NCBI GenBank assembly: GCA_963082975.1
Contig: OY720346.1
Location: forward strand, 71,911,267 to 71,975,266
Direction of reading: 5' to 3'
From: Labia minor
Lineage: Eukaryota > Arthropoda > Insecta > Dermaptera > Spongiphoridae
Length of the DNA stretch: 64,000 bases
Within the stretch, counting starts at the first letter, position 1; every line of letters begins with the position of its first letter. The translations under genes were made by a program, and so were the position numbers. Positions 1 through 64,000 of the stretch are shown here, one piece after another. The notes below the pieces were generated by a model. That model did not search any database. It was not told the origin of the DNA and saw only the letters and a program-made list of their open reading frames with translations.

Positions 1-776
1 TTCATCAAATAGCCTTTTTATCTATGTTCAAAAAATATACATAACAGATATCTTTAAGAATTCTCATTAATTTTAATGGTATAAAATATATTCATAATTA
101 TCTTCAAAATGAAAATCTATCCTGAATTCAAATTTTATGCTTCAGAATAATAATAATCGGAGTAAAACAAAAGGAGTTAGTTACTAAAAGTAATTAATCG
201 CTAATTGTATTAAAATTAATTAAATATAATTCTCATTTTGATGAAAAATCCATAAAATAAATTAATCAAATATAACTTCTATTTATAAAGTGACAGCAAG
301 TAGTAAATGAAGGATTTTTATGATTTTTATTTCATAATTTTAATTAAAATTAAGGATATTGTAATTAAACAAGTACGACAAAATAAATTCATAAAGTGTA
401 TTATCAAATATTTATTGAAAGTTTTAGTATTCATTTAATAATATATTTCAAATAATGTTTTGCGTTGTGTATGAAAGAATACATCCATAAACTTTGTCAG
501 GCTTATAGAAAAAGTATTTGATTCTTTCAAGTCCATGAGAAAAAGCTTATTTTATAAAAAATGTTTATATTTATATTATATATAGTTTCTTTTAAAAATT
601 GTATTTTGTTTAATTGAAAAGGAGAAACAATAATAATACAACAAAAGGCAAATTTATACCGGTTAGTTTATAAAGTCCTGAACTTGTAATGGGGAATGTG
701 ATAAAAGCTTCTTATTTTATGAAAATTCATTCAGTTTGAGCCAATTCTAAAAATATATACGTATATATACTTTTAG

Positions 777-1027
777 CCAACACCCCACTCTTTGGATTTT
801 TTCGGTTCGGTTTGGATATATTAAAATTATATAATTAATTAATTTTTTAATCCAAACCAAAAAAAAAACGAAGAGTGAGGTTAAAACATTATTATTTATT
901 TAATTAATTAATTTTTCAATTCAAACCTAACCAAAAAAAACCGAAGAGTGGGGTTAAAAAATTAATTAATTATATAATTTTCCTATATCCAAACCGAACC
1001 GAAAAAAACCGAAGTATGGGGTGTTGG
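777..1027. mobile_element. Foldback MITE with ~44-bp TIRs
   Basis: The ends are inverted copies, starting CCAACACCCCACTCTTTGG and closing with the complement; the TIR includes TTCGGTTCGGTTTGGATATA. The interior holds two further partial copies of the same motif, so the element is a nest of inverted repeats and could fold into a long hairpin. A diverged orthologous copy lies at about 48323-48575. Shorter relatives occur near 2340-2475, 55080-55195 and 55585-55650. I could not settle the target duplication. No coding potential. Confidence 0.75.
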
Positions 1028-1537
1028 GGAAAAGTAATATATATAATGCGATCAATATTGTTCCTTTAATACGGAAGTACCCTTTTTAGTTGTGAAATAT
1101 AAAATATTGTAATTCGTGACATCTTACGCCATCTTGTCTAACCAAAAATTATTTTTCTGAGTATAGTAACTACTCAAAACAAACCTGTATTATATTCTAC
1201 TGGCCTAATAAATTATGATGATTATCACATTTACCATTACGATTTGGATATTTCCCAAAATTAATGGTGATTATGATTATAAGTGCAAATTTCTTAAAAT
1301 AAGAAGAAATAAAATTTAACGTTTTTATTTTTAATATAAATTTAATCGAATGATTTCAATACATTCAATGAAAATAAATCAATTATTAAATTAATTTTCT
1401 TGTTATTTTTATTTTTTATATTTTTTCTACTTTAGGTTTTTGTATATAAATTTTATGAATAATGTTTATTAAATGTATTTTGTATTTAAAAAAAATATTT
1501 CAGTAACTATTATATTTTAATCCACGGTCATTTAAAA

Positions 1538-1835
1538 CAGCGGTTGCCAAAGTGGTTGTCCGCGAGAAAATTTCGTTGGTCCTCAGAAAAATGTGGAATA
1601 TACTTACTCATCATGTTAAGTTATGTTTTAAGATGCATTAAAACATGATTCAATTCATAACAATACTTAATTTAATTTACTTAATAGTTTCATTTTATTA
1701 ACTAGGTACATTTTATGTGTTCTTTGATCCCAATTTTTATTTATAAATTTATATAACACTTAAAAAATTAGTGGTCCGCGGGATTTAAATTATGAATTAA
1801 CTGGTCCGTGAGGTCAAAAAGTTTGGCGACCGCTG
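1538..1835. mobile_element. hAT-type MITE, 8-bp TSD ATTTAAAA
   Basis: The ends are CAGCGGTTGCCAAA and its near complement TTTGGCGACCGCTG. The sequence is flanked on both sides by ATTTAAAA (1530-1537 and 1836-1843). The paralogous block at about 54600-54615 has a single ATTTAAAA with no insert, which is a direct empty site. Eight-bp duplications and CAG...CTG ends are hallmarks of hAT transposons. There is no open reading frame, so it was mobilised in trans. Confidence 0.92.
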
Positions 1836-2708
1836 ATTTAAAAGATATATATATTGAAATTATATAAATTGATTTATTTTAATCATAAAATATTATTGAA
1901 CGGATATTTTAAAATTTTTTTGTGAAATTTTAATGAAAAGTTTTAGTTCGTTTCATATAAAAAAACATTTGGAAACTCATTTAATAATGTGTTCCATTTA
2001 AATCCAAAACTCAAAACATTTCCAAACTTTTATAAATAAACTTAAAGTTAATCCCACCACCTCTTAAAAAAAATTAAATGATATGCCTCAAATTTCATAA
2101 TTTATTTTTTTAGTGGTAATTATATTGAATGGTCATCCAGTCATGGATTTTGATAAAACTTTACCAGTGAATTCCTTGTTTAATTGCAAAGAAACTTTCC
2201 ATATGCAATATTTCTCGGTCTCTTCTAGTTTACGAGATAAAAAATTTTAAGTTTGACAGATTAGCTGGTAATGAACGTCGAAATGAGCAGCCATTAAGTA
2301 ATGTTTTATTGACTAAATCACTAATTATTCACTTAATCTTAATTTTCGATTTTTTTCGGTTCGGTTTAGATATAAGAAAGTGATTTAACTAATTATGGGA
2401 AATTATTTAATCAATGAATTTTTTAAAATTTTTGTATTTCTCTACCGAACTGATAAAAATCCCAAAAAATTAGAGGTGTCCTCTGATGTTCAAATTAATA
2501 AAACATGGTATCTAAATAGAACAGTGATTCTCAACCACTGTGCCGCGAGATTATTACAAATGTAATGATGCTCTTAAACATTTGGGACTTCTTTTTGGTT
2601 TTTGGCTCTAAAGAAGAAAGGTAAAACGTTTTGGGACTAGGCTCGTAAACATTTCCTACTTTTTTTTTTCTAAATTTTATCAATTTGGTTCTTAAAAAAA
2701 AAGACAAA

Positions 2709-3390
2709 CCGTGTATAAAAACTTTTAAATAATAATTAGTAGTTTTGAAATTAGTTCAATTAACGTATAAAAGAAGGCGTAACTGACTTCCGTCTTCTTC
2801 ACCTACATTGAGAGCTTTGATCATTTGATCACTTGCTATTCGATTCCTCTTCGTTTCGGACGTCTTCGTCAAAACCTCGATTATTCGTATTCTTCGTCGG
2901 AAGCCAACTTTTCACTTCGCTCTTTGTCTCGTTTATAATTCATCTCGTGTTGGCTTCATATTTCTTCGATTTTGTATTTAAATTCCATCGATTAAAATCC
3001 TTCGTAATTATCCAATTCGTAGCAAATAGTACACCATTGGATAAATATTTTGTAATTTCTAATTCGTATCAAATCGAACGATTAGATCATAAATTTATCA
3101 TTTTCTCGTTTCTATCTCGTAATATATTTATAACACGAGCTGTGTTCAATTATCGAAACTACCTCAGATTAAAGGTAATTGTAAATAAATATTTTTCTTA
3201 TAATATTTCGAATTGTTAATGTTTCAAATAAAATATTAATTTTTCAAATATTCTTGTATATAATAATCTTATTTTCGTTAAATATAATTGTATATAAAAC
3301 CTAATTTGTTGTCTCTAGATTTATTATAGATATTAATATATATAATTTTGCGTCGTCTTTTACCCGCCAGCAATTTAGGGGAGAATTGGC
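2709..3390 (+). repeat. Probable BEL/Pao 5' LTR and leader (approximate limits)
   Basis: Sequence unrelated to repeat block A starts near 2709. A TATAAAAG box at 2767-2774 is followed by a C/T-rich stretch and an open but low-complexity frame (2833-3219) that I do not regard as a gene. A possible primer-binding region, TTGGCGAACTCCTGC, lies at about 3386-3400. No 3' LTR is present, so the limits cannot be proved by LTR comparison. Confidence 0.5.
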
Positions 3391-3947
3391 GAACTCCTGC
3401 AAAACTTTCTAATTATTTGTTATAGATATCTTGTTTCTACAAGGGATGAAGAGAAGTTTCCACATGGACCATTTTTGAAATAAATATCCCCATCTAACCC
3501 ATATTTCAGAAACCCGGAAATTCTCTTAAAACAGGAAAATTCCTATACACCCAAAATGGCGACCGTTATCGAGGACCAGGGTAATTAATAAAATTATATA
3601 TATTAATCATCTTTGCTATTTTCGTAACAAATTACGCAGTTAATCGTCTTTCGTATTTCATCGGAAGTCTTCGAAAGGTTTCGTGTTGTAACCCCACCAA
3701 CCATATCAGGTCGGTACATACGAACCACACTATCTCGACTGGTACTTCGTTCGGATATTTTCGCATATCCCCACCATCGTTCGATTTATTTCGTGTATTT
3801 CATTCGCATTGGATTGAAAACACCCTTCGTTTAATTTCGGGAAGTTTCGCTTCCATTCGTACGTTTGTTTACTTTTGAAATCATTTATAAATTGTTTTCA
3901 ATTTCTTCTTTAATTATTAATTTGTTTCACAGTCAATTTATTTTAAA
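3391..3947 (+). other. BEL/Pao 5' untranslated leader
   Basis: Non-coding stretch between the presumed LTR and the first gag ATG at 3948. It contains many TTCG-rich words also frequent in the LTR, and no exon or RNA gene that I can recognise. Confidence 0.4.
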
Positions 3948-6900
3948 ATGGCTAATGAATTAATCGAATCTTTTGAAAAGGAACATTTTTTGATACAATT
4001 AGAAATGGAAGAAGTCAATCATCAAATAGAAAATTCTTAAAATAATGATTTGACTCTCCTTTTAATTGAGAAATTAATCGAGAGAAGTAAAAAATTACAA
4101 GTAGACATCGTTGATAATAACTTGTATAAAAATAAAACTTGTAAATCTATATTGAGTGGTGTTTCTAACTTAATCAAAGATTTGAATCTAAATTCGGGTA
4201 ATATTCATACTAAAATGAATAAAATAATTAATACTCCTTTAAAGATTGTTTCAGATAATTCAGATATTAAACCAAATGTCAACATATCGCTTCCACAGTT
4301 GCATTTAGAAAAATTTAATGGGGATTTGGATAAATGGAAATCTTTTGAAACACAATTTCTCAACACAGTCGATTTGAGAATGGATCTTACACCTACGCAG
4401 AAGCTCATGTATTTAAGAAGTTTTCTGCTGGAGAAGCCATTGAAAATAATACATCATTTGGAAATCTACGATCATAATTATTCTCATGCATTGAAATTAC
4501 TTAAAGAAAAATATGATAAAAAGAAACGGACAATTTTTAATTTATTGGATAAATTATTTAACTTGCCAAAAATAACGGTATCAAATTATAATCATTATTC
4601 TAATCTAGTCGATAACACTAAAAGTTTAACTGAACATTTGCAAAATTATGATACTAATATTGAAGCTTGTAATAATTTACTTGTATATTTGGCTTATAAT
4701 AAATTAGATTATACAGCCCAAACACAATGGGATCTTCATCATCAAAGTGATGAAATGCCTCATTTAAAAGAATTATTAGAATTTATAGAACATTTAAGTA
4801 ATACGTGTTTAAAATCACAAAAAAGATTTAATAATGAAAATAATTTTGGCTCCAATTCTAACAATAATAAATTCGTATCTAAACCAGTTAAAAAATCATT
4901 TAATATTACTTTGGTTAAAAGAAATAATTGTCATTTTTGTAATAAAAATCATAAATTGGAAATTTGTAAATTATTTTTAGAATTGGAACCGAGAAAGAGA
5001 TTTGATTTTGTAAAAAGTAAACGTCTTTGTATAAAATGTTTAAACATTGGACATACACTTAAATTCTGTCGATCGACAATAACATGTAATATTTGTAAAG
5101 GTTCTCCTAATGTATTATTACACTTTTCCAGATCTGAGGCGGTATCGAGGATTGAACACATAATTGAACAATCAGGCTTAGAATCTCAGGGACAGGAAAC
5201 TCAAATACAACAGTCTAACTTTTCAAAAAATCAAGAAACCTCTTCGTCGCTTACTCGGTCATTGAATGCACATTCCATGGGTTCGAACTTCACTTCTTTA
5301 TTGCCTAGGGCCATAATAGTCTTAGAAGATAAATCAGGTATTAAATATGACATTAAGGTTTTTCTCGATCAAGGATCCGAATCCAGTTTCATTTCGAGTG
5401 AATTGGTTTCTTATTTTGACTTAGAACTCTTTCCATCAAATGTTATAATTGAAGGTATAAATAACATTCACCTTGTAGAGGCTCGGAACAGGGTTAATTT
5501 AACATTTGGTTCGACTATCGAGCAATCGTTTAAAATAACATCATCATTTCTTGTAATTGATAATCTATCTTTTACAATTCCTTCAAGAAAACTCGAAAGG
5601 AATCAATTTGAATTTACAAAGGAATTAAATTTGTCAGATAAAACTTTCCACATTCCAAATAAGATACATGTTCTCATTGGAAATGATCTTTTTCCAAAGC
5701 TCATTAAAAATAATATTATATATAATTCGAATAAAAGCTTAATGGCAATGGATTTACATTTGGGATTTATTGTTTCGTGAAATGTTTTGACAAAATCATG
5801 TTTTGCATTAAAGGAAAAAGAATCCAAGAGAATCGATTCACAAGAGATAAATGATAATATTAAAAAATTTTGGGAGATTGATAATTTCGTAGATGTCGAA
5901 CCTTCGAGAATAATTTCAAATGCAGAATCTACATTTTTAGAATCGATAAAGCATAATTCGAATGGTAGATTAGAAATCGCATAACCATTTAAAAATGATT
6001 ATATATCTTTAGGTAAATCATTTAATCGAGCTAAAATTGTTTTAGATAAACAAGTATCACAATTTAGCAACGATATTATACTTAAAACTGAATACGAAAA
6101 TTACATAGAAGATTTGAAAAATCGTGATTTTATTGAATTCGTTGGGTATGCCCATGAACACCAATCTAATGATAGTGAAAACTCTTATTTCCTTCCCCAC
6201 TTCGCTGTTCGGAAAGAGGGAAAGGAAGGGATTAGAATCGTATTAAATGGATCTTCGAAATCTTCTAATGGGTTTTCTTTCAACGACATATTAGAGTCTG
6301 GAGACATTCTCCATAAGGATATTCGTTTAATTATCAATCGCTTTCGAATGTTTAAATATGTTGTTACTACCGACATAGAAAAGATGTTTCTTAACATTGA
6401 GATTAACCCAAAGCATCGTAATTATTTAAAATTTCTTTGGAAATCAGAAGTTTCGGATCCAATTGCAATTTATCGTTTCAAAGTAGTACCTTTTGGTTTA
6501 ACAGCCAGTCCATTTTTAGCACTTAGATGTATAAAATATTTAGCTGAACATTTTAAAGAAATATATCCTCTTGCTTATGAAAAGATAAAAAATTATTTAT
6601 ATGTTGACGATTGTCTTTTGGGGGATAATTCTAAGGAAAGGCTGTCCCAAGTGGTCTCAGAAATAACATCAGTTCTTTCCTACGGTCAATTTCGTTTGAA
6701 TAAATGGACTACCAATAGCCCCGATTTGTTAGATAATTTAGTGAATAGACAAGTAATAACGAAAGAGAAAGAAAATTTGACTTTTAACTCGTGTAACAAA
6801 GTATTAGGAATTGCATGGGACAATATTAATGATTATTTCATATTTAAGTATAAAACTTATTTAGTCGTTAATTTAACTAAAAGGAAATTATTGTCTTACC

Positions 6901-7404
6901 TTGCTAGTTATTACGATCCACTCGGATGGTTAACTCCTATCTTTATTAAATTGAAAATTTTATTACAATATTGATTTTTTTTGAAAATTGATTGGGATGA
7001 AGCGATCCCTATAGATTGTCAAAGTATTTGGACTCGATTTTCTGAGCAAATACATTTATTAGAAAATATAAAGATACCTCGGTGTATATCACATAGTAAT
7101 AGTATTACTTATCAAATTTTCGCTTTTTGCGATGCCTCGGAAAAGGCATACGCCTGTCTAATTTATTTAGTCGGTCATATCTTCTAATTTAATGATCGCT
7201 CGAAGTAAGCTAGCTCCATTGAAGACTATAAGCTTACCCCGATTGGAACTATTAGGAGCTGTTCTCTTAATACAAACTCTAAAATTAATTTTACCTTCTT
7301 TAGAGGTTGAGGTGAAAATGCATAATTTATTTTGTGATTCAAAGATTGTTCTTTCCTGGATTCACAGTGCACCACGTAAATTCAAGACCTTTGTAGCCAA
7401 TTAA
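3948..7404 (+). pseudogene. BEL/Pao gag-pol, decayed and 3'-truncated
   Basis: Retrotransposon polyprotein remnant. The frame starting at ATG 3948 carries gag, then three Cys/His knuckles (C-x2-C-x4-H-x4-C types, about 4930-5130) in the arrangement usual for BEL/Pao, an aspartic protease with FLDQGSESS (about 5364; Q replaces the usual S/T after Asp), an RT with YVDD at about 6600, and the start of RNase H with FAFCDASEKAYACL (about 7122). In-frame stops occur at 4038-4040, 5778-5780, 5982-5984 and 6972-6974, and the frame moves by one base near 7185-7195. Similarity ends at about 7402, so most of RNase H, the whole integrase and the 3' LTR are missing. Frame is held for more than 3 kb despite four stops, so decay is mostly by substitution. 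Not functional. Confidence 0.9.
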
Positions 7405-7740
7405 GGATTTTGTCTAAAAATAAAGATATATGTTTGATAGTTTTTCACATGATTAAAAATTAAAATAAATAAATAATAAAACTGCTATATATAGGATTTC
7501 AGCTTGATTGAATCGCTGAAAGTACCGGAATTAATTTTTTAACACTGAAATTCACGCGCCTGCACGTGACGTGGTGCCATCAACAAAGGGCCAAACACGC
7601 GCTGGTTTAATAAATATTATTTATTAATTTTAATTTATAATTTATAATTAATTAAATTTTATTTAAATATAATATATTATGTTAATTAATCCAATTCAAA
7701 TTGCGAGATAGTCGAGTGGAGGCACTCCAGATTTTTTTCA
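7405..7740. repeat. Dispersed repeat containing CACGTGACGTGGTGCC
   Basis: This piece, which starts within a few bases of the broken BEL end, matches 39375-39890. Both copies share the block from AATAAAGATATATGTTTGAT to the region around CACGTGACGTGGTGCC and an AT-rich tail with GCGAGATAGTCGAGTGG. At 39555-39600 the tail motif appears inverted, so the family has inverted internal parts. No coding sequence. It may be the element whose insertion truncated the BEL copy. Confidence 0.65.
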
Positions 7741-7989
7741 AATGCTATTAGTCATATTTCCTGTAATCCAATAATTTTCAAATAATTATTTATAACTATT
7801 ATTTTATATATATTTATATATATTATATATTAATAAAGATAAAATTTATTTTTAAATTTTTTCTACAGTTTCTTAAAACGATTTATAAATCCTTAATTGA
7901 AAAAATATATATTTTTTATAATAAATCTTTATAATTCCTATTATATTTATTTATAATTTATCTTTATTATTTATTTATTTATTTATTTT

Positions 7990-8520
7990 AACTATCTATC
8001 TATCTATCTAATCTTATTATGCTAGCTAAAATTGTATATATATATCTATATTTCTTTCTATAACCATTGGTTCTCAAAAACCGCTCTAACGATTTTTTTC
8101 AAATTCACACTAGATATAGTATTTATAAAGAAAAATTGAGTTTTATTGATCACATCTCTTGAAACTTACAGCTTCATTATTAATTTCTTAATTGAAAATT
8201 ATATATGGGTGTGACGTCATCAATTTTACTTCAATTAATATTTTTTTTATATTTAAAATATTTTAAAATAAAATAAATTTCGAAATAAAATTAAAAATAT
8301 TTATTTTTAATAATATATATATATATATATATTTATTAATCTTAATTAATTAATTATTAACAAAATAAAATATGGTTGGTTGACTCCCGCTTTTTTTTAA
8401 ATGAATTGAATTAACATTTTTTTATATATTTAAAATATTTTAAAATTCATTATTTAATTTCGAAATAAAATTAAAAATATTTATTTTTAATAAAATATAT
8501 ATATATATTTATTAATCACT
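7990..8520 (+). repeat. GCTAGC-family repeat, copy 1
   Basis: Begins with CTTATTATGCTAGCTAAAAT, then the conserved block CAAAAACCGCTCTAACGATT, a long AT-rich body and a CTCTCAAAAA-rich A stretch. Other copies or parts: 9582-9690, 13799-13900 with 15629-16440, 16798-17160, 43997-45562 (minus, three times), 48986-49780 and 52060-52925 (minus). There is no coding capacity. Some copies carry RNA polymerase III-like A and B boxes. It could be a Helitron-derived or SINE-like composite; I cannot decide. Confidence 0.75.
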
Positions 8521-9110
8521 CTCAAAAAAAACAAAAACAAAAACAAAAAAACATATAATTCTTGCAAAGAGAGTAAAAATGTCATGTTAATTAACTAAAT
8601 ATATATCAGTCTAATGGGTAAAGGCACTGTTTTGAATAGTCAACTTAGCAGGATCGAAACCGGCGGAAAAAAATTTTTTTTTTTTTTATATCTATTATTT
8701 TATATTTATTTATTCATTGTTCTTTGATTAAATTTAATTTCTTTTATTTTATTTTATTAATTAAAATGATGCAACATTTAATAATTGTAATATTGTAATA
8801 AATTTTATTTTTTTTATTTTATTAATTACTTATTAGTCATTAACTAATAATTTAATATTAATTCAAAATTTTATAAATTTTTATTATTTAATTTTGCTTT
8901 TGTTTATATATATATTTTAATTAACTTATCTTATCTTTTAATTTATATATGGACAAATGACACTCATATTGAAATTTGACTCCCGCCTTTTTTTAAAAGA
9001 TATTTTTTTTATATTTAAAATATTTTAAAATTTTTTATTTAATTTCGAAATAAAATTAAAAATATATATTTTAATAATATTTTATAATTATAAATTACGA
9101 TATATATTTA
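8521..9110 (+). repeat. GCTAGC-family tail with Pol III-like A/B boxes
   Basis: About 8605-8665 holds a tRNA-like stretch (A-box-like AGTCTAATGGGTAAAGG and B-box-like GGATCGAAACC) followed by a T-rich run. The same module recurs at 16313-16375, 49415-49475 and in the three minus-strand units at 44192-45295. It does not fold as a proper tRNA: the T stem does not pair. The rest is AT-rich spacer with the CTCCCGCCTTTTTTTAAA motif shared by many copies. Confidence 0.6.
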
Positions 9111-10310
9111 TCATTCTTCCAATAAAAAAAAAATATTCATGCACTTAGAAACATATCTAATAATACATATTTATGTATTATTGAGGACCCCAAGTTCCAT
9201 GCAATGATGCAACATTTAATAATTGTAATAAATAATTAAAGAATTGTATATCAGCTCGGTGTCCCAAGTATTAATATTACCAGCCAAACCCAATATAATA
9301 ATGAATTATTTTTTTTTAACTTAATTACCTAGCCGAGGCTCGGGGTCCCGGTGTGATCTTAATATATTGTCAGAATTAGATAAATAATGTAGAGAAAAAT
9401 TATTTAAAAATAGATGTTTATTTAAATGAAATAAAATTATTTAATTTACAGAATGAAAATGTCTATAATAATGTCTAAACATTTTTTCGAGCCCAGGTAT
9501 TAATATTAGCAGCCAAACCCAATAATAATGAATCATTTTTTTTAACTTAAGTACCGAGCCGAGGCTCGGGGTCCCGGTACTCTTATCTTATTATGCTAGC
9601 TAAAATTGTTTGTTTCTAACTATGTTCTCAAAAACCGCTCTAACGATTTTTTTCAAATTCACACTAGATATAGTATTTATAAAGAATAATTAATTTTATT
9701 AATTACTTATTAGTCATTAACTAATAATTTAATATTAATTCAAAATTTTTTTTTATTTTTTATAAATTTTTATTATTTAATTTTGCTTTTGTTTATATAT
9801 ATATTTTAATTAACTAATCTTATCTTTTAATTTATATATGGACAAATGACACTCATATTGAAATTTGACTCCCGCCTTTTTTTAAAAGATATTGTTTTAA
9901 TATTTTTTTTATATTTAAAATATTTTAAAATTTTTTATTTAATTTCGAAATAAAATTAAAAATATATATTTTAATAATATGTATTAATATTACCAGCCAA
10001 ACCCAATATAATAATGAATTATTTTTTTTTAACTTAATTACCTAGCCTAGGCTCGGGGTCCCGGTGTGATCTTAATATATTGTCAGAATTAGATAAATAA
10101 TGTAGAGAAAAATTATTTAAAAATAGATATTTATTTAAATGAAATAAAATTATTTAATTTACAGAATGAAAATGTCTATAATAATGTCTAAACATTTTTT
10201 CGAGCGACAGCTCGGTATCCCAGGTATTAATATTACCAGCCAAACCCAATAATAATGAATCATTTTTTTTAACTTAAGTACCGAGCCGAGGCTCGGGGTC
10301 CCGGTACTTT
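9110..10310 (+). repeat. Nested hairpin-ended repeats (several partial copies)
   Basis: Partial copies end at about 9360, 9578, 10072 and 10309. Each contains GCCAAACCCAATA followed by a perfect hairpin CCGAGCCGAGGCTCGG and GGTCCCGGT. Full-length relatives are at 17560-17788, 26880-27128 and, inverted, 42924-43200. Segments about 9010-9480 and 9890-10190 are near-duplicates of each other, so part of this region has been duplicated locally. No genes. Confidence 0.75.
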
Positions 10311-10784
10311 CATTTATAAGATTTGCAATAAAATCTCATTTTTGATTTTTCAAATGTTTAATTTAAAAAAATATCTCATAAATTTATTTTACATAAACAT
10401 ATTTCATAAATTTTAAATTAGATTCTACTAAAATATAATAATTAATTAATAATATTTTTTTGTTTGTTTTAGGAATAACAAAAAAATCGATCAATTAGTA
10501 TGAAAACAATTTTTTTGGATTAGTTAAAAATAATAAGCTTGTTGAAATGACCTAGACCTGAAGTAAAAACACGAACTTGTTCAGCATAAAAGTTATCTTC
10601 ATTCAAAAATTATGATTTTTAAATTTATTTTGCATCTTTATAAAAAATGTTTCGCTATTAAAAAAATATTTTTCTTAAAAGAAATATTTAATGAATCAGT
10701 AGTATTATTTAATAAATCAATTAAATGATAAAAATAATAAAATAAGAACTATAACCATAACAATAACTGAAATTAATTTAAGTA
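10310..10784. other. AT-rich stretch without recognised features
   Basis: Low-complexity AT-rich DNA with A and T runs. I see no exon, RNA gene or repeat ends in it. Confidence 0.6.
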
Positions 10785-12136
10785 GGGTGACCCAGCCAGT
10801 AGTTGAACAAATAAAGCCAGTTTACCATGGATCTTGTTGTAAGTTCTATACTATTAGCCGTAAAACTAAGCTAATGGATTTTTAACAAAGCTTTATTATT
10901 GTAGTTATTAAAAAAAAATATTAAACAGTGCTTAACTGAAAAATAAAAAGCAAAAAAAAATTCACAACATTTTTTATGATTTTATCCCAGTGGTTGAACA
11001 GACATGTCCAGTTTTTGAACGCTCGATATTCCAGTAATTGAACACCCGTTATTTCATAGTTTTTTTTTATTTTAAGTTTAGGTACACATCCAAAACGACT
11101 TAACAAATATCTAGGCCTATAGCTTGAGCACTCATAACACAATACAAGGCTGATTCACATTCCAAACATTGCTCAATGTTTAAATTATAATAATAATAAT
11201 AACAATAATACATATATTTATTTATTTATTTATTTCAAACAAACACCAATCGGCAATATACACATAAGATACAAAATTAAAAATATTTTTAAAATTTTTT
11301 AAACTTTTGATACGAAATTGCTTTGGGAGTCGAGTCCCGTTACTGCATACAGATTCCTGGTTTTACTTTACTTTACTTTAGGCGAGTCCGTTTGTCTTGA
11401 AAGTGTTGCTTGGATTGCACTAACATTCAATGCTGAAAGTGAAGTATCAAAACTATGATTAATTTCGGGCTCTTTTTCAATACACTCAGACAAAAGGCCA
11501 TTTGTCTGAGTTTCATTAAGACATTTGCTCCGAAGCCTTTTCCAAAACTGAAACAGTTCACGGGCCTCAATATTACCCTCCCACTCCCCCCCTGCACTTT
11601 TCTAAATTCTTCAGGCCTACCCTTGGGGAAGAGGGATTCAAGGTATAAAAGGGATTGAACATTCACAGTCTGGTGATCTTTGATGGCGGGCACCGTTCAC
11701 CACTGTTCAATTACTGGAATTTGTGCATTTTAACAGTGCCATTAGTTGAACAGTCAGTTTAGAACTCTAAAAAATAAAAAATATCTATACCTTAATATCA
11801 TGCTTCAAAATGTAGTCCTTTAGCTTTAATTTAAGACCAATTCGGTAAAAATATCTCTAAAAATGACTAGGATGCACGTGAATTACTTTTACTTACCGTA
11901 TTTTCAGTAGACTAGTCGTGAATGCAAAAACAAGCATTTCATTTGAGAAAAAAAATAATATCTCTGAGTACTTAAGTCACGTGCAGCAGACGATAGGTGT
12001 TTCAATTGTGACAACATAACAACTTAAAAATAAAATAAAATTTCACGTTCCAAGCATGTTTCCTTTTGAGATTTTGGCGGATTTTTGGTAATTTGTTCAA
12101 CTACTGGAAGGGGTTCAACTACTGGCTGGGTCACCC
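10785..12136. mobile_element. 1.35-kb TIR transposon with TA target duplication
   Basis: The ends are perfect inverted repeats of at least 24 bases, starting GGGTGACCCAGCCAGTAGTT, and are flanked by TA on both sides (10783-10784 and 12137-12138). Words such as CCAGTAATTGAAC recur inside both ends, giving sub-terminal repeats. A TA duplication is typical of the Tc1/mariner/pogo superfamily, but the termini do not match a subfamily I know. There is no full transposase: only a short antisense coding remnant lies inside, so the copy is non-autonomous. Confidence 0.85.
11391..11693 (-). pseudogene. Unrecognised coding remnant inside the TIR element
   Basis: Read on the minus strand, an open frame from 11693 runs through LESLFPKGRPEEFRKVQGG. 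If the frame is changed at the G run (11585-11592) it continues as a coherent, charged protein segment containing EARELFQFWKRLRSKC and SALNVSAIQATLSRQTD, and stops near 11390. The composition looks like real coding sequence, with a frameshift at the homopolymer. I do not recognise the family. It may be the C-terminus of the element's transposase or a captured fragment. Confidence 0.45.
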
Positions 12137-12138
12137 TA

Positions 12139-13798
12139 CATCAACATTAAAAAAGATAGAAATTTTAATTAAAATGTGAATTTCAAAACTCGAAGGTAGA
12201 AAATCAACTATTGGATTTAGTGGCTAAGTTATCTTCAAATTTATTTAATTTAATGGAATTAATTTTTAGACAAATAGGGGGAAAATAAACGAAATCTAAA
12301 TAAACAAAAATTCAAGAATTAACTTAAATATGAGGGTTTAAATAGTTAGGTTCTATAATCACGAAGGATAATAATATTCGAGAAGAATTTATTTTAAGAT
12401 TGTAATCGTGTAGCGAATATTATTATGCGGTAAAAGAGCTCATTCTATTGAAGAATATCAAAATTAAAATCGGTAAAACGATTATTTTGTCGGTGGTATT
12501 TAATGATCTTATACATCTAGAGCAAAGCTAGAGTTTTATAATTAAAAAGGTTGTGATTGGAGATACACGTGTCCCGAATAGATAAAAAAGATTATATATA
12601 GAGAACTCTCCCGGTGGGTAAATGAAGGATACCAGTCTAAAACTATTGAAAATAGGGATGAGAATAAAGTAAAAGAAATAAATAAATAGAATAGAATAAA
12701 GACATAATACTAAAATAGTAAAGTAATGATAATTTTTTAAATACACCCCCACATATATGAGCGGCATCTGCTGGAAAAAAATACAATAAAAACACATCAA
12801 TAGAAATATTTTTAGTTGATATTTTATTAATTTCAATATATATTCTATAATTAATGAAATAAACTATTTTATTCAATTTCTGTTAAAAAATCTGAAAATT
12901 CATTTCAAAATATTTGTAGAATGGAATATGATTTCAGAAATTTGTATAAAGCAAAAATATTATGCTATTGTAGGATGTCCTTTGTTGGTATGTTGCTTGA
13001 TATATATAGAGGAGCTAGGATTCAATATCTTAACGTGGTTTTTCTCTTAAGCCTCTCTTTCGTAGTATACATACGGGGTTCTTGTAACTCAATTTCTACG
13101 AGAAAGGTCCCCGGATCCCTGGCAGAAAGTGTCACGTTGCAATAACGTTAGCACCCATCAAATGTGGATTTGAAGTGAGCTCATTGAGCGATCGTTGGTT
13201 CACATGATGGGGAGTGACTGGTCAAAGCAAAGCATATGAGAGGATCTAATAAAAAAGTTAGATTACTTAACGGGGCCTATTATAAGAGAAAAACCCATTT
13301 TTTTGAATTATTTTTTCAAATTATCACAATGTACAATTAATTAAAAAATGATTATATAATATACTAAAATCAAAAATACATTTTCAGGTATCCCAAAAGC
13401 GATTTGGTAAATTTTAGAGGATGTGGGTTATTAGTGATTAGTTATATTGTGTATCTATATCCAAATAGATATAGAATACATTGTCAGTAGTATAACGACA
13501 ATAAATTCAACTAATGTGTAAATAATTTATGTACTTACATATATTTAATATTTACATATTTTTATTTTTTTAATTTTTATTGTTATCACACCATTATTAT
13601 TATTATAAAAACTAACTTCATTTTTAAATTATAAATATATTGGTAAATTTGCAAAAATAAATTAATATAAGTAAAATTAATAATTTCATTCTTTATTATA
13701 TTATTATATTATATTTATTATATCAAACATATATAATTATTAATACAACTCTATATTATAAATTTATTTTTGAACCTATTCAAGATGAAAAAAACCTT
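12139..13798. other. Gene-free AT-rich region
   Basis: No supported gene. Open frames at 12528-12876 (minus) are long only because of AT-rich composition. A less AT-rich patch at 13040-13280 is not recognised and may be an old repeat. 13500-13800 is very AT-rich, with trinucleotide-like ATT runs. Confidence 0.55.
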
Positions 13799-13900
13799 TA
13801 TCTTATCTTATTATGCTAGCTAAAATTGTTTGTATGTATACCTATAGCCATGGGTTCTCAAAAACCGCTCTAACGATTTTTTTCAAATTCACACTAGATA

Positions 13901-15628
13901 TTGGTAAATGGTAAGTACTGGTATTGCCGTCTGGTGGCTCAAATTGAAACTACTCAAGATGGGTCAGCTGTCTTAATAGCATTATAACCTGTTATAGTAA
14001 ACAAACGTTATATTTGCAATTATATCTGTTTTTAATAATTTTTTAATTAAAAAGAAAATATATCTAATAATGGAAAGTGACGATAATTCGTTGGGCGTAC
14101 TCTTTTCTCCAAAACAAAATAAAAGTAAAACATTTTGTAGTGTATATGGGTGAGATTTTTTTTTGCCAATCTGGTTTTAGATTTTTTCGGTAAGTGTACA
14201 ATTCATAGCATCGAGAACCCGTGATTCGAAACTTACGTCCGTCTTGCCATTTACTATAAATTTTTTTTGTTTCTTTACAAATATGAAAAGGATCACCCAT
14301 TAACTGTTCATAAGTTTTTTGACAACATTCTCGTAGAGGTCGAAAAGTTTGTTCAGATACAGTAGAGAGGATTGGTGACGAGGATAAATGTGATATTAAA
14401 CATTCAATCTGTTGAAGGTATTCAGGTGGTAGAGTCTCAACAATGTAAAGTAGTGGGGCACATGTCTTCCAGCTCTATTATAAAAAAATTTTTAAAAGTA
14501 TAAAGTACAAAGTATAAATAAAAATATCTCCAAAAAATCAAAAAGCCTAATGAAGTAAATATTCTAAAAATATTTATAAAAATATACTTTTACGAATAAA
14601 TTGATTGAAATATAAATTGTAAGTATGCATAAGGAATTCATTATATTATGCGATTAAAAGAATTTCCTTTCATCAGCAAGTATATACAAAATTGATAAAA
14701 TTAATATATTTGATTAGTTGATAGCTCAAAAAATAAATCATAAATATATTTTTAAGTATATTTACTTTATCACAATATTCAATAGAAAAAAAATTAGTTA
14801 TTAAAATCAATCATTCACGCCCATACCCATACGCATGCTCTGATAAAGATGACTTTAGATGTTTCGAATACAGTTTTTCCTTGATCAACTTCTTAACATC
14901 CTCATCTAACTTCAAATCATCTTTTTTGATCTTGAAACAGCTATGCTCACTTAAAGGCATTGTATTAAATTGCTCTAAACAAGAATCCCGTGGCGCACTC
15001 CAAAGACATTTTCTGTCTGTTGATGATATGATTTTTAATTTGGTTAAATCATTACTGAAATGATGAAAATATAAATAATTAAACTTTATCAAAATAATAA
15101 TTAAATTTTATCGAAAATTTTTCAGAATGTAAATTACATAATTTACCGTGTACAAAATAATAGAACCGCAGCACTATATTTACACTGCTCACTTTGCCCA
15201 GCTGTACAACTACATATCGATGAAATAACTTTTCCAGTTTTGGCAATTACCGTATTTATCTCATGCGGATCTTCTCGATTTTTCGAAGATTCTATACAGT
15301 AAGACAACAACTTATATTGTTCATTATTTTCACTTAATATTCCTGTATAAACTAAGTGGTTAGAATTGACAATTTGTTCGCTTTTGATAAAGTTTCGGCT
15401 CTTGGGTGTAGAACCCAAATGATTCAAAATCTCACTCACTGATAAAAACATTCTTATTATAATTTTTAAAAAATTTTTGACCAATTTTGATAATAAGAAA
15501 TGTTAAAAGTATACGTAGACAAATGGATTTGTTTACACGCAATCTATACAGTGATCTAACACCAGACCTTCTTTGACTAGTTTCAACTTTGATCACCAGT
15601 TGGCGTGACCGCAACTCCCAGTTACCAA
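13901..15628. mobile_element. TIR-bounded insertion carrying a SWIM/YqaJ-like gene remnant
   Basis: About 60 bases at the left end (TTGGTAAATGGTAAGTACTG...) and the complement of the right end align, sharing TTGGTAA, CTGGTG and TTGAAACTA-TCAA words. The insertion splits a GCTAGC-family repeat exactly between CACTAGATAT and AGTATTTATAAA, which are adjacent in the other copies (for example 8112-8126 and 16896-16910). At most 2 bases (AT) are duplicated. I infer a cut-and-paste DNA transposon or a captured gene in a TIR vehicle. Superfamily unknown. Confidence 0.75.
14064..15484 (-). pseudogene. SWIM zinc-finger / YqaJ-like nuclease gene, three-exon remnant
   Basis: Minus strand. Exon 1, about 15484-15147, encodes a SWIM-type finger, ICSCTAGQSEQCKYSAAVLL, whose expected His is Tyr. 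It ends at a GTAAAT donor. Exon 2 starts at 15054 after TTTCAG and joins in frame, encoding NDLTKLKIISSTDRKCLW and an acidic/basic helix. Exon 3 starts at 14474 after an AATAG acceptor and reads in phase through SWKTCAPLLYIVETLPPEYL and then FRITGSRCYELYTY, which resembles the start of YqaJ/lambda-exonuclease-like nuclease domains. The rest of that domain is missing, since the frame ends near 14064 beside the element end. The donor of exon 2 is unclear. SWIM plus YqaJ genes occur in multiple copies in insect genomes (family knowledge). This copy is probably dead. Confidence 0.6.
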
Positions 15629-16440
15629 TAGTATTTATAAAATAAAATTAAGTTTTATTGATCATATCTCTTGAAAAATACATTTTCATTATTTATTTCT
15701 TAATTTAAAATTATATATGAAAAACGTCAAAAATGGCATCCATTTTTATTTTTTAACTGAAATTGTATTAATATTTTTTTTTATTTAAAATATTTTAAAA
15801 TTTATTATTTAATTTCGAAATAAAATTAAAAATATTTATTTTTAATAAAATATATATGTATATTTATTATTCTCTCTCAAAAAAAAAAAAAAAAACAAAA
15901 ACAACAAAACATATACGGCTTGCTAAGACAGTAAAAAATGTTATTTTTATTATCTAAATATATATATTAGTCCAGTTAATATTCCACTCCATCCCACGAC
16001 CCTCCTGATTGTAAATATATCTCTCATCCAAACCCCCACCTCTCTATATATAGTCTAGGTTTTTTTTTATATAGCCTTTTCCTAGACAAAGAAAAAAAAA
16101 TAATTAATTTACACTTTGAAATTGTAATATTAAATATAGTTATTAGCGTAATATTAAAAAAGAAACATTGTATAGATAATTACGACCTTGGAGACACCAA
16201 TTAGCTGTAAGAAAAAGTCATGTAATCCCTTTTATATGTTATGGGGAAAAAACATATATTTGTATATTTTTGGCTAATAAACATACTCTTTTTAAACTAA
16301 ATTAATATATTAGTCCAGTGGTTAGAGGGACTGTTTTGACGAGTCAACTTCGCAGGATCGAAACCCGCGGAAAATAATTTTTTTTTATCTATTTTCGTGT
16401 TTACTTTTTAATAAATTAGTATTTTATATTTATTTATTCA
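15629..16440 (+). repeat. GCTAGC-family repeat, right half, with Pol III-like boxes
   Basis: Continuation of the repeat begun at 13799-13900 and split by the TIR insertion. It carries the TTTCGAAATAAAATTAAAAA body. The A-box AGTCCAGTGGTTAGAGG and B-box GGATCGAAACCC are at 16313-16360. It is itself interrupted by a retroposon-like insertion at 15977-16304. Confidence 0.7.
15977..16304 (+). mobile_element. Retroposon-like insertion with 15-bp target duplication
   Basis: ATATATTAGTCCAGT occurs on both sides (15962-15976 and 16305-16319). It is present once in other copies of the host repeat. The 328-base insert has no ORF. Near its 3' end it has a TAATAAA polyadenylation-like signal (16275-16281) followed by an A-rich end. 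A long direct duplication plus a polyadenylated-looking end suggests target-primed retroposition of a small RNA. No A/B boxes seen; the source is not recognised. Confidence 0.6.
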
Positions 16441-16797
16441 TTGTTCTTTTATAAATTAAGTTTTAGATAGTTTTATAATTTTTAATATTTTTTCAATAAA
16501 ATATTATTTAATATTTAAATCAGATTGATGCAATGATGTGACAAATACCATGAAGCTAGCGCACATTACGTCTGCTTTCAAATTTCTTATAACAGAGCGC
16601 GAAATTTGAATTGTCATTAGAACTGTTTTATAAATTGTCTGACATATAAATATATATTTATAATGTAAAGTTCATTTCATATATACATATATAATCAAAA
16701 TTATACGAAATGAACTTCACATAATAAATATATATTTTATGTTAGAGATAACAATTTATAAAAGAGTAGGTATTGCAATATTTTAAACAAAGTTATT

Positions 16798-17460
16798 TCT
16801 TATCTTATTATGCTAGCTAAAATTGTATATATATATCTATCTATCTATAACCATTGGTTCTCAAAAACCGCTCTAACGATTTTTTTCAAATTCACACTAG
16901 ATATAGTATTTATAAAGAAAAATTAAGTTTTATTGATCATATCTCTTGAAACATACAGCTTCATTATTAATTTCTTAATTAAAAATTATATATGGGTGTG
17001 ACGTCATCAATTTTACTCCCGCCTTTTTTTAAAAGATATTGTATTAATATTTTTTTTATATTTAAAATATTTTAAAATAAAATAAATTTCGAAATAAAAT
17101 TAAAAATATTTATTTTTAATAATATATATATATATATTTATTAATCTCTCTCAAAAAAAAAAAAAACAAAAACAAAAAAACATATAATTTGGAATTTTAC
17201 TCCCGCCTTTTTTTAAAGGATATTGTATTAATATTTTTTTTATATTTAAAATATTTTAAAATAAAATAAATTTCGAAATAAAATTAAAAATATTTATTTT
17301 TAATAAAATATATATATATTTATTAATCTCTCTCAAAAACAAACAAAAACAAAAACAAAAAAACATATAATTTGGAATTTTACTCCCGCCTTTTTTTAAA
17401 GGATATTGTATTAATATATTTTTTATATGACATTCATATTGAAATTTGACTCCCGCCTTT
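16798..17460 (+). repeat. GCTAGC-family repeat with internal tandem copies
   Basis: Full start (CTTATTATGCTAGCTAAAAT) at about 16803. The body segment from ACTCCCGCCTTTTTTTAAA to the CTCTCAAAAA tail is then repeated about three times (from 17015, 17195 and 17380), giving a local tandem array with a period near 185 bases. Confidence 0.7.
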
Positions 17461-17788
17461 TTTAAAAGAAAAATATTTTAAAATTGTTTATTTAATTTCG
17501 AAATAAAATTAAAAATATATATTTTAATAATATTTTATAATTATAAATTACGATATATATTTATCATTCTTCCAATAAAAAAAAAATATTCATGCACTTA
17601 GAAACATACCTAATAATACATTTTAATCAGATTGATGCAATGATGCAACATTTAATAATTGTAATAAATAATTAAAGAATTGTATATCAGCTCGGTGTCC
17701 CAAGTATTAATATTACCAGCCATACCCAATAATAATGAATCATTTTTTTTAACTTAAGTACCGAGCCGAGGCTCGGGGTCCCGGTACT
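17461..17788 (+). repeat. Hairpin-ended repeat copy
   Basis: Ends with CCGAGCCGAGGCTCGG then GGTCCCGGTACT. Internal words GATTGATGCAATGATGCAAC and AATTGTAATAAATAATTAAA are shared with 26940-27000 and 43070-43110. No coding sequence. Confidence 0.75.
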
Positions 17789-18162
17789 ATATATATAAGT
17801 TACAAATTTGTTTAAAATATATGTTTAAAATAATATATAAGTTATATATATATACATGCATATGAAATTCATCTTTCTCGTGAAATAGCGCGAATTTCGT
17901 CTGTTTTAAAATTTCTTACGCAGAAGTTTTCACTTCTGTCGGCCAGTCCCACGCAGAGGTCGTACACGGCAAGTAGGGATTTAGAAAATGTGTTACGCAC
18001 TTAAGGCGCACCAGAGGCACTGCTGGCACTAATTCAAATCCGAAAGTTGTTCATAAAACAACCAACAGATGCCGCACCAGGCTCATTTTTAAATTCATGA
18101 AATCCATTTGAATCATTCAGAATCATTTTAAATATTGTGAGTGACGTAAACATGTAAACATC
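17789..18162. repeat. Repeat fragments between elements
   Basis: Contains AGAAGTTTTCACTTCTGTCG at about 17922, also found at 40583 and inverted at 43303, plus the TTTCTCGTGAAATAGCGCGA piece shared with 43350-43380. No gene. Confidence 0.5.
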
Positions 18163-18699
18163 AGTTATATTCAAACTCCACGTGTTTACATTACACTAGA
18201 GTTAAAAATAATGATAATAATTATGATTCGACATAATTTACAATATGTCAATAAACATTCTTAAAATTAAGTGTCTTAGCAGGTAGACACCTGGAAAGGG
18301 TCGTTCAATTGAAAACAGTGTAATTTATTGTTTGCAATTGCTGTCAAACACTGACCCTTTTGAAGAGAAACTTTCAACATGTGTCCGGAAAAACCCTTCT
18401 TCATTTCATCCCTCTCCCCTCCCTTTCTCCTTACCTTTTGTTCAGGTGATATAAAAGGAAAAACCCAGCACGACTAGCAACCAGTTGTAATGAAACCAGA
18501 TGTAATGAGACGAGAGATATAGTGAGTACAGACTGGAGTGTGTTCCAGTGCATTTGCCTATTCGGTCTTTGTATGATAAAATAATTTGTATCTTCAAACT
18601 CACGAATAAATTTCTTACTCTTTCTTAAATAAAATTGCCTTTTATTTCTTTACCTTTTAATTACCCATTAAACCCGTGGGTAAGGTAAACACATATAAT
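18163..18699 (+). repeat. Gypsy-type LTR, left copy (537 bp)
   Basis: Starts AGTTATATTCAAACTCCACG and ends ACACATATAAT, directly followed by a primer-binding site. It aligns with 21795-22324 at near identity, with a small indel near 18210. An internal TATAAAAG at 18450 fits a promoter. AGT...AAT termini are typical of the gypsy/errantivirus group. Confidence 0.9.
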
Positions 18700-18717
18700 T
18701 GGCGCACAGTCGGTAGG
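18700..18717 (+). other. Primer-binding site, tRNA-Ser-like
   Basis: TGGCGCACAGTCGGTAGG immediately follows the LTR. It resembles the tRNA-Ser-type PBS of insect gypsy elements but has two extra bases after TGGCGC. The same sequence follows the right LTR too (22325 onwards). Confidence 0.65.
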
Positions 18718-18727
18718 ACTTCGCGAA

Positions 18728-19384
18728 CGTTTATACAATACAAACGGCAACTTTTTAAAGTTTTATCGCGAACGGTGATTAAATTCCTGCTTCATCTCCT
18801 GAGCAATCGACGGAGTCTGAACATCGTCTTCAGCAACCAAGAAGCAGCAGCCACTACAAGTCTACGAGCCACCACGACTACACGACACCGAGGAAAGCGA
18901 CGTCCATTGCCTTAACGAGGAACGGTACGAGCAAATCATCCCGGGTCATCTACAAATACTAGGAGTAGATTTCATCTCTCCGAAGGGCGCAGTCAACAAG
19001 AAAGAAGAAAGAAAAATCGTGAGCTATACAAACAGTCATACCCTAAATTTAACATAAAAATATATAAATAAATTTTAAAATAAATACTTTAAAAATTAAA
19101 TACATTTTCTAACATAAAAAAAAAAAATTTAATAAATAAATTTTAAAATAAATAATTTAACAATTATATAAAATTTCTAACATAAATTAAAATTAATAAA
19201 ATTTTATGAAAAATAAATAAATTAATTAATTAAAATAAAAAATAAAATAATAAAATGAATTAAAATTAATAATAATAAAAAATTAAACAATTAAAATAAA
19301 ATAATAAAATAATAATAATAAAAATAATCAAAATAAAATAATAATAATAAAATTAAATAATACAATAAATAAAGTGATTGAAAA
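18728..19384 (+). other. Leader of the pol-less gypsy element
   Basis: 18728-19030 is of ordinary composition, with a short open frame (18676-18915) that crosses the PBS and is not a gene. 19040-19380 is an extreme A-rich tract of AATAAA/TAAAAT words, a low-complexity spacer before the gag ATG at 19385. Confidence 0.6.
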
Positions 19385-20521
19385 ATGAAATCAATGATTA
19401 AAATAAATACAGACGTTTTGTTACAATGTATTCCTATCTTTAAGGGCGAGTCAAACGTACTCCAAAGATTTATTTATACGGTTGATAAAATATATAGTGA
19501 ATTTCCTTATGACCAGCACGAATTTTTCCTCAGGTACGTTAGAGACCAAATTCAAGGCCGTGCCAATGAAATGCTGACCCACGTAAATCTAACCACCTGG
19601 GAAAATTTAAGAAAGGATCTTAGGGACATATTTCGCGAAACAAAAAGCGAGAGTAATCTCTACAATTCAAATTACAATAGACAATTCGTTCCCAGAAATC
19701 ACTCTCATTCTAATAATTATCAAAATTACCACCCCCCTCCCCGCTACCACAATTCGGCGGATTATAAAAAACAAAAAACTAATGATTGGCTAAATGAACC
19801 AGATATGATTAAAAAATTTGCCTCTTTTGAAAAGAAATCAACAATATTAAATTCAAACAATTATAAGAAAAATAAAATTGATAATGGACAATTCCTTCAC
19901 CAGAACAAATTAAATTTTGAATATAATATTGAAGTTAAAAAAGAACCAAGTGATATTAATGAAAAACATACAATAAACGATCATAAATTATCTTCAATTG
20001 ATATAACTTTACCAATGAATAAATTAATACAAGAAAAATCAATTTTAAAATCATTACATTCTTCTAATTTATTACCAAAAAATAGAATATCAGAAAATAT
20101 TTTGCCCTCTAAACATATTAATGATAAAAATATTAACAATGATGAAACAATGAATTCAAATAAAGAATTTTTATATAAATGTTCTAAAGAACAAAGTATA
20201 AAACCTCATGTAGAATTAATCAATTTAGAAGATCCACCTCAAATTACAGAAACCAAGAAATTAATTAAAAAGGAATTGGAAGAAAATTCCTTACATAATA
20301 ATATGGATAATTCTCTCTCAGAAAAATCTCAACCTCCACCCTCCCCACCTATTCAATTCAATGCTCTTGAGAAAATTGCTCAATCATATGATGCGGATAC
20401 ACCTGTGTTATCTCCTTGTGAAGATAATTCTAGTGATACGTTACCTTGTCCAGAAAAAAGACTCCTGAATTCGATCATTATCCTCCAAAGAACACTCCAT
20501 CTCCAACACCCCCTCCATTAA
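19385..20521 (+). CDS. Gag-like protein of a non-autonomous gypsy element
   Basis: 378 codons from ATG 19385. Residues about 1-95 (IPIFKGESNVLQRFI... NEMLTHVNLTTWENLRKDLR ... FRETKSESNL) follow the matrix/capsid pattern of insect gypsy/errantivirus Gag. After ESNL the usual capsid C-terminus is missing; an Asn/His-rich stretch and then a Lys/Asn/Glu-rich, disordered-looking region follow. No zinc knuckle is visible. Near 20446-20520 the frame appears to shift into the next open frame (20446-21288), since the Pro-rich SPTPPPLTPNEREYIE region there reads as its natural continuation. Role: probably RNA packaging for a defective element, if expressed at all. Confidence 0.6.
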   Translation: MKSMIKINTDVLLQCIPIFKGESNVLQRFIYTVDKIYSEFPYDQHEFFLRYVRDQIQGRANEMLTHVNLTTWENLRKDLRDIFRETKSESNLYNSNYNRQFVPRNHSHSNNYQNYHPPPRYHNSADYKKQKTNDWLNEPDMIKKFASFEKKSTILNSNNYKKNKIDNGQFLHQNKLNFEYNIEVKKEPSDINEKHTINDHKLSSIDITLPMNKLIQEKSILKSLHSSNLLPKNRISENILPSKHINDKNINNDETMNSNKEFLYKCSKEQSIKPHVELINLEDPPQITETKKLIKKELEENSLHNNMDNSLSEKSQPPPSPPIQFNALEKIAQSYDADTPVLSPCEDNSSDTLPCPEKRLLNSIIILQRTLHLQHPLH

Positions 20522-21288
20522 CTCCAAATGAACGTGAATATATAGAAATAAATAAGATCAATCTTGACCAAACAATTTCAAAACCAGAAGAAATTAATCT
20601 AAGTTTTATAGAAAATAAAAAGCGATCTCATGAATCTACGTTTAACGAAATTAATAAACATAATTCTCCATCATCCCCTAATACAGCTTCTAATTTCCCA
20701 ACATTAATTCAAAATGAAATTGAAATAATAGAACAAGTCCCAGAAGTAGAGAATTTAAAAATGAAAAATATACCGATTGACCCAGTCAAAATAAATTCTA
20801 ATGAACCCACAGAGGTAAGGTCATGGAGAAAGATGCCCATTGTTCTGATAGGTGTAGTGTCAGGTAGCGAAGAGCAAGGGAAATTAGAAATGGAAATTAC
20901 CTGCAATATAATTGATAAATTTAAAACACATACCCCCCTTAGGCCCATTCAAATTAGAATAAATAAAAACAATAATTTTTTTTCAATCTCCTATAGAAAA
21001 TACACGGGAGTTATATCGAATAAAATTTTAATAAAAAATGATAAAAACAAGACGTTGCATAGTTCGAGACATTCAAAGCAAGGCAACCTCCCCAAGCTTT
21101 TTTATAGAAATCAATTAGTAGTTGTTTGCAAAATTAAATATCATATTGTGTTAGTAAATTATATTAGATCATGGCAAATAGCCCCGTCACTTTCTCCACA
21201 CATTAATAAGATAAGGAGAAAGATATCAATGAAATGGAAATATCATTTAAAACGGGTGTGGACAAAATTTAAATTTAAAATTGTATAA
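20446..21288 (+). CDS. Second frame of the pol-less gypsy element, unknown
   Basis: Up to 280 codons, in another frame and overlapping the end of the gag-like frame by 76 bases. It begins in a Pro-rich stretch and continues acidic (KPEEINLSFIENKKRSHEST). It then becomes a more globular part (RKMPIVLIGVVSGSEEQGKL, FFSISYRKYTGVI) and ends basic. I recognise no protease, RT, integrase or envelope motif. There is no signal peptide or membrane segment. The continuity of style suggests that one ~650-residue protein was broken by a frameshift at about 20450-20520. Function unknown. Confidence 0.5.
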   Translation: MSRKKTPEFDHYPPKNTPSPTPPPLTPNEREYIEINKINLDQTISKPEEINLSFIENKKRSHESTFNEINKHNSPSSPNTASNFPTLIQNEIEIIEQVPEVENLKMKNIPIDPVKINSNEPTEVRSWRKMPIVLIGVVSGSEEQGKLEMEITCNIIDKFKTHTPLRPIQIRINKNNNFFSISYRKYTGVISNKILIKNDKNKTLHSSRHSKQGNLPKLFYRNQLVVVCKIKYHIVLVNYIRSWQIAPSLSPHINKIRRKISMKWKYHLKRVWTKFKFKIV

Positions 21289-21794
21289 ATTTTTTATTTT
21301 TTTTGCATATTATTATATAAGTTTTTTTTTTTCCTATTAGTTTTAGGAGGTACCATAATAATTAGAAAGAGTACGAAATTATATTAATTGTTATAAATTA
21401 CTTTTCCTTATCCATCGACCACAATGGTAGTCCGAATAAATTTGATTTAGTAATTAATAAAAAAAAAAAAAAAAAAAAAAAAAAATAAAAATAAAAACAA
21501 TTTGCTTAAATTTATAATAAATAAAAAAAAAAATTTTTTAAGTGATGTTTTTGTTATTTTTGTTATGTGAAAAATGTGTTTGTGTTCAGTGCAGTGATAT
21601 TAAATAATAATTTTTGTGCAAGATACTTAAGTGAAAAACATTGTGTTTAATAAATATATATATATATAAAAAAAAAATGTGATTAAGTGAAAAACAATGA
21701 AAAATTAAATTCTTTAAAAAGGAATGTAGAATTCTCCCTGCAAATGGACATATTAACTTCATCCACTGGACAAATTTCCTTTAGGGGGTGGAGA
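21289..21794 (+). other. 3' untranslated part of the pol-less element with PPT
   Basis: AT-rich, with an A run at about 21460-21485. The polypurine tract at 21783-21794 abuts the LTR. Confidence 0.7.
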
Positions 21795-22324
21795 AGTTAT
21801 ATTCAAACTCCACGTGTTTACATTACACTAGAGTTAAAAATAAGTTTATGATTCGACATAATTTACAATATGTCAATAAACATTCTTAAAATTAAGTGTC
21901 TTAGCAGGTAGACACCTGGAAAGGGTCGTTCAATTGAAAACAGTGTAATTTATTGTTTGCAATTGCTGTCAAACACTGACCCTTTTGAAGAGAAACTTTC
22001 GACATGTGTCCGGAAAAACCCTTCTTCATTTCATCCCTCTCCCCTCCCTTTCTCCTTACCTTTTGTTCAGGTGATATAAAAGGAAAAACCCAGCACGACT
22101 AGCAACCAGTTGTAATGAAACCAGATGTAATGAGACGAGAGATATAGTGAGTACAGACTGGAGTGTGTTCCAGTGCATTTGCCTATTCGGTCTTTGTATG
22201 ATAAAATAATTTGTATCTTCAAACTCACGAATAAATTTCTTACTCTTTCTTAAATAAAATTGCCTTTTATTTCTTTACCTTTTAATTACCCATTAAACCC
22301 GTGGGTAAGGTAAACACATATAAT
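21795..22324 (+). repeat. Gypsy-type LTR, right copy (530 bp)
   Basis: Near-identical to 18163-18699. Preceded by the PPT and followed by a PBS copy at 22325-22352, which a normal 3' LTR would not have. Confidence 0.9.
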
Positions 22325-22352
22325 TGGCGCACAGTCGGTAGGACTTCGCGAA

Positions 22353-22960
22353 GAAGAATTTTTTGTTCTTCTGTTTAATGTATTGTAATTAAATAAAAAA
22401 ACAGTGTTTCCGTAATATATTACATATTGTAACCTGTCAATGCATTTTATTTTGTTAAATAGCAAAATTATGCATTTTCTTCAAGCTTTTCGATTTACAC
22501 GGTTTTGACTTGAAAATTTTTAATTTTCGATTTACACGTTTTTCTCAGGAACGTATCTACCGTGTAAATCGGGGGATAGGTGTATTATATTATCTGACTG
22601 ATCCGACACCCTCCAATTGCGATCAATATGAATAATAATAAAGTAAGTATAATTAATATAATTTTACTATTATTGATATTGATAAAGTTATATAATATAT
22701 GTACATATAAATAAATTTTTGATTTTGCAGTTTTTAGATTGTATTCATAAGAATTGTGTTACAAATTCTCTACCTAGAGAAGAACGAGGACACTTGTTCT
22801 AGTTGCCAATGAATATAATAATAATAATAATAATAAGTATAATAGTCTGCTAAAATATCGTGTATGCAAACTTCATTTTAATGATTATGATTTCTACACA
22901 CCTGAAAAGAAGAAATTAATTCGTGGAAGGATACCCTTGAATATAAATTAAGATGGTAAG
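22353..22960. other. Gene-free repeat remnants
   Basis: Contains two TCGATTTACACG words and a TACCGTGTAAATCGGGGGAT motif (about 22490-22580) in inverted arrangement, suggesting the end of an old DNA element. No coding exon seen. Confidence 0.45.
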
Positions 22961-23080
22961 TATCACTTATTTAATAAATTCTAAGTATTTATTTTATTTA
23001 GTTAGTATTGTACTTTATTAAGTTAAAATTTATTTAAATTTATATTTTCTTGTGGCGCCAATTATGATATTGCCGCTACA
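22961..23080 (-). repeat. 3' LTR of the CsRn1-type element
   Basis: In sense it begins TGTAGCGGCAATATCATAAT and ends near AAGTGATA. At ~120 bp it is unusually short for this group. Confidence 0.85.
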
Positions 23081-23293
23081 TTCACTCTCTCCTCTAGTAA
23101 CTATGTTACGATAGTCGTACTAGTTAGAGATTAGTGTGTTTGTCTTTTTTTATTAACTTAATACATTTTTATTATTATTAGTATTTAACAATTTAACTTT
23201 TAAAACTTATTTTTAATCAAATGTTCATTTAATTATATTTTATTTAAAATTAACACTTTGACACTTGCATTATTTTAATATTCATTATATTAT

Positions 23294-23335
<42 letters not shown>

Positions 23336-23370
23336 TTTACCATTTATATCACTTCACAACACTGCTGATT

Positions 23371-24414
23371 TTAATTTTTAAAACGAACTGGTAGTCGAAC
23401 CTTCCTTCCGCTTCTCGATGTTTTTTCTTGATCCTCTGGTTTCGAGTCTTCATTTCCGTCTTGCGGTGGCCGATCATCCGTCGATGCTGGAGCTTCTTCA
23501 GTGTTGAGTAGATATGCCGGTTTGAGCCGATCGATTGAGATATTTATCTCACGACCTTTCACGTTTACCAAGAAATATTTAATTTCTCTGGCTTTTACTT
23601 CAAATGGGCCTTCATAAGGAGGTTCGAGTGATTTTTTAACTCTATCCACCCTTACGAAAACATGTGTGCATTTGTTTAATTCTTCTTTGCATTTTTCAAA
23701 ATTTTTCTTTGTTTCTTCGGTCCAATCTATTATACTTCTATCATTTTTCTTTGAACCTTTTAAATATTCATGGAGTGGTGCTTGAGTTTCAGCCGCGTTT
23801 TTTAAATATCTCCTATAGAAGTTTATTAATCCTAGAAACGTTCGGAGGTCTCGAACTGCTTCCGGGAGCTTGTATTCTTTTATGATTTGTATTTTTTCCA
23901 TTTGTGGCTTCGAACCTTCAGGTGTAATTAAATACCCTAAAAATTTTAATTCCTGGACGCCAATTTCAGACTTTGAAATATTTATATGAAGACCGTATTG
24001 TGACAACCGTTGTATTACTGTTTCTAAATGTTTTTTATGTTCCTCTTCGTCTCTTGAGGCTATTAGAATGTCATCTATGTATGGAAACACAAAATCTACG
24101 CCTTGAAAAACTTCATTTATGAATCTTTGGAACGTAGCAGGGGCATTACGCAATCCAAAGCTCATAACATTAAATTCAAAGAGTCCAAAGGGGGTTATCA
24201 CTGCTGTTTTGTGTTTATCTTGTTCGGCTATTGGGACTTGAAAGTACGCCTTGAACAAGTCTAATTTTGAAAAAATCTTAGTATTTTTTAAAATGTGATT
24301 GAAATCTTCTATTCTAGGTATAGGATATCGATCTGGAATTGTTTTATCATTCAGTCTGCGATAGTCTCCGCAGGGCCTAATTGATTTTCGACTAGGTGTA
24401 GTGGGCTTGCCCAT
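23371..24414 (-). pseudogene. RT fused to integrase C-terminus (in-frame deletion)
   Basis: From the frameshift at about 24400 it covers the RT palm (FSKLDLFKAYFQVPIAEQDK; catalytic YIDD, encoded at about 24071-24082) and thumb (FLGLINFYRRYLKNAAETQA). At about 23665, within NKCTHVFVRVD, it jumps directly to the integrase tail. The GPY/F module PPYEGPFEVKAREIKYFLV is next, then INISIDRLKPAYLL and a basic C-terminus. RNase H, the HHCC finger and the DDE core, normally 500-600 residues, are absent with the frame kept. The exact join preserves an open frame to the natural stop. It could not integrate by itself. Confidence 0.85.
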
Positions 24415-25121
24415 TCAGATTTCGATGGTCTAATTATATCATTATTTAACATGAGATGGAATTCTTCTTTTGCTAATTTTAATCGATGAGGGGCTAATGG
24501 TCTAGCTTTACTATGTACTGGTGGACCTGTTGTATTTATATAATGCTTAACGTTATGTTTCCATTCATCTTTTTTTATTATGTTTGGTTTGCCTATTTCT
24601 GGATATTTTTTAAATATTTCCGAAAATTTTGTTTTACTGTTAAGCGTTTTAATGCATAAATTTTCTGAGATTGACGTAATATTGCCTTTGGTTGTGAGGT
24701 TGGTTACGCCATCTATTAATTTTTTATTTCTGATATCCACTAGTAAATTAAATTGGTTTAAAAAATCTGCACCTATTATCCCTCTCCCGACTTTGGCTAC
24801 TACAAATTCCCATTGAAAATCTCTTCGCAGGCTTAAATTTAATTTTAAAGTTTTTAAACCATATGTTGGAATTTCCGTGCCATTTGCTGCATATAATTTA
24901 TATTCAGATTGGGTTTTCTCAAAATTTCTTGGTGGAGGAATTACTGAAATATCTGCGCCGCTATCAATTAAAAATGTCTTTCCGGTTTCTTTGTCTTGAA
25001 CAAATAGTCGGTGGCGTGCCTTTATTTCGAAATTGGTGGCGGCAGGGCTGGCAGCGCGCTCTGCCGCGGCCTCTAGTTTCCCGACCAAGCGCACGGCTGT
25101 ACGCATTTGTCTGCGCGGCAT
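24351..25121 (-). pseudogene. Protease and start of RT, CsRn1-type element
   Basis: Contains the retroviral-type aspartic protease motif TFLIDSGADISVIPPP, then the linker and the RT N-terminus (KEEFHLMLNNDIIRPSKSEW, ASPLHLV). The frame then fails: at about 24385-24400 the sequence continues in another frame as CGDYRRLNDKTIPDRYPIPR. This is a frameshift in the middle of RT, so no intact RT can be made from this copy. Confidence 0.8.
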
Positions 25122-25819
25122 TTTTTCCCAAATTTAAAATGGAAGTAGCAATATTTGCCATCGGGCTTATATCTACTTTTCGACCTAGCACTTCTTGGGC
25201 CGTTGCCTCGCCCAGAGCTTCGGCTTCTCCGGGGGTTTTTTAAATTTTCAATTTCCAGTTGTAATTGTTCGATTTTATTAATTAACATCTGGTTGGCATC
25301 ATTATTTTGATTTGATTTGTTGATGCTCTCAATGTGGTCCTGGTTAGTGTCGTAAATTTTGTCTGCCATTTTAGCGATATTTTCTAAATTTTCCTCGCTA
25401 ATGGAAATTATTTCCCTAGTTGATTTTGGTAATTTATCTAACCACATCATTTTTAATGCGGAATTACTTAAATTTTTTCCCGCCAATGCTTGCATTTTAC
25501 TTAAAATCTGGCTAGGTTTACCAGACTCTATTTGAATGTTATTTAATAATTTTTTTAATTTTGTCAATTCACTCTCGCCGAAATGTTCGATTAATTTTTT
25601 CTTTGATTTTGCGTATTTGTCTGAGCCTGTGCCCATTATAATTTCCTCAATGATTTCCACATACTTTGACTCTAATTGGGATATCAAATAATTATATTTT
25701 GTTTTATCTTCCGTAATTTTATTTATTTCGAATTGAGCCTCAAGTTGATGAAACCAGATATCAGGCTTCCCTGGCCAAAAAGGAGGAATTTTTACGCTTA
25801 CCTTTTCAATAGTGTCCAT
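25073..25819 (-). CDS. Gag of the CsRn1-type element
   Basis: Open frame read from an in-frame ATG (MDTIEKVSVKIPPFWPGKPD, complement of about 25819); the frame is open further upstream to 25864. The capsid-like part includes IPPFWPGKPDIWFHQLEAQF and LKKLLNNIQIESGKPSQILS. A C-terminal zinc motif, CYFHFKFGKKCRADKCVQPC, is the Cys-His-x-Cys-Cys form that sets CsRn1-like elements apart from the usual knuckle. It packages element RNA. It overlaps the protease frame by about 50 bases, so Pol would need ribosomal frameshifting. Confidence 0.8.
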   Translation of the reverse strand: MDTIEKVSVKIPPFWPGKPDIWFHQLEAQFEINKITEDKTKYNYLISQLESKYVEIIEEIIMGTGSDKYAKSKKKLIEHFGESELTKLKKLLNNIQIESGKPSQILSKMQALAGKNLSNSALKMMWLDKLPKSTREIISISEENLENIAKMADKIYDTNQDHIESINKSNQNNDANQMLINKIEQLQLEIENLKNPRRSRSSGRGNGPRSARSKSRYKPDGKYCYFHFKFGKKCRADKCVQPCAWSGN

Positions 25820-25930
25820 GTTGAATCTTGGTTTTTCTGTCTTCTTTTTTATTAAATTTAACACTAATTTTTGTCTTCACTTGTTCACAGTATTTATTTC
25901 GCCACTTAAAATCACGTCGGGGTCACCAAT

Positions 25931-26050
25931 TATCACTTATTTAATAAATTCTAAGTATTTATTTTATTTAGTTAGTATTGTACTTTATTAAGTTAAAATT
26001 TATTTAAATTTATATTTTCTTGTGGCGCCAATTATGATATTGCCGCTACA
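25931..26050 (-). repeat. 5' LTR of the CsRn1-type element
   Basis: Matches 22961-23080. Its inner end is next to the tRNA-Trp primer-binding site. Confidence 0.85.
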
Positions 26051-26880
26051 TAGGTTTTGTGATATTTAATAATGGAATATCCAAGGTTGGGAAAACAGAG
26101 GAATATATACCTCAGTTGTATAAATTTTATAAATTTTTTTGAATTTTGTTTAAAAACATATCACAATAATAATCTATTTATTAAATAAATAGGTTACATA
26201 GAACATTATTCTTTTCATTTTAGATGTGCAATTTATATAATTATATAATTGAAAAATTGTGTAATTTTTATTTAAGTGAGAAATTTAATATAATATGTTT
26301 AAAGAAAAAAATATGTATAAAAGATTTCTTTACAAATGAGATACACATCATTATTGTTAATGATATTTTGTAATAATCTATTTTCAAATAAATATGTCAT
26401 ATACAACATTATTCTTTTCTTCTAGACATGCAAATTATGAAATTTTTCAGTTAAGTGAAAAATTATTTATTTGGGGATAAGACCAACATTTCAGCAATTT
26501 TCTAAAAAAAAAAAATTTATTTCTGAAATGTCAGTTTTAGCTCTAAATAAATAACTTTTCACTTAACTGAAAAATTTCATAATTTTTTCATTCCTCCCGC
26601 GCTCCTCTCATTCAAATAATTCAAAATGGATTTTAAAAATGGTGCCAGGTGCCAGGCCGGTTTTTTTATCTCAATTAGTTCATTGAAGGGACACTTTGAA
26701 GCAGCAGCGCTAAACGCTGTTTCAAAAAAATAATATTGCGTGTTCACCCCTGGTCCCACGACTGCCAATTTTGCTTTTTTAATTCCGAAAAGCTGCAAAG
26801 AACGTTTTTTTGTCTTTAGTTTGTTTTATAACCACTTGGGGCGCTAAACAGTTTTTCAAAAATAAACTATAGAAAAAATA
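26051..26880. other. Gene-free AT-rich stretch with an inverted repeat
   Basis: About 26430-26480 (AAATTTTTCAGTTAAGTG AAAAATTATTTATTT) is repeated inverted at about 26545-26585, forming an imperfect hairpin. 26660-26850 carries the GCGCTAAACAGTTTTTCAAA piece shared inverted with 43195-43215. No gene. Confidence 0.5.
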
Positions 26881-27128
26881 TATATGTACCTATATATTAT
26901 ATATTTATGTATTATTGAGGAGCACAAGTTCATTCATTTTAATCAGATTGATGCAAATGTGTAACATTTAATAATTGTAATAAATAATTAAAGAATTGTA
27001 TATCAATATTTTTTAAAGGGTAGAGCGAGAGCTCGGTGTCCCAGGTATTAATATTACCAGTCAAGTCCAATAATAATGAATCATTTTTTTTAACTTAAGT
27101 ACCGAGCCGAGGCTCGGGGTCCCGGTAC
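26881..27128 (+). repeat. Hairpin-ended repeat, best plus-strand copy
   Basis: From the GTACCTATATATTATATAT piece through GAGCTCGGTGTCCCAGGTAT to the terminal hairpin CCGAGCCGAGGCTCGG and GGTCCCGGTACTTA. Inverted counterpart at 42924-43200. The similarity extends upstream to 26650 and, in the other copy, to about 43300. Confidence 0.75.
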
Positions 27129-27910
27129 TTAGTGATAAAAAGTTATTTGTGTATCTACCCAAGTGAATAAATTGTTTTTAATGGGAAAATTAATTTTTCT
27201 GGTTAATTTTATTTATTTTTTTGACATAAATAAATAAAATTGTGCATACATGTGGATGATAGAAAATTATTGTATGTAAATAATTCAATATTTTTATGTT
27301 TCATGAATTAAAATTTGCATTCTTAAACGTAACGAATTGGATTTGAAATATAAAGAAATACAAATAAACTAATTTGAAATTTCGAAATGATTCGTGAATG
27401 ACAAATGAATTATATTAATTTTTCAGAGATGACATGATGCGGATAGAAATTTAATTGCAATTTTAAAATGTCCTCTTTATGGCAGCGTGAATTTTACTCT
27501 TTGATTCTCAAAACGAATATGGCTTAATTACCTCTTCCCACATCAAACAGTAATTGAAGGCTGATCTGTTTACACTTCCATGAGCAGTCCAAATATGAAA
27601 CATTTCCATCCCTATATATTGGATCTCTAATGTTTAATTATCAAATTTCATTCTTTCGCATAGGTAATAGTTTAATTCAGTTTAAATATAATGAGTGAAT
27701 TTACCGAGAGTGGCAGTATTATTTAATCATGATTCAATCAAAAAATTATGTTGATGCTTTTGTAATTGTCCTTTGACAAATAATATAATATATACTCAAA
27801 AATATTGTCAAAATCATATTGTATAATTTACTTTATTTCAAATTAATAACATTGACTGTTGATTATAGTCACTGATAATAATTTTTAAAAAAATTAAACA
27901 ATATTCTATT
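27129..27910. other. Gene-free region
   Basis: AT-rich, no repeat ends, exon or RNA gene recognised. A short conserved-looking patch at 27520-27610 is not recognised. Confidence 0.5.
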
Positions 27911-28516
27911 TACCGACCGACGATAGTAAGGGAGGTATTGTTTTCATAACAAATTTCACATGTGGAGATTTTTACATATCTCCACGAATCTGCATTTTCT
28001 TAACAGAAAAAAGTATTTTTAGCATGATGTCTGTCCGTCCATCCGTCCGTATAGACGTGTACAGCCTGAACGGCTCAACGGATTTTGATGAAATTTGGTA
28101 TCTTTACTTAATGCATCAGTGGGATGAAATGATCAACTTTTGGTGACAATCCGGAAACCTGAAGTGGTAGTATTAGCGATCGACGATAGAAAGGGAGGGT
28201 TATTTTCGCACCAAATTTCACATAAAGAGATTTTTTACATATCACAACGAATCATGCACTTTGTATTGGTTTTATTCTCGGGAAAAATAATTTTTATTAG
28301 TTTTTTCTTAATTTAAAATTATATGACGCCATCCAGCCATTCATGACGTCACACATATATATTATAAATAAAATAAAATTAAAAATATTTATGTTCTATC
28401 CATATCTGTTTTTTATTACAGTAATAGATATATTAAAATTATTTGAAATTGTTTCTGTAGCTGGAAATTAATTTACTTCAAACCGTCGGTCGGTTCGGAC
28501 CGGGCCACAGACCAAC
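27911..28516 (+). repeat. TACCGACCGACGATAG-family repeat, copy 1
   Basis: Begins TACCGACCGACGATAGTAAG and contains two versions of a GATAGAAAGGGAGG / CACATGTGGAGATTTTTACA unit and a CCGTCCGTATAGACG / GCCTGAACGGCTCAACGG core. It ends with the CGGTCGGTTCGGACCGGGCC palindrome-like patch. Inverted copies at 59461-59858 (short) and 63105-63730 (full). Non-coding. The opposing sub-repeats at both ends suggest a TIR or foldback element. Confidence 0.75.
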
Positions 28517-28521
28517 TTATT

Positions 28522-28586
28522 ATGTGTGGGTATATCGCTGTGGGCTATCAATTTGCAGCTGAATTAACATATCCGATTTCAGCTGG
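28522..28586 (+). pseudogene. FLVCR exon fragment
   Basis: Sixty-odd bases read GYIAVGYQFAAELTYPISAG. This matches the last exon of the FLVCR-like copy at 59186 onwards (GYIAVGYEFAAELTYPISAG), with a few base differences. It is directly followed by unrelated LINE sequence. A detached exon piece, not a gene. Confidence 0.85.
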
Positions 28587-28589
28587 AAA

Positions 28590-28960
28590 ATTTTATTTTG
28601 CCCGCGGTTAAAAGTATTTGCCCACCTCTGCTTAATAGAGTCATTTAAATAGATTTCAAGGAAGTCCCACTCTAGTTTGTTAGCTCCTATTTTAGCTAGT
28701 TGATCAGCAGCCTCATTCCCCTTGATGCCTTTATGCCCGGGGATCCATAAAAAGTAGATATGCGATTCTACACCTGAACATTCATAATGGAATTCTTGTA
28801 TTTTTGTATCAAGGGATGTGCAGCTTTATATTCTCTGATAGCAAGGAGGGCACTTTGAGAGTCACTTATTATAATTATGTTTCTCAAACCTCTGGTTTTA
28901 ATGTAGGAGAGAGATCATTCAATTGCTTTCAGTTCGGCAATAAAGATTAATTTTCTCTCT
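28590..28960 (-). pseudogene. RNase H domain fragment of a non-LTR retrotransposon
   Basis: On the minus strand it reads FIAELKAIE, then IIIISDSQSALLAIREYKAA (the Asp-Ser-Gln site of RNase H), and, after a frame slip, FLWIPGHKGIKGNEAADQLA. That is the C-terminal RNase H of Jockey/I-type LINEs. An in-frame stop after AIE and a frame change between NVQV and the PGHKG part mark it as dead. Both ends are cut off. Confidence 0.85.
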
Positions 28961-29565
28961 ATATTTTCGAAAAAATTACGAAATATGGATTGTTATATCC
29001 ACAGACCATGCTTTTCTCTCTTTCAGTGCCTTAATACGTACGTTTAAGCGCTTCGTTAATTACAAAATATTATAAATAAAATAAAATTAAAAATATATTT
29101 TAATCAAATTACGAAATATATATATATATGTTATATCCAGAGGACATACTTTTCTATATTTCAGTTCATTAATACGTACGTTTAAGGAATGTATGTTTTA
29201 TGAGTATATTTTTGAAGTGAAAACTTCTTTAGCGGCGTTGAGCACTTTTGCGTGATGGGGAAAAAATATAGATTTCGCGTGAGATTCCAAAACGACCCGA
29301 CCGTTCCAAAACGACTCGACCGACCCGACCGATATACGCATGCGCAATACGCCAGAATGTTAGACACTAACCTTCTGATACATTCTTTACAAAATTTTAC
29401 ATATTTGCGATATTAAATATTATTATTTATATTTACATTAATAATCAGTATTACTAAATTATGTATATATAAAATAAAATATTATAATATATTATTATGT
29501 GTTAAATTATATTAAATTAATTTCTAATATATTTATATAATTTAAAATTAATTTCAGAATATATA
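28961..29565. other. Repeat fragments upstream of the retrovirus
   Basis: Contains a near-duplicate pair around TTAATACGTACGTTTAA (29030 and 29172). The GAAGTGAAAACTTCTTTAGC piece (about 29216), shared with 43780 (inverted), 50202 and 51220, also lies here. No gene. Confidence 0.55.
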
Positions 29566-29816
29566 TGTAATGTATTGGAAATATATTATATAATATACAT
29601 TATTATATAGTGAGAATGTGTTAGAATAATAAGAAGGAAGTTGAGTTGGCATTCTTTAAGCCGTGGGAAAAATATAATCAAGGGTGATCGTTATGTAAGA
29701 AAAGAAAGATTACTAATGGGTGCAACGGAGACAGAGGATGAGAGAAGGAGATGGCGAAAGGGGAAGGAGGGGAGGCTCAAGGTGAGATGAACCTAAAGCG
29801 AGCGAGAGTGTGGCAG

Positions 29817-29821
29817 TCAGT
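29817..29821 (+). promoter_or_regulatory. Candidate initiator (TCAGT) in the LTR
   Basis: TCAGT matches the arthropod initiator. It lies 50 bases upstream of the LTR ATG and in G/A-rich DNA without a clear TATA box, as in TATA-less insect retroelement promoters. Inference only. Confidence 0.4.
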
Positions 29822-29870
29822 GGAGAATGTACACGAGAGAATAAGTGATTGAATTATCGATAATTATAAG

Positions 29871-29931
29871 ATGTGTGTGTTAATTTTGATCTGTTTAGTG
29901 AATCTGTGTTCCTGGCCAGGGGAGTGTGAGT
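29871..29931 (+). CDS. LTR-encoded signal-peptide-like exon ending at splice donor
   Basis: ATG at 29871 opens a short frame with a Cys/Leu/Ile/Val core, MCVLILICLVNLCSWPG, that looks like a cleavable signal peptide. Left unspliced, it stops at TAA 29931-29933. A consensus donor GTGAGT starts at 29926, leaving phase 1. The acceptor at 36513 would restore phase so that the frame enters env at its ATG 36531. Env itself lacks an N-terminal hydrophobic segment, so this exon probably supplies it. I infer a subgenomic env mRNA. The 3' LTR carries the same ORF copy (from 38694) without function there. Confidence 0.6.
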
Positions 29932-30434
29932 AAAGCAAATTTAATTACATTAAATGCATTTGAATAAATTCGTATGAAATTGATTAAATAAATGAATTAA
30001 TTTGGATAAGATATATTAAATAAGTTAATGTAAAATTGATTGAATAAATAAAGTAAATAATATGAATTATGATTAACTGAATTAATATAAAATTAATTAA
30101 ATAAGCAAGTTGAATTAAATAAGTTATAATTGAAAGAATTAATGTAAAATTGATTGAATAAATAAATTAAATAATATAAATTATGATTGAAGGAATTAAT
30201 GTAAAATTAATTAAATAAACAAGTTAAATTAAATAAATTGTATGTGAATATATTAATGATTTAAATTTGATTTATAATTGTATCCTAATTAAATGAACAA
30301 ATTAAATAAATTATACTTGAAATAAATTAAATGATGTTTTTAATAAACAATTAACACATTCGTCGCATATAGGTGGCATGATCTCGTACCTTCTTTCTAG
30401 CATTGGTGCAAGTAAGTACGCGGCCCATTACAAC

Positions 30435-30451
30435 TGGTGTCAGGTGTGGGG
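30435..30451 (+). other. Primer-binding site, tRNA-Leu-like
   Basis: TGGTGTCAGGTGTGGGG two bases after the LTR. The TGGTGTCAG start is the common tRNA-Leu-type PBS of arthropod gypsy elements. Confidence 0.75.
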
Positions 30452-30693
30452 TTGAGGGTTTAGGGGTAGAGAGTAAAATAATTAAGCAAAATTTTGAGGA
30501 TTGCATCGATAACATTTAATTAAAATGGGAATATTTTGTTAATAGTTAATTCCTTTCAAACCAAAGATAAAGTAAAATTCTGAGAGCAGGGATACGGAAA
30601 TTTGGGAGTATTTAAGTGAGGGAGAGTACGATAAAATTAAACCCTAGACCTGGTGTTTGCTCAACATCGAAGTTGAAAGCACCCCCACGAAAC

Positions 30694-31617
30694 ATGGAGG
30701 AACAGATCCAGAATTTGGAACAACAATTAGGACAATTGCAGGCCCAGTTATCAAATCTGACTGGGGCGGCTGGTCCCGTGGAGGTACGCGTCAATCGAGA
30801 CCCTAATTGGGGAATAGTGGAGGGGATGTCGCCCTGGACGGGGACAGGACAGATTGACCTATTCCTCAATAAATTTGAGCAATTGGCCAAAATGGGTAAC
30901 ATACCCGAGGACCAGAGGAGGGAGGTCTTGGAATGGAAGCTGGAGGGAACGGCGTTGAGAGTCGTCAGAAATTTACCAGGAGATATCACTTGGGAAGGGG
31001 TGAAGGAACAACTGAGAGCGAGGTTCAAGCCGGAAGACACGGCCACCCAAAGGATGAGAATGGTCCTGACTATGGGTCAAACTCCGCAAGAGAGTGCAGC
31101 GGATTATCTAGATAGATTACGAGATGCAATGGCCGGGATAGATTGGGCGGGTACAGGAATTACCCTATTGGCTCGGTTTCTAGAAGGGCTCAGAGGCGAA
31201 CCGGGTAGACAAGCCCGAGTAGCAGCCCCCACGACCGAGGAAGGAGCCTTACAGATTGCGCAACGGTGGGAAAAAGAGGGAAGGAATGTCCCGGAAACCC
31301 GCTTTACCTACCCATGGAGACGTAGAGACAACACACGGTTCACGAGTAACCCTGCGATTAGGGGCAGGTGTTACAATTGTAATCGGGAGGGACACATGGC
31401 TCGGATGTGCCCCATAAAGAGGGAACCGAATAGTACCATTGGGGGTACAGAGAAAAGAGGGAACATCAAACCTCGTGAAGGATGCTATAGGTGCGGGAGT
31501 AGGGAGCACTTTATAAGGCAGTGTCCCCGACCTCCCCAGGTGAAGTGTGTGGCCGAAGAAAACATCCATACGCAAGTGGCCCCAAAAGAGTTCGGACTCC
31601 CTCCGCCCCAAGAGTGA
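30694..31617 (+). CDS. gag: Gag polyprotein of the endogenous retrovirus
   Basis: 308 codons from ATG 30694; the frame is open a little further upstream, to a stop at 30613-30615, but has no earlier ATG. Residues 1-25 form a coiled-coil-like Glu/Gln helix (EEQIQNLEQQLGQLQAQL). About 40-210 match the Ty3/gypsy capsid pattern (WTGTGQIDLFLNKFEQLAKM; GQTPQESAADYLDRLRDA). Two CCHC zinc knuckles follow: CYNCNREGHMARMC and CYRCGSREHFIRQC. Function: assembly of the particle and genome packaging. The last 37 bases overlap pol from the frameshift site at 31581. No breaks. Confidence 0.95.
   Translation: MEEQIQNLEQQLGQLQAQLSNLTGAAGPVEVRVNRDPNWGIVEGMSPWTGTGQIDLFLNKFEQLAKMGNIPEDQRREVLEWKLEGTALRVVRNLPGDITWEGVKEQLRARFKPEDTATQRMRMVLTMGQTPQESAADYLDRLRDAMAGIDWAGTGITLLARFLEGLRGEPGRQARVAAPTTEEGALQIAQRWEKEGRNVPETRFTYPWRRRDNTRFTSNPAIRGRCYNCNREGHMARMCPIKREPNSTIGGTEKRGNIKPREGCYRCGSREHFIRQCPRPPQVKCVAEENIHTQVAPKEFGLPPPQE
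31581..31587 (+). promoter_or_regulatory. -1 ribosomal frameshift heptamer CCCAAAA
   Basis: Lies in the gag reading frame as C CCA AAA, which is the X XXY YYZ form, 28 bases before the gag stop codon (31615-31617). Slipping back one base enters the pol frame, which is open through this site. Pol has no convincing ATG of its own upstream. A GC-rich region follows (CTCCCTCCGCCCC). Good candidate for Gag-Pol synthesis. Confidence 0.75.
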
Positions 31618-34600
31618 GTCCGAAGAGATTCGGATCTCTCCTGGTAACCGCAATCAACACCAATGCGGATAAGGCTACTAGAGTGAGACTGAGTATAGGG
31701 GGACGGGAATTGGAGATGCTAGTGGACACGGGGTCGGAAGTGTCGATCTTAAAAGCTCCTATTCCAGATATCCCTGTAATGGGATATCCGCGAAATGCGT
31801 GTGGAGTTACGGGAGATCTGTTGCCCATTAGTGGTCAACAAATGCTTCCGATACTGGTGACGAAGAAAAGAATCATGCATCCATTCATTATTTGCGATGT
31901 ACGAATAGCGGGAGATGGGCTCCTGGGAATGGATGTGTTGACCGCTTTGGGAGCGGTGATTGATGTGCAGAAAAGGGAGTGCCGTTGGAACGGCACAGCA
32001 CGAGGTAACGGGAAAGGGAAAAGGGGCGTTGGGGATGGGAGTAATTTGGAGATTATTCCCCTGGAACGACCTAGAGGAGTAGTTAGCACTGAAACTGATG
32101 ACACGGAATTTGGAGCCATTAGTGGCATTCCGCCTGTCACCGGGATAGAAGTGCAAGAGGAGGTCGTGAGAGCGCGAGTAATTGGCACTAGAAAGGATGA
32201 CACGGAATTTGAAGCCATTAGTGGCATTCCGCCTGTCACCGGGATAGAAGGAGGGCCAGAAGAGGACGTGAGGGCAAGGGTAATTAGCACTGGGAAAGAG
32301 GACACGGAATTTGAAGCCATTAGTGGCATTCCGCCTGTCACAGGGGTAGAAGGATTGCCAGAGGAGGTCGTGAGAGCAAAACAGAGGAAAGTAATTCCGG
32401 CGTGGTCCGAGGTAGTGGTCTGGGCTGAGGTAGATAATGCACAAGATGGCTCAGAAATGGTAGTGGAACCGGTTATATTGGCGCAACCAGTGTTACGAGT
32501 AGGGCGGACTTGTGTGAGAGTCGAGAAAGGAAGTGTACCGGTCAGAGTAATAAACTTATCTAGTAGGGAGGCAGTGATAGATCGTCGCCAACAACTTGCC
32601 AAAGCCAGCACGATACCAATATTAGACCAAAGTTGTATTTGCCGAGTGCAGGTGGTTGAACAAGAAACCAAACATCAATGGGTATCTAAGTTCAAGGAAA
32701 AGTTGACCCACCTGCCTAAAAATCACCAACATCAGATGTTCGAGCTATTGAACGAATATGCTTCATTGATGTATGAAGAGGGAACAACGGGATTGGGTTG
32801 TGCACTAGGTGTGAAGCATAAAATTGTCACTGAAGGATCGGCTCCCATCTTTAAACGACCCTATAGAGTGCCGCATGCGATGAGACCCGAAGTAGAAAAA
32901 CAGATCGGGAAGATGCTAGAAGAAGGAGTGATTGTAGAATCAGATTCGCCATGGTCAGCACCCGTAGTACTAGTACCCAAAAAGAGTACAGACGGGAGGG
33001 TTAAATATCGATTTTGTACTGACTACCGAGCTCTGAACAGTGTAACGAAGATTCCGGTGTATCCGATACCTAATATCACGGAGACGCTAGAATCCTTAGG
33101 AAATGCACAATATTTCACTACCCTAGACCTGGCAAGTGGGTACCACCAAATTCAGGTAGCTCCAGAAGATAGAGAGAAAACCGCATTCACTACTTTTATG
33201 GGGCATTTTGAGTACGCAAGAATGCCGTTCGGTTTAGCCGGGGCTCCAGCTACTTTCCAACGCTTGATGGATCGGGTGTTGGCTGGAATTAAGGGAAGCG
33301 AATGTTTCGTATATCTAGATGATGTGGTAGTATTTGGTACAACATTTACAGAACATCAAAGAAGGTTGCGAAACGTATTCGAATGCCTCCGACAGGCAAG
33401 ACTGCAAATACAACTAGAGAAATGTCATTTCGCGGTGGGAGAAGTGGGGTACCTGGGGCATCGGGTGGGGAAAGATGGAGTTCGACCCGATCCAAAAACA
33501 GTGGAAGCGATTAATAACTACCCACAACCGAAAAACGTAAAAGAGATACAACAGTTTCTGGGACTCTCAGGGTGGTACAGGAGGTTTATCCCTGAGTATG
33601 CTAATATTGCGAAGCCATTGACGGTCCTCACGAAGAAAGACCAGAAGTTCCAATGGGGGAAGGACCAGGAACAAGCGTTTCTTTCTCTCACAAAATTCCT
33701 GTGTAGTGACACCGTACTCGTTTATCCAGATTTCACACTGCCGTTTATCTTGGCCACAGACGCCTCGAACGAGGCTTTAGGCGCAGTGTTATCACAGCGT
33801 CGAGACGGATATGAAAGGCCGATTGCGTACGCCAGTCGAACGTTGAACAAGGCCGAAAGTAACTACACAGTAACGGAGAAAGAACTACTTGCTGTAGTGT
33901 GGGCGACGCAACAATTTCGGTGTTACCTATATGGGAGGAAATTCCAACTGATAACTGACCACGCGGCCTTGAAATGGATGTTAAGTCTGCATGATCCGTC
34001 ACAGCGGTTGACACGATGGGCGCTACGACTGGCGGAATATGACTATACAGTAGAACATCGACCGGGGAAGTTACATCGGAATGCGGATGCTCTCAGCAGG
34101 GTGAAAGTTAGTGAGGAAGGCCCTGAGTCGAAGGTGCATACGATTCGAACTTTATTGAGAACCACAGCGACCGAAAAAGAATGGCGCGAATCACAAGATC
34201 AAGATGAGGACTGTCAGCGGTGGGCACGGAGCGGCAAAGCCCAAGCAAGATCCGATGGGTGTTTGTACGTAGTAGATGATCACCAAACCCGTCTAATGGT
34301 ACCCCGAGAAAAGGTGCCCATGATACTGGAAGAGAATCATGATAGACCCACGGCGGGGCATAGAGGGGTACAGGGAACCTTATCACGAATCCAGCGACAA
34401 TATTTTTGGGAGGGAATGGAACGGGACGTAGAGTCCTGGGTGAAACAGTGTAGTATATGTACCCAGATGAAGTCGCCAACTGGACTTCGAGCTCCCGTTC
34501 AACCACATGAGATCCCCAGAAGGCCCTTCCAAATGATAGCACTAGATGTCGTGGAATTCCCGAAGTCCACCCGAGGTAATAGATACCTTTTGACGGTACT

Positions 34601-36488
34601 AGATCACTACTCCCGGTACTTGGAAGCGATACCCATGCCGAACCAAACAGCGGCCAGAGTGATCCGTGCGCTCACGGAAGAAGTAATAAGCCGGCATGGG
34701 ATCCCAGAAATCATCTTAACCGATCAAGGAAGAAATTTCACCTCTAAACTATTCCTGGGACTATGTCAACGTTTAGGAATAAAGAAGGTACAAACAACAG
34801 CCTATCATCCAGAATCGAACGGACGAGTGGAAAGGGTACACAAAACAATAAATGAGATGCTTCGACCGTGGGTGAGAACAGACGGTAAAGACTGGGATGT
34901 TTGGTTGCCATACGCGTTAATGGCTTATCGGAGCGGACCCCATTCCAGCACTGGGTTTTCGCCGAATGTGTTAGCATTCGGCCGGGAAACAGACATTAAT
35001 ATCACCGTAAAAAATCAACATCATCAAGAAGGGCCAGATAGATGGGCATATCTAAACGACTTGTGCGACCGGATAGAACATCTACAACAACGGTCGATAA
35101 ATCAGTCGGAAGCCAGGTTACAGGCGAGCAGGAAACAGGCTAATAAACATCGAAAATTCCGAAGGTTAGAGGTAGGGGATGAAGTATATGTATACAACCC
35201 CGTTCTGAAAGAGTCAGAAGCTCGGAAATTTTATAAGCCTTGGAAGGGCCCCTACACGATAGCGACAAAAAATTCCGAAGTGGTATATGGAGTGTGGTGG
35301 AGCCCCACTAAGATTGTCAACATACATGTGAATCGTTTGAAACCAGCCAATATAGAACGCCGCGGAGTGAACCGTGTATATGAACACACGGGAGATATGT
35401 TGATGGCACCCAAAAATTACGCCTTAGCTCATTGCGTATCGGCCGACTTACGCATGTCCCAAGGTGTTGCAAAAACTATACGAGACACCTATCCGAGGCA
35501 CCCTTGCGAAAAGATCCCAGAACCAACCATCGGAGAGATCCTAGTACAATACCACCCAGATAGAGTAATACTTCACTGTGTCACGAAAACAAAAGCGAGT
35601 GACAAGCCGCGCCCTGAAAACGTGAAAATGACAATCAAGAACCTTCTACTGAAGGCGACCGAGGTAGGAATCCCAGCATTGGCGGTTCCGCGCTTAGGAT
35701 GCGGAATGGACGGCCTCAAATGGGTACAAGTCAAGAAGTGGCTAAAAGAGCTAACCCCCGACTACCCGGTGAGAGTACACATATACACACCAGCGGCCAT
35801 TGGAACCCCAACGCCAACTGATGATGAAGAGGAGAAAAACCGAATTTGGGAGAGCGATTCGGAAGACGATGTGTGGTCAGGGGAAGAGGACATTTCATTG
35901 AGTCCGTGGCGAGAACAGAATGACTCCCAGCCCAATTGGAATGGAGTAGGACAACTAGATTATTCCGCAAGACCCAGCGAGATAGAGGAGATCGAGCCCG
36001 AAGGGGAGAAGGAAACACCTCCTGTAATTAATTTAGAAAGCCAAGATGAAATAGACATCGCAGAAGCACTAAGGGAAGAGGAATCCCTCAGAATTGACAG
36101 AAGAGATCCAGAGTCTGGGCGACAGGAGACAGAGACCGGTGAGCACGTTACTCAAGGGGAAACAGGACAAACTTCGCAGGATGAAGAAAATCAAAGGGAG
36201 GAGGGGTGGGAGGATATAGATTCCCCGGCTAGCCCGGAGAAATCACCCAACACTCGGGACCAGAATGCACACCCTCCTCACACACCACCCAATAGAGATG
36301 TCCCGGTTAGGGGTAGCGTGGAGGCCCAACCCAGTACCAGTAGCCCGGGGACAAGACCTCCCACAACAGCCGGGGCGACAAAGAACCCTAATACGAGTAA
36401 ACCACCCGTTGGAGTCCCACCAAAAAAGAGAGGGGTAGGGCGTCCTAAAAAGAGAACCATTTGGAATTTCCATAAAAAAAAGGAGTAA
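31581..36488 (+). CDS. pol: Pol polyprotein with C-terminal macro domain
   Basis: About 1635 residues, entered by frameshift, with no internal stop. Order by nucleotide: aspartic protease (LVDTGSEVSIL, about 31722); a threefold 33-34-residue repeat (32097-32385); RT with YLDD at about 33311; RNase H with ATDASNEALGAVLSQ (about 33754). Integrase has its HHCC finger at about 34330-34470 and its D-D-35-E at about 34545, 34722 and 34830. A GPY/F module (KPWKGPYTIA) follows at about 35236. Next are the macro domain (about 35376-35800), an acidic low-complexity tail, and a basic AT-hook-like end. A typical gypsy Pol ends soon after GPY/F; this one continues for about 400 more residues. It copies and integrates the element. 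Confidence 0.95.
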   Translation, partial: PKRVRTPSAPRVSPKRFGSLLVTAINTNADKATRVRLSIGGRELEMLVDTGSEVSILKAPIPDIPVMGYPRNACGVTGDLLPISGQQMLPILVTKKRIMHPFIICDVRIAGDGLLGMDVLTALGAVIDVQKRECRWNGTARGNGKGKRGVGDGSNLEIIPLERPRGVVSTETDDTEFGAISGIPPVTGIEVQEEVVRARVIGTRKDDTEFEAISGIPPVTGIEGGPEEDVRARVISTGKEDTEFEAISGIPPVTGVEGLPEEVVRAKQRKVIPAWSEVVVWAEVDNAQDGSEMVVEPVILAQPVLRVGRTCVRVEKGSVPVRVINLSSREAVIDRRQQLAKASTIPILDQSCICRVQVVEQETKHQWVSKFKEKLTHLPKNHQHQMFELLNEYASLMYEEGTTGLGCALGVKHKIVTEGSAPIFKRPYRVPHAMRPEVEKQIGKMLEEGVIVESDSPWSAPVVLVPKKSTDGRVKYRFCTDYRALNSVTKIPVYPIPNITETLESLGNAQYFTTLDLASGYHQIQVAPEDREKTAFTTFMGHFEYARMPFGLAGAPATFQRLMDRVLAGIKGSECFVYLDDVVVFGTTFTEHQRRLRNVFECLRQARLQIQLEKCHFAVGEVGYLGHRVGKDGVRPDPKTVEAINNYPQPKNVKEIQQFLGLSGWYRRFIPEYANIAKPLTVLTKKDQKFQWGKDQEQAFLSLTKFLCSDTVLVYPDFTLPFILATDASNEALGAVLSQRRDGYERPIAYASRTLNKAESNYTVTEKELLAVVWATQQFRCYLYGRKFQLITDHAALKWMLSLHDPSQRLTRWALRLAEYDYTVEHRPGKLHRNADALSRVKVSEEGPESKVHTIRTLLRTTATEKEWRESQDQDEDCQRWARSGKAQARSDGCLYVVDDHQTRLMVPREKVPMILEENHDRPTAGHRGVQGTLSRIQRQYFWEGMERDVESWVKQCSICTQMKSPTGLRAPVQPHEIPRRPFQMIALDVVEFPKSTRGNRYLLTVLDHYSRYLEAIPMPNQTAARVIRALTEEVISRHGIPEIILTDQGRNFTSKLFLGLCQRLGIKKVQTTAYHPESNGRVERVHKTINEMLRPWVRTDGKDWDVWLPYALMAYRSGPHSSTGFSPNVLAFGRETDINITVKNQHHQEGPDRWAYLNDLCDRIEHLQQRSINQSEARLQASRKQANKHRKFRRLEVGDEVYVYNPVLKESEARKFYKPWKGPYTIATKNSEVVYGVWWSPTKIVNIHVNRLKPANIERRGVNRVYEHTGDMLMAPKNYALAHCVSADLRMSQGVAKTIRDTYPRHPCEKIPEPTIGEILVQYHPDRVILHCVTKTKASDKPRPENVKMTIKNLLLKATEVGIPALAVPRLGCGMDGLKWVQVKKWLKELTPDYPVRVHIYTPAAIGTPTPTDDEEEKNRIWESDSEDDVWSGEEDISLSPWREQNDSQPNWNGVGQLDYSARPSEIEEIEPEGEKETPPVINLESQDEIDIAEALREEESLRIDRRDPESGRQETETGEHVTQGETGQTSQDEENQREEGWEDIDSPASPEKSPNTRDQNAHPPHTPPNRDVPVRGSVEAQPSTSSPGTRPPTTAGATKNPNTSKPPVGVPPKKRGVGRPKKRTIWNFHKKKE
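32097..32385 (+). repeat. Threefold 33-34-codon repeat in Pol
   Basis: Units begin at 32097, 32196 and 32298 and share (D/E)DTEF(E/G)AISGIPPVTG followed by an acidic, EEVVRAR-like segment. They lie between protease and RT. Period is 99 and then 102 bases, and the frame is preserved. Role unknown: a spacer or a binding motif. Confidence 0.92.
35376..35800 (+). other. TARG1/OARD1-like macro domain (part of Pol)
   Basis: Domain within Pol, about 25 residues after the GPY/F module. The N-terminal strand and ligand loop read GDMLMAPKNYALAHCVSADL; a GVAKTIRDTYP helix comes next. The Lys of CVTKTKASDKP and the Asp of PRLGCGMDGLKW match the two catalytic residues of the TARG1/OARD1 class, which removes ADP-ribose from glutamate/aspartate and hydrolyses O-acetyl-ADP-ribose. 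The order and spacing of these motifs and the closing VRVHIYT strand match a whole domain of about 140 residues. It looks catalytically competent. I infer removal of host ADP-ribosylation or processing of ADP-ribose metabolites. Confidence 0.85.
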
Positions 36489-36513
36489 TGTTTCTTTGTT
36501 TCTTCTCTCACAG
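36489..36513 (+). promoter_or_regulatory. Splice acceptor for env mRNA
   Basis: A 20-base pyrimidine-rich tract (TTTCTTTGTTTCTTCTCTCA) ends in CAG at 36511-36513, right after the pol stop (36486-36488) and just before env. With the donor at 29926 it would make the env message in phase. Confidence 0.75.
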
Positions 36514-37787
36514 GCCAAACTAACGATGCGATGGGGAAGCAGGCGGGGGAGAGGGAGGAGATAATGCCACTGGGAGTCTATTTTGAACCAGTCGACGATG
36601 TGGTAATTACGGGAGATGAGTGGCGGATTGTAACGGAAGTCGACGTGAAAGAGATTCAAGGGAAGGTATCGGTCATCAGGAATTCTCTGGAGAAATTACA
36701 GGATGACCGATACGCTCTCTTAGAAGGAGAACCTTTGAAGGCAATAGATTTTAAGGAGGATATGTCCTATATTAAGACCAGTTTCGAGATGACGGAGGGG
36801 ATTATTTCACATTTGAGTGAAATGCTACCCCCGGCGCGAAGTCGACGTGGTCTGGTGGACGCGGGGGGGCACGTTTTAAAATTCATTTTCGGAACTTTAG
36901 ATAATGAAGATCTGGTGGAATTGAATACCAGATTACAAAATTTAAATGAAGTTAATGAACAAATGAGTCATTACTTCGATGATCAAATCACAGCATTAGA
37001 CCAACTCGACCATAAAACTAATCAAAATTTCGACTTGATTAAACAGCATGCTAGAACATTATTGGAATTAGCCACTTTGATAGACCGAAATTTTAATTGG
37101 ACACTTGGACGGCAAAACGCAGCCGAAAAATTTTTTCAAGAAGCGTTAGAATTAATGACTAAGACACGACGCCTGGGGCAAGCAGTGACGTCAGTTCGAA
37201 ACTGGTTAGAGGATGTCCTCGGGATTGTTCAATCGGCGGCAGCGGGACGCCTCGATGCGCGATTGATCAACCCAAAAATGTTATTAGAATTAATGATAGA
37301 TATAAATAAGAAACTCCCCGAAGGACAGGAATGGCTGACCCCGCTAGAATTACGATTTGTTTATAAGTACTATGATACATCATTAGTGAAAGTGTATAGT
37401 GTCAAGAACGCTATCCGTTTCGTGATCTCACTTCCGTTGAAGACAGTATCCCAGTCAGGAACAATATATTTCGTTCATGTTGTGCCGACAGCTCGGGGGG
37501 GAGTGAGGACCAAGCTAGTGAAAATTTCCCCGTGGATCCTCGTAACGCATGACCACCAAAAATATACCACGCTAGAACATAGATATGTGGACAGCTGCCG
37601 GGGACGGGAGCCGATGGTGTGTCAACAGCCTATCCCACTCGTAGCCCGATCCCAACTCAGTTGTGTCAGCGCCCTCTTCTTCAAACACGCGGAGCATCTA
37701 GACAGTTACTGCTCATGGGAAGTGTTATTAGGGGCGATTACTGATTTTTTGGGAACCATCATATTCTGGTTCCCATTGGTATTATAG
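36514..37787 (+). CDS. env: F-type envelope, N-terminal two thirds (frame interrupted)
   Basis: First exon-2 base is 36514, after the acceptor CTCTCACAG; the first ATG in frame is 36531 (418 codons). The region after it begins like mature errantivirus Env, without its own signal peptide. A furin-type site R-S-R-R is encoded at 36837-36848 and is followed by the Gly-rich hydrophobic fusion-peptide-like GLVDAGGHVLKFIFGTLDNE. After it comes a long coiled-coil-like heptad region (LNTRLQNLNEVNEQMSHYF). This is the architecture of the insect-retrovirus/baculovirus F family of fusion proteins. The frame ends at TAG 37785-37787 in sequence that continues in another frame, so this copy does not encode a full-length membrane-anchored Env. 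Confidence 0.85.
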
Positions 37788-38328
37788 TATATCACGACCT
37801 CAAGTGGCCCGGCAAAGTTGCCGTACCAATAGCAAACCTAGATTCGATGATATCCAACTACATCAACAAGGCATCGTTACCGTTCCGGAGGGATGTCAGC
37901 TATATACAAATCAACATCTGTTGATGTCTAGGAGCGCGGGTCAATCGAGAATCACGATACCAACTCCAGTGATATTTACCGGCCATAAAGAAGAACCCCT
38001 AATAACAGAGACATCACGTAAGGAGAACACAATAATGGCGGAGGGACTGAAAAGCTTGGAGTCGATAAGAGCTGAGTTGGGAAGGACCTCGATGAGTGTT
38101 CCATTATCCAGGTTGCGGGAGGAGGCGAGGTTGATACAGGGCAAAAGGAAACAGCATCTTATCGCTGGCGGGACCGGTGGTGGAGCAGTCTTAGTGAGTC
38201 TGTGTGGACTGGTGGGGTATCTTTGGTGGAAGAAGTGTACACGGAGGAAGAGGAAGGCCGGGAAACTGCAGAATCAACTGGGAAGTGATGTGGACATAGA
38301 CAAAACAGAGGAGGGGTCGAACTGTTGA
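37788..38328 (+). pseudogene. env: Envelope C-terminal third, in a shifted frame
   Basis: The env sequence goes on one frame over, open from before 37745 through 38328. It encodes Cys-containing ectodomain (CRTNSKPRFDDIQ, GCQLYTNQHLLMS), an amphipathic helix (SIRAELGRTSMSVPLSRL), one membrane segment (AGGTGGGAVLVSLCGLVGYL) and a basic cytoplasmic tail (KKCTRRKRKAGK). The frame change from the N-terminal part falls between about 37740 and 37785, where there is a T6 run. The most likely reading is a recent single-base indel. Confidence 0.75.
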
Positions 38329-38332
38329 AAAG

Positions 38333-38368
38333 GATTGTTTCGGGAAAAACCTTTACCCCGAAACAATC
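38333..38368 (+). promoter_or_regulatory. Perfect 12-bp stem-loop after env
   Basis: GATTGTTTCGGG (38333-38344) pairs with CCCGAAACAATC (38357-38368) around a 12-base loop, followed by a T run. It starts four bases after the env stop and ends just before the PPT. Possible RNA export, stability or packaging element; function unknown. Confidence 0.7.
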
Positions 38369-38374
38369 TTTTTT

Positions 38375-38388
38375 AAAGGGTGGGGGAG
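38375..38388 (+). other. Polypurine tract
   Basis: AAAGGGTGGGGGAG directly abuts the 3' LTR and would prime plus-strand DNA. Confidence 0.9.
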
Positions 38389-39251
38389 TGTAATGTATTG
38401 GAAATATATTATATAATATACATTATTATATAGTGAGAATGTGTTAGAATAATAAGAAGGAAGTTGAGTTGGCATTCTTTAAGCCGTGGTAAAAATATAA
38501 TCAAGGGTGATCGTTATGTAAGAAAAGAAAGATTACTAATGGGTGCAACGGAGACAGAGGATGAGAGAAGGAGATGGCGAAAGGGGAAGGAGGGGAGGCT
38601 CAAGGTGAGATGAACCTAAAGCGAGCGAGAGTGTGGCAGTCAGTGGAGAATGTACACGAGAGAATAAGTGATTGAATTATCGATAATTATAAGATGTGTG
38701 TGTTAATTTTGATCTGTTTAGTGAATCTGTGTTCCTGGCCAGGGGAGTGTGAGTAAAGCAAATTTAATTACATTAAATGCATTTGAATAAATTCGTATGA
38801 AATTGATTAAATAAATGAATTAATTTGGATAAGATATATTAAATAAGTTAATGTAAAATTGATTGAATAAATAAAGTAAATAATATGAATTATGATTAAC
38901 TGAATTAATATAAAATTAATTAAATAAGCAAGTTGAATTAAATAAGTTATAATTGAAAGAATTAATGTAAAATTGATTGAATAAATAAATTAAATAATAT
39001 AAATTATGATTGAAGGAATTAATGTAAAATTAATTAAATAAACAAGTTAAATTAAATAAATTGTATGTGAATATATTAATGATTTAAATTTGATTTATAA
39101 TTGTATCCTAATTAAATGAACAAATTAAATAAATTATACTTGAAATAAATTAAATGATGTTTTTAATAAACAATTAACACATTCGTCGCATATAGGTGGC
39201 ATGATCTCGTACCTTCTTTCTAGCATTGGTGCAAGTAAGTACGCGGCCCAT

Positions 39252-39255
<4 letters not shown>
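38389..39255 (+). repeat. 3' LTR of the endogenous retrovirus (867 bp)
   Basis: Same length as the 5' LTR and identical apart from one base that I found by eye. Confidence 0.95.
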
Positions 39256-39288
<33 letters not shown>

Positions 39289-39372
39289 TTATATACTATA
39301 TATAATATATTATATAATATATATTTTAATAAATTAATTTTTAAATATGTGTGTGTGTGTGTGTGTGTGTGT
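39256..39372 (+). repeat. AT and GT microsatellites at the insertion site
   Basis: A (TA)n run of about 30 bases begins right at the LTR end, and a (GT)n run lies at about 39350-39372. Confidence 0.9.
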
Positions 39373-40713
39373 GACCGTAAAAATAAAGATATATGTTTGA
39401 TAATTTTTCACATGATTAATAATTGTATAAAACTGCTATATATAGAATTTCAGCTTGATAGAATCGCTGAAAGTACCAGAATTAATTTTTTAACACTGGA
39501 AATCTCACGCGCCAACACGTGACGTGGTGCCATCAACAAAGAGCCAAACACTCCACTATCCACTCGACTATCTCGCAAATTTGAATTTGATTAAATAATA
39601 TTTATTAATTTAAATTAAATTATAATTTAATAAATATTATTTATAACATCAAAAACATCAAAATCTCAACATCGAAAATTGAATTGCTGAAAGTACCAGA
39701 ATTAATTTTTTAACACTGGAAATCTCACGCGCCAACACGTGACGTGGTGCCATCAAAAAAGAGCCAAACTTTCGCTGGTTTAATAAATATTATTTATTAA
39801 TTTTAATTTATAATTGAATTAATTTAATTTAATTTAAATTAATATATGTTATTTAATCCAATTCAAATTTGCGAGATATGCTGAATATGCTTTTAAGAAA
39901 GTAATTGGAATTATTAATATTAAGAATCAATAAATAAATTTATTAAATATACATTTAAACATGTAAATTAATCTATATATAAATTTAATAAATATTCAAA
40001 CAATAATTGAAACAATATAAATAAAACGATTCAATATTTTACTTACATTGTGATTTATATTTTTATTTTTATTACAACTATTATTATGGGTATGTTATTT
40101 TTGGCAGTTTAAAAAAAATTAAAAATATTAATAAAATTTATCAAAATAATAAGTTGAAAAGATTTCCAATTATTTTTATTTATTTATTGTAAATTTTTCA
40201 ATGTAACCATGGTAACCATAAATAGACTTTTACCAAAATATTACTATTTAAATTAATTTTGGATAAATTAATTTTGGATAAATTAATTTTGGATTTAACT
40301 ACACTAAAACCTTCCCTGGGACGCCCACAACAATCCCTGAAAGTTTCATCGCAATCGGACGGGTAGTTTTTGAGTATTTGACAGACACACACACAGACAG
40401 ACAGACACACAGACATATATATATATATATTCATACACATCGTATTTTTAATATTTTTGTAATAATAATCAGTTTGCTGAAAAAAATAATTATGAATTTT
40501 ATATATATGTATATATACGTATATAAATTTCATTTTTCTCGTGAAGCTGGTGCGCATTCCGTCTGCTTTCAAATTTCTTACGCACAAGTTTTCACTTCTG
40601 TCGGCCAGTCCAACGACTGCCAATTCTTTTTTTTTTAATTTATGTTCTTTTAAATTATTTGAACGACGGCTCTGTGAATCAGGTATTAATAAATATAATA
40701 AAATTAATAAATA
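39373..40713. repeat. Dispersed repeats, gene-free
   Basis: 39375-39890 matches 7410-7740 and contains its own internal duplication (two CACGTGACGTGGTGCC segments, about 39498 and 39738). 40258-40295 is a threefold TTAATTTTGGATAAA repeat. 40300-40420 has CTGAAAGTTTCATCGCAATC and GACAGACAGAC words, a repeat type widespread in arthropods. A (TA)n follows, and AGTTTTCACTTCTGTCGGCC is at 40585. No gene. Confidence 0.6.
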
Positions 40714-41000
40714 AACTTGATGAGATTATGTGTAATGTTTAAATATGAGAGAATATTATGTGAGAACGTGATGTGTGATTGATTGATTGATTGTGATTGA
40801 TTGATTCTTTCTGATTTTAACAAAAAGTAAAGAAAATTGGAAAAAATAATTTCTGTTGTTTCCTATGGAAACTTGTTTGACATGTTATTTCATATAATTC
40901 TATATTCTGTGTTCATTCTCCTTATATTAAAACAAAATAAAAAGAAAAATAATACTTTTGTTATAACGTAGAAATTAACAGTCCAAATGAACAATAATAA
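40714..41000 (+). repeat. Dispersed repeat, copy matching 63731-64000
   Basis: From AACTTGATGAGATTATGTG to AACAGTCCAAATGAACAAT the two regions are near-identical; this copy has a longer GATT run. The other copy begins right at the end of a TACCGACCG-family element and runs off the window. Confidence 0.85.
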
Positions 41001-42923
41001 TAATAACAACATTAAAGTAAATATTGATAGAGGTGTCAAAAAAAATTGATTTTTTTTTCTTATAAAACCTCAAGAATTTTAATTTTTATAGAAAAACAAA
41101 ACAAAAGAAAGATCATTTGTACACTTAAAGCTTGAAAAGATAAATTGTTATAAAATAATAACGAAAAGACAAGTACGCATTTTACCATATATATAAATAA
41201 ATATAATAATATATATATATAAATTAAATAAATAATAAAAAAACGATTAAAATTAAACGTCCTCTTTTTCTTATTATTCTAAATAAAAACTTTTCAATAT
41301 ATATATATATAGATATATAAATTGTTTTGTTATCTATGAAATATTTTTATATCATTCCTAAGCTTGAATAAATGCTTTCTATTGTATAGATTATTTTAAA
41401 AAAGTTTACAATATATTAATTAAGAAAAATGTGTTTTATTTATTTATTTTTCTTTTCTAATCCTTTGTTTCCACACCACAGAATATCAAAATATCCCTTA
41501 TAATTATAAATTTTGTTTCAATAGAGAATATTTTTAATATTTTTTGTCTTAATTTATTTAAATTAATATTTGACATTAATGTGATAATTGTTACGTTAAT
41601 TGTATTTTTTTTACACGCTTTTATTGGCTCTTATTTTGATTTTTCGTTCAATATGTCTCTTAACAAAACAAAGATAAATTTTTTTATTAGTGTTTTCGAA
41701 ATATGGTCCTCCGGCCCGGAAGACATTGTAAAAAAGTATTTTCCCAACCCTTAATGGGAAAAAGAAAAGGGCTGTATTTAGGGTTTTCCCGGAAATTATT
41801 CGATCCATGCTTGGACTTCAACGAACAATTAAAAAAAAATTGGCAAAATAGAGTTATGGCCTTACCAACCCATTTTGCTATTCGTTTTTATGTAATAGAT
41901 TATTATATTATATTAAATTGCAATTTATATATTATCTAAAATAATTTTTCAAGAAGCAAAATATTCAGGTATTTGAAAAATCTATGAAACAATTTATTTT
42001 TAACTTGGTTCCTTGTTCATTAACAATTGAATTTTGTTTGCTTGTAGAAGAATGAAAAAAAGGAGAAAGCAACAAAAACGACTTTTTCAAAGCTTTTGTG
42101 TTTACTTGAAAAGAAGAGACAATAATAATAAGAATAATAATACAACAAAAAGGATCTTGGCTAAAGATATTTCGGATGTGCTATTTCAGATCAAGAAAAA
42201 AGATATTCAAGGGTTTTTTTTTTTTGGTTGTGACAAAAGTTGGAATAAGAATTTATTGAAATTTTAAAATGTATTTAGAAAAAATTTGAAACCATGAATT
42301 TAACACAAAAATATATTTTGTTAAGTTCTAAAACATCTTATTTTAACTGATCTTAATATTTTTAATTATTATAAATTATTAATTTAAAAATCGAGAACAA
42401 AACATTCATGGGTTCTCTTTATTAAAAATATTCTTAATTATTTAAATTTTTACAAACTTGTATTAATTTATTAGACTAAAATTGTAAGAGAAACCATATA
42501 ATATAATAAATATTATGTAGATATATTATATAAGGATTTATTTTTATATTATATATAAAGAATATTGGAAAGGATATTGGATTGAATAAGGAAAATAAAA
42601 TAAATTCACAAATTTCATTTTATAATATTTATTAATATTCAATGAATTATTATTATTAATATTAATTAAGATATACATTACAAATATTAAATACAATCGC
42701 CATTTTTTAAATTAAACTTCAATTACTATATAATGAACAAGAATAGTATTTATTTTAATAGAGACATTATATTTATAAAAAATAAATAAATTTATAAATT
42801 TATAATTTTATAAATTATTTAAAATTATTTTTTAAATAATTTAATTTCAATAAAATAAAACAAAATTACAAAATGTTTATTTATTATTATTCTACAATAA
42901 TATCTTTTAACAAATATTAGAAT
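41001..42923. other. Gene-free AT-rich region
   Basis: Mostly A/T runs. A less AT-rich patch at 41700-41880 (CTCCGGCCCGGAAGACATTG) has short frames on both strands without recognisable protein motifs; it could be an old exon or repeat. No other signal. Confidence 0.5.
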
Positions 42924-43400
42924 AAGTACCGGGACCCCGAGCCTCGGCTCGGTACTTAAGTTAAAAAAAATGATTCATTATTATTGGATTTGGCTGGTAA
43001 TATTAATACCTGGGACACCGAGCTCTCGCTCTACCCTTTAAAAAATATTGATACACAATTCTTTAATTATTTATTACAATTATTAAATGAAACACATTTG
43101 CATCAATCTGATTAAAATTAATGAACTTGTGCTCCTCAATAATACATAAATATATAATATATAGGTACATATATTTTTTTTCTATAGTGTTTTTTTGAAA
43201 AACTGTTTAGCGCCCCAAGTGGTTATAAAACAAACTAAAGACAAAAAAACGTGCTTTGCAGCTTTTCGGAATTAAAAAAGCAAAATTGGCAGTCGTGGGA
43301 CTGGCCGACAGAAGTGAAAACTTCTGCGTAAGAAATTTTAAAACAGACGAAATTCGCGCTATTTCACGAGAAAGATGAATTTCATATGCATGTATATATA
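42924..43400 (-). repeat. Hairpin-ended repeat, inverted copy
   Basis: Begins AGTACCGGGACCCCGAGCCT, the complement of the 27128 end, and shares about 400 bases with 26650-27128, including the TAGCGCCCCAAGTGGTTATA piece. Beyond that it joins the CAGAAGTGAAAACTTCTGCG motif. Confidence 0.75.
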
Positions 43401-43996
43401 TATAACTTATATATTATTTTAAACATATATTTTAAACAAATTTGTAACTTATATTTATATATATATAAATACACAACTTTGTTTAAAATATTGCAATACG
43501 AACTGTTTTATAATTCTTATCTCTAACATAAAATATATATTTATTATGTGAAGTTCATTTCGTATAATTTTGATTATATATGTATATATGAAATGAACTT
43601 TACATAATAAATATATATTTATATGTTAGAGATAATTTATAAAACAGTTCTAATGACAATTCAAATTTCGCGCTCTGTTATAAGAAATTTGAAAGCAGAT
43701 GGTTTCATGGTGTTGGTCACGATCACGCGAGTTCTATACTTTTTCCCCATCCCGCAAAAGTGCTCAACGCCGCTAAAGAAGTTTTCACTTCAAAAATTAT
43801 TTAATATTTGGAAATATATCTGACTTATAGAAAAAATGAATATTAATTAAAGAAAGAAATAGTTTTTAAAATATCCTGAATAATATGTAACAATTTTCAA
43901 GATAGAAATTTATTACAATATTACAATTATTAACTGTTGCATCATTGCATCAATCTGATTAAAATGAATGGAACTTCGGGTACTCAATAATAATAA
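43401..43996. repeat. Palindromic AT-rich repeat and fragments
   Basis: 43500-43650 is the inverted counterpart of 16620-16770: TGAACTTCACATAATAAATA and GAACTTTACATAATAAATA flank an AT palindrome. 43690-43800 has the inverted TTAGCGGCG/GAAGTG family piece. No gene. Confidence 0.55.
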
Positions 43997-45562
43997 ATAA
44001 AATAATATTAATAAATATATTGAATAATATTTTATTGAAAAAATATTAAAACTTATAAAACTATCTAAAACTTTATTAATAAAAGAACAATGAATAAATA
44101 AATATAGAATAGTAATTTATTAAAAAGTAAACAATAGATAAAAAGAAAAAAAAATAACAAAATCATTATTTTCATTTTTAAATAACGATTCACCCGGCGA
44201 GTTTCGAACCGACGAAATCCACTCGTTAAAACATCAGTCCAACCGCTGGACTATATGTATTTAGATAAAAAATTGTCATTTTTTTACTGTCTTAGCAGGC
44301 AGTATTAAAAATTTTGACGTTTTCCATATATAATTTTCAATTAAGAAATTAATAATGAAGCTGTATGTTTCAAGAGATATCATCAATAAAACTTAATTTT
44401 TCTTTATAAATACTATATCTAGTGTGAATTTGAAAAAAATCGTTAGAGCGGTTTTTGAGAACCAATATATATAGATAAATACATATATACAATTTTAGCT
44501 AGCATAATAAGATAAGATAATATTAATAAATATATTGAATAATATTTTATTGAAAAAATATTAAAACTTATAAAACTATCTAAAACTTTATTAATAAAAG
44601 AACAATGAATAAATAAATATAGAATAGTAATTTATTAAAAAGTAAACAATAGATAAAAAGAAAAAAAAATAACAAAATCATTATTTTCATTTTTAAATAA
44701 CGATTCACCCGGCGAGTTTCGAACCGACGAAATCCACTCGTTAAAACATCAGTCCAACCGCTGGACTATATGTATTTAGATAAAAAATTGTCATTTTTTT
44801 ACTGTCTTAGCAGGCAGTATTAAAAATTTTGACGTTTTCCATATATAATTTTCAATTAAGAAATTAATAATGAAGCTGTATGTTTCAAGAGATATCATCA
44901 ATAAAACTTAATTTTTCTTTATAAATACTATATCTAGTGTGAATTTGAAAAAAATCGTTAGAGCGGTTTTTGAGAACCAATATATATAGATAAATACATA
45001 TATACAATTTTAGCTAGCATAATAAGATAAGATAAATAAAATAATATTAATAAATATATTGAATAATATTTTATTGAAAAAATATTAAAACTTATAAAAC
45101 TATCTAAAACTTTATTAATAAAAGAACAATGAATAAATAAATATAGAATAGTAATTTATTAAAAAGTAAACAATAGATAAAAAGAAAAAAAAATAACAAA
45201 ATCATTATTTTCATTTTTAAATAACGATTCACCCGGCGAGTTCCGAACCGACGAAATCCACTCGTTAAAACATCAGTCCAACCGCTGGACTATATGTATT
45301 TAGATAAAAAATTGTCATTTTTTTACTGTCTTAGCAGGCAGTATTAAAAATTTTGACGTTTTCCATATAATATATAATTTTCAATTAAGAAATTAATAAT
45401 GAAGCTGTATGTTTCAAGAGATATCATCAATAAAACTTAATTTTTCTTTATAAATACTATATCTAGTGTGAATTTGAAAAAAATCGTTAGAGCGGTTTTT
45501 GAGAACCATGATATATAGATAAATACATATATACAATTTTAGCTAGCATAATAAGATAAGAT
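43997..45562 (-). repeat. Threefold tandem repeat, ~520-bp unit, with Pol III-like boxes
   Basis: Units start at about 44001, 44518 and 45040. They are almost identical (single-base changes plus an ATAT insertion in unit 3). Each is a minus-strand GCTAGC-family copy with GGTTCGAAACTC (B-box-like) and TAGTCCAGCGGTTGG (A-box-like), at 44192-44257, 44706-44773 and 45228-45295. The T stem does not pair, so these are not tRNA genes. High identity suggests recent tandem duplication. Confidence 0.9.
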
Positions 45563-45838
45563 ATATTTATAATATTAACTTTAACAATATTTTTTTTAAT
45601 TTAAATACAAACATACAATGGTAATTTATTTAATTTTTTTTATATTAAAGTAGTATTTATTTTCAATTATTAAAACGTATATTTAAATATTTTTAATATT
45701 ATTATTATACAATATAAAACTTAAATATGAAAATAACTTAAACTTTTATAACGATCATAATAAATATTTATAAACATTTATTTTTAATACACTTACATTA
45801 TAACCAAATATAAAAACCGATAAAAGGTAATATTGAAA
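45563..45838. other. Downstream flank of the F-box gene
   Basis: AT-rich 3' flank. AATAAA-type signals in the minus direction are frequent; I could not single one out. Confidence 0.4.
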
Positions 45839-47197
45839 TCAATACTCTACACTTTCGATTATACTTGCACAAGGTAACAATTCTTTTAAATTCTTATGAG
45901 TATCTCGAGCATACACATTAGGTGGCCAGTCTTCTTGTAAAATGTTCAATGTATGAACACGCAAGTTATTTTTAATTGTGCTAAAATCAATTTTTATATT
46001 TGTGACCTGAAGAATTAATTGATAGAATGTTTTACATTGAAAAATGTATGGAAGTACTTCATTACATATTTCTACACATTCATACAATGATAAAATATTT
46101 AATTTTTTTATTTTAAAGATATCCTCTAGATCACTAGAAATTAATAATTTACAGTCTTCTAATCGGAGGTCAGTTAAATTTTCAAATTGATTAAGCAATT
46201 TCAAGGCATTTTTCTGGACATCTTGGCAATAAACTATTTTCAAATTTGTTAATGGTAACCTTTTTTTAAGAAACACTTTAACTAGTTGCTCTGTAAAGGA
46301 TTGAATTTCCATAAGCATTACTTTTTTCAATTTACCTAATGGTGCAATTTCAAAATAACTCCTGAGAATTTTTTCTGGGCCAGGATATCTAATCTGTAGA
46401 TGTTCTAAATTTTCTAATTTTGACAAATAAGATGGCCAGGTATTATTATTCCTATCAAAACCGATTTCTAATTGTCTTAAATTAGATAAGTTAAATATTG
46501 TTTCCAATGATTCAATTGTTTTTATCCAAAAACAAGGCAATTTTAATGTTACCAGTTTGTTCATTTTCATAAATAATTTATTAGTTAAAAAACGTTCGCT
46601 TTGAATAATTAACTTTTTTAAATTTGGAAAAAAATAATTAATAGCCCATAGAAAAATATCATGATCTCCTATGTGCCCTGATATAATAATTTCCTCTACC
46701 TTATTGAAAATAGGACAAGTTGGCGATTTACCTTCTTCGACATCACTTGATAATTTTATTAGAAAATCTCGTATTATATCTAATGTACTTGTAGAGTAAA
46801 AATGAAAAACAATTTTTTTTAATCTTGGCATGGATGAATGTTTTATAAACTTGATTAAAAATTTATAATTCCACTCAGTTACAACAACAGTTTTTATTAA
46901 AAAATAGAATCGTTCAAAAAACTTTGCGGGGAATGAATCGGAATCGTCGGAAAATATTTTAGGTGAGGAAGAAACAATTCCAGAATTGATAATCGCATCG
47001 TAATAATATGGATCTTCACTAAAATCAAGCAATTGTTCAAATGTTGAATATTTCAGAATATTACCTACTAATTCTTGCGGTAATCTCCTCATATGTTGAT
47101 ATAATTCTTGATAACAACTGTAATTTACAGTTGTTTCATTTACAGGAGTCATCTTCTGAACACAATGGTGGGTTGTTTTCATCTTTTTCGATGCCAT
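45839..47197 (-). CDS. F-box / leucine-rich-repeat-like protein
   Basis: Single-exon gene, 452 codons from ATG 47197 (MASKKMKTTHHCVQ). The frame is open to 47224 but only with a TTG. Residues about 36-65 (RRLPQELVGNILKYSTFEQL) fit the F-box helix pattern Leu-Pro-x-Glu-Leu. Downstream, irregular repeats of the LxxLxL type (NLRQLEIGF, NLEHLQIRY, LTNLKIVYC, NLTDLRLEDC, KLNILSLYEC) fit a leucine-rich repeat horseshoe. Such proteins recruit substrates to SCF ubiquitin ligases via Skp1. The substrate is unknown. No frameshift or stop; codon use is AT-rich like the surrounding DNA, so it looks like a resident gene. Closest paralogue unknown. It could be a recent member of an insect-expanded F-box family. 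Confidence 0.8.
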   Translation of the reverse strand: MASKKMKTTHHCVQKMTPVNETTVNYSCYQELYQHMRRLPQELVGNILKYSTFEQLLDFSEDPYYYDAIINSGIVSSSPKIFSDDSDSFPAKFFERFYFLIKTVVVTEWNYKFLIKFIKHSSMPRLKKIVFHFYSTSTLDIIRDFLIKLSSDVEEGKSPTCPIFNKVEEIIISGHIGDHDIFLWAINYFFPNLKKLIIQSERFLTNKLFMKMNKLVTLKLPCFWIKTIESLETIFNLSNLRQLEIGFDRNNNTWPSYLSKLENLEHLQIRYPGPEKILRSYFEIAPLGKLKKVMLMEIQSFTEQLVKVFLKKRLPLTNLKIVYCQDVQKNALKLLNQFENLTDLRLEDCKLLISSDLEDIFKIKKLNILSLYECVEICNEVLPYIFQCKTFYQLILQVTNIKIDFSTIKNNLRVHTLNILQEDWPPNVYARDTHKNLKELLPCASIIESVEY

Positions 47198-47550
47198 GAT
47201 TAACAAACAAAAAAAACAAAACAAATTGGAAAGTACACTCAGTTAGCAAGCGTGCTAATGTTGACTTGGTGAGATGCAGAGAGCAAATGATAGCTGAAAG
47301 AAATGGAGGAGGCCGTTTATGTCGAAAAAAGGTGTGTTGGAACAGGCAACCAATCAGAAGACCCCTTAAGTAAAAATAAGAAGAGTGGGGTTCGAACCTT
47401 TTTTCTACCTCTCTATTGTATTTGTTCAATATTTTGATTTTCTTATTTTTTTAGTCTCTCTTTGTAAAGATAAAATTATAACTTTCAAATGATTTTAAAT
47501 GTAATTATTAAAAAATCAGGAATTATAATTATTAAAAAAGTCAAAATTGT
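47198..47550 (-). other. Upstream region of the F-box gene
   Basis: Candidate promoter/5' UTR. It is less AT-rich near 47225-47400 (GAGAGCAAATGATAGCTGAA). No clear TATA box. It ends where repeat block copy B starts. Confidence 0.4.
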
Positions 47551-48690
47551 TCATCAAATAGCCTTTTTATCTATGTTCAAAAAATATACATAATATATAT
47601 CTTTACTATTTCGCCAGAGAATTCATCATTAATTTTAATGGTATAAAATATTCATAATTATCTTCAAAATAAAAATCTTTTCTGAATTCAAATTGTATGC
47701 TTCAGAATAATAATAATCGGAGTAAAACAAAAGGAGTTAGTTACTAAAAGTAATTAATCGTTAATTGTATTACAAGTAATTAAATATAATTCTCATATTG
47801 ATGAAAAATCCATAAAATAAATGAACCAAATATAACTTCTATTTATAAAGTGACAGCAAGTAGTAAATGATTATTATTTCATAATTATAAATTAAAATTA
47901 AGGATATTGGAATTAAACAAGTACGACAAAATAAATTCATAAAGTGTATTATCAAATATTTATTGAAAGTTTTAATATTCATTTAATAATTTATTTCAAA
48001 TAATATTTTTCGTTGTGTATGAAAGAATACATCCATAAACTTTGTCAGGCTTATAGAAAAAGTATTTGATTCTTTCAAGTCCATGAGAAAAACCTTATTT
48101 TATAAAAAAAATTTATATTGAAATTATTCTTAGTTTCTTTTAAAAATTGTATTTTGTTTTTAATTGAAAAGGACAAACAATAATAATACAACAAAAGGCA
48201 AATTTATACCGGTTAGTTAATAAAGTCCCGAAATCGTAATGGGGAATGTGATAAAAGTTTTTATTTTATGAAAATTCACTCAGTTTGGGCCAATTGTAAA
48301 AACTGAATATATATATACTTTTAGCCACCACCCCACTCTTTGATTTTATTCGGTTCGGTTTGGATATAGGAAAATTATTTAATTAATTAATTTTTTAATC
48401 CAAACCAAAAAAAAAAACGAAGAGTGAGCTTAAAACATTATTATTTATTTAATTAAGTAACTTTTTAATTCAAACCTAAACAAAAAAGCCCGACTAGTGG
48501 GGTTAAAAAATTAATTAATTAAATAATTTTCCTATATCCAAACGGAACCGAAAAAAAACCGATGAACGGGGTGTTGTAATATATATAATGCCACCAATAT
48601 GGTTCCTTTAATACGTAAGTACCCTTTTTAGTTGTGAAATATAAAATATTGTAATTCGTGACATCTTACGCCATATTGTCTAACCAAACA
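47551..48690. repeat. Dispersed repeat block, copy B, first part
   Basis: Matches 1-1150 with small indels, including the foldback MITE at about 48323-48575. It breaks off near 48690 and resumes at 54450. Confidence 0.85.
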
Positions 48691-48985
48691 TTATTTTTAA
48701 TACACTTTATTTAACTCACACTGTCCGGTTGTCCGGTTGTCCGTTTGTACGCGGCATTAAATAATCGATATTTCAACAACTTCCCGTCATTCAATCAACT
48801 TGAAATTTTGCATACGCGCTTGCTCCTACTAATACACGAATCAATTGAAAAATCCACTGAATTATTTATCTATTAGTGGTAATTAATTAACTAAACTTTC
48901 ATATGGAATAGTTCACTATTTCGATCATAGATGGCGATAGCAGTTCTAGAGGCGCTGAACACGACTAAAAAGTATAAAATAAATC
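48691..48985. repeat. Unrecognised repeat piece
   Basis: Starts at the break in copy B. Contains three GTCCGGTTGTCCG-type words and TTGAAATTTTGCATACGCGC. It looks like a repeat but has no partner in this window. No coding sequence. Confidence 0.4.
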
Positions 48986-49780
48986 TTATCTTATTATGCT
49001 AGCTAAAATTGTTTGTTTCTAACTGGGTTCTCAAAAACCGCTCTAACGATTTTTTTTCAAATTCACACTAGATATAGTATTTATAAAGAAAAATTAAGTT
49101 TTATTGATCATATCTCTGGAAAAATACTTTTTCATTATTTATTTCTTAATTTAAAATTATATATGGGTGACGTCAAAAGTGGCATCCATTTTTACTTTAT
49201 TAACTGAAATTGTATTAATATTTTTTTTTATTTAAAATATTTTAATATTTATTATTTAATTTCGAAATAAAATTAAAAATATTTATTTTTAATAAAATAT
49301 ATATATATATTTATTAATCTCTCTCAAAAAAAAAAATAAACAAAAACAACAAATACGGTTTAGTAATTGGCTTGAATAGATAGTAAAATAATGTCATTTT
49401 TATTATCTTAATATATTGGTCCAGTGGTTAGAATGACTTTTGGCGAGTGGAGTTCGAAGGGTCGAAGCTTGACTCGAGCATCGATATTTAAAAATAATAA
49501 ATTTGTTATTTTGTTTTTTAATCTATTTTCATGTTTATTTTTTATTAAATTATTATTTTATATTTATTTATTCATTGTTCTTTTATTAAATTTAATATTT
49601 ATTATAATATTATTTATTATTAATTTATATATGACGTCACAAATTACATTCACATTGAAATTTGACTCCCGCCTTTTTTTAAAGGATATTGTATTAATAT
49701 TTTTTTTATATTTAAAATATTTTAAAAATTTTTCTTTAATTTCGAAAAAAATTAAAAATATATATTTTAATAATATTTAA
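48986..49780 (+). repeat. GCTAGC-family repeat with Pol III-like boxes
   Basis: CTTATTATGCTAGCTAAAAT start at about 48991. The A-box-like TTGGTCCAGTGGTTAGAA is at about 49416 and a decayed B-box region is near 49460. A second CTCCCGCCTTTTTTT body starts at about 49665. Confidence 0.75.
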
Positions 49781-50196
49781 GGTTGTTAAAGTTTATATTT
49801 AAACATTAAATATAACAAATCTTATAATAAATTTTTAATTCTTAATTTTAAATTTAATTTTTTCTCTTCTTTTAGCCCAGATCTCCGGGTCAGTTCACGC
49901 CCATTCAAAGTCCACCCCTTTCCATTACACTTTTGTGACCAAACGTTATTCTTTTTTTTAAATTTCCCCCTTCAATATCTCTACCATATAAAAAAATCAT
50001 TACAATATATACTATGAATATAATAACAGTAGTGTATATCTATATATAATATATATATATTAAATAATTATTATAAATACATATATAATATAAGTTATAT
50101 TATATATTATAAATAAATTATATTTTTTACTGGAAATGATAGATATAGAAATTTTCATAAAATTTATTTTCATCAAAGATCATTTGATTACGTTTT
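49781..50196. other. Gene-free AT-rich stretch
   Basis: Contains a short unrecognised patch at 49875-49950 (CCCAGATCTCCGGGTCAG) and long TATA runs. Confidence 0.5.
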
Positions 50197-50490
50197 TATT
50201 GAAGTGAAACTTCTTTAGCGGCGTCCTGACATTTGGTTGAGAATGGAGAGTGAATTGAAAAATTGAAATTTCGTAACGCGTTACGTTACGCTAGGTCCAA
50301 AGTCCATGGTGCGCATGCGCGCGAGTACGTTGACCCGGAATAATATTTCTCAGCTTCTACTGGGTCAAAGAATAAAAATTAGTATGACTTATGATCAAAA
50401 GAGGGCGAGATCTCCACCTTGTCCAGTAGATATCGCAATTAAATACAATTTGAATTTAAATATATATTAATTTCAAAATTTGCCTAAACA
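50197..50490 (+). repeat. GAAGTGAAACTTC repeat, short copy
   Basis: From GAAGTGAAACTTCTTTAGCG through AACGCGTTACG, CTAGGTCCAAAGTCCATGG and TGCGCATGCGCGC to GTAGATATCGCAATTAAATA. It matches 51217-51680, except that the latter has an extra ~195 bases. Confidence 0.88.
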
Positions 50491-51216
50491 TTACATATAT
50501 ATGAATATAATATAAATAAAAATAAAAATATTTATATTATATTCATATATATGTAAAATAATAATTATATTATTTTAATATTCCTATAAGTTGGTATCAC
50601 AATTTATTATTATTATGAATTATTTATAAGTAATTAATATTATTAATTGGTATTAATAAATAAATAATATTAATTATATTAACTTAATATTTCTAACTTT
50701 GTATTACAATAATGAGACGGAATTGTTGTGTGTTAAATTAGATTTAATTAAAGATTGAATTTAGAATAATTAAAAGGGTTATTGAAACCGCGTATGCTGA
50801 TTAGGGAATGACAAGATTGAATAGGTTCAATTAAAAAATGCTTATATAAAATTATAACTAAAAATGATTTATTTAATAAAACTATAAGAATTTAAATTAC
50901 AATTTAATTAATTTTTTGTGAATAAATAAACATATATAAAATAATAAAAATAATTTAAAGATACAACTCGTTGAGAAATGAACTTATAATTAACATTTCC
51001 TTTAAAACTGTTTAAAACCCCAGAGTGGACGCTGACAATTTGGGTTTTTCCTGGTAAGACTGTCCCCCCTCCCTGGTTTTTCCCAATAACAAAGTGAAAG
51101 AAAATTCCCTTATGTTGCCTCCCCTTCCGACCCCCTAAGAGGGGTTATTTTAAAGGAACAATCGGAAAATAATTTTAAATGAATGAATAAATGAAAATTC
51201 AAATTTTATATATAGT
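50491..51216. other. Gene-free spacer between the two copies
   Basis: AT-rich with a GC-richer patch at 51010-51150 (CTTCCGACCCCCTAAGAGGG). No gene recognised. Confidence 0.5.
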
Positions 51217-51690
51217 TTTTGAAGTGAAACTTCTTTAGCGGCGTCCTGACATTTGGTTGAGAATGGAGAGTGAATTGAAAAATTGAAATTTCGTAACGCG
51301 TTACGAAACGCAAGAGAGAAAAAAGATATAGATATAACGAGTGAGAATGAGATAGCCTCTATCTCCGTCTCTCTTTTGTGCGGTGTTTCGTTCTTGAGAG
51401 AGAGGCTATCTGGGTCTTTCTTTTGTCCGGTCTTTCGGTCTTGAGAAAGAGGCTATCTGCGTGTTGCTTTTGTGCTGTCTTTCGTTCTAATACCCTCTCG
51501 CTAGGTCCAAAGTCCATGGCGCGCATGCGCGCCAGTACGTTGACCCGGAATAATATTTCTCAGCTTCTACTGGGTCAAAGAATAAAAATTAGTATGACTT
51601 ATGATCAAAAGAGGGCGAGATCTCCACCTTGTCCAGTAGATATCGCAATTAAATACAATTTGAATTTAAATATATATGAATTTCAAAATT
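51217..51690 (+). repeat. GAAGTGAAACTTC repeat, long copy with minisatellite
   Basis: Same family as 50197-50490, with an extra segment at about 51309-51502. That segment holds three ~47-base units containing GAGGCTATCT and TCTTTCGGTCTTGAGAAAG. The open frame 51378-51707 runs across the repeat and is not a gene. Confidence 0.8.
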
Positions 51691-52059
51691 TGCCTAAACA
51701 TTTATAAAAATAAATATACATATGAAATTTGTTATTTTTTTTTAATATTAAAAAATATTTAATTTGAGATTAATTATATGTAAAAAGATCAACTATCAAA
51801 TAGATTCAAACTTTTATTTTCTTTGATTAGATTATAATTAAATATTATTTATATTATTTAAAAATTATTATTTTTCTATTTATTAAGGATGTCTATTAAA
51901 AAATTGTAATTAACCTTATCATATGTCAAATATTATAGCTAAGTTTTTTTGAATTTTTTAAAATTTTTTATATAATTAATCTCAAATTAAATATTTTTTA
52001 ATATTAAAAAATAACAAATTTCATATGTATATTTATTTATTTTTAATATTAAACGTATT
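51691..52059. repeat. AT-rich inverted repeat pair
   Basis: About 51717-51780 (AATATACATATGAAATTTGT, then TTAATATTAAAAAATATTTA) recurs inverted at about 51970-52040, forming a ~60-base imperfect foldback. Confidence 0.75.
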
Positions 52060-52925
52060 TCATATTTTTTGAGAGAGATTAATAAATATATATATATTTT
52101 ATTAAAAATAAATATTTTTAATTTTATTTCGAAATTAAATAATGAATTTTAAAATATTTTAAATATAAAAAAATGTTAATACAATATCATTTAAAAAAAA
52201 AGCGGGATTAATAAATATATATATATATTTTATTAAAAATAAATATTTTTAATTTTATTTCGAAATTAAATAATAAATTTTAAAATATTTTAAATATAAA
52301 ATTTCGAAATTAAATAATGAATTTTAAAATATTTTAAATATAAAAAAATGTTAATACAATATCATTTAAAAAAAAAGCGGGATTAATAAATATATATATA
52401 TATTTTATTAAAAATAAATATTTTTAATTTTATTTCGAAATTAAATAATAAATTTTAAAATATTTTAAATATAAAATTTCGAAATTAAATAATGAATTTT
52501 AAAATATTTTAAATATAAAAAAATGTTAATACAATATCATTTAAAAAAAAAGCGGGATTAATAAATATATATATATATTTTATTAAAAATAAATATTTTT
52601 AATTTTATTTCGAAATTAAATAATAAATTTTAAAATATTTTAAATATAAAAAAAATATTAATACAAAATTAAAAAAAGGCGGGAGTAAAATTTCAAAATG
52701 GATGCCATTTACGTCACCCATATATAATTTTCAATTAAGAAATTAATAATGAAGCTGTAAGTTTCAAGAGATGTAATCAATAAAACTCAATTTTTCTTTA
52801 TTTCTTTATAAATACTATATCTAGTGTGAATTTGAAAAAAATCGTTAGAGCGGTTTTTGAGAACCAATGGTTATAGATAAATAGATAGATATATACAATT
52901 TTAGCTAGCATAATAAGATAAGATA
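52060..52925 (-). repeat. GCTAGC-family repeat with internal tandem array
   Basis: Minus-strand copy. The body is amplified into about three ~177-base units (from about 52205, 52383 and 52557), each with AAAAAAAAAGCGGGATTAAT and a doubled TTTCGAAATTAAATAATGAA segment. The right end, at 52890-52925, is the GCTAGC terminus. Confidence 0.85.
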
Positions 52926-53159
52926 TATATCGTGAAATAATTAAAATTCTCAAGTCAAATATACAGCGTGCACGCATACCGACGCATGTAATTGTGTGTG
53001 TGAACATGGTCGGCGATTCACACGCCAACACATACAGTTATGTGCGTCGATGACCATTCACGTTATTTATCCGAATCTCAACATTACTTTAACACTACTA
53101 AATCAATTTAAAATTATTATTGCATTTAAAACTGCTTTTCTCTACTCCACAGATTTCAC

Positions 53160-53567
53160 TATGCCGAAAAAAAATAACGACCAAAATTTAGACGATATTA
53201 TTTATTTCATACACCGTTCACTACTGGTTTATAGCCACACAGGTGCTAATGCACTTGAACGAGGCGAAGATAAAATCCCTCTAATTCTCGGGGGAGATTT
53301 TAATGTAAATTTTGGATCTGAGATGATTCGTTGCCGTTGATCAACTTTCTTCGAGAAACATTTGGTCTGCTTATAAATAACGATCCCAAGGAATCAACAA
53401 CAAAATCTGGAACTACAATAGATGCTGTTTTTACACGTTATATAGAAAATATCGAATCACGAACATATATATCTTATTTTAGTTATCACAAGCCATTAAT
53501 ATCAGTATTACCAATTGAAGCACCAACCGACAATAGTACAGGCAATGTAGATATGATGATAGAGTAG
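53160..53567 (+). pseudogene. EEP-type endonuclease domain remnant
   Basis: The frame ending at 53340 holds PKKNNDQNLDDIIYFIHRSL and KIPLILGGDFNVNF, the Gly-Asp-Phe-Asn site of the endonuclease/exonuclease/phosphatase fold. Similarity then continues one frame over from 53331 as PLINFLRETFGLLINND and STTKSGTTIDAVFTRY, with a closing SYHKPL (active-site His). The frameshift at about 53325-53340 kills it. Such domains occur in LINEs and in Helitron-type elements; the missing RT or helicase leaves the source open. Confidence 0.7.
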
Positions 53568-54449
53568 ATAATAATAATAATAAAGCGAATATTTGTTACG
53601 AAAATTTTATACTGTTATATGTCTTTCGAAATGATCCCTTTATTTTTCTCTATTTCTCTCTCACTCACACTCTCAACTAAAATTTATCTTATTCTCTAGA
53701 TTGTAAGAAGTTTCACTTCCGCCACGTGTACGATGCTGCACATTTTGCTTTTTTTTTCCATTTCTATTTTTCTAATGTCTGAAAATATTGTACGGTTCTT
53801 TGAAAGATTATTGTATTTTTTATATAAGTATGTTTGAATGAATATAATAAAGATGGTCCATGACCTTTCCACAATCAAATCAAATCCATTTAAAAAAACA
53901 ATTGGATTGCTGGGGTAACAGAGTACAAGGACTTACCTCTTACTCACCTATACATTTATAATTTCTATTTAATAGATTCTTCAGCCCATATTCGTTTAAT
54001 GCACTTTACTAAAAACAATACTTATTGAACATTTACTTTCATTTAGAAGATATTTATCTATAAATCGATTTATTACATAATTTTCCTTTTTGTTTTTTTT
54101 TTTCATCTAATAAATTATATTGCAAGATTTACTTTACTTTTGAATTACTTATTTTAAAATTCTAAAAACATTTATTTTTAGGTATCTTATAAAAAGAAGC
54201 TATAAATATTTATATATTTATTTCATCATTATCTTCTATAAAATACTTGGGTGAATAATTTAATTAGAGTTATCAACGATGAAACATCAGACGATTCTCT
54301 TTTAAAGTTAACTTCATTTAAAAAAAAAAAAAATTTTCTTCTTTTTTTCTTGGAATAAAACTTAAATATTTTTTTATTAATATGAAATATTTGCTTGATT
54401 AAAATATTTTAAATTTTATTTTTAATAAATCGAATTTTCTGTGCAAAAG
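53568..54449. other. Gene-free AT-rich region
   Basis: 53640-53760 contains a GAAGTTTCACTTCCGCCACG piece like the GAAGTG family. The rest is A/T runs with no exon. Confidence 0.5.
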
Positions 54450-55400
54450 GTGATTTTTAATATAAATTTAATCGAATGATTTCAATACATTCAATGAAAA
54501 TAAATCAATTATTAAATTAATTTTCTTGTTATTTTTGTTTTTGAATTTTTTCTACTTTTTGTTTTTGTATATAAATTGTATATAATTTTATTTATCCAGG
54601 GTCATTTAAAAGATATATATAGAAATTATATAAATTGTTTTATTTTAATCAGAAAATATTATTGAACGGATATTGTAAAATTTTAATGAAAAGTTTTAGT
54701 TCGTTTCATATAAAAAAAACATTTGGAAACTCATTTAATAATGTGTTCCATTTAAATCCAAAACTCAAAACATTTCCAAACTTTTATAAGTAAACTTAAA
54801 GTTAATTCCACCACCTCTTAAAAAAAATTAAATGATATGCCTCAAATTTCATAATTTATTTTTTTAATGGTAATTATATTGAATGGTCATCCAGTCATGG
54901 ATTTTGATAAAACTTTACCAGTGATTTCCTTGTTTAATTGCAAAGAAACTTTCCATATGCAATATTTCTCGGTCTCTTCTAGTTTACGAGATAAAAGTTT
55001 TTAAGTTTGACAGATTAGCTGGTAATGTGCAGCCATTAAGTAATGTTTTATTGACTAAATCACTAATTATTCACTTATTCTTAATTTTCGATTTTTTTCG
55101 GTTCGGTTTGGATATAGGTAAATTATTTAATCAATGAATTTTTTAATTTATGTATATCTCTACCGTACTGAAAAAAATCCCAGAAAATTAGAGGAGTCCT
55201 CTGATGTTCAAATTAATAAAACATGGTATCTAAATAGAACCACTGTGCCGCGAGATTATTATAAATGTTAAGATGCTCTTAAACATTTGCGACTTCTTTT
55301 TGATTTTTGGCTCTAAAAAAGAAAGGTAAAACGTTTTGGGACTAGACTCTTAAACATTTCCATCTTTAATTTTCTGAATTTTATCAATTTTGTTCTTAAA
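54450..55400. repeat. Dispersed repeat block, copy B, second part
   Basis: Matches about 1320-2708 of copy A, lacking the 1538-1835 MITE (empty site at about 54604-54611) and with small deletions. Confidence 0.88.
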
Positions 55401-55408
55401 AACAATAG

Positions 55409-55571
55409 ACAAACCTATCAAATAGCTTTTCCCCGATGTTGTTCCCGGAGACTGTGTTGACTCCGTCCCATAGACCCCAGTTAGGAAAATTCTCTTGCCA
55501 GGTCCGGGACTTGAACCCGGAACCATGTGAATGTGAGGCAGGTCCGCTAACCACCCAATGCAAGAGGGCTT
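55409..55571 (-). mobile_element. tRNA-derived SINE, copy 1
   Basis: On the minus strand it has an A-box-like GTGGTTAGCGGACCTGCC, a B-box GGTTCAAGTCC (within CCGGGTTCAAGTCCCGG) and a body with CTATGGGACGGAGTCAAC. Related copies at 57140-57355 and 60940-61150. Confidence 0.75.
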
Positions 55572-56490
55572 CACTAATTTCCGATATATTTTTAGTTCGG
55601 TTTGGAGATTAAATAAATAATTAATTAAATAATTTCCCTATATCTAAACCTGTGACTGTTTTGAAAAATTATCTTATTTTTAATTGAAATACTTACAAAT
55701 TAATTTATTTGTTTGCTTTATGCGCATTTTAGTAGTTACACTAACTTCATAACCTGGTTTAAATTCAAAATTATTTTTTTTAAATATTTATTAAGTTCCA
55801 TGTTTAAGTTAAAAATGAACTATGATTTTTATGAATATCTTCATATTTATTTATTAATATTAACTTGTAAATAAAAAAATATTATTTATTATTAATCCTA
55901 AGACATTTTATATATAGGCATATTACATGATTATATTTTATTACCCATAAGGATATATGTCAGTTGCATATGACCAATATTTTTCTGACATTATATAAAT
56001 TATCTAAGGATGAACCCATCATCAGCCTCATTTTATTTTAATTTTATGTCTGAGCTTTCTCGAGAATGGATCAAATATTAACTTTTGGTCTACCCTACTT
56101 ACCACACAGTTTTAGGTAGATGACGTAAAGTTCACTTGATGCTTAATTTGTCACGAATCTGATAACAATCTCGGTTATTCGATTTTCTGATCAGCCATGA
56201 TTTCTAACCAAAAAATGAACGATTAGGCTATAAAAACAAGGTTTACCTTAAAATTGTGTTTCCTACAATTTGCTCTTAAACTGTTGATAACAGAGGAGTA
56301 TTCAAAGAAGCTTTCAAATCATTGTTCAAATTGTGTAAATTCTGAAAGAAAATATGTCGAAATGAATCTTCACTAGTTTATATGATTAACTAATAAAGGT
56401 GTAAAAATTAACATTTATTATTATATTTGTTCCATTCTTATCTTCCCACTTTTATAAATAGAGAAGTAATTTTGTTATTTTAATTTTCAG
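55572..56490. other. Gene-free stretch upstream of the FLVCR-like copy
   Basis: A decayed piece of the foldback MITE (TTTTTAGTTCGGTTTGGAGA at about 55588) and AT-rich DNA. I could not find the upstream FLVCR exons here. Confidence 0.5.
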
Positions 56491-56796
56491 GTGTGGTTTG
56501 GTCCAGAAGAAGTAAGCACTGCCTGTTCTCTGGGTGTTTTTGGTAATCAATTGGGAATTGCTTTAAGGTTTATTCTTCCACCGATGATTGTAGAAAATAC
56601 TCCTGATCTAGAAGAAATGAGCCAACAAATACAAATTCTCAACTAGATAATGGCCGCCGGACCTTCAGCACTATTACTCATTATTATATTCTGTAATAAT
56701 ATTTGTATAAATATTATTAAATTTAGTATATATATAATTATCAAGACTAACCCAATTCTCCACCACTCCCCCCTTCTAAACATGCATACTTTAAAG

Positions 56797-57017
56797 CAAT
56801 GATTCTCAACCTTTTTTTTACCGCGGCACACTTTTAACGGTATAAAAATTTGACGGCTCACAAAGAAAATGATAACTGTAAGTCTGATCCCATTATCAAA
56901 ATATTGAAAAAAAGTCGGAAATGTTGAGAGCCTCTTTATATTTTGAAAATTTGACGGCACATTTTAATAATCTTGCGGCACACAAAAGTGTCGCGGCACA
57001 GTGGTTTAGAATCACTG
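56797..57017. mobile_element. hAT-type MITE, TSD CTTTAAAG
   Basis: Ends CAATGATTCTCAACC and GGTTTAGAATCACTG are inverted copies. CTTTAAAG lies at 56789-56796 and 57018-57025. The interior has GCGGCACAC words at both ends. It lies within an FLVCR intron. Sister of 58144-58363. Confidence 0.9.
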
Positions 57018-57139
57018 CTTTAAAGAAATGAACAAATTTATTAAATTCGCCATCAAAAATTCTATTGAAAAAAAATTAAAAAACATATTAATAGATAATA
57101 TATGAAAAAAACTTCAGACTTTGTACGTCCTCTTTGTAC

Positions 57140-57355
57140 TCAAGGACAACTCGTATCTAAGGTGTCCTAGGATCAGTAGGTGCTATCAACCTTTACCTTG
57201 ATTTTCTTGATCGGAGGCGCTATCAAGTAGCTTTTTGAGCTCGGTTGACTCCATTCCATAGACTCCAATTAGAGAAATTTCCTTGCCAGGCCCGGGACTT
57301 GAACCCGGGACCACCAGAATGTGACCCAGCTACGCTAATCTCTCACCCTCTGGTG
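57140..57355 (-). mobile_element. tRNA-derived SINE, copy 2
   Basis: Minus strand: A-box-like TTAGCGTAGCTGGGT, B-box GGTTCAAGTCC within CCCGGGTTCAAGTCCCGGG, then a tail with GATCAAGAAAATCAAGGTAA. Same family as 55409-55571, with a longer 3' part. Confidence 0.75.
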
Positions 57356-58143
57356 CCTTCATATATTATGTGAATATTTTAATAATAAAAATTTAAAAAA
57401 ATCTTCCAATTTTACCAAAAATTTTAAAAATAGAAATTTATTTTTCAAAACATTCTCTATTTTTAATGAATTATCGTTATATTTTAGAAATATATCGATA
57501 TATTTTAGAATTCCAATTATACTGGGCCATTTTCAAGTAAATTTTATTTATTTATTAATTTTCCCACTTTACTGATTAATATACAAATTAATGTGTAATT
57601 CAACTTGCAAATTGTATTCTATGCGGGTGCACCTATTGCATCCTACAATTTACTGCATACTACAATTTATTATGATTAAATTTTCTATACTATTGATGAA
57701 TTGTTTTAAAATGAAATAAAAATAGAATGAAATTTGATTATTATACTAATTTTAAAATTAATATATAAATTATTAATTCTGATAAAAACTATTTTATAAA
57801 CTATAATTCTCTAGAAAAATTTATTTTTTTATTCAAAATAATTAACATTTTAAGATTATTTTTAATTAATCTTTAATCTATCTAATAATAAACAAAAATT
57901 ATATTATCTTTATTGAATTTTATTTTTTATTTTTTTTCCTTAGGAAGCAGAAGAAGATGCAGGAAGAATAGGTCTAGTAATGGTACTTGCTGGTGTTGTA
58001 GCCTCAGTACTTGGTGGAATCGTCCTCGACAAAACACATATGTTTAAGTAAATTACAATGATATTCTACGTTTCTATTTTACTTTTAATCTAAAAATTAA
58101 ATAAATTCATAGTTATTATCAAATATAGTTGATATCATTAACC

Positions 58144-58363
58144 CAGTGATTCTCAACCTTTTTTTTACCACGGCACACTATTAACGGTTTTAATATTTGG
58201 CGGCACACAAAGAAAAAGATAACTGTAAAAGTGTACCATATTGAAAAAAAGTGGTCCCAAAAAGGGTTTACATTTTTTTTAGAACCAAATTAAAGAAAAT
58301 TAAAAAAAGTCGGAAATGTTTAAGAGCCTCATAATCTCGCGGCACAGTGGTTGAGAATTACTG
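58144..58363. mobile_element. hAT-type MITE, TSD CATTAACC
   Basis: Ends CAGTGATTCTCAACC and GGTTGAGAATTACTG; CATTAACC lies at 58136-58143 and 58364-58371. Non-coding, in an FLVCR intron. Confidence 0.92.
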
Positions 58364-59460
58364 CATTAACCTATCTTATCTTTCTTTTTTATATTGATCA
58401 AATCATTTAAGAAACTTTGAGTTTTTAAAAAAATATATATTTCAATTTTAATAATAATAATCAATAGTTCATATATTAAAACACCCGGCATCCTATGCTG
58501 CCAGCGGCATAAAGCTCTTCTTAATATAAAATTATTAACTTTATTCAAATCGTCGTAATTATTTTTCTTTTTCTTTTTTTCAATATTTAATAATAATAAA
58601 ACCAAATTTATATAAATATCTTAAATATTAAAATATATTTTAAAATTATTAAAATATTAAAAGAAAAATAGCTCCATTAGTAGAAAATTGAGATTAAGGG
58701 CTCAAACCAACTCAAGTTTTGAAAAAAAAAAATTTAATTAAAAATTATATGTTTAATTTTAATATAAATATAATTTTTTTTTTCTAATCACTTTATATTA
58801 TTTATTTTGTTTTAGGACTGTGTTTCATTGGTTGTCTACATCTTAGGAGGAATTTCTATTTTCGTCTTAGCCAACATCCTTTTTCTAAAAAATATTATTC
58901 TAGTCTATTTCTCTTGTGCTGCAATTGGGTAAGTAAAAACTATATAATTCATTAAATTAAATTATTCCTATATTATTTTTTCAATTAATTTATTGAAAAA
59001 TGTTTTTGTTTGTTATTTTGAATTTTAATTAATTATTTAACAATAAATAAATAGATAAATAATATTTAAATGTCTTCATTGATATTCAAACATTTTAAGA
59101 GAATACTATTTATTTATTTAGTTAAACAAATATAATACTTTATCTATTATTTTCATATATTTTCTTTTTCTTTTGTTTTTTTTAGGTTTTTTATGTCCGG
59201 GTATATCGCTGTGGGCTATGAATTTGCTGCTGAATTAACGTATCCGATTTCAGCTGGAACTTCCACTTCAGCAATTAATGCTGGCGCAGAAACCTTTGGA
59301 TGTATATTTACATTAATAGCAGGATGGTCACTTCAGGTTTATGGCGATTGGGCAACTAATCTAGGATTGTGTATTTCTTTAGGATTGGTAATCCGAATTC
59401 AAGCTAATTTTTGCGTCTTCCTTAACAAAATTACATTAAACTTTTTATGAATTATGAATT

Positions 59461-59858
59461 ATGAAATAAATATGATTTTCCCGAGGATAAAACCAATACA
59501 AAGTGCATGATTCGTGGTGATATATAAAAAAATCTCCTCATGTGAAATTTGGTGTGAAAATAACCCTTCCCTTCCTATCGCCGATCGCTAATACTACCAC
59601 TTCCGGTTTCCGGATTTGCACCAAAAGTTGATCAATTCATCCCACTGATGCATTAAGTAAATATACCAAATTTCATCAAAATCCGTTGAGCCGTTCAGGC
59701 TGTACACATCTATACGGACGGACAGACGGACGGACAGACATCATGCTAAAAATACTTTTTTCTGTTTAGAAAATGCATGATTCGTGGAGATATGTAAAAA
59801 TCTCCACATGTGAAATTTGGTGTGAAAACAATACCTCCCTTACTATCGTCGGTCGGTA
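59461..59858 (-). repeat. TACCGACCGACGATAG-family repeat, short copy
   Basis: Complement of the 27911-28280 part. It starts within about 70 bases of the end of the last FLVCR piece. Contains CCGTTGAGCCGTTCAGGCTG and GACGGACGGACAGACA. Confidence 0.8.
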
Positions 59859-60939
59859 ATTATTGATTTTGATTATAATATTATAGTATAGAAAATGATT
59901 AATTATTAATTTTATATAATTAACAAGCCTTTCCAAAGTGGTAGGAATTTCTATTAAAAGAAATAAATTTTAAATTTCTTAAATATGTTTGTTAAATAAC
60001 GCTGATATGAAGTGCCGAATTAACTATTTATTTATTGTAAATGGTTAATTATATATTTTATAAATAATTATTATTAGATATTATGATTATGATAAGTACA
60101 GTGAATAGAAATCTAAATAATCAAATTGTTTCAATTTCAATATTTCATTTAAATTACATAAAATCTTATATATATGTAAATGAAAGATAAACTTTAAAAT
60201 TTAATATTATTCTTAAACATATTCTCCGAGTGCATAAGTTTTCTTCTTTCGATACATTATATTTTTTTCACTATTCTATTAAATATTTTATTTATAAAAT
60301 ATATTATTTTATACATATGAAGGAAAAGTTATATTTGAAAAGTTTATACATATATAGAAATCCTTTTTAAAATTTCCAAAAAAATATGATTTAAATTTAT
60401 TTCCATAAAAAAAGTGAAAATAATATGTATAAATTATACATTTTTTACTGGTATTGTAAAATTTAGAATTAATATTTTTATAATTTTATACCAATTGTTA
60501 TTTCACCATAGTAATTTAAATTTGAAAAAATATGAAAAAGCTAATTTCTAAAATTTGCCTACAAGGAAATCAGATTTATTTTTGTTTATGTTCTTAGCGA
60601 TTCAAAGCACAATTAAATGATTAAAATAGAACAGTATTTAAATAAATAAATAAATAAATAAATAAGATACCAAAGCTAATACAAACAGTATTACTGAGTA
60701 GTTATATATACACTTCTATTTCAGTTTTTATGTACAAGTCTTAATTATAAATCCAAAATCCAGCTACGGTTGTGTAATATAATTAACATTAATATAATTA
60801 ACATTTAAATTTGTTTTTTTAAGTTTAAACATATAAAATATTACTTTTTAAGTCATAAAAAATATTTTTACTCTAATTAATAAATCACTTACTATTAAAT
60901 TTAGTAAAAATATTTTTTATAAATTCGTTTACCTTTCAA
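59859..60939. other. Gene-free AT-rich region
   Basis: No exon, RNA gene or repeat ends; an (AAAT)n run lies at about 60635-60665. Confidence 0.55.
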
Positions 60940-61150
60940 CCTCATGGACCCGGGTTTAAGACCGGAGGTGGGGGAAGGGTTAAGGGTATTTTTGATTGTA
61001 AGATCTATCCATCCAGCCTAGGAAATTAAAATTGGAAATCTTTTAGAAATAAGATGTAGCGAACTCCGATCAAGAACATCAAGATAAAGGTTGAGAGGAA
61101 TCATTGTAGTGATCATACAACAACTCTACCCACTTAGCCTGGTGTCCACT
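60940..61150 (+). mobile_element. tRNA-derived SINE, copy 3 (5' truncated)
   Basis: Shares CCGATCAAGAACATCAAGAT and AAGGTTGAGAGG with the complement of 57190-57225 and has a B-box-like GGGTTTAAGACC. The A-box half is lost or decayed. Confidence 0.5.
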
Positions 61151-61190
61151 TGATTGTTCTTTCATAAAATGTGGTATTTAGAAATCAAAT

Positions 61191-62488
61191 TTTTTTTTTT
61201 TTTTTTTTTTTATATATATATTATTTCAGAAAATATACAATCTGCCTATTTTAATATAGGCAATAAGTAATTTTTATAAAAAATGAAATACAAACAATAC
61301 ATACATATCATTGGCAATACAATATCATGCCAAGCAACATAATTGCACTTAACACACACATATTAGTTTTAAATATTATACACTAAACACACACACTCAT
61401 CCCGAACATTTCGTAAACACGCACTTCACTTTGTCACACATGAATGTCAAAATTTTCTATATTAGCGAGATCCAATATATCATATCTTTTTAATCTCTTG
61501 ATTGTATCATCCCAAACTAGTAATTTTTTAACTAACACATTTGGATGGTTTTCCATTTTTTTAATATACTTTTCACTTAGGATGTTTATTTCATCATTTA
61601 AGTTTTTAATTTCTAAGTCCCTTTGTATGAATCTAATTGGAACATACCACGGGGCTCTTACAAGATTTTTAAGTGTTTTGTTTTGAAAACTTTCAATTTT
61701 TTTTATGTTAGTTTTTGAGGCTGATCCCCAGAGTTGGATCCCATACATCAGTTTTGGTTTGATTATGGATTTGTATAGAAGAACTTTGCTTTCTAATCCT
61801 AGGCTAGAATGTCTCCCTAAAAGCCAATATAGTTTTCTATACTCTTCCCTTGAGTGGACAATTCTAGCTGAAATATGTTTTTTCCAAGTCAAGCGCCTAT
61901 CTAGATGGATTCCTAGGTATTTTGCCTCATCTTTTTGCGGAATGATAGATTTATTCATGTATATTGGTGGGCATGTTTGCCTATTTAAGTTGTAGGTGAC
62001 AAATATAGATTTGGTTGCATTTATCTTTAACCGCCATCTTTTAAACCAAAGAGATAACATATCGAGATGAGTTTGAAGTCTTTCAGATACGACATTATGA
62101 TTTACATTTGTTGAAATGATTGCAGTATCATCAGCGAAAGTTGCTACGTCATTATAAGGAGAGAGAGGCATGTCTATCATATATAATAGGAAAAGGGCTG
62201 GCCCTAGAATACTACCCTGAGGGACTCCTGCTCTAATTTGCATTAAGTTGGAGGAAGAACACCCATATTTAACAAAAAAGTGTCTATTCGATAGATAAGA
62301 CTTTAATAATTGATAAAATGTGTCTGGTAAATAGTTTTTAATTTTATAAATTAACCCTGTGTGCCAAATTTTATCAAAAGCCTGTGTTATATCAAGATAT
62401 ACTATTCCACAGTAAGATTTACTTTCAAATGCATCTTTAATTTTTTTAACTACCCTATGCACCTGTTCGATAGTAGAGTGTTCTTGAC
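61191..62488 (-). mobile_element. 5'-truncated Jockey-type LINE with 10-bp TSD
   Basis: GAAATCAAAT lies on both sides (61181-61190 and 62489-62498). On the minus strand the element runs from the truncated RT to a poly(A) tail (T run 61191-61211). The 3' UTR is about 61212-61433. Target-primed insertion is clear. Confidence 0.92.
61434..62488 (-). pseudogene. LINE ORF2 fragment: reverse transcriptase C-terminal part
   Basis: One intact frame from the truncation point (it enters upstream of 62462, in EHSTIEQVHRVV) to a stop at 61434. RT motifs: YLDITQAFDKIWHTGL, GVPQGSILGPALFLLYMID, and the catalytic FADDTAIIS. The thumb follows (AKYLGIHLDRRLTWKKHI), then a C-terminal LKPKLMYG-like region (SIIKPKLMYGIQLWG). 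No RNase H follows, as in Jockey/CR1-type ORF2. The endonuclease and start of RT are lost by 5' truncation; no internal stop, so the insertion is young. Confidence 0.9.
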
Positions 62489-62498
62489 GAAATCAAAT

Positions 62499-63104
62499 AA
62501 ATAAACAAAAATGATTCATACCTGAATGCATTTTATTTTGATGTTTCTTGTTTGACACCGATAATTTTATCTCGCAAACATGCATTTAATTTTAATTTTA
62601 AATCCATTTAAAATGAATATGCATTGATCTCTCAACTGATGTTTACTATATTCAACCCATCGATCTATTTTCAATGTTGTAAATAATTTTTTTTTTAATT
62701 TAATTTAACATTTTTGATTGGCATTTGAAATATGATATGATATATATACTCGTATATGCCTATATAGGTATATCAATTAATAAAGAATTGCATATTTTTC
62801 CTTTCACGTGTAAATATCAAATTTTTTTCATTAGCATACTTAAAAAGAAAATTTTATTTATTTTCTTGTTTCGAAGATTTGAAAATATAAGGAGAGTTGC
62901 CACCTCTCCGATAACACTTAATTTTAAGGTGTTATCTCTTGGTTTAAAAATTTATAGTTTAAAATTATTATAGTCGTGAAGAAAATAATGAACTTTAGAA
63001 GATATCAAACAAGTATAGGACTATGGTACTCGATAAAATCTATATATATGAAATATTTATTTGTATATATATATATATTTTATATTTTTAAATTTAAATA
63101 AGTT
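62499..63104. other. Gene-free region
   Basis: AT-rich; nothing recognised beyond short AT microsatellites. Confidence 0.5.
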
Positions 63105-63730
63105 GACTTGTGGCCAGGTCCAAACCGACCGAAGGTTTGAAGTAAATTAATTTCCAGATACAGAAACAATTTCAAATAATTTTAATATATCTATTAATGT
63201 AATAAAAAACAGATATGGATACATAAATAATAAATATTTTTAATTTTATTTTATTTATAATATATATATGCAAGACCAAGCTGTGACGTCATGAATGGCT
63301 GGATGACGTCATATAATTTTAAATCAAGAAAAAACTAATAAATATGATTTTTCTCGAGGATAAAACCAATACAAAGTGCATGATTCGTGGTGATATGTAA
63401 AAAATCTCCTCATGTGAAATTTGGTGTGAAAATAACCCTTCCCTTCTATGCGTCGATCGCTAATACTACCACTTCCGGTTTCCGGATTTGCACCAAAAGT
63501 TGATCAATTCATCCCACTGATGCATTAAGTAAATATACCAAATTTCATCAAAATCGGTTGAGCCGTTCAGGCTGTACACATCTATACGGACGGACAGACG
63601 GACGGACAGACATCATGCTAAAAATACTTTTTTCTGTTAAGAAAATGCATGATTCGTGGAGATATGTAAAAATCTCCGCATGTGAAATTTGGTGTGAAAA
63701 CAATACCTCCTTTACTATCGTCGGTCGGTA
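63105..63730 (-). repeat. TACCGACCGACGATAG-family repeat, full copy
   Basis: Complement of 27911-28516 along its length, including the GGTCGGTTTGGACCTGGCC end and the GTCCGTCCGTCTGTCC core. It is inserted at the start of a copy of the 40714 repeat. Confidence 0.85.
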
Positions 63731-64000
63731 AAAACTTGATGAGATTATGTGTAATGTTTAAATATGAGAGAATATTATGTGAGAACGTGATGCGTGATTG
63801 ATTGATTGATTCTTTCTGATTTTAACAAAAAGTAAAGAAAATTGGAAAAAATAATTTCTGTTGTTTCCTATGGATACTTGTTTGACATGTTATTTCATAT
63901 AATTCTATATTCTGTGTTCATTCTCCTTATATTAAAACAAAATAAAAAGAAAAATAATACTTTTGTTATAACGTAGAAATTAACAGTCCAAATGAACAAT
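63731..64000 (+). repeat. Dispersed repeat, second copy, runs off the window
   Basis: Near-identical to 40714-40994 (shorter GATT run; ATGCGTGATT against ATGTGTGATT). Confidence 0.85.

What the first reader, a model, noticed from the sequence alone, without database searches (positions are those of the whole stretch)
35376..35800. TARG1/OARD1-like macro domain fused to the C-terminus of a retroviral Pol
About 25 residues after the integrase GPY/F module, Pol continues, with no stop or frame change, into a complete macro domain. It has the GD-start, the ALAHCVSADL ligand loop, the Lys of VTKTKAS and the Asp of GCGMDGLKW. Both catalytic residues of the TARG1 class are kept, so the domain may be active. 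Viral macro domains are known to counter host PARP-type ADP-ribosylation in some RNA viruses; in a Ty3/gypsy Pol delivered with the particle this would be an unusual counter-defence or a nuclear function at integration. The element is young, so the domain is likely under selection.
Basis: partly seen in the sequence, partly recalled or inferred. Interest (0 to 1): 0.92.

Follow-up and report, generated by a model that had tools for sequence, protein, structure and literature searches.

The report
Integrase-fused TARG1 macro domain in Gypsy
A virus-like jumping gene in an animal genome carries, joined to the end of its integrase, a copy of the enzyme cells use to remove ADP-ribose tags, and has kept its key residues in many copies, which suggests that such elements must deal with this DNA-damage tag when they insert.

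Summary
Confirmed. The window holds a young LTR element (29566-39255; 867-bp LTRs, 1 mismatch). Its Pol runs in one frame from integrase into a complete macro domain (35376-35798). Sequence and structure comparisons name TARG1/OARD1 as nearest; Lys84 and Asp125 equivalents are present. It is not a one-off: the unnamed 604-Mb genome carries at least three related Pol families with the domain (A, C, D) and a decayed copy of a fourth (E). Of 150 integrase places scored, 113 of the 114 at 48% identity or more have a macro match within 2 kb; 0 of the other 36 do. The catalytic pair is kept in 30 of 30 full family A and 22 of 22 family C copies fetched. Family A macro dN/dS (0.10-0.21 in 10 of 11 haplotypes) is like that of integrase. 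Family D keeps fold, Lys and Asp but lost the GCG loop. A and D end in an AT-hook-like motif; family A insertions lie in AT-rich sites. Other fusions occur elsewhere (integrase tails, a springtail LINE), possibly captured independently. Best mechanism (inferred): an integrase-tethered ADP-ribosyl hydrolase clearing host ADP-ribose at integration; rivals are a chromatin reader and an antiviral antagonist. Activity is untested. Precedent: macro ORFs in fish endogenous retroviruses, known here through a review.

The parts
29566..30432 (+). 5' LTR, TGTAATG...CATTACA
   Evidence: 867 bp, 99.885% identical (1 mismatch) to 38389-39255; ends read directly
30433..30460 (+). primer-binding-site region (tggtgtcagg...), Leu-type by recall
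   Evidence: directly after the LTR; tRNA type recalled, not tested
30616..31617 (+). Gag ORF: Retrotrans_gag plus CCHC zinc knuckles
   Evidence: Pfam PF03732 E 6.2e-6, PF00098 E 1.9e-11
31521..36488 (+). Pol ORF, one frame, 1655 aa
   Evidence: searched in pieces
31677..31961 (+). aspartyl protease
   Evidence: PF00077 E 1.3e-5
33024..33467 (+). reverse transcriptase (match within the piece searched; the domain starts further upstream)
   Evidence: PF00078 E 2.3e-31
33729..34040 (+). RNase H
   Evidence: PF17917 E 1.1e-41
34299..34475 (+). integrase H2C2 zinc-binding domain
   Evidence: PF17921 E 2.8e-21
34518..34811 (+). integrase catalytic core
   Evidence: PF00665 E 4.6e-19
35247..35345 (+). 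integrase C-terminal GPY/F-type module
   Evidence: PF22938 22.3 bits, below its cut-off of 27; KPWKGPY...HVNRLKP read directly
35376..35798 (+). TARG1/OARD1-class macro domain
35586..35588 (+). codon of the Lys aligned with TARG1 Lys84
   Evidence: alignment, ranges; kept in 30 of 30 full family A and 22 of 22 full family C copies fetched
35709..35711 (+). codon of the Asp aligned with TARG1 Asp125
   Evidence: alignment, ranges; same counts; invariant in the 62-row alignment A2
35799..36422 (+). acidic, probably disordered Pol tail
   Evidence: no Pfam match up to E 1; composition read directly
36423..36485 (+). AT-hook-like basic end of Pol (KKRGVGRPKKRTIWNFHKKKE)
   Evidence: read directly; similar RRGRPPKRKIFNFHKRK in family D; motif name recalled, no profile match
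36531..37787 (+). F-type env, first part
   Evidence: Baculo_F PF12259 E 9.8e-25
37804..38328 (+). env C-terminal part with a membrane-span-like stretch, in another frame in this copy
   Evidence: 612-aa env frames in 42 other rows
38389..39255 (+). 3' LTR

Best explanation
The element is a young, env-bearing Ty3/gypsy-type retroelement whose Pol carries, after the integrase C-terminal module, a TARG1-class macro domain, probably derived from an animal OARD1 coding sequence. Shown: domain identity, one reading frame with integrase, presence across related Pol families, purifying selection in family A. Inferred: the domain is an active ADP-ribosyl hydrolase that rides with integrase and the cDNA into the nucleus. 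There, host PARPs answer the DNA ends, flaps and gaps made by reverse transcription and integration by tagging integrase, chromatin proteins and DNA ends with ADP-ribose; the fused domain removes such tags (Asp/Glu-linked and DNA-linked, both TARG1 substrates), which keeps the intermediate joinable and blunts damage signalling. In families A and D the acidic, AT-hook-like tail would hold the assembly on AT-rich DNA, where family A copies are found.
Against: No activity, binding or localisation data. Family D keeps fold, Lys and Asp but lost the GCG loop and shows only weak, non-significant constraint (dN/dS 0.36 and 0.55, two comparisons), so hydrolysis may be dispensable there. Family C reads Gly-Lys (or Gly-Glu) for Gly-Asp and Tyr-Gly for His-Cys in the ligand loops, and no AT-hook-like motif was found in 23 of 23 of its tails. 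AT-rich insertion can come from integrase alone. Whether protease separates the domain from integrase is unknown. PARP genes in this genome could not be searched.
Confidence: 0.5

Rival explanations
1. Chromatin reader: the macro domain binds ADP-ribosylated chromatin (DNA-damage or active sites) and steers integration, as the chromodomain does at the same Pol position in chromoviruses; catalysis is incidental.
For: Same place after the integrase C-terminal module as the chromodomain (PMC12440569 and PMC3605345, passages); AT-hook-like partner motif in A and D; non-random AT-rich sites; family D keeps the fold with an altered loop.
Against: Lys and Asp of the TARG1 mechanism are kept in every full A and C copy fetched, which a pure reader would not need; TARG1 itself is a hydrolase; AT-richness does not show an ADP-ribose signal.
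Confidence: 0.25
2. Counter-defence outside integration: the domain reverses host antiviral or silencing ADP-ribosylation (of Gag, of RNA, or of silencing factors), as macro domains of some RNA viruses do.
For: The best structural matches among viral proteins include proteins of insect-associated viruses (Kadipiro VP8, thrips negev-like and virga-like viruses); SIRT6 silences L1 by modifying KAP1 (PMC4695847, passages); fusions also occur in a LINE-like protein and another RT protein in which Pfam finds no integrase domain.
Against: Fixed fusion to integrase and a DNA-binding-like tail point to the nucleus; no such antiviral pathway is shown in this host.
Confidence: 0.18
3. Structural passenger: the domain serves only as a folded spacer or solubility module in Pol.
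For: Family D loop loss and weak constraint.
Against: Selection in family A is like that on integrase, and both catalytic residues are kept in A and C.
Confidence: 0.05

Closest known systems
TARG1/OARD1 (C6orf130), terminal ADP-ribose glycohydrolase
   Different: A Pol-internal domain fused to integrase, about 30% identical; the host's own OARD1-like gene is split over at least two stretches in different frames, hence probably with an intron inside the domain (L083)
Errantiviruses / insect endogenous retroviruses (Ty3/gypsy, Metaviridae)
   Same: LTRs, Gag, PR-RT-RNaseH-IN order, F-type env related to baculovirus F (such env in this clade: PMC12992720, passages), short target duplications
   Different: Macro domain and AT-hook-like tail after integrase; an env row lies within 5 kb of 59 of 59 family A places but 0 of 33 of C and 0 of 23 of D
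Chromoviruses (chromodomain Ty3/gypsy)
   Same: Extra domain at the same C-terminal place of Pol
   Different: Macro domain instead of chromodomain
Fish epsilon-like endogenous retroviruses with macro-domain ORFs (Basta et al. 2009, seen only as a sentence in review PMC4977317)
   Same: A retroviral genome that acquired a macro domain
   Different: Different virus family and hosts; the review speaks of additional open reading frames; I did not see which macro class it is
DarG macro domain (DarTG antitoxin)
   Same: Next fold match after TARG1, sub-cut-off NCBIfam match
   Different: Bacterial antitoxin; lower similarity than TARG1

Membership tests
TARG1/OARD1 class of macro domains | Macro fold with TARG1 as nearest solved structure | tested here: met
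   TARG1 entries take Foldseek ranks 1-8 and VIA-align ranks 1-5; model
TARG1/OARD1 class of macro domains | Catalytic Lys84 and Asp125 | tested here: met
   alignment; 30 of 30 family A and 22 of 22 family C full copies fetched; 3 of 3 family D rows that reach so far (L082, L084, L085) keep Lys and Asp but not the GCG loop
TARG1/OARD1 class of macro domains | ADP-ribosyl hydrolase activity | not testable with these tools
   needs a bench assay
Ty3/gypsy (Metaviridae) | LTRs with Gag and PR-RT-RNaseH-IN order | tested here: met
Ty3/gypsy (Metaviridae) | RT phylogeny within the family | not tested
   no reference RT set was at hand
Errantivirus-like | F-type envelope | tested here: met
   PF12259 E 9.8e-25; split in the window copy, 612-aa frames in 42 rows
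Errantivirus-like | 4-bp target-site duplication | tested here: met
   Of 20 family A copies fetched, an LTR end motif was found in the 3' piece for 11, and all 11 show a repeat of 4 bp (10) or 5 bp (1) by string match; for 9 no LTR end was found in the piece. The window copy is ambiguous (AT repeat)
Chromovirus | Chromodomain after integrase | tested here: not met
   No Pfam chromodomain in the pieces searched from 34221 on (E up to 0.1, up to 1); Macro instead

The most novel reading that the evidence does not exclude
Ty3/gypsy elements have a macro-domain counterpart to chromoviruses: an integrase-borne ADP-ribosyl hydrolase that edits the host's PARP signal, perhaps on the cDNA ends themselves, at the moment of integration. 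TARG1-like domains may have been captured more than once by retroelements (integrase C-terminus, before the integrase zinc domain, LINE C-terminus, N-terminus of an RT protein), making ADP-ribosylation a general front between retroelements and host DNA repair.
Probability: 0.4. Interest if true: 0.93.

Novelty: new variant of a known kind. Interest (0 to 1): 0.8.

Why it matters
If the domain is active, a mobile element has built the cell's own eraser of ADP-ribose into its integration machinery. That would make the role of PARP signalling and DNA ADP-ribosylation in retroelement integration directly testable with a small soluble domain, and it adds a second class of accessory domain at the place where chromodomains sit. 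It also warns that some proteins annotated 'OARD1-like' (two in the leafhopper Macrosteles) are probably retroelement Pol remnants.

Tried and rejected
Chance resemblance: rejected. Single odd copy or assembly join: rejected. Host OARD1 gene next to an element: rejected; the host's OARD1-like gene is L083 on another contig, in two stretches in different frames, while the Pol domain is uninterrupted. Recent capture from this host's own OARD1: not supported; A, C and E form one clade (99/97) not joined to the host gene, the donor being unresolved (17 of 48 inner branches well supported, bootstrap not fully settled). One origin of all retroelement macro domains: 25 log-units worse but not rejected (AU p 0.082); A+C+D+E together p 0.54, with the P0047/Macrosteles/Gonioctena group p 0.48. 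So 'independent captures' rests on different architectures more than on the tree. D is a long branch whose place is unsure. Viral-contig scans: 16 loci encoding TARG1-like relatives in contigs of 13-231 kb (not studied further); none for P0047 or the integrase-macro piece. P0002 as a query for longer fusions found only itself among 119 candidates. P0003's macro part was found by phmmer but not by Pfam, P0002's Pfam score is just under the cut-off, and Pfam finds no Macro in the family D domain L084. Literature: ten searches. Searches gave no paper, 23 gave 4, 83 gave 2; two listed 15 of 37 and 15 of 59, and 24, 85 and 86 were aimed at background. No listed title or abstract start reports a macro domain in a Ty3/gypsy Pol; the library lacks most subscription papers, and Basta 2009 was not held. 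Host species not identified: tRNA scan empty, telomere pattern search unanswered.

Full report

The element. LTRs are 29566-30432 and 38389-39255, 867 bp with one mismatch, with ends TGTAATG and CATTACA. Between them lie Gag with CCHC knuckles, PR, RT, RNase H, IN with H2C2 and core, and an F-type env (Baculo_F E 9.8e-25). In the window copy env is in two frames; nine rows have the shorter 432-aa frame, while 42 rows spanning residues 1-407 have a 612-aa frame, so longer env frames exist elsewhere. After the macro domain Pol has an acidic tail ending KKRGVGRPKKRTIWNFHKKKE, which looks like an AT hook; that name is recalled and no profile supports it.

Copies and families. The window's macro domain as a query gave 125 matches (126 candidates, all scored; counts are lower bounds). 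By identity I sort them into family A (57 complete or nearly complete places at 96-100%, plus fragments), family C (33 places at 38-42%), family D (23 at 26-27%), a decayed family E copy (32%, L081, whose integrase stretch, 61% identical to A, is in another frame than its macro stretch), the host's OARD1-like gene (L083) and a few others. The integrase core as a query listed 150 places (150 of 1561 candidates scored). I drew the line at the gap between 48% and 43% identity after seeing the list. Of the 114 places above it, 113 have a macro match within 2 kb; the exception is a fragment at C10:23541716, and two of the 114 are pieces of one copy. Of the 36 below, none has. Three of those 36 were fetched; their Pols end shortly after the GPY/F-type stretch, and no macro match of note is found there. 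So in what was scored the domain marks one lineage of Pols. A and C integrases are 50% identical and their macro domains 40%; A and D 42% and 28%. Env rows lie within 5 kb of 59 of 59 family A places tested, 0 of 33 of C and 0 of 23 of D; 38 of 102 env rows have no macro place of A, C or D near (the env search scored 100 of 329 candidates).

Tail and insertion sites. The AT-hook-like motif is in 26 of 31 distinct family A tails fetched (the five others were not examined one by one) and 0 of 23 family C tails; family D rows L082 and L084 have RRGRPPKRKIFNFHKRK. For 20 further family A copies of the 57 I fetched the 5' junction: the 20 bp before the LTR, with the window copy making 21, average 14.3% GC against 26.1% for the rest of the window (P 1.5e-4) and 23% for sequence 30-200 bp away (P 5e-5). 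A target duplication was read in all 11 copies whose LTR end was found in the 3' piece; in nine no end was found there. AT-rich targeting fits an AT hook, but integrase alone could cause it.

Relatives elsewhere. The protein searches returned P0002, an Allacma fusca (springtail) LINE-like protein with a C-terminal TARG1-like macro domain; P0003, an unnamed RT protein with an N-terminal one; P0047, with an integrase p58 C-terminal module followed by macro; and P0046, macro followed by integrase H2C2. The best 120 of 246 proteins were listed, and I looked at 16 of them as sequences and others only inside alignments. P0047 is 56% identical over 182 residues, including the integrase-side linker, to P0013 of Macrosteles, named 'OARD1-like', and 49% over 136 residues to a Gonioctena protein. 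In the tree A+C+E form one clade (99/97) and P0047, Macrosteles and Gonioctena another (99/96); deeper order is open, and a single origin of all is not rejected (p 0.082). Lys and Asp are present in all five sequences of alignment A1 (A twice, C, P0002, P0003). Among viral proteins the best structural matches are Kadipiro virus VP8 and others including thrips-associated viruses.

Mechanism. Shown: identity, fusion, lineage-wide presence, selection in family A. Inferred: activity and place of action. TARG1 removes Asp/Glu-linked and thymidine-linked ADP-ribose (PMC8501950, passages) and PARP1-made DNA ADP-ribose at telomeres (PMC11102865, abstract and introduction). Integration intermediates carry the gaps and flaps that PARPs answer (established knowledge, no call). 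A hydrolase joined to integrase would therefore act on integrase, nearby chromatin and perhaps the DNA ends. The place after integrase is where chromoviruses carry the chromodomain that steers integration (PMC12440569 and PMC3605345, passages), so a reader function is the main rival; an antiviral or anti-silencing role (compare SIRT6 and KAP1 at L1, PMC4695847, passages) is the next.

Novelty. In ten full-text searches (several with only part of the hits listed) I saw no macro domain in a Ty3/gypsy Pol. The nearest precedent is macro ORFs in fish endogenous retroviruses (one sentence in PMC4977317; original not held). I file it as a new variant of a known kind: a Ty3/gypsy element with a C-terminal accessory domain, the domain itself being a known enzyme class. 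Host identity remains open; arthropod relatives of the fusion and the F-type env make an arthropod likely, but that is inference.

Noticed in passing
window 32048-32350: Three tandem copies of a ~100-bp unit inside Pol, between protease and RT, spaced by multiples of three.
   Followed up: no
window 30015-30258 and 38838-39081: 57-bp tandem repeat inside both LTRs; LTR starts differ between family A subgroups.
   Followed up: no
window 36531-38328: Nine family A rows, the window among them, have the shorter env frame, all matching the window's env part at 100% (rounded), so this subgroup seems to have spread without a full-length env of its own (inference).
   Followed up: partly
G000, env rows: 38 of 102 env rows, mostly short N-terminal pieces with stops, lie with no macro place of families A, C or D within 5 kb: probably relics of other or older env-bearing elements.
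   Followed up: partly
L087 (G000 C2:71977224-71977815): Another TARG1-like stretch beside a low-complexity coding-like stretch, with no integrase place near it in the searches made.
   Followed up: no
G000 C9:51812098 and C9:51833497: Two family C copies 21.4 kb apart with the same 444-aa open frame, possibly a segmental duplication.
   Followed up: no
L057-L072: Sixteen viral contigs encode TARG1-like relatives.
   Followed up: no
window 4050-6974, 23371-25864, 61434-62462: Other retroelement pieces: Pao-type (DUF1759, Peptidase_A17), DUF7041/RVP/RVT_1, LINE-like RVT_1.
   Followed up: no
P0103 (Gonioctena quinquepunctata): TARG1-like macro domain followed by a CCCH zinc finger, in the same macro clade as the leafhopper Pol remnants.
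   Followed up: partly
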